The translations under genes were made by a program, and so were the position numbers. From Deltaproteobacteria bacterium (GTDB taxonomy: Bacteria; Desulfobacterota; GWC2-55-46; UBA9637), in contig JACQEJ010000084.1 of assembly GCA_016200645.1 (NCBI GenBank), positions 1 through 42,754 on the forward strand: DNA of 42,754 nt, in the 5' to 3' direction. Under the pieces are notes generated by a model, which did no database searches, was not told the origin of the DNA, and saw only the letters and a program-made list of their open reading frames with translations. Positions 1 through 42,754 of the stretch are shown piece after piece; position 1 is the stretch's first letter, and the number at the start of each line of letters is the position of its first letter.

Positions 1-1
1 C

Positions 2-178
2 CCCGAGGATTATATCCTTGCCGTTCTTTCTCCGGAGGACAGGCTTGACGCTGCATTCAAAATTGCCGGCGAGGCGTTTAAGAAGACCAAGCTGACCATG
101 AAGGATATTGACAATGCGGTGAAAGCGGTAAGGAGAAAGGCGATAAAGGAGAGGAATAGGGGACAGATTTATTTATAA
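2..178 (+). CDS. C-terminal fragment of an unidentified protein (5' cut by window edge)
   Basis: The frame is open from the window edge to a TAA at 176-178, giving the last 58 residues of a protein whose start lies outside. The residues form a lysine/arginine-rich helical tail with LSPEDRLDAAFKIAGEAF followed by LTMKDIDNAVKAVRRK. The shape (helix, short turn, second amphipathic helix, basic end) resembles the tail of a small DNA-binding or antitoxin-type protein, but I do not recognise the family and assign no function. It is on the same strand as the next gene, 65 bp upstream of it. Confidence 0.5.
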   Translation, partial: PEDYILAVLSPEDRLDAAFKIAGEAFKKTKLTMKDIDNAVKAVRRKAIKERNRGQIYL

Positions 179-243
179 GGATATGCCTTGACAATGAAAG
201 CAATCTGGATAAGAATTATAAGCGGTTTGAAAAGGAGGTTTCT

Positions 244-435
244 GTGGATAATGTGTTATTAAAAGATGGTGAAAAATATGGTGGACAGTATGTGGCAACA
301 AAATCTTTTAAAGACAAAAAAGTTGTCAGTCATGGCAGCGATCTGAACAAGGTCTTTAATGATGCAAAAGAGAAGGGAATAAAGGCGCCGGTAGTCTTTT
401 ATGTCCCCAAGAAAGGTATGGTGCAAATCTACTGA
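244..435 (+). CDS. Small DUF5678-like protein
   Basis: A 63-residue protein that starts at GTG (244), placed 6-7 bases after a clear AAGGAGG ribosome site. It has the pattern of DUF5678 proteins: a KYGGQYVA strand, a K-VVSHGSDL segment, a helix of the NDAKEKG type, and a final strand ending in VFYVPKKG. This small alpha/beta fold has no established biochemical activity. Its stop overlaps the start of the aspartyl-protease-like gene by one base (TGATG), so the two are translationally coupled and probably work together. The fold assignment is from sequence pattern only. Confidence 0.6.
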   Translation: MDNVLLKDGEKYGGQYVATKSFKDKKVVSHGSDLNKVFNDAKEKGIKAPVVFYVPKKGMVQIY

Positions 436-896
436 TGCCGCTCAAGGACTGTCCATTTCTTAAACTCAGCAAAGAAGATATTCCACGGCCTCTCCTTCCC
501 ATAAACATTATCAATCCACACACCGGGCTTTCATACGCCACCTTTGGCATCATAGATACCGGCGCAGATGAATGTGCAATTCCTGCCGGCATTGCTTCTC
601 TATTGGGACATAATCTTCAATCAGGTTCCACAAAAGTGATAGGCACAGGAAATGGAGAAACTATTGCATTTGCCCACACAACAAAGTTTGAAATATACGA
701 CCCTTTGTCCTTCAAACTCGCATACACAATCCAGGATACCCCAATAGACTTCATGCCTAACCTACACATCGTTCTTCTCGGTGTAAACAGCTTTCTCAGC
801 AAGTTTGCCTTGAGCATAGATTATCCAAGTAACCTCTTTTCAATCAGTTCGCCCCAAAAAGCGGTGAAAAAGAAGGCAAGAGGAATAAAGATATAA
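435..896 (+). CDS. Retropepsin-like aspartyl protease
   Basis: A 153-residue protein with the single-domain retroviral-type aspartic protease motif. A hydrophobic strand leads into D41-T42-G43-A44 followed by DECAIP, and a second hydrophobic strand with IVLLGVNSFL comes later, matching the second half of a retropepsin fold. Such proteins work as dimers, each chain giving one catalytic aspartate. There is no signal peptide, so it should be cytoplasmic. It overlaps the DUF5678-like gene by one base. The tail is basic (KKKARGIKI). The substrate is unknown; a partnership with the small upstream protein is inferred from the overlap alone. Confidence 0.65.
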   Translation: MPLKDCPFLKLSKEDIPRPLLPINIINPHTGLSYATFGIIDTGADECAIPAGIASLLGHNLQSGSTKVIGTGNGETIAFAHTTKFEIYDPLSFKLAYTIQDTPIDFMPNLHIVLLGVNSFLSKFALSIDYPSNLFSISSPQKAVKKKARGIKI

Positions 897-900
897 TACT

Positions 901-936
901 TGCCTAACAAGTCGTTCAAGCGGCCAAAATAAGCCG
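901..936 (+). other. attC-like half site downstream of the protease gene
   Basis: Directly after the protease stop, TGCCTAACAAGTCGTTCAAG is followed by CGGCC, a short A/T loop and GCCG. The left half resembles the conserved 5' half of integron attC sites (CCTAAC core, then a TCGTTCAAG-type arm). The matching right half with a GTTAGGC-type core is not seen. It may be a degenerate attC remnant or a chance match; no integrase is in the window. Confidence 0.25.
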
Positions 937-964
937 ATTAGAGGGCTGCTGACAGGAGAACACC

Positions 965-1303
965 ATGTCTTTTTACACAACCATCAAAACAGAGATAACC
1001 AATAAAAAATATGTCCTGTCCGCGCTGGAGGAGATGAAGCGGAGGGGCGAGATAACCAACTTTCAGTTGCAGGGAAGAAAAGAAAAGATAGAGGTAGACA
1101 GGAGCGGCGATATAATAAATATAGCCAAGGAAAAGACCGTCAATTTTGAGGTCGGCGGAGACGCAAGGGTTGTCCGGTCATTTTCAGACAGGTTAAAACA
1201 ATTCTACGCTTATGAAGCCATTAAAGACAATCTGCCGCTGGATTTTGAAATCGCAAAAGAATCGGAAACAGCCGGAGAAATTGTGATACTTTTGAAGGGT
1301 TGA
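965..1303 (+). CDS. DUF1257 (Ycf35-like) protein
   Basis: A 112-residue protein whose start MSFYTTIKTEI, followed by a YVLSALEEM helix, matches the opening of DUF1257/Ycf35 proteins. These are small alpha/beta proteins of unknown function, also encoded in red-algal plastids and cyanobacteria. The rest alternates beta strands (FQLQG, INIAKE, NFEVGG) with one long helix (FSDRLKQFYAYEAI). The ribosome site AGGAG lies at 955-959 before ATG. The DUF2997 gene begins 10 bp after it, and these two families are commonly found side by side in other genomes, which supports both calls. No catalytic residues are recognised. Confidence 0.65.
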   Translation: MSFYTTIKTEITNKKYVLSALEEMKRRGEITNFQLQGRKEKIEVDRSGDIINIAKEKTVNFEVGGDARVVRSFSDRLKQFYAYEAIKDNLPLDFEIAKESETAGEIVILLKG

Positions 1304-1313
1304 GGAGATAGTC

Positions 1314-1496
1314 ATGGACAGAGAAATAAGGATAAAAATAACCCCTGATGGCAAGGTGGAGATAGATTCCAGCATATTCAAAGACTGCAAGGAAGCGGCT
1401 GAGCATTTATCAAAGGCGCTGGGCAAGGTGGAGAGTTTTGTTGAAAAGGATGAACTGGACAGGGAGGTAAGGATAAAGATAGATACTGAAAGATAG
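1314..1496 (+). CDS. DUF2997 protein
   Basis: A 60-residue protein of the DUF2997 type. It opens with REIRIKITPDGKVEID, the two-strand start typical of the family, then a helix with C-x-EAAEHLSKALG, then a charged tail. A REVRIKI motif near the end partly repeats the N-terminal REIRIKI strand. The ribosome site GAGGAG lies just upstream. It sits 10 bp after the DUF1257 gene and is very likely co-transcribed. Function is unknown for the family. The usual companions are a DUF1257 protein, an AAA ATPase and an iron-sulfur protein; the last of these follows here. Confidence 0.6.
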   Translation: MDREIRIKITPDGKVEIDSSIFKDCKEAAEHLSKALGKVESFVEKDELDREVRIKIDTER

Positions 1497-1507
1497 CAAA
1501 CTAAATA

Positions 1508-1607
1508 GCTCATAGCTCATGGCTCATAGTAGTTGCTATCAGCTATGAGCTATCAGCTATGAGCTATCAGCTATGAGCCATCAGCTATGAGCTATCAGCT
1601 ATGAGCC
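1508..1607. repeat. Heptamer array, GCTATGA/GCTATCA family
   Basis: Three GCTCATA/G units are followed, after a short loop, by about ten opposed GCTATGA/GCTATCA units, so one arm can fold back on the other. The array fills the whole gap between the DUF2997 and radical SAM genes and runs into the start codon of the latter. Confidence 0.9.
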
Positions 1608-2191
1608 ATGACCTATTAAACATACACTCCATAATACCGCTCTCAAAGGTAAACGGCCCAGGGAACAGGATGGTTGTATTCTTTCAGGGGTGCGATAAAA
1701 ATTGCCCCGGCTGTTTTAATCCTGATACGCATTCATTTGAAACAATCAGCCTTTACTCCCCTGGCGCTCTATTCAAAAAATATCCTCCAAACAAGCGCAT
1801 AGAAGGCATCACCCTAAGCGGCGGCGAGCCGTTTTTGCAGCCGGAGGGATTGTTTGAGCTTTTAAAAACAGCCAAAGAAAACTTTAACCTTTCCACTGTC
1901 GTATACACAGGATTTACTTATAAAGAAATAAGACAAAAGCCGGAATGCCTCCCGTGCCTTGAGTTCATTGATGTGCTGATTGACGGCAGATATGTGGAGT
2001 CAAAAAAAGAACCGTCTCTTCTGGCGAGGGGCTCAACAAACCAAAGATTGTATCTTTTGAGCAGCCGTTACAAAAGAGAAGATTTTTATATGCCTGGAAA
2101 GATAGAGGTAATAATCGGAAAAGACGGCGTCGTTACAAATACAGGCTTCGGCAAGATAGACATCAAACAAGCGATGCAGATTGAAACATGA
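1601..2191 (+). CDS. Radical SAM activase-like protein (NrdG/4Fe-4S single-cluster type)
   Basis: A 196-residue protein with C31-x3-C35-x2-C38 in the context FFQGCDKNCPGCFNP, the iron-sulfur/S-adenosylmethionine motif of short activating enzymes related to anaerobic ribonucleotide reductase activase. It is followed by GITLSGGEPF, a SAM-binding motif. Such enzymes make a 5'-deoxyadenosyl radical to activate a glycyl-radical partner or modify a target. No reductase is nearby, so the neighbouring DUF1257/DUF2997/Hsp70-like genes are better candidate partners (inference). The ATG at 1601 lies inside the heptamer array, with no clear ribosome site. The next gene overlaps its end by 4 bases. Confidence 0.75.
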   Translation: MSHDLLNIHSIIPLSKVNGPGNRMVVFFQGCDKNCPGCFNPDTHSFETISLYSPGALFKKYPPNKRIEGITLSGGEPFLQPEGLFELLKTAKENFNLSTVVYTGFTYKEIRQKPECLPCLEFIDVLIDGRYVESKKEPSLLARGSTNQRLYLLSSRYKREDFYMPGKIEVIIGKDGVVTNTGFGKIDIKQAMQIET

Positions 2192-3036
2192 TAAACATTG
2201 AAACACAGATAAAAAATGCCATAGAGGCAGCGGATGGCATAACCGAACCTATAAGCAGGAAAACCAAATTGCTTCGCATTGCCGATGAACTTCCGAAGAC
2301 AGAAGAATTTACAAAGCTGCGCCTCCATGCAATGAGGCTGGCGCTTGACCTTGCCGATACGGCGCAGCATAAAAAGGCCTCGCTGGAAGAAATCGCTCAT
2401 GAGTTGCCAAAATCGTCTGACATTAGTTTTTACCGAAGCTATACACTCCTCGGCATTGCCGGCAAACTTCCCAAAACAAGCGGTGGATTCATAAACCTTT
2501 ATAAAGAAGCGATTCAACGGGCGCTGGATGCCGCAGCTGTGATAAAAGAGCCGTATTACAGGGAATACACGCTGCTCTATATTACAAAGGAACTGCCGAA
2601 AACAGAAGAATATCTTGCCTTATACAAACAGGCAATAGAAGAGGCCTTTCGCGCGGCAAAGGCTATACACGACCCTTTCGCAAAGGAACATGCCTTAATA
2701 GAGATACTGCAGGAGATTCCGAAAACACCTGAGTTTTCCGGCCTGCTTCATGAGGTAATAAAACAGGCGCTTGATTTTTATGCCGCAAAAACCAGATTGA
2801 AAAACATAGACATACTCGGCAGGATTGATTATCTGATTGCAGGCGAACAAAGAAGGCTTACCGAATCCAAAAAGACAAGATACACTAAAACAAAATACGG
2901 CCTTATCCTTGCCAAAGAGCTTGAGCAAATCGGCCTGCAATCGAATGACATCCGGCTCATAGAAACCGTCCGGCCTTTCACGCACGTCTGGATATCAGCT
3001 ATGGAAAGGAAATACCGTATGATTTTCTCTCTTTAG
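2188..3036 (+). CDS. Alpha-helical repeat protein with ELPKT motifs
   Basis: A 282-residue, almost wholly helical protein. The motif ELPKT or close variants (HELPKSS, KLPKTS, EIPKTP) recurs about every 40-45 residues, each preceded by a helix with LLRIA/LLYIT and followed by a helix of the ALDLA/ALDAA type. This suggests five to six helical-hairpin repeats building a protein-binding solenoid. It overlaps the radical SAM gene by 4 bases (ATGA). The end of this frame overlaps the open upstream part of the Hsp70-like frame. Because the Hsp70 nucleotide-binding loop lies before that frame's first ATG, the two may be one gene split by a frameshift. I do not recognise a named family. Confidence 0.55.
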   Translation: MINIETQIKNAIEAADGITEPISRKTKLLRIADELPKTEEFTKLRLHAMRLALDLADTAQHKKASLEEIAHELPKSSDISFYRSYTLLGIAGKLPKTSGGFINLYKEAIQRALDAAAVIKEPYYREYTLLYITKELPKTEEYLALYKQAIEEAFRAAKAIHDPFAKEHALIEILQEIPKTPEFSGLLHEVIKQALDFYAAKTRLKNIDILGRIDYLIAGEQRRLTESKKTRYTKTKYGLILAKELEQIGLQSNDIRLIETVRPFTHVWISAMERKYRMIFSL

Positions 3037-3062
3037 ACCTCGGCGCAACCAATACGGTCATC

Positions 3063-4484
3063 ATGCGGAGAAAAGGAGGGGCGCAGCCTGAATTCCTCAC
3101 GCTGGGATCTGCGTCAATACTCTATGGCGACACCTATCTGATTCCAACGGTTTGCATCCCTGAGACAAACTCTATCGGCGCAGAGGCAATTAAAAAATCT
3201 CCTCTGATGGACATAAAAAAGATGCTCCTTGAAGATCATCCCGAAGGGAAAAGGTATATGGAAACATATATCCGCATCCTGTTTAAGCGTCTCAAAGAGG
3301 CGCTCTCGCAAGGGAAGGGATTTTCATTTTTTTCAAAAAAGCTGATTGATGCAATATATGTAACTGCGCCTGTAGGTTTTCAAAATTACAGAAAGGCGCT
3401 GCAAAAAATTCTGGAAAAGACAATCAGGGGCGCAAGGATAGAATTTGTCGAAGAGCCGCTGGCAGCAGCCATCGGCTATCAAGTTGCGGAAGAGAGGGAT
3501 AAGGTTGTTTTGATAGTTGACTTCGGAGGATGCACCCTCAATACGATGCTGGCCAGACTGAATATAAACGAGGCGCATGTAATCGCAAAACCGGACACGG
3601 CCCAAACCCTTGGCGGCCATGATATAGACCTCTGGCTTGCGGAATATCTGGCAAAGAAGATCGGCATGTCAAAAGACGATAAATTGCGCGGCGTTCTTGC
3701 ATCCACAGCAGAAGAGATAAAGATTTCCTTATCAGAGCATAGGCTGACGTCATTTGCATGGAATGGAACTGAGATATGCAAGGTGTCAAGGGAAGACCTT
3801 GAGGATCTGCTGGCAAAACACGATTTTTATAAAACCATTGACAGGACAATATCGTATATCCTCAAAAAGGCGGAAAAGGTGGGCGTAAAAAAGGATATGA
3901 TAGAGGCTGTCCTGCTGACAGGCGGCTCTTCGCAGATACCGTCGTTCAAAGAAAAGATTGAGCATCTCTTTCCTGAGCTCGCAAAGGGCAATGCCGTTTA
4001 TGAGCACAGTCCTCTCTCTGCGGCGGCGCATGGGGCTGCGCTCTATCCCACAAAAAATCTCATCGTAGACAGGCACACGAGTCTGGCATGCGCGATCCGT
4101 TATGCCACAAGAGATAAGGACGCGCCCTATTCCTATAAGATTATACTGGAAAACAACGAGTCTTTGCCGCTTGAAAAAACATTCAGGATAGCCCCTGCAA
4201 GGACATTGGGCGCGCAAAATGAGATATATCTGGAATTATTTGAGGTCCCTGAAAATCTGGTTGCGAGGCGATGGGTAATGGAATCAGGCATGGAATTTAT
4301 AAGGCAGGAGATGAAACAGCCCAGGGATATGGCATTAAAGGCCTGCAAGATAATAACCTTGCCGTTTCAAGAGCCTCTGGGTGAGGATATTGATATTACA
4401 TTCTGCGTTAAAGACACGGGCCATTTAGCAGTCAGGTGCGGAAAGGAAAATAGAGAGATAGAAACCGGCATCAGGCTGCAATAA
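3063..4484 (+). CDS. Hsp70-like actin-fold ATPase (N-terminus probably upstream)
   Basis: From the ATG at 3063 the protein has 473 residues with Hsp70 landmarks: EEPLAAAIGYQ near 130, phosphate-2 loop VDFGGCTLNT at 152-161, a LGGHDIDLWLAEYL segment, and an adenosine motif LLTGGSSQIP near 290. The phosphate-1 loop DLGATNT is encoded at 3036-3056, before this ATG and in the same frame, but no ATG, GTG or TTG precedes it back to the stop at 2946. The true N-terminus therefore needs a frameshift from the helical-repeat frame or an unusual start. The C-terminal part is shorter and different from DnaK. It is probably a specialised chaperone-like ATPase of the DUF1257/radical SAM cluster. Confidence 0.7.
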   Translation: MRRKGGAQPEFLTLGSASILYGDTYLIPTVCIPETNSIGAEAIKKSPLMDIKKMLLEDHPEGKRYMETYIRILFKRLKEALSQGKGFSFFSKKLIDAIYVTAPVGFQNYRKALQKILEKTIRGARIEFVEEPLAAAIGYQVAEERDKVVLIVDFGGCTLNTMLARLNINEAHVIAKPDTAQTLGGHDIDLWLAEYLAKKIGMSKDDKLRGVLASTAEEIKISLSEHRLTSFAWNGTEICKVSREDLEDLLAKHDFYKTIDRTISYILKKAEKVGVKKDMIEAVLLTGGSSQIPSFKEKIEHLFPELAKGNAVYEHSPLSAAAHGAALYPTKNLIVDRHTSLACAIRYATRDKDAPYSYKIILENNESLPLEKTFRIAPARTLGAQNEIYLELFEVPENLVARRWVMESGMEFIRQEMKQPRDMALKACKIITLPFQEPLGEDIDITFCVKDTGHLAVRCGKENREIETGIRLQ

Positions 4485-4487
4485 TGC

Positions 4488-5672
4488 ATGGCAAAAGATA
4501 GCAACATTCACAGGATAATCCTCATTACACTGGACAGCCTGGGTATCGGCGAATTGCCGGATGCCAAAGAGTATAACGACGAGGGGAGCAATACGCTCGG
4601 AAATATCATCAAAGCCCTCGGAGGCATTGCCCTGCCCAATCTTGAGGAGATGGGCCTCGGCCTTATTCAGGGAGCTGCCGGGCTTCAAAAAACTATGCAC
4701 CCCATCGCCTCTTACGGCAGGATGGCGGAGGCATCAAAAGGCAAGGATACTGCCGCTGGCCACTGGGAGATTGCGGGGATTATCATTGATAAGCCTTTTC
4801 CAATATATCCGAACGGCTTTCCGAAAGAAATCATGGACAGGTTTAGACAGGAGACAGGGCTTGACTATCTTGGGAATAAGGCTGCGTCCGGCACAGAAAT
4901 TATAAAGGAGCTGGGCGATGAGCATATAAAGACAGGCAAACCGATTGTCTACACATCCGCAGACAGTGTATTCCAGATATCAGCCCACGAGGATGTCATA
5001 CCTGTTGATAGGCTGTATGAAATATGTGAGATTGCAAGAAAGATTGCCGACAGCTATCGCATCGGAAGGGTCATAGCAAGGCCGTTTATCGGGGGAAGCA
5101 GTTCATTCAAGAGAACAGAACGGCGAAAGGATTTTTCCATGGCCCCAACCGATGAAACCGTGTTAGACCGATTAAATTCCAGCGGCCTTTCTGTTGTCGG
5201 TATCGGCAAGATAGGCGATATCTACGGACACCGCGGCCTTACCCGTGAGATACACACCAGAGATAATATGGACGGAGTTGATAAGACCATCGCCGCGATG
5301 CAGAAAATCCATACAGGCCTCATATTTACAAATCTTGTTGATTTCGACATGCTCTACGGCCACAGAAATGATGCAATGGGATATGCGAACGCCCTTCAGG
5401 AATTTGACAAACGACTTCCTGAAATCATGGGAAGGCTTACAGACAGCGATATGCTTATGATTACCGCTGACCATGGATGCGATCCGACAACCCCTTCCAC
5501 AGACCACTCCAGGGAGTATGTGCCGCTCCTTGTGTATGGCAAAAGACTGCGCGCAGCCGTTAACCTCGGCACAAGGAAGACCTTTGCCGATATCGGACAA
5601 ACCATTGCAGAGGTTTTTCACATTGACAGGATGAGGAATGGAAAGTCATTTTTAAAAGAGGTATTTTTTTGA
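4488..5672 (+). CDS. deoB: Phosphopentomutase
   Basis: A 394-residue enzyme, normal for DeoB, which interconverts ribose-1-phosphate and ribose-5-phosphate (or the deoxy forms) in nucleoside breakdown. It is an alkaline-phosphatase-superfamily protein using two manganese ions. Visible motifs are the N-terminal metal site [12 protein letters not shown], the phospho-threonine region [25 protein letters not shown], and the C-terminal metal site [19 protein letters not shown]. It starts 3 bp after the Hsp70-like stop, so it may be read through from that operon. No RNA-binding or extra domain is seen. The product is cytoplasmic and the assignment is secure. Confidence 0.93.
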
Positions 5673-5722
5673 AACCGTGACAGGAAAGGTCAAATGCGGC
5701 TTGAGCTTCGCCAAAACATTCC

Positions 5723-5751
5723 TTGATTTCAAAAAAATATCTTGTTACATT
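5723..5751 (+). promoter_or_regulatory. Candidate sigma-70 promoter for glyS-dnaG
   Basis: TTGATT (5723-5728) and TACATT (5746-5751) are separated by exactly 17 bases in the A/T-rich gap between deoB and glyS. The transcript would start about 25 bases before the glyS GTG. Judged by eye. Confidence 0.45.
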
Positions 5752-5782
5752 TTAACAACAAAATAAATTTCGGGAGTTTTTT

Positions 5783-7957
5783 GTGGCAAAAGATCTGTTA
5801 TTGGAAATAGGGACAGAAGAGATACCGGCCAGGTTTATACCAAATGCCCTGGAATCAATAAAACTATCCCTTGAAAAGAACATGATGGCTAGAAACCTTC
5901 ATCATAAATCTATTCAAACCGTTGGGACGCCGAGAAGGCTTGTCCTCTACGCGCAAGACATGGATGAGAAACAGGCTGATACTGTTGTTGAGACAATGGG
6001 ACCCGCAAGGCGCGCCGCATTTGATGAGCATGAAAAGCCCACTAAGGCAGCAGAAGGATTTGCAAAGAGCCAGGGCATAAAAGTAAAAGATTTGCAGATT
6101 GTTAAGACTGAAAAAGGCGAATATATCTGCGCAAGAAAAGAGGTTAAAGGAAAAAGGACAAAGGATATTCTGCAAGAGGTCCTGCCTAAAATCATAACCG
6201 AAATTCAGTTTCAAAAGGCAATGCGGTGGGGCAATGGCGACATACGGTTTGCAAGGCCAATCCACTGGATAGCGGCAATATTCGGCAAGGACACAATCCC
6301 TTTCAAAGTCGGACATATAAAGGCAGGGGCGGTTTCTTACGGCCACAGGTTTATGAAGCCGCAGCCATTCAAAGTGACGGGGTTGAAGGATTATCTCAAA
6401 AAAACAAAGGCTGCTTATGTGATTGCCGATATGGAAGAACGGAAACAGGCGATACAAAAAGGGATTAAAAAAGAGGCAAAGACAATCAACGGGGTAGTTT
6501 TGCAGGACGATGAACTCCTTGCAGAGGTTACAAATCTTGTGGAATATCCGGTGGCGCTTCGCGGCGGTTTTGACAGGGAATTTTTAGCGCTTCCCAGGGA
6601 TGTGATCATCAATGCCATGCGGGAGCATCAGAGATATTTTTCTGTAGTTGATAAAGAAGGGAATCTCCTTCCTTATTTCATATTCGTTGCCAACACAAAG
6701 ACAAAAGACCCGAAGGTTGTTATCAAGGGGAATGAGCGGGTGCTGAAGGCGCGGCTCTCCGATGCAAAATTTTATTTTGACAAAGACATAAAGATTCCGC
6801 TCAAGGACAGAGTGGAGCAATTGAAGGGCGTTGTGTTTCAGGCAAGGCTCGGCACATCGTATGAAAAGGTGGAAAGATTTACAAGGCTTGCTGTTTATAT
6901 AGGAAATGAGGCGCGTTTTTGTAATTCCATGGGTGCATTGGAAAAACCTGAGGATTTTCTTACAGAAAATTACAATCCTAAAAATTATGACCCTCAAAAA
7001 ACCGACCCGGGATTCATCGCCAAATATATAATCGGCCGCACTGCCATGCTCTGCAAGGCTGACCTGGTATCAGGCATGGTCGGAGAATTTCCAAAGCTTC
7101 AGGGCGTCATGGGCATGGAATATGCGCTCGTCTCCGGCGAATGCCCTGATGTGGCCAGGGCAATCTATGAACATTATATGCCGACGCAGGCAGGCGGAAA
7201 GACGCCGGCAGGCATTCCGGGGGCAATCATCAGCATAGCTGATAAGATGGATACGATATGCGGATGTTTCGGCGTAGGCCTTATTCCAACGGGAGAGAAA
7301 GATCCGTATGCCCTGCGAAGGCAGGCGCTCGGCATCATCGCCATAATCATTGAAAAGGGATTTCCCGTAAGCATTGACAAGATTGTTGACATATCAATAT
7401 ATCTCCTCAACTCCAAACTCACGAGAACTCTCGCTGATGTAAAAAAGGATGTGATGGAATTTTTCAAAGAGCGGCTCAGGAATCAACTGATGTCGCAAGG
7501 CTCATCCTTTGACACGGTGGACGCGGTGCTGTCAAGTTCATGGCATGACATAAATGATGCGATAAAAAGGGTGAAGACGCTGGAGAAGTTCAAGAAAAAC
7601 CCTGCATGCGGCGCATTGGTCGTTGCGTTCAAACGTGTGTCCAACATATTAAAAGGGATTGAGCTCAACGATGAAAAACCGGATGCCGCACTTTTTGAGG
7701 ATGTGAACGAGAGGGCGCTCTTCGAGGTTGAAGAGAGGATTGCGCCGGAGATAGCCGCATATTGGAAAGACGGTAATTATGAAAAGGTCTTTGAAACATT
7801 GTCGTCGCTCAAAGGCATTATAGACACCTTCTTTGACAAGGTCATGGTCATGGTGGATGACGAGAAAATCCGGCGCAATCGTTTGGTATTGCTCAATACT
7901 GTCAGGAACCTTTATTACCAGATTGCGGACATATCAAAACTGGCAGCGCAGATATGA
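5783..7957 (+). CDS. glyS: Glycyl-tRNA synthetase beta subunit
   Basis: A 724-residue protein starting at GTG with a GGGAG ribosome site. It has the classic beta-subunit opening LLLEIGTEEIPARF, then MGPARRAAFDEHEKPTKAA, AMRWGNGDIRFARPIHW, and the HD-domain region. Together with the alpha subunit GlyQ it forms the heterotetrameric enzyme that charges tRNA-Gly; the beta chain carries tRNA-binding parts. The alpha gene normally lies directly upstream, but here deoB does, so glyQ must be elsewhere. The length is slightly above the usual 690 residues. The stop overlaps the dnaG start, so the two are coupled. Confidence 0.95.
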   Translation: MAKDLLLEIGTEEIPARFIPNALESIKLSLEKNMMARNLHHKSIQTVGTPRRLVLYAQDMDEKQADTVVETMGPARRAAFDEHEKPTKAAEGFAKSQGIKVKDLQIVKTEKGEYICARKEVKGKRTKDILQEVLPKIITEIQFQKAMRWGNGDIRFARPIHWIAAIFGKDTIPFKVGHIKAGAVSYGHRFMKPQPFKVTGLKDYLKKTKAAYVIADMEERKQAIQKGIKKEAKTINGVVLQDDELLAEVTNLVEYPVALRGGFDREFLALPRDVIINAMREHQRYFSVVDKEGNLLPYFIFVANTKTKDPKVVIKGNERVLKARLSDAKFYFDKDIKIPLKDRVEQLKGVVFQARLGTSYEKVERFTRLAVYIGNEARFCNSMGALEKPEDFLTENYNPKNYDPQKTDPGFIAKYIIGRTAMLCKADLVSGMVGEFPKLQGVMGMEYALVSGECPDVARAIYEHYMPTQAGGKTPAGIPGAIISIADKMDTICGCFGVGLIPTGEKDPYALRRQALGIIAIIIEKGFPVSIDKIVDISIYLLNSKLTRTLADVKKDVMEFFKERLRNQLMSQGSSFDTVDAVLSSSWHDINDAIKRVKTLEKFKKNPACGALVVAFKRVSNILKGIELNDEKPDAALFEDVNERALFEVEERIAPEIAAYWKDGNYEKVFETLSSLKGIIDTFFDKVMVMVDDEKIRRNRLVLLNTVRNLYYQIADISKLAAQI

Positions 7958-9762
7958 TGATCCCTCAGGACAAAATAGATGAAATAAGAGAACGAGTCAA
8001 TATAGTTGATATAGTCGCAGATTATGTCCAACTAAAAAAGAGCGGCAAGAACCATATCGGACTCTGCCCATTCCATTCAGAAAAAACACCATCCTTTACC
8101 GTAAACGATGAAAAACAGATATTCTACTGCTTTGGCTGCTCTACAGGCGGAAACGCATTTACCTTTCTTATGAAGCAGGAGAACCTCTCGTTTCCGGAGG
8201 CTATAAGGACCATTGCCAAGAGGGTCGGGATTGACCTGTCACTGCCGGACAAGAAGATTTCAGGCGAAGGAAACCAGCGGGAGCTCATGTTTTTAGCCAA
8301 TCATGCGGCTCAGGATTTCTTTCACCAATATCTCTTGACATCCCCTGCCGCAGAACCGGCCCGGCAATATATCAGAAAACGAGGATTAAAGCCTGAGATC
8401 GTCAAAGGTTTTAAAATAGGCTTTGCGCCGCAAGGCCGTGACAACCTTGCAAAATTCTTTGAGAAGAAAGGTATATCTCTGGAGATAGCAGAAAAGGCCG
8501 GGCTTATAAACAGAGGAGAAAGAGATTTTTATGACAGGTTCAGAAACAGGATTATGTTCCCGATAGCAGATGTCAAAAACAGGGTTGTCGGCTTTGGCGG
8601 AAGGGCAATGGGAAATGAGGAACCGAAATATCTCAACTCCCCCACCTCGCCGCTCTTTAAAAAGGGCGAAGTGGTCTACGGCATATATCAGGCCAGAACC
8701 GCTGCGTCAAATAAGGGTTTTGTCTTAGTCGTAGAGGGGTATTTCGACCTTCTTATGCTCCACCAATACGGTTTTTTAAATTCTGTGGCAACCCTTGGAA
8801 CCGCCCTCACCGCGCATCATATCAGGAAACTTAAGGGATATGCAAAGGAAGTCTATACGCTTTTTGATTCAGACGAGGCAGGAAAGGCCGCTGCCTTAAA
8901 GAGCCTCCCCCTATTCATAGAAGAGGATATGCACGCCAGGGTTGTCCTTATACCCACTGGTTTGGACCCCGATGACCTTCTTCAAAAGCAGGGCGCTCAA
9001 GGCATGGCACAGTATATTGAAAAGGCCAAACCCGTCATGGATTTCTTTCTGGACTGCCTCAGAATAAAATTTGACGGCGAGACGCCGAGCAGCAAGATTT
9101 CTTTTCTGGAAGAGGCTGCGCCCTATGTCGTGAGCATGAAGAATGCAGCGACAAGGGATATCTATGTGGAAAAGATTGCCGATATTCTCCATATCAGACC
9201 GGATGCCGTTCTCTCAACAGTAAGGGCTGCTGCAGAGCCGTTATCCGGCAAATCCAGAGTCCGCCACGCCCCTACGACAAATGAAATAATAAGCACAGGC
9301 GACTCCATAAAAGCAGAAGAACTCATACTCAAGATTGTGCTTGCCCATCCTCATTTGCATGATGAGTCCGTTGATAAGGCAATAGAAATGTTTAAAACAG
9401 ATTTTTTAAGGGAGGCAGGGAGATTGATTATCAATGCCTTGCGAAAGAAGACAGCCGCCGGGGATAGTTGTGGAAAGGCTGATTTATCAGCGCTTATTGA
9501 TTCCAGCAACGATGATAAGGCAAAGGCGTGGCTCCTGAAGACATCTGTTGAAGATGACGATTCCGTCAAAGAAGAGCCGAAGAGGATACTGGAGGATTGC
9601 TGCAGGAAGGTGATGATGGCAAGCAGATTGAAAAAAGAGACATCCCTTCTCCTAAAAAAACTTGAGGAGGCTGAAAAAAGCGGCGATATGAATAGTTTTA
9701 GATCCTTATCCGACTCTTACCTTTCCATGAAGAGGATTAACAAATTGCAAAACAAATCTTGA
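7954..9762 (+). CDS. dnaG: DNA primase
   Basis: A 602-residue DnaG that makes RNA primers for DNA replication and works with the replicative helicase. The N-terminal CHC2 zinc finger is intact (C38, H41, C59, C62). The TOPRIM catalytic core shows E261 in VVEGYFD and the DxD pair D305/D307 in LFDSDEAGK, which bind the metal ions. The C-terminal helicase-binding region is helical and charged. The start overlaps the glyS stop (ATGATGA); two consecutive ATG codons are possible starts. The sigma factor gene rpoD, which usually follows dnaG in related gene orders, is absent; a promoter and tRNA-Met follow instead. Confidence 0.95.
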   Translation: MMIPQDKIDEIRERVNIVDIVADYVQLKKSGKNHIGLCPFHSEKTPSFTVNDEKQIFYCFGCSTGGNAFTFLMKQENLSFPEAIRTIAKRVGIDLSLPDKKISGEGNQRELMFLANHAAQDFFHQYLLTSPAAEPARQYIRKRGLKPEIVKGFKIGFAPQGRDNLAKFFEKKGISLEIAEKAGLINRGERDFYDRFRNRIMFPIADVKNRVVGFGGRAMGNEEPKYLNSPTSPLFKKGEVVYGIYQARTAASNKGFVLVVEGYFDLLMLHQYGFLNSVATLGTALTAHHIRKLKGYAKEVYTLFDSDEAGKAAALKSLPLFIEEDMHARVVLIPTGLDPDDLLQKQGAQGMAQYIEKAKPVMDFFLDCLRIKFDGETPSSKISFLEEAAPYVVSMKNAATRDIYVEKIADILHIRPDAVLSTVRAAAEPLSGKSRVRHAPTTNEIISTGDSIKAEELILKIVLAHPHLHDESVDKAIEMFKTDFLREAGRLIINALRKKTAAGDSCGKADLSALIDSSNDDKAKAWLLKTSVEDDDSVKEEPKRILEDCCRKVMMASRLKKETSLLLKKLEEAEKSGDMNSFRSLSDSYLSMKRINKLQNKS

Positions 9763-9790
9763 CAAAGGAACAGCATTTATTTAGTATAAT
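9759..9790 (+). promoter_or_regulatory. Promoter for tRNA-Met
   Basis: TTGACA (9759-9764) overlaps the dnaG stop. TAGTAT (9782-9787) follows after 17 bases, and TATAAT (9785-9790) sits at 20 bases. The start point would fall near 9795, so the first hairpin repeat and tRNA-Met would be in one transcript. Confidence 0.6.
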
Positions 9791-9806
9791 AAAATTTCAT
9801 GTAAAT

Positions 9807-9873
9807 CCCGCGCCACTTTCCATTACCAAGGCCGAAAATTAGTATATGCCTTGGCGCAGGAAAGTGGCGCGGG
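9807..9873. repeat. 67-bp hairpin repeat, copy 1 (tRNA-Met leader)
   Basis: Ends CCCGCGCC and GGCGCGGG pair. Inner arms CACTTTCC/GGAAAGTG and CCAAGGC/GCCTTGG extend the hairpin. It is nearly identical to copy 2 at 9975 and shares its ends with hairpins inside RNase P RNA. It lies 7 bp before tRNA-Met. Confidence 0.9.
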
Positions 9874-9880
9874 GTAAAAA

Positions 9881-9956
9881 GGGCCCATAGCTCAGTTGGA
9901 AGAGCCACCGGCTCATAACCGGTCGGTCCCTGGTTCGAGTCCAGGTGGGCCCACCA
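9881..9956 (+). tRNA. tRNA-Met (CAT)
   Basis: A full 76-nt cloverleaf with encoded CCA: acceptor GGGCCCA paired with TGGGCCC, anticodon stem ACCGG/CCGGT around CTCATAA (anticodon CAT, 9914-9916), T-arm CCTGG-TTCGAGT-CCAGG. It lacks the three G-C pairs of an initiator, so it is an elongator tRNA-Met, or a tRNA-Ile whose CAT is modified to read ATA. It is framed by two copies of the same hairpin repeat and has its own promoter. Confidence 0.95.
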
Positions 9957-9974
9957 GGCAGGCTCAATATTTAT

Positions 9975-10041
9975 CCCGCACCACTTTCCATTACCAAGGC
10001 CGAAAATTAGTATATGCCTTGGTGCAGGAAAGTGGCGCGGG
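9975..10041. repeat. 67-bp hairpin repeat, copy 2 (tRNA-Met trailer)
   Basis: Same length and nearly the same sequence as copy 1, in the same orientation; a few base changes (CCGCACC for CCGCGCC) lie in one arm. It starts 19 bp after the tRNA and ends 19 bp before the TTG start of the next gene. Confidence 0.9.
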
Positions 10042-10059
10042 ATTTGTTAGAGGTATTTT

Positions 10060-10818
10060 TTGGAAAGCCAAATATTACTGCTTAAGAAAATCCAGGACAC
10101 TGATATTCAAATAGGTTTACAGGAGGCGGAGCGCAGGCAGCATGATGCGGATAGAGAAAGACTTGCCTCAGAGGCCAAAGAATATGAAGATAGATTCGAG
10201 ATAATTAAGAACGAGCTGGAAGAATTGGAAAAAACAAGGCTAACATTAGAAGAGGAAGCGGCGCTATCCGCTGATAGAATAAAGAAAAGTGAAGAACGCC
10301 TCAAAAACATAAAAAATGACAGGGAATTCAAGGCCGTTACCAAGGAAATGAACGCAGCAAAAAAGGAAAAACAGACAAAAGAAGGAGAGGTTGGTAAATT
10401 AAGGGAAAAGGTAGACGAGAAAAAAGCCCTGATGAGAGAGCAGGAAGAGACATTAAAGAATAAGAAAACTGAGCTTGAGGCAAAAATAGCATATATTGAA
10501 ACAAATAAAGAGAAATGGGAAAAGACGATAAAAGACAAGAAAGAAGAAAAGACGGCAATTGCTAAAGACATCGCACCTCCCCTTCTCAAAAGGTATGAAA
10601 CAATACGCGAAAAGAGGCAGGGCATTGCCATAGTGCCTGTGGCAGGCGGCACCTGTCAGGGGTGCCATATGAATATACCGCCTCAGGCGTATATACAACT
10701 TCAGAAAGGATCTTCCGATCTGATTTTTTGTCCCCACTGCCACCGCATACTTTATTGGAATCCAGCATTAAAAACTTCCGAACAGGAAAAAGGAAAGCCG
10801 GCCATTAGTAAACATTAG
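10060..10818 (+). CDS. C4-type zinc-ribbon coiled-coil protein (CdsZ/DUF164-like)
   Basis: A 252-residue protein. Residues 15-170 form a long, highly charged coiled-coil hairpin (DREFKAVTKEMNAAKKEK at the family's conserved region). A C-terminal zinc ribbon has C199-x2-C202 (GGTCQGCHMNIPP) and C224-x2-C227 (FCPHCHRILYW). The family is widespread in bacteria and has been linked to nucleic-acid or ribosome-associated roles, but the exact role here is not shown by sequence. It starts at TTG, chosen because AGAGG lies 6 bases upstream and the reading frame fits the family N-terminus (LLKKIQDTD). It lies between tRNA-Met and rnhA. Confidence 0.85.
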   Translation: MESQILLLKKIQDTDIQIGLQEAERRQHDADRERLASEAKEYEDRFEIIKNELEELEKTRLTLEEEAALSADRIKKSEERLKNIKNDREFKAVTKEMNAAKKEKQTKEGEVGKLREKVDEKKALMREQEETLKNKKTELEAKIAYIETNKEKWEKTIKDKKEEKTAIAKDIAPPLLKRYETIREKRQGIAIVPVAGGTCQGCHMNIPPQAYIQLQKGSSDLIFCPHCHRILYWNPALKTSEQEKGKPAISKH

Positions 10819-10861
10819 GCTGAAGAATCTGCCTAACCACAACCTTTTTATCAAGTAAGCA

Positions 10862-11410
10862 TTGAAAGACAACCTTACATATAGGTTCCTCAAAAGATTG
10901 GCAGAAAATCTTGATATGGCCAAAACAATGAAAGAGTTTCCGGAAGTATCTGTTAAGGAGATACATTCTCTTTTTCTCAAACTTGCCGATACCTTTCGGC
11001 CGGAAGATACGGTTCATATCTATGTGGACGGGGCATCAAGGGGGAATCCGGGTGATGCCGGCATCGGCGTGGTTATCACAACTGAGGATGGGAAGATATT
11101 GAAAGCCCTGGGGAAATATATCGGCAAGACTACAAATAATGTGGCAGAATACCAGGCCCTTATTACTGCGTTAGGGGAAGCAAAGTCACTGGGGGGAACA
11201 GAGATTAAGATATTTGCAGATTCAGAGCTTATGGTTAAGCAGATAAAGGGCGAATATAAGGTGAAAAGCGCCGGTCTTTTGCCGCGTTATCAAGAGGCAA
11301 AAACTTTATTGATGAAATTCAGCAAATATGATATTATTCATATAAAGAGGGAAAAGAATGCGGAAGCAGATAGACTTGCAAATCAGGCAATAGATATGAA
11401 GGCTCGCTGA
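10862..11410 (+). CDS. rnhA: Ribonuclease HI
   Basis: A 182-residue protein. After a 50-residue helical N-terminal extension it has a complete RNase H fold with the four acidic residues: D56 (YVDGASRGNPG), E96 (NNVAEYQAL), D120 (FADSELMV) and D170 (EADRLAN). It cuts RNA in RNA-DNA hybrids, for example primers and R-loops. The start is TTG with a weak ribosome site; ATG codons at 10917 and 10929 would still leave the catalytic domain intact. Its stop codon lies within the first helix of RNase P RNA, so rnhA and rnpB overlap. It resembles the short RNase HI type with a GNPG motif common in Gram-positive bacteria and archaea. Confidence 0.9.
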   Translation: MKDNLTYRFLKRLAENLDMAKTMKEFPEVSVKEIHSLFLKLADTFRPEDTVHIYVDGASRGNPGDAGIGVVITTEDGKILKALGKYIGKTTNNVAEYQALITALGEAKSLGGTEIKIFADSELMVKQIKGEYKVKSAGLLPRYQEAKTLLMKFSKYDIIHIKREKNAEADRLANQAIDMKAR

Positions 11411-11431
11411 AGCGAGATGAGATGGCCGCTG

Positions 11432-11499
11432 CCCAGCGCCACTTTCTGTTACGAAGCATGGCAGAATTATCAAGTTTCGTGCCGGAAAGTGGTGCTGGG
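11432..11499. repeat. Hairpin repeat inserted in P3 region of rnpB
   Basis: CCCAGCGCCACTTTC and GGAAAGTGGTGCTGGG pair across a 68-bp element whose arms match the tRNA-Met-flanking hairpins, with a diverged inner loop. Confidence 0.85.
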
Positions 11500-11553
11500 T
11501 GGAGGAAAGTCCGGACTCCGCAGGGCAGGGAGGTCGCTAACAGCGACCGCCCA

Positions 11554-11612
11554 GCGCCACTTTGCATTGCAAGTCTGATTATAAAATCAGATTCAGCGCG
11601 GCAAAGGGGCGC
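11554..11612. repeat. Related hairpin inserted in P9 position of rnpB
   Basis: GCGCCACTTTGC pairs with GCAAAGGGGCGC (one mismatch). The inside holds a second hairpin TCTGATT/AATCAGA. The outer arm GCGCCACTTT is shared with the P3 and tRNA-Met hairpins. Confidence 0.7.
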
Positions 11613-11653
11613 CGGATAGGGAAAGGGCCACAGAAAACAAACCGCCTAAAAGG

Positions 11654-11736
11654 CAGGGGCTGGGGGCTAGGTATTAGGGGCTGGTTAAATTATTTAATGC
11701 TTTTTACCAGACTCTAGTCTCTAGTCCCTAGTCTCT
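11654..11736. repeat. Heptamer hairpin inserted in P12 position of rnpB
   Basis: Units GGGGCTG, GGGGCTA, GGTATTA, GGGGCTG face units CTAGTCT, CTAGTCC, CTAGTCT across an A/T-rich loop. This is the 7-nt-unit design seen elsewhere in the window, here inside a functional RNA. Confidence 0.85.
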
Positions 11737-11952
11737 GTATTTTTAGGTAAGGGTGAAACGGCGGGGTAAGAGCCCACCGCCCCGATGGTGACATCGGGGG
11801 CAGGGCAACCCCCTCCCGGAGCAAGACCAAATAGGAAGGCATTGAAGGATGGCCCGTCCGCGCCTTCGGGTTGGTCGCTTGAGGCGCTGAGCAATCGGCG
11901 TCCCAGATGAATGGTCATCGCCCTTTTGGGGAACAGAATCCGGCTTACGGTC

Positions 11953-11971
11953 TCGCTTCAGCGATTTTTTT
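11953..11971 (+). terminator. Possible terminator of rnpB
   Basis: TCGC-TTCA-GCGA is followed at once by a run of seven T. The stem is only 4 bp and overlaps the P1 3' strand, so this is a weak call. Confidence 0.4.
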
Positions 11972-12012
11972 GTGGTTCTTTTGTATGTTAGTTGAAGAAG
12001 CTGCCTAACTAA

Positions 12013-12226
12013 AAGAGGCATGGGGAATTTTTTCTGTCAAAACAATATTTCCATATTGCCAATGGAACGGCAGAGCAAACCAAATTTAGTAAATCCTATA
12101 CCCCATTGAACTTGCCTGAACAAAGCCTCTGGAAACCTGCCTAGCCTGGCAAAACACGAAGGCATTGGGGTCTTAAAAAAGGCACGGCAAAATTTGTTTT
12201 GACAGAAAAAATTCCCCATGCCTCTT
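12013..12226 (+). mobile_element. Structured inverted-repeat element, copy A
   Basis: A 33-bp perfect inverted repeat (12013-12045 with 12194-12226) encloses a core that matches copy B at 27992-28210. Shared blocks are CAAAACA at the inner left end, GGAACGGCAG (GGACGGCAG in B), ACCCCATTGAAC, CTCTGGAAACCTGCCT, ACGAAGGCATTGGGGT and GCAAAATTTGTTTTG. ACCCCA pairs with TGGGGT, and GCCT with AGGC inside it. No reading frame is present. The outer 26 bp of the arms are not shared with copy B. It lies between the convergent rnpB and ftsX. Identity is unknown; it may be a non-autonomous mobile element or a structured RNA. Confidence 0.75.
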
Positions 12227-12317
12227 CCAATGAGGTTTTTTTAAAGTAAATTCAACTTTTTTTACGAAAGAATCCTTTTTATAGCATAGAATGAGGAGGC
12301 GCGAATTCTTTCCGTCG

Positions 12318-13217
12318 CTATCCTCTCAGCGCCGCTCCTTTTCGCAGCGATATTCTGCTTCCAAATACACCAAGAACAATCCCCCCTGTAATAAGTCCCA
12401 AAACAAAATAATATGGGGAAAATGGCGCTTCAACCAGTGAAACAAAGGCAAACGGAATCTTCAATATCAATATCTCTCTGGTCAGATATAAAAGAGCAAC
12501 AGCAAGAACAGCCCCTGAAAAACCCTCCAGCATACCTTCGATCAAAAACGGGGCATTGATAAATAGATTGGTCGCCCCCATCAGACTCAGTATCTCAATC
12601 TCTTCTCGCCTGGCGTATATTACAAGTCTTATGGTATTCGACACAATAAACACTGCGGCTATCAGTAGAAAACTGCCTATGATTAAGGCAAATGCTTCTA
12701 TAAATCTAATAAAGGCAAAGAACTTATCAAGCCACTCCTGACCATATTGAACATCCTCAATGCCGCCCATTGTCTTCAATTTTGATATAAGGCCTTTAAC
12801 ACCTTGCGGGTTCCTGAACATTGTCTTTATTTTAATCTCCAGCGATGCCGGGAACGGATTTGCGCCCAGTCCCTCCAATATCCCCTTCTCCCCTCTGAGA
12901 TCATCTTTAAATATCGAAAATGCCTTTTCCTTGGAAACATATTCTACATTCTCCACCTCGCGCATGTCGGCAATTTCTTTCCTGATATTCAAGACTGCGT
13001 CGCCTGACAGACCATCCTTGATGTATGCTGTAATCTGAATCTGGCTGCCGATGCTGTCCAGCATCTTGTTCAGGTTCACAAAAACTCCGAAAAATAACCC
13101 GCACAGGGACAGCGCTATGGCGATGGTTGCCATGGTTACAAGAGATGTTGTGAGATTACCCCTTATATTCTGAAATGCCTCTGAAAAAAAATATATAAGC
13201 CATTTAAGGTAATTCAC
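12318..13217 (-). CDS. ftsX: Cell division protein FtsX
   Basis: A 299-residue inner-membrane protein. It has one N-terminal membrane helix (TMATIAIALSLCGLFFGVFV), a periplasmic domain of about 120 residues with QITAYIKDG and VENVEYVSKEKAF, then three membrane helices in the C-terminal half (FALIIGSFLLIAAVFIVSNT and two more). This is the FtsX topology. With the ATPase FtsE it forms a complex that couples division to activation of cell-wall hydrolases. It starts 11 bp after ftsE, in the same operon. The hydrolase activator or protease gene that often follows ftsX is missing; the DNA runs straight into structured element A and the convergent rnpB. Confidence 0.93.
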   Translation of the reverse strand: MNYLKWLIYFFSEAFQNIRGNLTTSLVTMATIAIALSLCGLFFGVFVNLNKMLDSIGSQIQITAYIKDGLSGDAVLNIRKEIADMREVENVEYVSKEKAFSIFKDDLRGEKGILEGLGANPFPASLEIKIKTMFRNPQGVKGLISKLKTMGGIEDVQYGQEWLDKFFAFIRFIEAFALIIGSFLLIAAVFIVSNTIRLVIYARREEIEILSLMGATNLFINAPFLIEGMLEGFSGAVLAVALLYLTREILILKIPFAFVSLVEAPFSPYYFVLGLITGGIVLGVFGSRISLRKGAALRG

Positions 13218-13228
13218 ATTGCACTCTG

Positions 13229-13879
13229 CTAATTTGCCACCCTCCCTTTATCAAGGAGAATGGCCCTTTTATTAAATCTGTCCATGAGAGATTTGTCATG
13301 GGTGGCTACCACAACCGTAGTTCCCCTGGTATTTATCTCATGAAAAAGGTTGATTATATCCACAGCCCGCTCGGGATCGAGATTTCCTGTGGGCTCATCT
13401 GCGAGAAGGATGGCCGGCTCTTTTGCCAGCGCCCTCGCAATAGCCACTCTCTGCTGTTCGCCGCCTGAAAGCGTTAATGGCTTGAAATTCGCCCTGTGCT
13501 GAAGCCCCAGATAGGAGAGCACCTTAAGAACCCTTTTATTTATATCTTTGTTATCCATGCCCGTAATTCGCAGCGCCAGGGCAATATTCTCAAAAACCGT
13601 TTTGTTGTTTAAAAGCTTAAAATCCTGAAAAACAAAACCTATCTTCCTCCTGAAAAAGGGGATGTCCCGCGGCTTAAATCTCGCTATATTTTTGCCGCCT
13701 ATGATAATCTGTCCCTGAGTTGGCCTCTCCGTATAAAACATAAGTTTTAATAAGGTTGATTTCCCCGCCCCGCTCGCCCCGGTTATAAAAACAAATTCCC
13801 CTTTATCAATCTTAAGGGTCACATCGGTTAACGCCGATACGCCGTCATAGTTTTTGTAAACATGAAACATGTTGATCAT
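13229..13879 (-). CDS. ftsE: Cell division ATP-binding protein FtsE
   Basis: A 216-residue ABC ATPase with Walker [10 protein letters not shown] (34-42), Q-loop in FVFQDFKLL, signature LSGGEQQR, Walker [13 protein letters not shown] and H-switch VVATHD. The opening [17 protein letters not shown] is typical of FtsE. It powers the FtsEX complex at the septum and acts on the cytoplasmic face of the membrane. It lies directly upstream of ftsX. Unlike many relatives it has no long C-terminal tail. The assignment is secure because of the paired ftsX. Confidence 0.93.
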
Positions 13880-14022
13880 GCCGCCTAGCTCCGCCCCAAA
13901 AATGCAGAATAAAAAAAGTGAAATTGCGCTTTTAAAAATGTGTCGCTAATAAACAAAAGCCCCTCTCCTCTGACCTCCTGATTTATATCATGGAGGAGGT
14001 GAGAAGAGAAGGGCAACAAATC

Positions 14023-14099
14023 TGGCGGGGCCGACGGGGCTCGAACCCGCAACTTCCGCCGTGACAGGGCGGTGCTCTAACCAATTGAACTACGGCCCC
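14023..14099 (-). tRNA. tRNA-Asp (GTC)
   Basis: Read on the minus strand it is a 77-nt cloverleaf with acceptor GGGGCCG/CGGCCCC, anticodon loop CTGTCAC (anticodon at 14063-14065), T-loop GGTTCGAGCCC-type arm, and encoded CCA. It sits downstream of tRNA-Val in the same direction. Confidence 0.95.
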
Positions 14100-14107
14100 A
14101 TATAAAA

Positions 14108-14196
14108 CAGCAGGCAGTATGTGGTAGATAGTAAACAGGAAAAAGAAAGTAAATCCCTGTCTACCGCCTACAGTCTGCTAATTCTGTCTACTGTCT
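14108..14196. repeat. Heptamer hairpin, GTAGACA family, between two tRNAs
   Basis: Units such as GTAGATA and GTAAACA face CTGTCTA, CTGTCTA-type units. It separates tRNA-Val from tRNA-Asp within what should be one tRNA transcript. Confidence 0.8.
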
Positions 14197-14201
14197 CTAA
14201 A

Positions 14202-14277
14202 TGGTAGGCGGAACAGGGATCGAACCTGCGACCTCAGCCTTGTAAGGGCTGCGCTCTCCCAACTGAGCTATCCGCCC
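14202..14277 (-). tRNA. tRNA-Val (TAC)
   Basis: A 76-nt cloverleaf on the minus strand: acceptor GGGCGGA with TCCGCCT (first pair G-T), anticodon stem CAGCC/GGCTG around CTTACAA (anticodon at 14242-14244), and encoded CCA. It lies 59 bp downstream of hup. Confidence 0.95.
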
Positions 14278-14336
14278 GAATAAAAAGAGGCAGTAACCAG
14301 GCCGGACCATGAATTCTGTATTCTATCAAGCCTGTC

Positions 14337-14612
14337 TTATTTTTTTACTGCGTCTTTCAGACCTTTCCCGGCCTTAAACTTTGGAACCTTTGCTGCGGGA
14401 ATATTAATCTCTTTCCCGGTCTGCGGATTGCGTCCTTTCCGCGCCTTCCTCTTGGAAACGGAAAATGTTCCGAAACCAACAAGACTGACCGTATCCCCCT
14501 TTTTCAAAGATTTGGTTACAGCCTCTGTAAAGGCATTCAATGCCTTTTCAGCAGCAACCTTGGTAATACCAGCCGCTCCTGCCATTGCATCAACGAGTTC
14601 GCCTTTTGTCAT
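14337..14612 (-). CDS. hup: HU-family DNA-binding protein
   Basis: A 91-residue histone-like protein. It starts [10 protein letters not shown] with the two-helix dimer body, then [11 protein letters not shown], the flexible DNA-binding arm [16 protein letters not shown]-type sequence with the proline of the RNP motif, and ends [12 protein letters not shown]. It bends and compacts DNA as a dimer. A strong AGGAGGG ribosome site precedes ATG, and a good promoter is seen at 14663-14691. It lies between lon and tRNA-Val, as in several related gene orders (lon-hup-tRNA). Confidence 0.95.
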
Positions 14613-14662
14613 ACTTTTCCCTCCTTTTTAGTTTTTAGAATTAGGAATAAAAATTATGTAAA

Positions 14663-14691
14663 GCTATAACAGCTTTACTCAATCCTGTCAA
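14663..14691 (-). promoter_or_regulatory. Promoter of hup
   Basis: On the minus strand TTGACA (14686-14691) and TATAGC (14663-14668) are 17 bases apart. The -10 box is covered by a palindrome TAAAGCT-GTTAT-AGCTTTA, which could be an operator. Confidence 0.6.
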
Positions 14692-14731
14692 GGAAATTAT
14701 GACTGCTGATAGGATAGAACGATATAAAGAT

Positions 14732-17176
14732 TCAGTGGGTAATAATCCTGTCATTTTGCGCCGCATCCGGCACAGCCTCTTTCTGATACATATCCTTTTC
14801 CTGCGCCTTCTTAAATATCTCTTCGGGTTTTTCCAGAATCAACGCCTGCCTCAATACATCATCCATATGCTCCACAAAAACAATTTCCACCTTTTTAAGG
14901 ATCTCGGCAGGAATATCTTTTATGTCCTTGTCATTTTCCTTTGGCACCAGAACCTTTGGTATCATACCCCTGTGCGCTGCAAGGATCTTCTCTTTCAGAC
15001 CGCCGATGGGCAAAACCTTTCCGCGAAGCGTAATCTCGCCTGTCATGGCGACATCCTTTTTCACAGGAGCCTTCATAAGACTTGATGCAATTGCAGTGGC
15101 CATGGCAATGCCGGCGGACGGCCCGTCTTTAGGTATGGCGCCTTCTGGCACATGTATGTGTATGTCATTCTTCTGATAAAAATCCTTGTCTATGCCCAGC
15201 ACATCCGCCCTGGAGCGGATATAGGTAAGCGCTGCCTGGGCAGATTCCTGCATGACATCTCCCAGTTTTCCCGTAACCGTCAGCTTGCCTTTCCCCGGCA
15301 CGACGGTCACCTCTATTGATAAGAGCTCGCCACCGGTCTCTGTCCACGCAAGGCCTGTTGAAACGCCAATCTCATCTTTTTCTTCCATCCTGCCGTAGCG
15401 ATACTTTGGTATGCCGAGATACTTACCCAGACCTTTGGCGGAAATCCTTATCTTGATATCCTTTCCCTTTTTCAAAACCTCTTTTGCAGCCTTTCTGCAG
15501 AGAGAGGCAATCTCTCTCTCTAAATTCCTGACACCCGCCTCCCTTGTATATCTTCTGATGATTGACAGGAGGGTCTTATCCGGTATCTCAAGATTCGTGC
15601 CGGAAAGACCGTGGGCCTTTAACTGCTTTGGTATAAGGAATCTTCCGGCTATATGAACCTTCTCAAATTCCGTGTAGCCTGCAATCCTGATTATCTCCAT
15701 TCTGTCCAATAAAGGATAGGGAATCCCCTGCAGACTGTTTGCCGTGGTGATAAACATTACCTTTGAAAGGTCATAGTCTAAGTCCAGATAGTGGTCGTTA
15801 AAAGTGTGGTTTTGCTCCGGGTCTAAAACCTCCAGCAGAGCGGACGCAGGATCGCCTCTGAAATCCGTAGACATCTTGTCAACTTCATCCAGCAGAAAAA
15901 CAGGATTGTTCGCCCCTGCCTTCTTCAAAGACTGGATAATCTTCCCAGGCATAGAGCCGATATATGTCCGCCTGTGCCCCCTTATCTCCGCCTCATCCCT
16001 TACCCCTCCGAGAGATAAGCGGACAAACTTTCTATTTGTTGCCCTTGCAATGGACCTGGCCAGAGAAGTCTTCCCAACCCCAGGAGGCCCCACAAGGCAC
16101 AGTATCGGCCCTTTCATCTCCTCCACAAGACCGTGGACGGCAAGATGTTCTACAATCCTCTCCTTGACCTGCTTTAACCCATAATGATCTTCTTCAAGAC
16201 ATTTCTCCGCCTCAATGATGTCCTTTTTCTCTTCTGTCACATCAAACCACGGGAGGGCCAACAGCCAGTCCAAATAATTCCTCACTACGGTCGCCTCCGC
16301 AGCCATGGGCGCCATGAATTTTAATTTTTTCAGCTCCTGCTTTGCCTTTTTTACAGCCTCCTTGCTCATCTTTTTGTTTTTTATCCGCTCTTCAAGCTCC
16401 TGAAGCTCGCCCTTAAACTCATCCTTTTCTCCAAGCTCTTTCTGGATAGCCTTCATTTGCTCGCTTAAGTAATACTCCTTCTGGGTCTTCTCCATCTGCT
16501 TTTTGACCCTGTTTCGTATCCTCTGTTCAGCCTCAAGTATCTCTATCTCTCCCTCCATAAAGCCATAGAGCCTTTCCAGCCGGTGGGTGGCATTGGTAAG
16601 CTCCAGAAGGGCCTGTTTATCCTGGAGTTTTATGATAAGATGGCTGGCGATGGTATCCGCAAGCCTGCCTGGATCATCAATGGAAGCTACCGACATTATC
16701 ATCTCAGGGGGTATTTTCTTGTTGAGTTTTACATATATTTCAAATGCCTTGACTACATTTCTTATAAGCGCCTCTGTCTCTATGGTCTCGTCTGTTTCCT
16801 CGGCTATCTCGGCAACCTTGACCATAAAACATTCCTTGGAAGGGATAAATTCCTTTATCTGCGCCCTTTTCTTTCCTTCCACAAGCACCTTCACGCTTCC
16901 GTCAGGCAGCCTTAAAAGCTGCAATACGCTGCCCATAGTGCCGACCCTGTATATATCATCAGGCATCGGATCGTCTGTTTTTGCCTTTTTCTGCGCAACG
17001 AGCAAGACGCTTTTATCCTGAGATATGGCAAGTTCCAGGGCCTTTACAGACTTATCCCTGCCCACAAAAAGCGGCACAACCATATGCGGGAAAATCACTA
17101 TATCCCGCAATGGTATGAGGGGGACGGACAACTCCTTTACCTCATCTATTGTATCTTTATTGCTTTTAAAGAACAT
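14732..17176 (-). CDS. lon: ATP-dependent protease Lon
   Basis: An 814-residue LonA protease. It has the N-terminal substrate domain ([20 protein letters not shown]), coiled-coil middle, AAA+ module with Walker [10 protein letters not shown] and Walker [10 protein letters not shown], and the C-terminal protease domain with the Ser-Lys dyad S687 (PKDGPSAG) and K730 ([13 protein letters not shown]). It degrades misfolded and regulatory proteins in the cytoplasm as a hexamer. It is downstream of clpX and upstream of hup on the same strand. The tail after the protease domain is about 35 residues longer than in E. coli and charged. The assignment is secure. Confidence 0.96.
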
Positions 17177-17196
17177 TGGTCACCTCGTTTAAAATA

Positions 17197-17264
17197 CAGG
17201 CTATGGGCAATGGGCTATAGGCTATGGGTTTTCCTATCGCCTATCGCCTATTGCCTATTGCCTG
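17197..17264. repeat. Heptamer hairpin, GGCTATG family, between lon and clpX
   Basis: Units GGCTATG, GGCAATG, GGCTATA, GGCTATG face CCTATCG, CCTATCG, CCTATTG, CCTATTG after a short T-rich loop. Confidence 0.9.
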
Positions 17265-17267
17265 TCT

Positions 17268-18527
17268 TTATGCTGATTCTGCCTTTTTCTCGTAAACCAT
17301 TATCGGATTTCCCTTGCCAAGTATCATATCTTCATTGACAAGACATTCCCTTATATTGGCCTGTGACGGCATCTCATACATCACATCCAGCATGGCGTTT
17401 TCAAGAATAGCCCTGAGCCCCCTGGCGCCTGTCTTCCTCTTCATTGCCTCCCTGGCGACAGCAACAAGGGCGCTGTCAGTAAATTTAAGTTTTACATTTT
17501 CAAATTCAAAAAGCTTCTGATACTGCTTGACCAGGGCATTTCGCGGCTCGGTAAGTATCTTTACAAGGGCATTCTCGTTCAGTTCATCCAGCACTGCCAC
17601 TACAGGCAGTCTTCCCACAAATTCAGGTATCAAGCCGTATTTTAACAGGTCCTCAGGCTGAATTTCACGCAAGAGTTCATTGACATTTCTTTCTATCCTG
17701 TTTTTTATATCAGCGGCAAAACCAAGGCCCTTCTTTCCTATCCTCTGCCGTATGATATTCTCCAATCCGGCAAAGGCCCCGCCGCATATAAAAAGGATAT
17801 TGGTCGTATCAACCTGAAGGAATTCCTGCTGGGGATGCTTCCTGCCGCCTTTGGGAGGGACATTTGCAATGGTGCCTTCAATTATCTTTAAGAGCGCCTG
17901 CTGAACGCCTTCACCGGAGACATCCCGTGTAATAGATGGGGTATCGGATTTTCTGGATATCTTGTCTATCTCGTCAATATAGACAATCCCCTTCTGGCAT
18001 TTATCTACCTCATAATTGGAATTCTGCAGAAGGCTTAATATTATATTCTCAACATCCTCGCCGACATAACCGGCCTCGGTCAGGGTTGTGGCATCGGCTA
18101 TGGTAAACGGGACATTCAACATCTTTGCAAGTGTCTGGGCGAGGAGCGTCTTGCCGGAACCTGTCGGGCCGAGCAGGAGTATATTGCTTTTCTGGAGCTC
18201 AACGCCGCCCATGTTGAACTTCTTCTCTTTGCTTTCAATCCTCTTGTAATGATTATGAACAGCGACAGAGAGTATCTTCTTTGCCTTTTCCTGTCCCACC
18301 ACATATTCATCCAGTATCTTCTTTATCTCCGCAGGCTTCGGAACCGACAGTTCCTTTGCGTGTAATATCTCCTCTTTTTCATATTCCTCGCCGATTATAT
18401 CATTGCAGAGTTCCACGCACCCGTCGCATATATACACCATCGGACCGGCAATCAGCTTTCTCACCTCAGCCTGGCTCTTGCCGCAGAATGAACAGGTCAG
18501 CGCATCATTTCGTTTTTTGTCTGCCAT
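17268..18527 (-). CDS. clpX: ClpX ATPase subunit of ClpXP
   Basis: A 419-residue unfoldase. The N-terminal zinc-binding domain has C12-x2-C15 and C34-x2-C37. The AAA+ module has Walker A GPTGSGKT (120-127), Walker [11 protein letters not shown], and the pore and IGF-type loop regions ([10 protein letters not shown]). It recognises tagged proteins, unfolds them with ATP and feeds them to ClpP. It lies downstream of clpP in the usual tig-clpP-clpX-lon order, with heptamer hairpins inserted in both gaps. The sequence is complete. Confidence 0.96.
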
Positions 18528-18546
18528 AAAACCCCCGCTTAAAGAA

Positions 18547-18626
18547 AGTAGATAGTAGACGGTAGACAGTAGATAGGAACTGCCTTGTTTTTCCCTGTCT
18601 ACTGTCTACTACATACTGTCTACTAT
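18547..18626. repeat. Heptamer hairpin, GTAGACA family, between clpX and clpP
   Basis: GTAGATA, GTAGACG, GTAGACA, GTAGATA units face CTGTCTA, CTGTCTA units. It occupies the entire clpP-clpX gap. Confidence 0.9.
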
Positions 18627-18632
18627 TAGTTA

Positions 18633-19217
18633 TCACCTTCTCTTCTCTATTACTAAGTCAATTATACCATACTCTTTTGCCTGCTCGCCAGTCATAAAAA
18701 AATCTCTATCCGTATCCTTGCTTATCTTCTCCATCGGCTGTCCGGTATGTTTTGCAAGGATATGATTTAACTCTTCCCTGATCCTCAGGATTTCCTTGGC
18801 CTGAATGCCTATATCCGTTGCCTGTCCCTGCGCGCCCCCCAGCGGCTGATGTATCAAAATCCTGGAATGGGGAAGGGCAAACCTTTTTCCGACAGCGCCG
18901 CCTGCGAGAAGAAGCGCGCCCATGCTGGCAGCCTGGCCCATGCAGGTTGTTGAAACCACTGGTCTTACATACTGCATGGTATCATAGATGGCCAGTCCCG
19001 CGCTTACAACCCCGCCCGGTGAATTTATATAAAGGTGTATCTCCTTATCAGGGTCCTCCGATTCCAGAAAGAGCATCTGGGCGATCACCAGATTCGCCAC
19101 ATCATCGTCAATAGCCGTTCCAAGAAAGATTATCCTGTCCTTGAGCAGCCTGGAATAGATGTCAAATGCCCGTTCGCCGCGGCCTGTCTGTTCAACCACC
19201 ATGGGGATTAATGTCAT
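18633..19217 (-). CDS. clpP: ClpP protease subunit
   Basis: A 194-residue serine protease subunit with catalytic S98 (GQAASMGA), H123 (ILIHQPLGG) and D172. It starts [24 protein letters not shown], the family N-terminus with the axial loop; no pro-peptide extension is evident. Fourteen copies make the proteolytic barrel that works with ClpX, encoded next. It lies directly downstream of the trigger factor gene. The AGGAGGC-type ribosome site precedes ATG. The assignment is secure. Confidence 0.96.
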
Positions 19218-19234
19218 TGTGCCTCCTTAAAATA

Positions 19235-19312
19235 CAGGCTATGGGCAATGGGCTATAGGCTATGGGGTTTTCTCCTATTGCCTATTGCCTATCGCCTATC
19301 GCCTATAGCCTG
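19235..19312. repeat. Heptamer hairpin, GGCTATG family, between clpP and tig
   Basis: Almost the same sequence as the lon-clpX array: GGCTATG, GGCAATG, GGCTATA, GGCTATG facing CCTATTG and CCTATCG units. It overlaps the last codons and stop of tig. Confidence 0.9.
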
Positions 19313-20571
19313 TTTTTTATTATAAAATCAAAAACCTTTTCTTCCAGCATCCCTGCCATCAGGGCGGCATCAGAACCTTGCTCTACAAACTGCCTCTTCA
19401 GCTCCTCAAACCTCTGATGGCGCTCTGCAGCCATTTCTTTTATTTTAGCATCTATCTCGTTGTCTGAAACAGTTATATTCTCCTGCCTTGCCACAGCATC
19501 CAGTATCATCTCTTCCTTAACCCTCATCTCCGCTATCCCGGAGTATTTCTCTTTTAATTTCTCAGGGGTCATTTCCGCCGCATCCTCCGGCTTAACCCTT
19601 ACCTTTCTCATATCTTCCATTGCCCGGGAAACAAATGATTGCAAATAGCTTGCCACAAGGGAAGGGGGCGTATCAAATGTATTCTTTTCAATAAGGCGCT
19701 CCACTATCTCTTTTTTAAGCCGTTCCTTTTCTGCCGCCTCTTTCTGTTTTATCAGGGCTTCTCGCACCTTATCCTTCAGCTGGGCAAGGTTGTCCAGCTT
19801 CAAATCCTTTGCAAATTCGTCATCCAGGGCAGGCAAAACCCTTTCTTTTACGGCCTTGACCTTTATCTTAAAGAGCGCCTCCTTGCCTGCAAGCCCTTTA
19901 TGCTTATAGTCCTCATGGAATCTTACCTTAACCTCTTTTTCATCGCCTTTACCCGCGCCCACAAGCGCATCCTCAAGGTCAGGGACAAGGGCATTTGTGC
20001 CTATCACCACAGGATATTCAGTCGCCTTTGCATTCTCCACAGGCTTGCCGTCTGAAAATCCCTCAAAATCTATGACAACCAAATCCTTCTCCCGGGCAGG
20101 TCGCTCCACCTCGCTGAAATGGGCATTCCCCTCCCTCAAGAGTTCCATAGCCTTTTCTATCTCATCATCATTAACCGTTGCCGCCTCTTTCTTAAGTTCC
20201 ATGCCAAGATAGCCTTCCACAGTGATGTCCGGCCTCACCTCAACCGTCGCGGTATAGGAAAAGGGCTTGCCATACTCTATTCCTTCCTTCACATCTATCT
20301 TGGGTCTTGCAACCGGAGAGAGATTTTTTTCCCTGACAACCTTTGGATATGAACCCTCAATAATTTTTGAAACAACCTCTCCCAGCGCATAGTCCTTATA
20401 GCGGCTTTCCAATATCGCCTTTGGCGCCTTTCCTTTTCTGAAACCGTCAATGGAAACCGTCGCCCCGAGTTCTCTGTAAACAGCATCCATCTCCGCGTTA
20501 ATATCCTCAGGCGGAATCTCTATAATGAGCCTCTTTTTTACAGGGCTCAAATCTTCGATTGATACCTTCAT
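19303..20571 (-). CDS. tig: Trigger factor chaperone
   Basis: A 422-residue ribosome-associated folding chaperone and prolyl isomerase. It has the N-terminal ribosome-binding domain with the signature GFRKGKAPK near residue 42, the FKBP-like domain with VVIDFEGFSDGKPVENA around 165-180, and a helical C-terminal domain. It binds at the ribosome exit tunnel and holds new chains. It is first in the tig-clpP-clpX order. Its final residues NRL and the TAG stop are encoded by the first unit of the adjoining heptamer array, so the original C-terminus has been replaced or trimmed. Confidence 0.95.
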   Translation of the reverse strand: MKVSIEDLSPVKKRLIIEIPPEDINAEMDAVYRELGATVSIDGFRKGKAPKAILESRYKDYALGEVVSKIIEGSYPKVVREKNLSPVARPKIDVKEGIEYGKPFSYTATVEVRPDITVEGYLGMELKKEAATVNDDEIEKAMELLREGNAHFSEVERPAREKDLVVIDFEGFSDGKPVENAKATEYPVVIGTNALVPDLEDALVGAGKGDEKEVKVRFHEDYKHKGLAGKEALFKIKVKAVKERVLPALDDEFAKDLKLDNLAQLKDKVREALIKQKEAAEKERLKKEIVERLIEKNTFDTPPSLVASYLQSFVSRAMEDMRKVRVKPEDAAEMTPEKLKEKYSGIAEMRVKEEMILDAVARQENITVSDNEIDAKIKEMAAERHQRFEELKRQFVEQGSDAALMAGMLEEKVFDFIIKNRL

Positions 20572-20587
20572 TGTACCCCCTAAATAA

Positions 20588-20624
20588 AGTCAAAAGTCAA
20601 AAGTGAAAAGTCAGAAGTAAAAAG
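20588..20624. repeat. Heptamer arm, AGTCAAA/AGTCAGA family (3' arm of four-helix-bundle element)
   Basis: Direct units AAGTCAA, AAGTCAA, AAGTGAA, AAGTCAG. It is complementary in type to the arm at 21044-21083, and the four-helix-bundle gene lies between them. Confidence 0.8.
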
Positions 20625-20653
20625 CAAAAACTGCAAAACTATTATTACTAAAG

Positions 20654-21043
20654 TCATAAGCTCTTTTCTAATCTTGAAATAAAGGATGAAAGCATAGCTC
20701 TAACTTCCTGATACCCTTTTTCTATTGCCAGATGAATAGCTCCTTCTATATAACCCAACTCAAAACTCAAAAAAAGCCAATAATCTGTTTCTGTTGCTTC
20801 CCTTCTCTCAATGGTCAAAGAGTTCTGAAAAACCTTGCCCTTGTTTCCGCCATAACCTTCTGCAATATTGCCAGGAATTGCGGTGGAAGATCTTAACAGT
20901 TGTTTCTTTATTATTCTGGCCTCTTCAGTATTCGGAAATTTACTACAAGTTTTAATGACTGCCTTTGCCAATCCATGAGCCCTTTGCCAAACTATCAAAT
21001 CTCTATAATCCCTAATTTTCTTTTGACCACTATTTTTCTCCAT
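20654..21043 (-). CDS. Four-helix-bundle protein (S23/IVP-like), copy 1
   Basis: A 129-residue protein of the four-helix-bundle family first known from intervening sequences in 23S rRNA genes and related to Avd of diversity-generating retroelements. The hallmark LIVWQRAHGLAKAV opens helix 1, RSSTAIPGNIAEGYG marks helix 2, and TETDYWLFLSFELGYI marks helix 3. It is probably a basic, pentamer-forming protein that binds nucleic acid; its role is unproven. The gene lies between two opposed heptamer arms (20588-20624 and 21044-21083), as if it were the loop of a hairpin element. It is not in an rRNA gene. No reverse transcriptase or variable repeat is present. Confidence 0.85.
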   Translation of the reverse strand: MEKNSGQKKIRDYRDLIVWQRAHGLAKAVIKTCSKFPNTEEARIIKKQLLRSSTAIPGNIAEGYGGNKGKVFQNSLTIERREATETDYWLFLSFELGYIEGAIHLAIEKGYQEVRAMLSSFISRLEKSL

Positions 21044-21083
21044 ACTTTTGGCTTATGACTTTTGACTTCTGACTCCTGACTGT
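21044..21083. repeat. Heptamer arm, AGTCAGA family (5' arm of four-helix-bundle element)
   Basis: Read on the plus strand: TATGACT, TTTGACT, TCTGACT, CCTGACT. It runs up to the start codon of the four-helix-bundle gene and opposes the arm at 20588-20624. Confidence 0.8.
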
Positions 21084-21090
21084 CTTATCT

Positions 21091-21173
21091 TGGTGCGAGA
21101 GGGGGGAATCGAACCCCCATGGTTGCCCACCAGATCCTAAGTCTGGCGCGTCTGCCAGTTCCGCCACCCTCGC
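21091..21173 (-). tRNA. tRNA-Leu (TAG)
   Basis: An 83-nt class II tRNA on the minus strand: acceptor GCGAGGG/CTCTCGC-type pairing, anticodon stem CCAGA/TCTGG around CTTAGGA (anticodon at 21137-21139), a long variable arm (TGGGCAACCA), T-arm GGGGGTTCGATTCCCCC, and encoded CCA. A good promoter lies about 110 bp upstream, separated by a heptamer hairpin. Confidence 0.95.
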
Positions 21174-21180
21174 AAAAATA

Positions 21181-21270
21181 CAGGCGATGGGCTATAGGAA
21201 AATATTTTTTGCCTTTTGTTTTGCCTATTGCCTATTGCCTATAACCTGTATTTTATTGCCTATTGCCTGC
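21181..21270. repeat. Heptamer hairpin, GGCTATA family, in the tRNA-Leu leader
   Basis: GGCGATG, GGCTATA units face TGCCTAT, TGCCTAT, TGCCTAT units, in two broken blocks. It lies between the promoter and the tRNA-Leu 5' end. Confidence 0.8.
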
Positions 21271-21284
21271 TTTTTAGTGAAATT

Positions 21285-21313
21285 ATTATAGGGGATTTTT
21301 TTACCCGTTGCAA
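21285..21313 (-). promoter_or_regulatory. Promoter of tRNA-Leu
   Basis: On the minus strand TTGCAA (21308-21313) and a perfect TATAAT (21285-21290) are 17 bases apart. It would drive tRNA-Leu through the inserted hairpin. Confidence 0.7.
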
Positions 21314-21326
21314 CGGAAAATTAAAC

Positions 21327-21364
21327 AAAAAAAAGGGCGGGTTAAAAACCCCGCCCTTTTTAAA
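21327..21364 (-). terminator. Rho-independent terminator of the porin gene
   Basis: AAGGGCGGG pairs with CCCGCCCTT around a short A/T loop, with A-run on one side and T-run on the other, so it can work in both directions. It lies 65 bp after the porin stop and before the tRNA-Leu promoter. Confidence 0.85.
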
Positions 21365-21366
21365 AC

Positions 21367-21424
21367 TTCAAGGCTAACGCCTTGAGTTACATACAACTGT
21401 AGCTCAACCCTTTAGGGTTGAGGT
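21367..21424. repeat. Two small hairpins (CAAGGC.GCCTTG and CAACCCT.AGGGTTG)
   Basis: TTCAAGGCTAACGCCTTGA and CTCAACCCTTTAGGGTTGAG form two compact hairpins after the porin gene. The type (a core palindrome ending in GAGTTA) recurs near 39609-39652. Confidence 0.6.
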
Positions 21425-21428
21425 GTTT

Positions 21429-22859
21429 TTAAAAGTCATACTGAACTTTTGCAAAGTACTCGCTGACTGTATCGCTTGTTGCAGTGGACGGCTTTGGCTT
21501 TACAGAAAGGATGCCGTCTCCTGGCATAAACCATGCCGCCTGGCCAACAAGTGCAAGTTCTTTATAGAGTTTGTAAACAGCGGTCACATCAACCTCTGTG
21601 CCCAGGGTCGCATCCCATTCCGTGCTGTCTTTCTTTGTCTCTGTCTGCTGGAATTGGGCAACAAGGCCGTTCAAGGTCAGATCATCCGTTGCCTTGTAAA
21701 TGCCGTAGAGCTGGGCAAAGGTGATATTGCCGAGGGTGCTGTTGTCAATGCTGTTTGCACTGCTGGTCTTAATGACTGCGCCGCCATTTGAAACATCGCC
21801 GCTGTCAAAGAATATGGCGGGCCGCACGCCAAGCTGAACGCCGTAAGCGCCTGCAACTCCGCTGAATGCAGTGCTGCTTTTATCCGTCTTGTTGTCGCCG
21901 GAACCATAACCAACGGCAACCCCGACAGTAGCAGGGCCAACAGGCATGCTCGCATCAGCGTCAAGGGCATAAGCGGCATAACTAAGGTCAGCGGCAGAAT
22001 CCGTTGACGCCAAACCGCAGGAGCCTGGCTGACATCCCTTGGTCTTTGTGCCGCCCTTATATGCTGCATGAACCTTTAGATTGACAGGCCCAAGCTGTTT
22101 TGCATCCACGCCTACGCCAAGCCACCAGGGGTTGTCTTCTCCCACAGTAGAAGTTACTGTTGATCTGTTTGCGTCATACACTAAATAGGCAGCGCCGGTC
22201 AGGGCGTCTGAAGGCATGAATACGCCCTCTACGATATAGAGGTCGTGGTCAAGGTCGCCCTGTGTTGTTGCACCTGTGTTTTGGCTTGGTGTTGCTCCGG
22301 TAGATGTCTCCGCAAGTTTTACATAACCGGCGGCAATTGCCAGTTGATCGGACGGCTTCATTGCAAATAAAAATGCATCGACCTGAGAAACGACAATCAG
22401 ACCGCCGTCCAGAAGCCCCCAATATACCTTGTCATCAGAGACCCTGAATGACTGGCCTCCATCCGGCGCATCGCCGAATACGGAACGGCCTGCCTTTACC
22501 CGGACAGGACCTGCATTGAATGAGAGATATGCCTGACGCACATTTATTCTGTTGTTCTGGTCAGTACTTGCTGCGCCGCTTCCCCACACATGGCTCCTGT
22601 TTGGCCCGCCTGTATTGCCCATCTCCAACTGCACAAAACCCCTTAACTGGTCTGATGCCTTGCTGTCAACATTGAGACGGAACCTTTGGTCAACCCAGGA
22701 GTTGTTATCTCCTGTCTTGCTATTGTAATCTGCCGCATTGTCCGTGCTGAATGCCCTTACCCTGTATGTGCCGTAGAATGTGGTATCTACTGCCATTGCA
22801 GGCAATACCCATGCGGCTGTTACTACAACCGCAAAAACTGCTGCGAGAATCTTCTTCAT
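21429..22859 (-). CDS. Outer-membrane porin-like protein
   Basis: A 476-residue protein with a clean signal peptide (MKKILAAVFAVVVTAA, cleavage likely after AMA at residue 23). The mature part alternates short beta strands with Gly/Asn/Asp turns: TTFYGTYRVRAFSTDN, RFRLNVDSKASDQLRGFV, and many repeats of aromatic-ended strands. The last residues are VQYDF, the terminal-phenylalanine signal for outer-membrane insertion. It is a 16-strand-type porin or alginate-export/OprP-like barrel; substrate unknown. It has its own promoter candidate, a repeat-containing leader and a strong terminator, so it is a single-gene unit. Confidence 0.8.
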   Translation of the reverse strand: MKKILAAVFAVVVTAAWVLPAMAVDTTFYGTYRVRAFSTDNAADYNSKTGDNNSWVDQRFRLNVDSKASDQLRGFVQLEMGNTGGPNRSHVWGSGAASTDQNNRINVRQAYLSFNAGPVRVKAGRSVFGDAPDGGQSFRVSDDKVYWGLLDGGLIVVSQVDAFLFAMKPSDQLAIAAGYVKLAETSTGATPSQNTGATTQGDLDHDLYIVEGVFMPSDALTGAAYLVYDANRSTVTSTVGEDNPWWLGVGVDAKQLGPVNLKVHAAYKGGTKTKGCQPGSCGLASTDSAADLSYAAYALDADASMPVGPATVGVAVGYGSGDNKTDKSSTAFSGVAGAYGVQLGVRPAIFFDSGDVSNGGAVIKTSSANSIDNSTLGNITFAQLYGIYKATDDLTLNGLVAQFQQTETKKDSTEWDATLGTEVDVTAVYKLYKELALVGQAAWFMPGDGILSVKPKPSTATSDTVSEYFAKVQYDF

Positions 22860-22957
22860 TTTCTCCTCCTTTTGTTTTTTAATAAGCAGGCAAATAAATT
22901 TGCCGTTTCTTCCCTATCAGCAATTCAACTTTTCTGTCCTATCACCTCCCTTTAGCC

Positions 22958-23022
22958 GTAGCGTCGGGGTTTATCCCGACGAATTCGTTGCCGCGCCCAG
23001 AGGGCGCCCGGGGCAACGCTAC
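22958..23022. repeat. GC-rich hairpin repeat in the porin leader
   Basis: GTAGCG pairs with CGCTAC. Inside, TCGGG/CCCGA and GTTGCC...GGGCAAC hairpins surround CGCGCCCAGAGGGCGCCC, a palindrome also found inside folC and lptD. Confidence 0.8.
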
Positions 23023-23082
23023 TTTAAAGTAAGCTCATAAATAATAACTAACTATTAGGGCCGAATTGATTTTACCCCCTCT

Positions 23083-23111
23083 TTTACACCACAAAATAAA
23101 TTACTTGTCAA
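23083..23111 (-). promoter_or_regulatory. Candidate porin promoter
   Basis: On the minus strand TTGACA (23106-23111) and TGTAAA (23083-23088) are 17 bases apart, about 225 bp before the porin start. The -10 match is moderate. Confidence 0.4.
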
Positions 23112-23126
23112 GTGTTTTTTTATTTT

Positions 23127-24101
23127 TTACACCACCCCCGCCTTCAACAGATCATGCAGATGGATAACGCCTGCAACCTTATCCCGATTTTTCACTTCGT
23201 AAACAAAAAGGGTGGTTATGGAATAATCCTCCATTATCTTGAGCGCAGCCTCTGCCAGCGCGCCTTTCTCTATCTTTTTCGGATTGCGAGTCATCACATC
23301 CTTAACGCTTTTATTTAAAATATCATTCCCTTTTTCCAGCGCCCTTCTCAAATCGCCGTCCGTTATCACGCCGACAAGGTGTTTGTTGTTATCCACCACT
23401 GCGGTAACGCCGAGCCTTTTTGCCGTTATCTCCAGAATTGCCTGTTTCATGGATGCGGCAGCCGTGATTATCGGAATATGTTTTCCGGTGTGCATGAGTT
23501 CGTCAACCTTCAGCAGTTTTTTACCGAGACTGCCCGCGGGATGGAGCAGGGCAAAGTCCTCCTCTTTAAAACCCTTTTCCTCCAGAAGCGCAACTGCCAG
23601 CGCATCGCCCATAGCCAGCGCAGCCGTGGTTGACGCGGTCGGCGCAAGCCCGAGCGGACACGCCTCTTTTTTCACGCCGATATCCAGCGCCACATCGCCT
23701 GCGCGCGCAAGGCTCGACTTCTTATCTCCGGTCATGGCGATAAGCTTTGCGCCCATCCTCTTGATGAGCGGGATGATCCGAATAATCTCCTCGGTCTCGC
23801 CGCTGTTGGAGACAGCAATAACGATGTCGTCTTTCATCAGCATACCCAAATCGCCGTGAACCCCTTCCGCAGGATGCAGGAAAAACGCGGGTGTGCCGGT
23901 GGAGGCAAAGGTGGCCGCAATCTTTTTGCAGATAAGCCCGCTCTTGCCCATGCCGGTTATAATCACCTTGCCGGTTGAATGCAAAATCAGGTCAATGGCC
24001 CTGGAGAAATTTGCGTCAAGCCTTAGGGCAAGACGGGTTATGGCCTCGGCCTCGATTTTCAAAACACGTTTTGCGGTTTGTATGGATTGGTTGGGTTTCA
24101 T
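23127..24101 (-). CDS. kdsD: Arabinose-5-phosphate isomerase
   Basis: A 324-residue KdsD/KpsF enzyme that turns ribulose-5-phosphate into arabinose-5-phosphate, the first step toward KDO of lipopolysaccharide. The SIS domain has TGMGKSGLICKKIAATFAST and the FLHPAEGVHGDLG segment; the C-terminal half has two CBS domains (MHTGKHIPII and VMTRNPKKI). Length is normal. It follows kdsA in direction of transcription, with a four-helix-bundle gene and heptamer arrays inserted between. Whether the symbol should be kdsD or kpsF depends on capsule context, which is absent; the kdsA/kdsB neighbourhood favours KDO synthesis for LPS. Confidence 0.92.
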   Translation of the reverse strand: MKPNQSIQTAKRVLKIEAEAITRLALRLDANFSRAIDLILHSTGKVIITGMGKSGLICKKIAATFASTGTPAFFLHPAEGVHGDLGMLMKDDIVIAVSNSGETEEIIRIIPLIKRMGAKLIAMTGDKKSSLARAGDVALDIGVKKEACPLGLAPTASTTAALAMGDALAVALLEEKGFKEEDFALLHPAGSLGKKLLKVDELMHTGKHIPIITAAASMKQAILEITAKRLGVTAVVDNNKHLVGVITDGDLRRALEKGNDILNKSVKDVMTRNPKKIEKGALAEAALKIMEDYSITTLFVYEVKNRDKVAGVIHLHDLLKAGVV

Positions 24102-24107
24102 AATAAA

Positions 24108-24240
24108 AGGCTATAGGCTATTGGCGATAGGCTATGGCCATGAAATACAGGCTATGGGCAATGGGCTATAGGCTATGGGGTTTTCCTATTTCCTATTGCC
24201 TATCGCCTATTGCCTGCTTTTTGCCTATAGCCTGCCTTTA
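24108..24240. repeat. Complex heptamer hairpin, GGCTATA family, between kdsD and four-helix-bundle gene
   Basis: Several blocks of GGCTATA, GGCAATG, GGCGATA in one direction and TGCCTAT, CGCCTAT in the other. The block at 24148-24180 is the inverted match of the arm at 24601-24635 on the other side of the four-helix-bundle gene. Confidence 0.9.
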
Positions 24241-24608
24241 TCGCCTATTGCTCCTTGTCTTACTTTAATTAGTTTTCCAATCATTCTACCTAATTCATCA
24301 CAATACGCTTCAATTTTCTCATAAACTGGTTTTTCTAAATATCCTATTTCATAAGCTATCTGAGTTTGTGTTTTTAATTCAGCAAGAGAACCTTTAGCTA
24401 TATAGAAAAAACGAATAGACTCTTTATCTGTGTCACGTTCATCGCCTTCTGCCAAATTACTGGCAATACTTACCGCACTTCGTCTAATTTGGTCTCTTAA
24501 ACCGAAATCACGGCCAAAAATCCCGTCCCCAGATACTTTATAAATAAGAACAGCAATATCCTTAGCGTTTTGCCAAACTATCAAATCTTTAAAGCCTTTT
24601 TTGCCCAT
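24225..24608 (-). CDS. Four-helix-bundle protein (S23/IVP-like), copy 2
   Basis: A 127-residue member of the same family as the gene at 20654, but clearly diverged. It has DLIVWQNAKDIAVLIY for helix 1, RRSAVSIASNLAEGDER for helix 2 and ELKTQTQIAYEIGYL for helix 3. Both ends are made of repeat sequence: the start codon lies in GGCTATGGGC, and the last residues plus the TAG stop come from GGCGATA/GGCTATA units. Opposed arms at 24148-24180 and 24601-24635 frame the gene. It breaks the kdsA-kdsD order and has no apparent link to KDO synthesis, so it looks like cargo of the repeat element. Biochemical role unknown. Confidence 0.85.
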   Translation of the reverse strand: MGKKGFKDLIVWQNAKDIAVLIYKVSGDGIFGRDFGLRDQIRRSAVSIASNLAEGDERDTDKESIRFFYIAKGSLAELKTQTQIAYEIGYLEKPVYEKIEAYCDELGRMIGKLIKVRQGAIGDKGRL

Positions 24609-24611
24609 AGC

Positions 24612-27185
<2,574 letters not shown>

Positions 27186-27204
<19 letters not shown>

Positions 27205-27920
27205 ATCCTTCTTACCCTTTCCAAATCCTCCATCGTGTCAACGCCGATGGAATTGTATCGTGTTTCCACCACTTTTATTTTATAACCGTTTTCCAAAACC
27301 CTCAACTGCTCCAGTTTTTCCGCCTCTTCCAACGGCGTCGGCTTCATTTGAGCAAATTTCAGGAGAAAATCTTTTCTGTAAACATAGAGACCGATATGCT
27401 TGTAATGAATATTTTTTCCCTGACCCTGTTCTCTCACATATGGTATTGGATAGCGTGAAAAATAAAGCGCAAAGCCGTTTTTATCCGTTACCACCTTCAC
27501 CACATTCGGGCTGTTAAGTTCCTCCGCATCCGATATCTTTGTTTTGAGCGTTGCCATGTAAACTTCTGAATCATCCACAAGCGGTTTCACCGCCTCATCT
27601 ATCATCTCAGGTTCAACGAGCGGCTCATCCCCCTGGACATTTACAACTACATCACACTTAATATTTGCCGCTGCCTCTGCAAGCCTGTCCGTGCCGGACT
27701 TATGAGATGCGGATGTCATAACCGCCGCGCCGCCGAATTTCTTTACCACATCAAAAATCCGTCGGTCATCAGTGGCCACGATTACATCATTTACCAGCCT
27801 CGCCTTTTTCGCCCTTTCGTATACATGCCGGACCATCGGCTTGCCTGCTATATCCAGAAGAGGCTTCCCTTCAAGACGGGTAGAGCCGTATCTTGCAGGA
27901 ATAATAGCAACAACATCCAT
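27186..27920 (-). CDS. kdsB: 3-deoxy-manno-octulosonate cytidylyltransferase
   Basis: KdsB activates KDO with CTP to CMP-KDO for lipopolysaccharide. About 244 residues from ATG at 27920; an in-frame TTG at 27929 would add three. It has [19 protein letters not shown], the [13 protein letters not shown] motif with substrate-binding residues, and [12 protein letters not shown] prefer ATG 27920 because homologs start close to the IIPARYGS strand. The last residues (MVDSKQ) and TAG are read from GTAGACA heptamers. The structured element B lies in the gap before tilS. Confidence 0.94.
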
Positions 27921-27991
27921 GGGAGTCAATATATCAAAAAAACAGCAGAAAAGTCTACAAGTCGTTAATGAGGGTCAAAACAACCATATCG

Positions 27992-28210
27992 TTTGTGTCA
28001 GCAAGAAAATTTTTATGGCAAAACACATTAGTACAGCACCATTAGGACGGCAGTGTGGATCAAAATTTCCCTGAGCCAAGACCCCACTGAACGTGCTGCA
28101 ATGAAGTCTCTGGAAACCTGCCTTGCAATGCAAAATACGAAGGCACTGGGGTCGGGGAAAGAAGCACTGCAAAATTTGTTTTGCCATAAAAATTTTCTTG
28201 CTGACACAAA
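27992..28210 (+). mobile_element. Structured inverted-repeat element, copy B
   Basis: A 34-bp perfect inverted repeat (27992-28025 with 28177-28210) surrounds a core homologous to copy A at 12013: GGACGGCAG, GACCCCACTGAAC, CTCTGGAAACCTGCCT, ACGAAGGCACTGGGGTC and GCAAAATTTGTTTTG. GACCCCA pairs with TGGGGTC. The outer 27 bp of each arm differ completely from copy A, while the inner CAAAACA/TGTTTTG end is shared. It has no reading frame. The core is in the plus orientation, opposite to the kdsB and tilS genes around it. Confidence 0.75.
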
Positions 28211-28225
28211 ATAATTGACATTACC

Positions 28226-29791
28226 TTAGTCTAAAAGTTTTTTGACTTTTAGACTCGCAAACTGTTTTACCACCCCTATCTTCAACACCCTTTTTGTCTC
28301 CGGCCCCACTCTGCCATACGCACCCTGCCTTACACCTGCCACCCATATAATTTCATTGCCGGAGAGGATGAGCGGGATTAAACCTCTTTTGCGCCTCGGA
28401 ATCTTCTTTTCTATAAAGAGGTCTTTTATCTTTTTATGGCCGCTCATGCCGAACGGCACAAACCGGTCGCCGGACCTAAAGTTTCGTATGAGCAGGGGCG
28501 CTTTGAGTTTATCGTAATCAAAATAAGCAACCCTTTGAGATTTTAGATTTACCCCCACACCAAAATCTTTGGTGCGGGGGTTTACGATTTCAGATTTACC
28601 CCCACACCAAAATCTTTGGTGCGGGGGTTTACGATTTTGAACTTTTGTCTTAAACTCTGCAATCCTGAGTCCGCAATCCGCAATTACTTCTGTTCTGCCG
28701 TCTATTTCTAATTCCTGCTCAAATATAATGCCTCTGTCTTTCTTCTGACTTCTGACTCCTGGCTTCTGACTTCTTTCCATTGTCACCCTGTCATACTCCC
28801 TGTAAACAGTCAGGCCATGGGGCAGGTTAATTGAAATGTTCGGCGCTTTACCGGACAGCAGTTTTAAAAAATCCTCAACATGGCAACTGTAAAATCCCGC
28901 TGATGAGCCGAGAAGCTCCTCTGCCGCCATAAAAAACATCCTGACTTTGATTGCATCATGCAGACTGTTAAGTTTTTTTACCGAAAGAGCAACGGATGTT
29001 TTTCCTTTGCCCCTTGACCCTTGACCCTTGACCTTTTGCCCGCCCTTCACGCAATTCGTGTAAGCATCTTTTGCCTGACTGCACAGATAATCTTCATCCC
29101 TCGTAAGGATGCGGGAAAGCCTGGCCATGTCGTTTTTAAAGGCCGGGTTATATCCCATCAGCGCAGGCATAAGTTTAAGCCTTATATGGTTGCGAAGATA
29201 TTTGGCGCTTTGATTTGAGCTGTCTTTTACAAACTTTAGTCTTTTAGCTTCAGCGTATTTTTCTATCTCTACTCTGGTTATATCAAGAAGCGGCCTTATG
29301 TATTTTCCCCTTACAGCCGGAATGCCGCATAAACCCCTTAAGCCGGCGCCATTTAAAAATCTCATTACCATCGTCTCGGCCTGGTCATCCCGATTATGGC
29401 CTGTGGCTATTTTCTGCGCCTTATATTTTTTTGCAGTCTCCTCAAAAAATGCGTATCTCGCCTTTCGCGCGACATCCTGAAGAGAATCCCCCCTTTTGAG
29501 AAGCTTGCGGGTATCTACCCTTTTGCAAACACACGGGACGCCGAGCCTTTTTGCAAGGCTCCTTATAAAGGCCTCATCCATGTCGGATTCTTTGCCCCTT
29601 AAAGAGTGATTGATGTGGGCTGCAATGAGGGAAATCTTATATTCCGCTGCAAGCCTTGTAAGGATATGAAGCAGTACAACCGAATCCACACCGCCGGAGA
29701 CAGCGGCCACGACAGTGTCGCCCCTTTTGAGCATCTTGAATTTTTCAATGGTGTTTTTTGCTTTGTCCAGCATAGGGTTTTCAAGTATCAT
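28226..29791 (-). CDS. tilS: tRNA(Ile)-lysidine synthase with in-frame repeat insertions
   Basis: TilS changes C34 of tRNA-Ile(CAT) to lysidine. The N-type ATP-pyrophosphatase motif SGGVDS lies at 32-37, followed by AAHINHSLRG, ATGHNRDDQAETM and RPLLDITRVEIE. A C-terminal domain with LLIRNFRSGDRF and KKIKDLFIEKKIPRRKR is present. At 521 residues it is longer than usual (about 430-460). The surplus lies in three repeat-derived stretches: about 250-262 (KVKGQGSRGKGK), about 335-350 (RSQKPGVRSQKK) and about 368-418 (two tandem copies containing PHQRFW/RTKDFG). All keep the frame and fall outside the catalytic motifs, so activity may persist. Confidence 0.93.
   Translation of the reverse strand: MILENPMLDKAKNTIEKFKMLKRGDTVVAAVSGGVDSVVLLHILTRLAAEYKISLIAAHINHSLRGKESDMDEAFIRSLAKRLGVPCVCKRVDTRKLLKRGDSLQDVARKARYAFFEETAKKYKAQKIATGHNRDDQAETMVMRFLNGAGLRGLCGIPAVRGKYIRPLLDITRVEIEKYAEAKRLKFVKDSSNQSAKYLRNHIRLKLMPALMGYNPAFKNDMARLSRILTRDEDYLCSQAKDAYTNCVKGGQKVKGQGSRGKGKTSVALSVKKLNSLHDAIKVRMFFMAAEELLGSSAGFYSCHVEDFLKLLSGKAPNISINLPHGLTVYREYDRVTMERSQKPGVRSQKKDRGIIFEQELEIDGRTEVIADCGLRIAEFKTKVQNRKPPHQRFWCGGKSEIVNPRTKDFGVGVNLKSQRVAYFDYDKLKAPLLIRNFRSGDRFVPFGMSGHKKIKDLFIEKKIPRRKRGLIPLILSGNEIIWVAGVRQGAYGRVGPETKRVLKIGVVKQFASLKVKKLLD
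28540..28690. repeat. Tandem palindromic repeats inside tilS
   Basis: Two near-identical units of about 45 bp, each with the palindrome ACCAAAATCTTTGGT inside ACCCCCAC...GTGCGGGGGT-type ends, flanked by GATTTAC/GATTTCA and GCAATCC heptamers. It is read in frame. A single related palindrome lies in lptD at 32147-32168. Confidence 0.9.
28741..28779. repeat. Heptamer array, AGTCAGA family, inside tilS
   Basis: TTCTGAC, TTCTGAC, TCCTGGC, TTCTGAC units, translated in frame as RSQKPGVRSQ-type peptide. Confidence 0.85.
29008..29040. repeat. Heptamer array, AAGGGTC family, inside tilS
   Basis: CCTTGAC units repeated about four times, translated as KVKGQGSRGKGK. The same family encodes the N-terminus of TrpB. 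Confidence 0.85.
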
Positions 29792-29792
29792 G

Positions 29793-29865
29793 GAGTCAAA
29801 GAGTCAGAGGGTCAAAGGGTCAGAGCAAAAACAACAACTTTGACTCTATGACTCTTTGACTCTCT
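29793..29865. repeat. Heptamer-type hairpin, AGAGTCA family, between tilS and lptD
   Basis: GAGTCAAA, GAGTCAGA, GGTCAAAG, GGTCAGAG units face TTTGACTC, TATGACTC, TTTGACTC units around an ACAACAAC loop. Some units are 8 nt rather than 7. Confidence 0.8.
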
Positions 29866-29876
29866 GCTGCTGTATT

Positions 29877-32210
29877 TCATTGCATCTTTCCGCCCGCCCC
29901 GCCGACCTCCCCGATGCCGAGCAAGTTAAATGTCACCATGACTATCTTCTCCTCCGGTCTCTCCGTATAGGTAATCTGAGTATTCCAGCACTGGCGTTTA
30001 TATTCAAGGCCATAAGCAGCCTCAAGGATTGTGTTGTCATTATAGGAATACCGGTTGTGATAGGTAAGGTCAACGGATGGGATAAGCTTAAACCTTAACG
30101 ATGCATCAAGATATTCCATAAGAGGGCTTCTGGCATATCTATAGCTTGCATCCAGTCTGTCGCCTCTTCTGTCCCATATTCCGAGAGATGCATCATACTG
30201 GTTCAGCCAGTTATTATATACATCGTATGCGCCCTTTGCCGCTATCATTGTCCATGACAGGGGCTTTAGCCTGGCCTCTCCGGTAACAGCTGAAAACGGC
30301 CTCCTTTCATCCGCGGGAGAGACGAGCTTCCTTGTCGCCTCATTGATATCATAGCTTTGACTCAAATCCATGTATACATAGTCGCGATAAGAAGGATTGC
30401 CGCCTTCTATGAATTTTCCGGTCAGTATGGTGTTTAATGAATAGGTAATAGTGCTTGTAGCCGCAATCCTATCCACAGCGTCAAAATTGGGGAGGCTGTC
30501 CTGCCTCAGTTCCGGTATATAGGTATATACAATCTTCGGCCTTATCGTGTGCTTTATTTTTTGGACCGAGGCAACCGTGTTGCCGTTTGTTTCTACGCCG
30601 ACCGGGGCGCCCATCCGAAGGATGGGTCGGGCTTGCTCCATATTTTCATCCCATGAATATATCTTCACAAATGTAGTGGTAAGGTCAAGATTCAGGTCAT
30701 ACAAGCTTCTGTCCGAATATCCCTCTTGCAGCGGATTGTTTTCCACCCAGTAGTATGTTTCCCTTATCCCTGCAGACGGCTTCAGCTCAAAATATCCTCC
30801 GGGATTCAATGGCAAAGACACGGCTGGATGAATATCAATGCGCTGCCCCGTATAATCTTTCTCTCTCTCAAAATTGACAAACGAGGATTCCATGGAAAAA
30901 TTAAACGGTGTATCCGGCACCTGCTGGTCTGCGCCGGTCAGGGTAATTTCAGGAAGCCTTTGCAGCGTTGAACTGTCATCGGCAGCCAGGAGGTTGTCAA
31001 AATACCTGAACTGGGCCACAAGATTAAATTTATTCCAGGTCTTTGTCATGGAGACATTGCTCTCAAGGCTTACTAAAGACCGCTCCTGAATGTCTTTCCC
31101 GAAATCGATAAAATATTCATCATCGCTTACTCGTTTTATATCTGCCTTCAAAATAACATCGTGGGGCAAAAGCCCCCTATGCCGGTATTGAAGAAACCAT
31201 CGGTCGTTGGTAGCGGTCATGGGTCTTGACAGGTTGTCTATTCCTTGTCTGAATTCTCTTACCCTGCTTATATCGTTTTCCTGAAAATGGTAGAAAGAAA
31301 ACTCTCCATCCGTAGTTTTGGAAAGCGCATATCTATATTCTATGCCTTTGCCAATACCCCTCAGACTCTCTATATCAAGATAGAAAGTCGCATCGGCAGA
31401 GTCCGATATCGCCCAGAAAAAACTATTGTCAAATATAGCGCCCCTCACTCCGGAATACCCGACCGACGGCATGAGGAATCCAGTCTCCCTCTCGGTTTTC
31501 ACAGGGAATACGACATAAGGGGAATACAGCACCGGAACATTTTTAATGTAGAAAAATGTATTCCATGCATGGATGTATTTACCGAGCGTTACATCGGTAT
31601 CCTGCGCGTAAAAACTCCATGCGGGAGAACTGCCCTCTTCACAGTCGCATGTTGTAAAAAAACTGTGGTGCGCTGAATAGCTCTGCGCTCCTGTTTTTTT
31701 TATCTCATCGCCGACAACATGTACATTCTCCTTTTTAAAAAACAGTCTGCCGTTTATCGCAACGCCTACCTTGGTATCTATATCAATATCCAGGCTGTCG
31801 CCCTTTAATGTGTCTCCCCCCTCATCCACAATCTCCACATTGCCGGAGGCATGAGCGTGCGATGCGCTCATATCAACAATCATCTTGTCCGCCTTGATAG
31901 ATGACTCTCCTTGAATTACTATTACATGCCCCTCGGCATAGTATGTATCTTTAGATTTATCATAGCTGAGCGAATCAGCGGTTATCGCTATCGGTTTCTT
32001 TTCTGAAAATGACTTGCCATCCTCTGCAAAGGCAAGGAGAGGCGGCAGAAACAGCAGACAGCAGACAGTAAGCAGTAACAAGAACGCGGAATGCGGAATG
32101 CCGGGCGCCCGCGCAGTGGGCGCGGAATTTAAATCCGAAATCCTACACCCCAAAGATTTTGGTGTGGTGGTAAATCCGAAATCCGAAATCCGAGGTTTAT
32201 GCACTGTCAT
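29877..32210 (-). CDS. lptD: LPS-assembly protein LptD
   Basis: An outer-membrane protein of about 777 residues that inserts lipopolysaccharide into the outer leaflet with LptE. After the signal peptide comes the OstA-type N-terminal domain (ITADSLSYDKSKDTYYAEGH, then VEIVDEGGDTLKGDSLDID), then a long beta-barrel with KYIHAWNTFFYIKNVPVLYSP-like strands. I chose ATG 32210 because it overlaps the folC stop (ATGA); an upstream ATG at 32273 would lie deep in folC. The first 55 residues are mostly repeat-encoded (GATTTCG and GCGGAAT heptamers, GC-rich palindrome), and the hydrophobic signal core LLLLTVCCLLFLPP is read from CAGCAGA-type units. Confidence 0.93.
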   Translation of the reverse strand: MTVHKPRISDFGFTTTPKSLGCRISDLNSAPTARAPGIPHSAFLLLLTVCCLLFLPPLLAFAEDGKSFSEKKPIAITADSLSYDKSKDTYYAEGHVIVIQGESSIKADKMIVDMSASHAHASGNVEIVDEGGDTLKGDSLDIDIDTKVGVAINGRLFFKKENVHVVGDEIKKTGAQSYSAHHSFFTTCDCEEGSSPAWSFYAQDTDVTLGKYIHAWNTFFYIKNVPVLYSPYVVFPVKTERETGFLMPSVGYSGVRGAIFDNSFFWAISDSADATFYLDIESLRGIGKGIEYRYALSKTTDGEFSFYHFQENDISRVREFRQGIDNLSRPMTATNDRWFLQYRHRGLLPHDVILKADIKRVSDDEYFIDFGKDIQERSLVSLESNVSMTKTWNKFNLVAQFRYFDNLLAADDSSTLQRLPEITLTGADQQVPDTPFNFSMESSFVNFEREKDYTGQRIDIHPAVSLPLNPGGYFELKPSAGIRETYYWVENNPLQEGYSDRSLYDLNLDLTTTFVKIYSWDENMEQARPILRMGAPVGVETNGNTVASVQKIKHTIRPKIVYTYIPELRQDSLPNFDAVDRIAATSTITYSLNTILTGKFIEGGNPSYRDYVYMDLSQSYDINEATRKLVSPADERRPFSAVTGEARLKPLSWTMIAAKGAYDVYNNWLNQYDASLGIWDRRGDRLDASYRYARSPLMEYLDASLRFKLIPSVDLTYHNRYSYNDNTILEAAYGLEYKRQCWNTQITYTERPEEKIVMVTFNLLGIGEVGGAGGKMQ
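32040..32195. repeat. Cluster of repeats in the 5' end of lptD
   Basis: CAGCAGA/CAGTAAG units, GCGGAAT units, the palindrome GGGCGCCCGCGCAGTGGGCG, and AAATCCG heptamers around CCCCAAAGATTTTGGTGTGG follow each other without a gap. All are read in frame. Confidence 0.9.
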
Positions 32211-33658
32211 TGAAGCATCTCCAATAGGGCATCCCTCGCTTCTCCCACGGTAAAAACAGAGCCTGTGATGCATATCATATCATCGGCCTTGCTCATGGAC
32301 AGAGCGGCCTTGCAGGCGTCTGCGACATCGTTAATAAATTTTATCTTTAATTTTGGATTTTTAATTCCGCGCCCACTGCGTGGGCGCCCGGCAATCCGCA
32401 TTCCGCATTTTATAAGCTCCCTGTAAAGGATATCCAGCGGCGCAGCCCTCTCTGTCTTTGGACGCGTCAGTATTATTATACTGGCAAGCGGCGCAAGCCT
32501 TGATAATATCCCCTTTATGTCTTTATCCGCCATAATGCCAAGCACAAGAAATATATGTCTTATATGACCTATATGACTTATAATTTTTCTTTTTCGCAAA
32601 TCAACCAAGGCTTCCCTTAAAACCTCCGCCCCTGCCGGATTATGGGCGCAGTCTAAAACAATCAAGGGTTTCTTACGCAATATCTCGAGTCTCCCCGGCC
32701 AGAAAATATTCTGAAACCCTTTTCTTACGGCAGATTCAGGGATACAAAAACCTTTCCCTTGCAAAATCTCCAATGCCGCCAAAGCGCAGGATGCATTCTT
32801 ATATTGATGCCTGCCCAAAAGATTGAGCGTTAAGTTGCTCAAGAACCACCGTCTTCCTTTAAACGCAAAATGATTTTCTTTTTTGACCCTTGACCGCGCC
32901 CAGAGGGCGCCCGCCTTGACCCTTGTATTCTCATCTATAAAAAAATCCCTATCAAACCTGTAAAATATCGCTTTCTTGTTTTTGCATTCAGCCGTCAAAA
33001 CCTTTAGCGCCGCAGGCTTTGTTTCTCCAGATATTAAGACGCCACCCTTCTTTATTATCCCGGCCTTTTCAAATGCTATATCCTTTATCCTGCGCCCAAG
33101 GATTGCCTGATGGTCTCTTGCAATGTTTGTTATTACGGAAACAAGGGGGTTGCCCACATTGGTAGCGTCCAGCCTCCCGCCCAATCCCACCTCCATTATC
33201 GCAAAATCAACTTTTTCTTCCGCAAAATACAAAAACGCCATTGCGGTGGCAAATTCAAAGAAGGTAGGGATTAGGGACTGGGGACTGGGGACTGGGGTTT
33301 TAGATTTTAATCCCAAGCCCCTAGCCTCTAGCCTCTGCCTTATCCTTTCCACCAACTCCGCCACTTTCTTATCCGATATCTCTTGTCCATTTATCTTTAT
33401 CCGCTCATTAAACCGAACAAGGTGCGGTGATGTATAAAGCCCTGCTCTATATCCCGCCTCTGTCAGGATAGACGCTATCATGGCGGAAGTAGAACCTTTG
33501 CCGTTTGTCCCGCCGATATGGATTATAGATAATTTATCCTGCGGATTGCCGAGGGATTTTAAAAGGGGCTTTATCCTTTTAAGCCCCAATTTCATGCCGT
33601 ATTTTTCAAGGCTGGATAGATATTGAATGGGTTTTGTATAACGGGAAGATTTTGGCAT
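32207..33658 (-). CDS. folC: Folylpolyglutamate/dihydrofolate synthase with in-frame repeat insertions
   Basis: FolC adds glutamates to folates. P-loop HIGGTNGKGSTSAM, the Omega-loop-type SPHLVRFNERI, MEVGLGGRLDATNV, ITNIARDHQAILG and DCAHNPAGAEVL are all present. Start ATG 33658 was chosen because homologs begin near RYTKPIQYLSSLEKYG; a TTG or ATG farther up would read through a repeat. Three repeat-derived segments are carried in frame: about residues 105-129 (GLGLKSKTPVPSPQSL), 245-257 (around GALWARSRVKK) and 420-440 (GRPRSGRGIKNPKLKI). Core motifs are untouched. It overlaps lptD by 4 bases. Downstream of accD, as in many bacteria. Confidence 0.93.
   Translation of the reverse strand: MPKSSRYTKPIQYLSSLEKYGMKLGLKRIKPLLKSLGNPQDKLSIIHIGGTNGKGSTSAMIASILTEAGYRAGLYTSPHLVRFNERIKINGQEISDKKVAELVERIRQRLEARGLGLKSKTPVPSPQSLIPTFFEFATAMAFLYFAEEKVDFAIMEVGLGGRLDATNVGNPLVSVITNIARDHQAILGRRIKDIAFEKAGIIKKGGVLISGETKPAALKVLTAECKNKKAIFYRFDRDFFIDENTRVKAGALWARSRVKKENHFAFKGRRWFLSNLTLNLLGRHQYKNASCALAALEILQGKGFCIPESAVRKGFQNIFWPGRLEILRKKPLIVLDCAHNPAGAEVLREALVDLRKRKIISHIGHIRHIFLVLGIMADKDIKGILSRLAPLASIIILTRPKTERAAPLDILYRELIKCGMRIAGRPRSGRGIKNPKLKIKFINDVADACKAALSMSKADDMICITGSVFTVGEARDALLEMLQ
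32340..32410. repeat. Palindrome plus GCAATCC heptamers inside folC
   Basis: CCGCGCCCACTGCGTGGGCG palindrome followed by GCAATCC, GCATTCC, GCATTTT units; read in frame. Confidence 0.85.
32888..32926. repeat. GC palindrome nested in a TGACCCT array inside folC
   Basis: TTGACCC units on both sides of CGCGCCCAGAGGGCGCCC. The palindrome has been inserted into a heptamer array, showing nested insertion. Confidence 0.85.
33273..33342. repeat. Heptamer hairpin, GGGACTG family, inside folC
   Basis: AGGGACT, GGGGACT, GGGGACT, GGGGTTT units face CCCCTAG, CCTCTAG, CCTCTGC units. The same family sits in the P12 position of rnpB. Confidence 0.85.
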
Positions 33659-33668
33659 TGGGTTGGCA

Positions 33669-33722
33669 GGGGAGGGGCTTGCCCCTCCCGTTTCGAGCGA
33701 CCACAAGGGTCGCCCCTACAAA
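33669..33722. repeat. Hairpin repeat between folC and accD
   Basis: GAGGGGCTTGCCCCTC and CGACCACAAGGGTCG lie side by side, ending in CCCCTACAAA. This is a compact double hairpin of a type common in repeat-rich genomes. Confidence 0.75.
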
Positions 33723-33727
33723 AAGGA

Positions 33728-34570
33728 TTACGGGGCAAGCATCTTGAGAAGTTTTCCAAGGGTATCTTTCATATTTTTTCTCTCTACTATCATATCTATC
33801 ACGCCGTGCTCAAGGAGGTATTCGGCCCTCTGGAAGCCTTCCGGCAGTTTTTGCCTTATCGTCTGTTCAATAACCCTTGGGCCGGCAAACCCTATGAGGG
33901 CCTTCGGCTCTGCAATGATTATATCCCCGAGCATGGCAAAGCTGGCAGTGACCCCCCCCATCGTGGGATCGAGAAGAACGGATATATAAGGAAGCCCTGC
34001 CTTTCTGAATCTTCCCAGCGCAGCGCAGGTTTTGGCCATCTGCATAAGCGAAAATATGCCTTCCTGCATCCTGGCGCCGCCCGAAGAAGACAATATAACA
34101 ACGCCGCAGCCATTATCCATTGCCTTTTCAATAAGCCTTGCAATCTTTTCGCCGACAACAGAACCCATGCTTCCGCCCATAAACTCAAATTCAAATATCG
34201 CAGCCATTGCCTTCTGCCCGTTTATAAGCCCCTGTCCGCAGACCAACGCATCCTTACGGGGCAATGCCTTCTGCGCTGTCCTCAGTCTGTCCCTGTACCT
34301 CTTCGCATCTTTAAAATCCAGCGCATCCACCGGTTCAAGCCCTGCATCGAACTCAATAAAGCTTCCCTCGTCAAATGTGATTGCCAGCCTCTTTTGGCTG
34401 CTGATCCTGAAATGGTAATTGCACTTGGGACACACATCCAGGTTTTTCTCTATCTCTTTCTTATATATGATCTCGCCGCAGGATTCGCACTTAATCCATA
34501 ACCCACGAGGCACCCTCACCCTTTTCCCTTCCGGCCGCACAGAAGCATCTATTTCTTTTTTTAGAACCAT
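33728..34570 (-). CDS. accD: Acetyl-CoA carboxylase carboxyltransferase beta subunit
   Basis: A 280-residue subunit that, with AccA, moves the carboxyl group from carboxybiotin to acetyl-CoA, the first step of fatty-acid synthesis. The zinc finger has C28-x2-C31 and C47-x2-C50 ([17 protein letters not shown]). The crotonase fold follows with [35 protein letters not shown] and [19 protein letters not shown]. Length is normal. It is upstream of folC, the usual order after trpA, although here a three-gene signalling cluster separates it from trpA. Confidence 0.96.
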
Positions 34571-34582
34571 AAAACCTCCAAG

Positions 34583-34657
34583 TTAGCTGATAGCTCATGG
34601 CTGATAGCTGATAGTTGATAGTAAAAACTATGAGCCATGAGCTATCAGCTATGAACT
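34583..34657. repeat. Heptamer hairpin, GCTGATA/GCTATGA family, between accD and the MBL gene
   Basis: GCTGATA, GCTCATG, GCTGATA, GCTGATA units face CTATGAG, CCATGAG, CTATCAG, CTATGAA units. Same family as 1508-1607, 33 kb away. Confidence 0.9.
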
Positions 34658-35420
34658 ATATCTCTATCACATCCCCCTGCTTCAAAACCTTGATCCTTTT
34701 GTTATCTAAAAGGGCAATCTCCTTCTCGATTATATCCAGATACTGCGGCTTCATGTGAAATACATATACAGGAACTTTTTTATCGCCAGCCTTTTTTAAT
34801 TCCTCAGCCATGCCTTGCACGGTCAGATGCCCGCTTATAGCCGCCAGATCCGCCATGCTGTTGGGAAACGATGCCTCTATAAAGATAGCCTTGAGATTAT
34901 CCTCTTTCAGAGCAGCATCCCATATCCAATCTGTGTGGCTTGTATCCCCTGTATAAACGATAGCCCCGTCATTATCCTTTATGATATAACCCGTCGCATC
35001 AACAATATGATTCACCCGTATAGGCTTCACAGTCACATCTCCGAGGCACAGCTCTTCTTTCCCCTTAACAGGCAACAACTTAAGTATTGGACCGTTTACC
35101 GATGGAATGGTGGTAAAATCAGGCCAGATTATATTATTCAATACATTGGCCCTGAGTATATCCAGAACACCGTGGGTGCCGATCAGATTTATATGTCCGT
35201 TCCTTTTCCCTATTACATTGTCCGCCAGAAACTGTATGTCCTTGATATGGTCAAGGTGGGTATGGCTTATAATGATGTTGTTTATCTTGAGCTGCTCCTC
35301 AACATTCAAAACTGAAACCACCGTGCCGGCGTCCAAAAGGGTATCGTCATTGATGAGAAAACCGCTGGTCTTATAACCAGGCATTTCAGCGCCGTAACAG
35401 CCGAGAACCTGTATCCTCAT
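34656..35420 (-). CDS. Metallo-beta-lactamase-fold hydrolase, class II cyclic nucleotide phosphodiesterase-like
   Basis: A 254-residue MBL-fold protein with the metal motif H53-x-H55-x-D57-H58 (ISHTHLDHIKD), a GTVVSVLNVEEQLKINN lead-in, a later D in VYTGDTSHTDW, and HMKPQYLDIIE near the end. The overall pattern resembles class II phosphodiesterases that hydrolyse cAMP or cGMP (PDEase_II family), though related MBL enzymes act on other substrates. It is followed upstream in the operon direction by a cyclic-nucleotide-binding Crp-like protein and an HD-GYP protein, which makes a second-messenger role likely but not proven. Confidence 0.7.
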   Translation of the reverse strand: MRIQVLGCYGAEMPGYKTSGFLINDDTLLDAGTVVSVLNVEEQLKINNIIISHTHLDHIKDIQFLADNVIGKRNGHINLIGTHGVLDILRANVLNNIIWPDFTTIPSVNGPILKLLPVKGKEELCLGDVTVKPIRVNHIVDATGYIIKDNDGAIVYTGDTSHTDWIWDAALKEDNLKAIFIEASFPNSMADLAAISGHLTVQGMAEELKKAGDKKVPVYVFHMKPQYLDIIEKEIALLDNKRIKVLKQGDVIEI

Positions 35421-35440
35421 AAAATCCCCCTTAAAAAGAA

Positions 35441-35583
35441 GTAGGCAGTAGACTGTAGACAGGGGCTTTTTAGGAGTAGACAGTAGACAGGGAAAGACTT
35501 GTTTCTCCCTGTCTACTGTCTACTGTTTGCTGTTTACTTTCCTTTTTTCCCTGTCTACTTTCTACTACATACTGTCTACTGTA
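35441..35583. repeat. Long heptamer array, GTAGACA family, between MBL and Crp-like genes
   Basis: GTAGGCA, GTAGACT, GTAGACA, GTAGACA units and then CTGTCTA, CTGTCTA, CTGTTTG, CTGTTTA, CTGTCTA, CTGTCTA units, in at least two nested hairpins. It is the longest array in the window. Confidence 0.9.
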
Positions 35584-35584
35584 T

Positions 35585-36232
35585 TTATATTTTCCCAGTT
35601 TCCTTTTCTATCTCCAGAAAGTCAAGAAATTTGAGTTTGTGCATCCCTTTTATGTTTATGGCCTTTTCTTCCAGTGTAACAATATTTGCCTGAGACAATC
35701 TTTCCATCAAACCCTTTACTACATGGACATCAATACCGGTCTCTTGCGCAAGCTCCATGGGCGTTACGCCCACCCTTATGCAATTTCCATCTTTCATGCC
35801 GCCGGTCTCAGCCATGCGCATAAGTATATGGACGATCCTGCTCATGTTGTCCCTCAGCATAAGGCCTTCCATCTTTTCATTAGCCTCCAAAAGGCGGCTG
35901 GCAAGTTTTTTAATTATCTTTAGCGCAATATTGGTATTTTCCGATATCATATTCTCAACCGTGTGCGGCTCTATAACAACAAGCAGGCTGTCTTCCACTA
36001 CCTCTGCTGTTGCAGAGCGCGGCTTATCAAGGAGTGTTGCCATCTCTCCCAAAAATTCTCCCGGCCCAAGCACAGCAAGCGTCTTTTCTGAATCTCCAAT
36101 CTGTTTTGTTATCTTAACCTTTCCATTGTGAATGACATACATCTCTTTGCTCCGTTCGCCGTCCCGGAAAAGAACGGCGCCCTTTGGAAAATTCTTGCCA
36201 AACTTCTGGAGTATTGCATCATCACTCTTCAT
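35585..36232 (-). CDS. Crp/Fnr-family regulator with cyclic-nucleotide-binding domain
   Basis: A 215-residue protein. The N-terminal cNMP-binding beta barrel has IHNGKVKITK and the phosphate-binding cassette PGEFLGEMATLLDKPRSATA (57-76), with the glycine-glutamate and arginine-x-alanine residues used to hold a cyclic nucleotide. A dimer helix follows, and then a C-terminal winged-helix region with ELAQETGIDVHVVKGLMERL. The DNA-recognition helix is less basic than in Crp, so DNA binding is likely but not certain. It lies between an HD-GYP protein and a PDE-like hydrolase. Confidence 0.82.
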   Translation of the reverse strand: MKSDDAILQKFGKNFPKGAVLFRDGERSKEMYVIHNGKVKITKQIGDSEKTLAVLGPGEFLGEMATLLDKPRSATAEVVEDSLLVVIEPHTVENMISENTNIALKIIKKLASRLLEANEKMEGLMLRDNMSRIVHILMRMAETGGMKDGNCIRVGVTPMELAQETGIDVHVVKGLMERLSQANIVTLEEKAINIKGMHKLKFLDFLEIEKETGKI

Positions 36233-36266
36233 ATCAACATTCCTTGTGCCGCTTACCGCTCACAGC

Positions 36267-37997
36267 TTACTCTCTTATTTCTATCTCCCCTTCTTCAAAT
36301 GCCTTAACAAATGCCGCAGCAACATCATTGTCAAATTGAGAGCCCGCATATCTTTTGATTTCATCAATCGCTGTCTTATGAGGCAAGCCTTTCCTGTAAG
36401 GCCTGTTGGTTGTCATGGCGTCATAAGTGTCTGCAACAGAGATTATCTTGGCGACTACCGGAATCTCCCCGTCTTTCAAACCCTCAGGATAACCCTTGCC
36501 GTCAGGCCGTTCATGGTGATACATCATGCCCGGAACCAAATCCTTAAGCTGTTTTATGTGCCGCATAATATCGGCGCCCATCATCGGATGCATCTTCATA
36601 AGCCTTGCCTCTTCGTCATCCAGCTTATCAGGCTTTCTCAGCACCTTGTCTTCAACGCCTATCTTTCCTATGTCATGCAGGATTGCGGAAAGCTTCAAAA
36701 GCTCTGTCTCTCTTGGCGTAAGGTCCAGATATTTGGCCGCGGCAAGGCTGTAATGCACCACCCTTTTTGTGTGGCCGCCGGTATACGGGTCGCGTTTTTC
36801 TATGGCCTCTGCCAGGGCCTCTGCCGTTGCAAAGAATGTCTCCCGTATCTCCTCATAAAGCCGCGCATTATCAAGGGCTATAGCAACCTGGTTTGAGAAG
36901 AGCTGAAAGAGCTTCATATCATCCTCTGCAAATATCCCTTCCTTCTTATTTATAGCTTGCAAGACGCCGATTATCTTATCTTTAACCTTTACCGGCACGC
37001 AGACCATATCTCTTGTAGTAAACTCTGTCTTCGTATCTGCTGATTTGTAAAACCTCGGGTCCTTTCTTACATCCTGTATCAAAAGAGGTTCGCCATGTTC
37101 AGCAACCCATCCCGCAATGCCCTCACCCATCTTTAACCGTATCTCCTTTACCTTATCCCCTTTTTCACCGAGGGCCACTTCAAAATAGAGCTCTCTCTTT
37201 TCATCATCCACAAGCAGAAGAGAGCCTACCTCTGCATTCATAAGAAACGTTATCGCCTCCATTGCCCGCTTTCTTATGATATTCTGATTAAGGGTGGAAT
37301 TGAGGAGCGCATCAACCTCGGCAAGGGTGGCGAACTGTTTTACCGACCTGTCAAGTTCTATAAAGAGTTTGGCCTTTTCAATGATGGTAGATATGCGCAT
37401 GGCCAGGGCGGTTAAAATTGTCAGGTCTCTTTTATCAAACAACTCATTCTTCTTGCCCATCACCTCTATTACGCCTATAACCCCTTTCTCTGCCTTTAAA
37501 GGCACGCCCAGCACATCCTGCGGCGTATAGCCAACCCTCGTGGCAAATTCTTTATTCCACAGAGGATCGCCTGCCGCCTCATTGGCAACATAAGGCATGC
37601 CTGTTCTTGCAATCCAGCCGGCAATGCCGTCGCAAACGTTCATCTTTTCCCCTCTTAACCGTTCTGCAACAGGGCCTTTGACAACCTCAAACACAAGCTC
37701 GCCATTGTCATCAAGCCTGTAAAGTGTTCCGGCATCAACATCCATGGTCGTTATTACCATATCCATAACACGGTCCAGTATAGCCTTGACATTCGCCGCA
37801 TCCACGGTAATGCTGTCAATCTCGTGGTATATGGCAAGCTCGGTTTCCGTAAGTCTTGCTTTTTTCTTCAACTCCGTAATCTCGAATTCTTTCTGGACAA
37901 GCCTGTCCCCCATAAGCCGGGTCTCGGTTTCAAGGAGCTTGATTCTGGCTTCACAGGCTTCCGGTTTTTGAAGAAACTCTTTGCTCTTTTGGGTCAT
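36267..37997 (-). CDS. GAF-GAF-HD-GYP protein (probable cyclic-di-GMP phosphodiesterase)
   Basis: A 576-residue cytoplasmic protein. It has a coiled coil (about 15-60), a first GAF domain (about 65-210, with VCDGIAGWIARTG), a second GAF (about 220-390, with MGEGIAGWVAEHG) and a C-terminal HD-GYP domain. Catalytic residues are complete: H441-D442 in LHDIGKIGV, HPMMGADI, HHERPDGKGYP with GYP at 502-504, and SVADTYDAMTTNRPYR. HD-GYP enzymes linearise cyclic-di-GMP or related dinucleotides. The GAF domains probably sense a small ligand. No membrane segment is seen. It precedes the Crp-like gene by 34 bp, so the two are likely co-expressed. Confidence 0.9.
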   Translation of the reverse strand: MTQKSKEFLQKPEACEARIKLLETETRLMGDRLVQKEFEITELKKKARLTETELAIYHEIDSITVDAANVKAILDRVMDMVITTMDVDAGTLYRLDDNGELVFEVVKGPVAERLRGEKMNVCDGIAGWIARTGMPYVANEAAGDPLWNKEFATRVGYTPQDVLGVPLKAEKGVIGVIEVMGKKNELFDKRDLTILTALAMRISTIIEKAKLFIELDRSVKQFATLAEVDALLNSTLNQNIIRKRAMEAITFLMNAEVGSLLLVDDEKRELYFEVALGEKGDKVKEIRLKMGEGIAGWVAEHGEPLLIQDVRKDPRFYKSADTKTEFTTRDMVCVPVKVKDKIIGVLQAINKKEGIFAEDDMKLFQLFSNQVAIALDNARLYEEIRETFFATAEALAEAIEKRDPYTGGHTKRVVHYSLAAAKYLDLTPRETELLKLSAILHDIGKIGVEDKVLRKPDKLDDEEARLMKMHPMMGADIMRHIKQLKDLVPGMMYHHERPDGKGYPEGLKDGEIPVVAKIISVADTYDAMTTNRPYRKGLPHKTAIDEIKRYAGSQFDNDVAAAFVKAFEEGEIEIRE

Positions 37998-38011
37998 ATT
38001 GATATAAGTTG

Positions 38012-38118
38012 AGAAGAAAGTAGAAAGTTAGAAAGTAGAAAGTTACAACCTTACACTTACAACCTTACAACTTGACTTTCTACTTTATAACTTGATAACT
38101 TTCTACTTTCTTTCTAAC
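38012..38118. repeat. Heptamer-type hairpin, AGAAAGT family, between HD-GYP gene and trpA
   Basis: AGAAGAAAGT, AGAAAGT, TAGAAAGT units and TACAACCT units face CTTTCTA, ACTTTCTA units. It encodes the last trpA residues (LERK) and stop. Confidence 0.85.
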
Positions 38119-39002
38119 TTTATCCCTTTTTTCAGTTTCGCTGCAAACTCCCCCACTTTTTTCGCCAAATCAGGAGCGTCCTGATTCTGCTCAATCACCT
38201 TTACAATGGCGCTCCCAACAATAACAGCGTCTGCCCACTTTGACACCTCTCCGGCCTGTTCCGGGGTAGATATACCAAATCCCACGCCAACTGGCAAGGG
38301 TGTAAACCTTTTAACCTTTTTTACATATTTCTGGATTGTATCTGATAATTCTTTTCTTGCGCCGGTAATCCCTGCAACAGACACATAGTAAATAAACCCG
38401 CTTGCCTGGCTTGCCACAAGCCTCATCCTATTATCATCGCTTGTGGGGGTTAAAAGAAATATAAGATCAAGCCCATTTTTATTCGTATGTGTCTTTAATT
38501 CAGCAGCCTCCTCAGGAGGGAGGTCAACAACAAGAACCCCGTCCGCCCCTGCCTTTTTTGCATCCCTGGCAAATCTATCCGCACCGTAAACGAATATAGG
38601 GTTATAATAACCAAAAAGGACTATCGGAATCCGGCTCTTTTTCCTTACATCTCTTACCAGTTCCAGAACACCCCTTAATGTTGCGCCTTTCTTCAATGCC
38701 CTTTCAGATGCAGCCTGAATAGTCGGCCCATCCGCCATAGGGTCGGAAAAAGGTATGCCCAATTCAACAATATCTGCGCCGGATTTTTCAAGCTCAAAAA
38801 TAATCTCTTTGCTGGTTTTGAAATTGGGATCGCCTGCGGTGATAAAAGTGATAAGAGCCTTTTCACCCTTTGCTTTTAGCCTTGCAAAGGTTTCTTCTAT
38901 CCTGTTTTCTCCTTGACCCTTGATTAAAACCTTCAAGGGCAGGCTTTTGAGTTTTGACCCCCGCTTATTGCCTGCAAGGGCAGGCTTTTGAGTTATCTTC
39001 AT
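38103..39002 (-). CDS. trpA: Tryptophan synthase alpha chain with repeat-derived N-terminal extension
   Basis: The alpha chain splits indole-glycerol phosphate to indole, passed to TrpB. Catalytic E80 (ADIVELGIPFSDP) and D91 are 31 residues later than their usual places (49 and 60), showing a 31-residue extension. Ancestral sequence begins near ENRIEETFARLKAKG, but no start codon remains there. The extension is made of a TGACCCT unit and two direct copies of CAAGGGCAGGCTTTTGAGTT, and it starts at ATG 39002. VGVGFGISTPEQA and VVDLPPEEA are normal. Its ATG overlaps the end of the restored toxin frame. The extension may affect docking with TrpB; not testable here. Confidence 0.93.
   Translation of the reverse strand: MKITQKPALAGNKRGSKLKSLPLKVLIKGQGENRIEETFARLKAKGEKALITFITAGDPNFKTSKEIIFELEKSGADIVELGIPFSDPMADGPTIQAASERALKKGATLRGVLELVRDVRKKSRIPIVLFGYYNPIFVYGADRFARDAKKAGADGVLVVDLPPEEAAELKTHTNKNGLDLIFLLTPTSDDNRMRLVASQASGFIYYVSVAGITGARKELSDTIQKYVKKVKRFTPLPVGVGFGISTPEQAGEVSKWADAVIVGSAIVKVIEQNQDAPDLAKKVGEFAAKLKKGIKLERK
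38910..38998. repeat. Direct repeats in the 5' end of trpA
   Basis: CAAGGGCAGGCTTTTGAGTT occurs at about 38934 and again at about 38975, with a CCTTGACCCTTGA block before them. This encodes residues 1-31 of TrpA. Confidence 0.8.
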
Positions 39003-39080
39003 ATCTCTATCCCCATCTTTTGCTGTTTGTCAACAAACAATGTATCTATCTTACTCAAAACCTCCTGAAACACTGCCTGT
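38999..39080 (-). pseudogene. Detached C-terminal part of the MazF-like toxin
   Basis: After the toxin's premature TAA, the other frame stays open to TGA at 38999-39001 and reads QAVFQEVLSKIDTLF, the usual C-terminal helix of MazF/PemK toxins. Removing one A from the A8 tract at 39094-39101 joins it to the toxin as KKIGRLKQAVFQ. The end overlaps the trpA ATG. Confidence 0.75.
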
Positions 39081-39380
39081 TTAAGCCTGCCGATTTTTTT
39101 TGAGAATTATATCTTGCTCTATATTCGTAATTGCATCAACTCTGATTTTACTGGTAAGTTTTAAATATCCTCCGTCCAGACTTTCGGTAGATATTTCAAT
39201 TCCATATTCTGATTCTTCAAGGTTGCTGCTGATGCCGCAAACAATGACATCTGCATATTTATGATTGTAGCCGTCTTTTGATAGAATGAGAACCGGCCTC
39301 ACTTTAAAATCAGTCAGGTTGGAAAATGGAAATCTGGTAAGCGCTATCTCCCGCTGCCTATAGATAACTTTCCCAGACAT
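39081..39380 (-). CDS. MazF/PemK-like toxin, frameshifted near its C-terminus
   Basis: An endoribonuclease toxin of the MazF/PemK fold. It has YRQREIALTRFPFSNL, KVRPVLILSKDGYNHK and IEISTESLDGGYLKLTSKIRVD, matching the family's strands and the conserved arginine/serine-threonine active-site region. I start it at ATG 39380, which overlaps the antitoxin end by 23 bp as is usual for such pairs; a start at 39428 would overlap more. The frame breaks at a run of eight A (gene strand), giving a false end NRQA. The restored protein would have 126 residues. The pair is inserted between trpB and trpA. Loss or phase-variable loss of toxin activity is possible. Confidence 0.8.
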   Translation of the reverse strand: MSGKVIYRQREIALTRFPFSNLTDFKVRPVLILSKDGYNHKYADVIVCGISSNLEESEYGIEISTESLDGGYLKLTSKIRVDAITNIEQDIILKKNRQA

Positions 39381-39576
39381 CGTCCTTTTCCCCTTTCCAT
39401 ATCTCTGCAAACTTCTTCTCTGAAGCAATTCGTAAAGCTTTTACATCTTCAGCGCTGCCTTCCTTAATAATCCCGATTTTGAAGTAGTGAATAAGGTCAT
39501 ATATTTCCCGTAATTTGTCCTTTGGAATATCCTTGAGTTCAACCTCAATAAGTTTTTCCATAGATATAGCCTTCAT
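39358..39576 (-). CDS. Antitoxin partner of the MazF-like toxin
   Basis: A 72-residue acidic protein: MEKLIEVELKDIPKDKLREI, then YDLIHYFKIGI, then EDVKALRIASEKKFAEIWK and a tail DDVWESYL. A short N-terminal strand-helix region followed by a charged helix that can wrap a toxin fits small antitoxins of MazF-type pairs. It precedes the toxin and overlaps it by 23 bp. Two start codons are possible (39576 and the ATG five codons later). I do not recognise the exact family; the call rests on position and shape. Confidence 0.65.
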   Translation of the reverse strand: MKAISMEKLIEVELKDIPKDKLREIYDLIHYFKIGIIKEGSAEDVKALRIASEKKFAEIWKGEKDDVWESYL

Positions 39577-39608
39577 TTTAAATCACTCCTCTCATCCTTC
39601 CTATAAAC

Positions 39609-39652
39609 TCAAGCCTAAAGGTTTGAGTTACGGTGTCTTATCGTAACTCATA
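39609..39652. repeat. Small hairpins after trpB (CTCAAGCCTAAAGG family)
   Basis: ACTCAAGCCTAAAGGTTTGAGTT-type hairpin and GTAACTCAT/GAGTTAC ends; related in form to the hairpins at 21367-21424. It marks the junction between trpB and the toxin-antitoxin pair. Confidence 0.55.
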
Positions 39653-40877
39653 TCTCTATCCTCATCTCCTTGGCCGCGGTATTCAAATCCTTATCGCCTC
39701 TGCCGGAGAGGTTCACAATGATTATCTTATCCTTGCCGAGTTTCGCCGCCAGCTTCATTGCGTATGCAACCGCATGAGAGCTTTCCAAGGCAGGGATAAT
39801 CCCTTCCAAAAGCGATAAGGTCTTAAAGGCATTCAGCGCCTCTTTATCTGTGATTGCCGTATATTCAATCCTTCCTGCATCGTGCAGATAGCTGTGTTCA
39901 GGCCCGACGCCTGGATAATCAAGCCCCGCTGAAACAGAATGGGTGTGAATTATCTGACCATCGCTGTCCTGCAAAAGATAAGTTTTGCTTCCGTGCAGAA
40001 CGCCAACCTTGCCGGCGCAGATTGACGCCGCATGTCTGCCTGTTTTAATGCCGAACCCTGCCGCCTCAATGCCAATCATCTTCACACCCTTATCCTTTAT
40101 AAAAGGATGGAATAAACCCATTGCATTGCTTCCGCCGCCGACACAGGCGACAAGATAATCCGGAAGCCTGCCTGTCATTTTCTTCATCTGCTCCCTTGCC
40201 TCTTTTCCTATGACCGATTGAAAATCCCTCACCATCATGGGATACGGATGCGGCCCGGCCACGCTGCCGATGATATAAAATGTATTCCACACATTTGTAA
40301 CCCAGTCGCGGAGCGCCTCATTCATTGCATCTTTCAAAGTGCAGCTTCCTGATGAAACCGGATTGACCTTTGCGCCAAGGAGTTTCATTCTGAATACATT
40401 GGGTTTCTGCCTCTCAATGTCCTCTGTTCCCATATATATCTCGCAAGGCAGGCCAAACATGGCCGCAACCGTTGCAGTCGCAACGCCGTGCTGTCCCGCG
40501 CCTGTCTCTGCTATTATCCTTGTCTTACCCATCCGCCGCGCCAAAAGTATCTGACCGATGGTGTTATTGATTTTATGAGCGCCGGTATGGCACAAATCCT
40601 CCCGCTTTAAATATATTTTAGCGCCGCTTGTTTTTTTCGTAAGCCTCTCCGCAAAATAGAGCGGCGTGGGCCTGCCCACATATTCCTTGAGATAATAATC
40701 CAATTCTTCCTTGAAATTTTTATCGCTCTTAAATTTCAGATATGCCTTTTCAAGCTCCAGAACCACCGGCATCAAAGTCTCGGAGATATACCTGCCGCCG
40801 TAAACGCCGAAGTGGCCGTGTTTGTCGGGTAGATTTTGAAATCCTTGACCCTTGACCCTTGACCCTTGACCCTTCAT
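39648..40877 (-). CDS. trpB: Tryptophan synthase beta chain
   Basis: A 409-residue PLP enzyme that joins indole with serine. PLP lysine K102 sits in [10 protein letters not shown], and [13 protein letters not shown] holds the phosphate. [15 protein letters not shown] and [16 protein letters not shown] are normal. The first 12 residues ([12 protein letters not shown]) are read from AAGGGTC heptamers; ancestral sequence starts about [16 protein letters not shown]. The ATG still overlaps the trpF stop (ATGA), so the array was inserted just after the start codon. The C-terminus ends RIEI. Its last 19 bases recur, with one mismatch, at the end of the toxin next to trpA. Confidence 0.96.
40842..40875. 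repeat. Heptamer array, AAGGGTC family, encoding the TrpB N-terminus
   Basis: CCTTGAC repeated four to five times directly after the trpB start codon. Three units (21 nt) encode KGQGSRV. Confidence 0.95.
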
Positions 40878-41512
40878 AACGCTCCTTTTGCCCTTTCTAT
40901 AAACTCCATGACCTTTATTAAATCCTTTTTCCCAGGCGCCTCTTCCACGCCGCTTGAAACATCAACAGCATATGGCGTTACTATCTTTATGGCCTGCTTA
41001 ACATTTTCAGGAGTCAATCCGCCGGCCAGTATTAGCCTCCCCGCCTTTGCAACTTCCTTGGCAACGCCCCAATTAAAGAGAGCGCCGGCGCCTCCCTCAA
41101 CTCCTTCTTTATATGTGTCTAAAAGATATGCGGAAACACGGTAACGTTCCGCCTCCTGACTAACCCCATGCCCGCGCGCTCCAACAACCTGCGCCCCTTT
41201 CATTTTGAATGTTTTTATAATCTTGCCGGATATGCCTTCACAAAACTCAGGGGATTCGCTGCCGTGAAGCTGAACCACATGCAGACCAACGGTTTTGATG
41301 ATTTCATTTATCATGTTTGCGTCTTCGTCAACAAATACGCCTACTGTGGTTACAAAAGGCGGCAGCTCCCTGATAATCTCTTTTGCCTTTTCAGGCTCAA
41401 TAAACCTGGGGCTTTTTTTATAAAATATAAATCCAAGGGCGTCTGCTCCGTATTCGCACGCTGCCAGGGCATCCTCAAGGTTTGTTATGCCGCATATTTT
41501 GACTTTAACCAT
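40874..41512 (-). CDS. trpF: Phosphoribosylanthranilate isomerase
   Basis: A 212-residue TIM-barrel enzyme of tryptophan synthesis. It has [27 protein letters not shown] with the catalytic cysteine in [27 protein letters not shown] with the catalytic aspartate, and [12 protein letters not shown] plus [15 protein letters not shown] at the end. Nothing is missing. It overlaps trpC by 8 bases upstream and trpB by 4 bases downstream, so this part of the trp operon is tightly packed and unchanged by repeats. Confidence 0.96.
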
Positions 41513-42209
41513 TTCCCATCAACTCCCTCAATTTCTTTCCAATATCATTTTCTCTCATAAGCGACTCGCTCACAAGAAAGATATGGACGCCTTTTCTCTT
41601 CAGCATATCTACATCGCTGTAGCTGTTTATCCCGCTTTCGCTCACAACAATCTTGTCTTTTGGAATCATGGAAGCAAGGCGAAGTGTGGTTTTTATATCT
41701 GTCTTAAATGTTTTGAGGTCTCTATTATTTATGCCGATAAGTTTTGCCTTGGTTGACAAAGCCTTTTCCAGCTCTCCCTCATCATGCGCCTCAACGATAC
41801 AGCTCATGCCAAGGTGATGACTTGTGTCGAGAAACAAGTCTATCTCCCCCTTTTCCAGAATCCCCGCTATAAGCAATATTGCATCCGCGCCGGCCGCCCT
41901 GGATTCATAAATCTGATATTCATCAAAGATAAAATCCTTCCGCAGCACAGGGATTGAAACAGCATCCTTTATGTCTTTTAAATAATCTATATGCCCGTGA
42001 AAATATTTTTCCTCTGTGAGAACCGATATGGCCTTCACCTCTGCAATTATCTTTATGCCTTTGCCTTTAACAGCCTTGATAAAATCTCGAGTGGGAGGAA
42101 GCTGCTTAATCCGCATCTTCAGCCCTTGAATAAGCCCTTTCACAGGAAAATCCGCCTTGAGCCTTGTCAATTCTTCTCTTTTATTTGCTATAATTTCGTT
42201 CAGTATCAT
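41505..42209 (-). CDS. trpC: Indole-3-glycerol phosphate synthase with internal deletion
   Basis: A TIM-barrel enzyme that closes the indole ring. Here it has 234 residues instead of about 260. The family sequence AEVK-KASPSKG...(about 27 residues)...AISVLTEEKYF is reduced to AEVKAISVLTEEKYF at residues 56-70. The glutamate and lysine of AEVK remain, but the SPSKG phosphate loop, helix alpha-1 and the start of strand beta-2 are lost. Later motifs are present: VLRKDFIFDEYQIYESRAAGAD, IVEAHDEGE, GINNRDLKTF and VSESGI. The deletion is in frame, at about 42031. Such a barrel is unlikely to be active unless the deletion is an assembly artefact. Confidence 0.9.
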   Translation of the reverse strand: MILNEIIANKREELTRLKADFPVKGLIQGLKMRIKQLPPTRDFIKAVKGKGIKIIAEVKAISVLTEEKYFHGHIDYLKDIKDAVSIPVLRKDFIFDEYQIYESRAAGADAILLIAGILEKGEIDLFLDTSHHLGMSCIVEAHDEGELEKALSTKAKLIGINNRDLKTFKTDIKTTLRLASMIPKDKIVVSESGINSYSDVDMLKRKGVHIFLVSESLMRENDIGKKLRELMGNG

Positions 42210-42240
42210 TTGTTTTTAGTCTTTGTTTTAGTATGTTTTC

Positions 42241-42276
42241 CTGCCTACTGTCTACTGCTTACTGCCTACTGTCTGT
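42241..42276. repeat. Heptamer array, GTAGACA family, at the end of trpD
   Basis: CTGCCTA, CTGTCTA, CTGCTTA, CTGCCTA, CTGTCTG units. The trpD stop and last codons lie inside it. Confidence 0.85.
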
Positions 42277-42754
42277 TAGTCATCTCCGCCAACTTATTCA
42301 GTTTATCCAATGCTGCGCCGCTGTCTATTGAACCCCTTGCAGCAGCTAGGCCCTCCTCAATGGAATTGGCCATGCCGCCCGCCACAATGGCAGCGGCAGC
42401 ATTAAGCAAAACCACATCCTGCTGCGGGCTTTTTTTGCCTTTTAATATGGAAAGTATTATCCCTGCATTTTGTTCAGGATCGCCGCCTTTCAAATCCTCC
42501 GGCCTGCACCGCTTAAATCCGAAGTCTTCCGGCTTGATATGATATGTTCGCAGAGAGCCGCTTTTTAGTTCCGTGACTTTTGTCCCGGCTGCAAGCGTTA
42601 TTTCATCAAGCCCGTCTTCGCCCCTCACAACAAACGCATGTTCAGCGCCAAGGTTTGACAGAACCTTTCCAATTATGTCAGTAAGGCTGTCATCATAAAC
42701 GCCAATCACCTGACACCGCGCCCCTGCCGGATTTGTAAGCGGCCCGAGAATATT
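42266..42754 (-). CDS. trpD: Anthranilate phosphoribosyltransferase, C-terminal part (5' cut by window edge)
   Basis: The open frame runs to the window edge and reads NILGPLTNPAGARCQVIGVYD, then AFVVRGEDGLDEITLAAGTKV, PEDFGFKRCRPEDLKGGDPE and a helical end. This is the C-terminal half of TrpD, which attaches phosphoribose to anthranilate. The residues NPA, GEDGLDE and the KGGDP segment are family hallmarks. The last residues NRQ and the stop come from a heptamer array. It is the most upstream trp gene visible; trpE and trpG would lie beyond the window. Confidence 0.93.
   Translation of the reverse strand, partial: NILGPLTNPAGARCQVIGVYDDSLTDIIGKVLSNLGAEHAFVVRGEDGLDEITLAAGTKVTELKSGSLRTYHIKPEDFGFKRCRPEDLKGGDPEQNAGIILSILKGKKSPQQDVVLLNAAAAIVAGGMANSIEEGLAAARGSIDSGAALDKLNKLAEMTNRQ

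Follow-up and report, generated by a model that had tools for sequence, protein, structure and literature searches.

A probable mosaic miniature transposon whose conserved non-coding core recurs in several terminal-repeat frames

A short non-coding element in a 42,754-nucleotide stretch of DNA (the window, meaning the whole stretch that was analysed), here called copy A, is probably a decayed copy of a mosaic miniature inverted-repeat transposon (MITE) with an exchangeable shared core. The proposed element has two layers. The outer layer would be a frame with ISL3-type terminal repeats, mobilised in trans by a transposase of the ISL3 family whose target duplication is 8 bp long. The inner layer would be a non-coding passenger, conserved and about 184 bp in length, which appears to travel in other frames too. 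The arms of a second, internal inverted repeat would stay identical through template switching, with one arm being copied from the other as DNA is synthesised, and the same process between the arms would also flip the core. We infer that a change of frame may come about when repair following transposition replaces the interior.

Extent and parts of copy A

A sequence-only reading of this locus had described a structured element with a 33-bp perfect inverted repeat at 12013-12226. A sequence check confirms the repeat at 12013-12045 and 12194-12226. Folded as RNA, the 214 nt of this span give -82.7 kcal/mol, compared with -47.0 +/- 4.2 kcal/mol for shuffles (z = -8.6, 0/200), and the repeat is therefore not due to chance. 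While the inverted repeat had been placed correctly, the span is only the inner part of the element: alignment with siblings shows that the terminal repeats, 11974-11985 and 12263-12275, lie beyond the arms, and the full element is 11974-12275. The features, in window coordinates, are as follows.

11966-11973, no strand: left flank TTTTTTGT, at the expected position of the 8-bp target-site duplication, decayed
11974-12275, plus strand: complete miniature transposon with frame I (ISL3-type) ends, about 302 bp, a decayed copy (alignment with siblings L002-L006)
11974-11985, plus strand: left terminal inverted repeat GGTTCTTTTGTA (sibling consensus GGTTCTTTCGTA)
12013-12045, plus strand: left arm, perfect inverted repeat
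12028-12211, plus strand: passenger, a conserved non-coding module of inner arms and core (alignment A2, matches of model R2)
12100-12172, plus strand: most conserved part of the core, ACCCCATTGAAC...CTCTGGAAACCTGCC...CGAAGGCATTGGGGTC
12194-12226, minus strand: right arm, perfect inverted repeat
12263-12275, minus strand: right terminal inverted repeat TACGAAAGAATCC (sibling consensus TACGAAAGAACC)
12276-12283: right flank TTTTTATA, partner of the left flank in the expected 8-bp duplication, decayed
27972-28225, plus strand: copy B, with the same passenger; its right end matches an IS256-family end and its left end GGGTCAAAACAACC is of uncertain origin

Each end repeat of copy A has one mismatch, and 8-bp target-site duplications are kept in the siblings L002 (AAAAAAAC) and L003 (CACTTTTT). 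Comparing frames suggests that the left arm is itself composite, with about 12013-12027 probably belonging to the frame and 12028-12045 to the passenger. An RNase P RNA gene (11409-11963, Rfam scan) lies directly before copy A and an ftsX-type gene on the opposite strand after it; as judged by eye, copy A is located at the T-run of the apparent terminator of the RNase P RNA gene.

Copy A has the properties of a MITE

The element is short (about 302 bp), non-coding and dispersed, with about 39 copies or fragments found by a search of the window's own genome. It has terminal inverted repeats, and many intact copies carry target-site duplications, of 8 bp in frame I (as in L002 and L003) and 9 bp in frames II and IV. 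The ends are also shared with autonomous insertion sequences. In the relative G012, a fragment of an ISL3 transposase gene (PF01610, E 6e-14; the gene is broken) lies upstream of TACGAAAGAACC, and the end after this fragment matches the sibling consensus of the left terminal repeat. The link between these ends and a transposase thus comes from a relative, and an ISL3-family enzyme would presumably act on the frame ends of copy A itself. G001 contains a multi-copy, intact-length IS256-family element (PF00872, E 1.6e-83; many copies at contig ends), one end of which, GGTAATGTCAATTATTATGTGTCAGTAAGAA, is near-identical to the right end of copy B. The earlier statement that the arms cannot be ordinary transposon terminal repeats is right in that the arms are not the ends of the element, but a transposon still holds, given that ends and duplications lie outside the arms.

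No autonomous partner with frame I or frame II ends was found in the window's own genome. The longer ORFs in the neighbourhood of single frame IV ends, and of one frame I end, include no transposase: they are either host-type genes or lack a Pfam match. A context tally of the copies (ORFs of at least 100 aa), in which 13 copies, most of them truncated or decayed, have no frame assignment, shows no single preferred gene arrangement.

Prokaryotic MITEs such as QMITE2 of Coxiella burnetii are moved in trans by IS transposases, and they resemble the present element in being short, in lacking a gene, in having terminal inverted repeats and target duplications, and in forming a stable stem-loop (PMC10969869). 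They differ in two respects: here one conserved core is found in several terminal-repeat frames that are unrelated to one another, and the terminal inverted repeat encloses a second one. TIMEs, inverted-repeat miniature elements that are derived from Tn3 and give rise to mosaic transposons, likewise have non-autonomous ends carrying different cores (PMC4133298); however, TIMEs combine one kind of end with many cores, whereas here one core also occurs in many kinds of ends.

One passenger occurs in at least five frames

The core is common to copies A and B, as had been noted from the sequence, with 76% identity over 91 nt ungapped and 79% over about 114 nt by blastn. The outer 26 bp of the arms had been called unique to copy A; this is correct relative to copy B, but the sibling L002 differs at just one compensated position in a 32-bp arm. 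Copies A and B are unlike each other because the inner piece they share is housed in a different transposon frame in each. The left end of copy B, GGGTCAAAACAACC, has no counterpart at the second end of the only IS256 copy of G001 that was fully read. Copy B lies between kdsB-type and tilS-type genes. The tilS-type gene (28226-29791, minus strand) contains two tandem 47-bp palindromic repeats (CCCCCACACCAAAATCTTTGGTGCGGGGG type) at 28534-28627, which fall in frame between two of the predicted protein's domains; by blastn, the relative G003 appears to lack this repeat segment.

At least five terminal-repeat frames hold the same passenger, in two classes of the phylum: besides the ISL3-type frame there is one with an IS256-type end, one with GGAAGCATCC ends and 9-bp duplications, one with CAGGACTTTCCCC ends and 9-bp duplications, and one with GGTCTTCTCC ends. 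The last two are the end kinds seen in G304 and G219. In the window's genome, most copies outside frame I have GGAAGCATCC or GTAAGCATCC ends with 9-bp duplications. The frames also hold other contents: unrelated interiors are present within frame I ends in G002 and G004 and within frame II ends in G006, and the window's own genome has core-less frames, such as L082 with a CCCCCACACC palindrome instead of the core.

Several related arrangements were seen in passing. A CCCCCACACCAAA...TTTGGTGTGGGGG palindrome replaces the core or one arm in the frame I MITEs L082, L078, L054, L072 and L064 (around 1500-1660). Five G304 copies (L127, L148, L297, L301, L302) have a TCCCGAAAGCTTTCGGGA-type hairpin instead of part of the passenger, and in another, L149, the flanks are inverted (TGTTAGATCAA / TTGATCTAACA) rather than direct repeats. 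The G002 repeats L345, L346 and L348-L352 consist of GCTCCGTAGGAGCGACCTG-type hairpins, and frame I ends can be recognised in most of them.

The passenger aligns over about 165 nt with the copies of G304 and G219, which belong to another class and have other frames, and the joint alignment has about 40 invariant columns over that length. These conserved blocks indicate constraint, without telling its kind. Searches with model R1 (395 genomes of the phylum) and model R2 (two classes) located the passenger in just four genomes, G000, G007, G304 and G219; a truncated piece was also seen by eye in G002 (L347). The exact core pattern had no match in viral contigs, nor did blastn give one in plasmids and phages. 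The L035 locus of G007 is 99.9% identical over 2.8 kb to L012 of G000, so that this G007 copy may be on a mis-binned contig; the frame I copies of G007 are distinct. Both L012/L035 and L082/L059, loci common to the different genera G000 and G007, are 99.4-99.9% identical over 2.4-2.8 kb, reflecting either cross-binning or very recent transfer. The non-coding core outlives its transposon frame, a single module being found with at least five kinds of ends in two bacterial classes.

These observations raise the question as to whether the passenger is itself mobile and targets the middle of palindromes, in this case those of IS-derived MITEs. Its inner arms (TTTTTnAGCCnAAACA type) resemble one another across all frames, unlike the outer arms, it sits at the centre of a palindrome in each frame, and the same centre in L082 is occupied by another palindrome. 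However, neither a clear solo insertion outside a frame nor a duplication around the passenger was found, and no candidate enzyme was identified, making autonomous mobility unlikely. An equally doubtful proposition is that the passenger is an independent element, a conserved non-coding module under selection that passes between several unrelated IS-derived MITE families and parasitises them via their palindrome centres.

Arms change in lockstep and cores are flipped

Within frame I, the number of positions at which two copies differ is the same, or almost the same, for the left and the right arm. Over 31 positions, the mean difference is 0.2 between the arms within a copy and 6.4 between copies, and none of 20,000 permutations gave a within-copy value as low. 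In alignment A3, both sides have changed in 13 of 33 pairs; among its 283 pair cells, 27 are doubly changed, one is a one-sided change giving G-U and one is unpaired. The covariation of the arm pairs is far above shuffling and sliding controls, bearing in mind that related sequences can exceed shuffles without any structure. In addition, the cores of L022, L024 and L009 are inverted relative to their frames: the core aligns with siblings in one orientation, whereas the two halves of the frame correspond when exchanged. Asymmetric flanks are a further mark of flipped copies in frames I and IV.

Template switching between inverted repeats is documented to give both arm homogenisation and spacer inversion (PMC8604942). 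These two products occur together here, and template switching best explains the identity of the arms. Both outcomes are shared with the cases in PMC8604942 and PMC8794818, which concern short repeats in yeast genes and RNA hairpins, whereas here the process is inferred, in a mobile element, around an insert of about 150 nt. Of the two possibilities offered earlier, inverted copying of a flank upon insertion or arms kept identical by correction, the latter fares better, judging by the lockstep change, the near-absence of one-sided changes and the flipped spacers. The arms of frame II and of the G304/G219 copies are less perfect, with 1-5 mismatches in many copies, suggesting that correction is not uniform and is incomplete there. 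The arms could instead be matched at transposition and not afterwards.

Identical arms and inverted cores are equally the expected products of recombination or gene conversion between the arms, without polymerase template switching. A length of 33 bp is short for homologous recombination, and we consider this route possible but rather doubtful. The copies constitute natural replicates for studying arm homogenisation and spacer inversion.

Could selection on an RNA stem explain the arms instead, with arms and core together forming a functional structured RNA? The strong folding (z = -8.6), the double changes that preserve pairing and the core blocks conserved between two classes would all fit such an RNA. 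On the other hand, one G-U intermediate against 27 doubly changed among 283 cells is few for stepwise RNA compensation, arm mismatches have no clear strand preference, and no promoter-like site was found. The core itself, which had been thought to look like a folded RNA, has 15 weakly covarying pairs among G000 and G007 copies (RNAalifold), but across distant clades RNAalifold recovers little beyond a GACCCC/GGGGTC stem and the arm ends, and thus no conserved core fold with covariation. The near-absence of one-sided arm changes favours DNA-level correction over RNA selection; the outer-stem covariation, though strong, is better explained at the DNA level, and a functional RNA is quite improbable. 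The arms provide a clear case in which compensatory changes within a hairpin do not have to imply an RNA function.

The size of the element and the absence of a gene had suggested a stand-alone HEARO/IscB-type guide RNA, and an Rfam search had been proposed as a check. At gathering score, no family was found over copy A in a scan of the entire window. Permissive scans gave sub-threshold matches only for copy A, mostly hairpin microRNA models fitting the long stem, and for four sibling loci (2.4-3.2 kb), where part of the matches lay outside the element; HEARO was absent from both. The distant copy L130 gave nothing up to E = 1. A HEARO/IscB identity is extremely unlikely.

A further repeat in the window is a 69-bp direct repeat (97% identical) at 9805-9873 and 9973-10041, which flanks a tRNA gene at 9881-9953.
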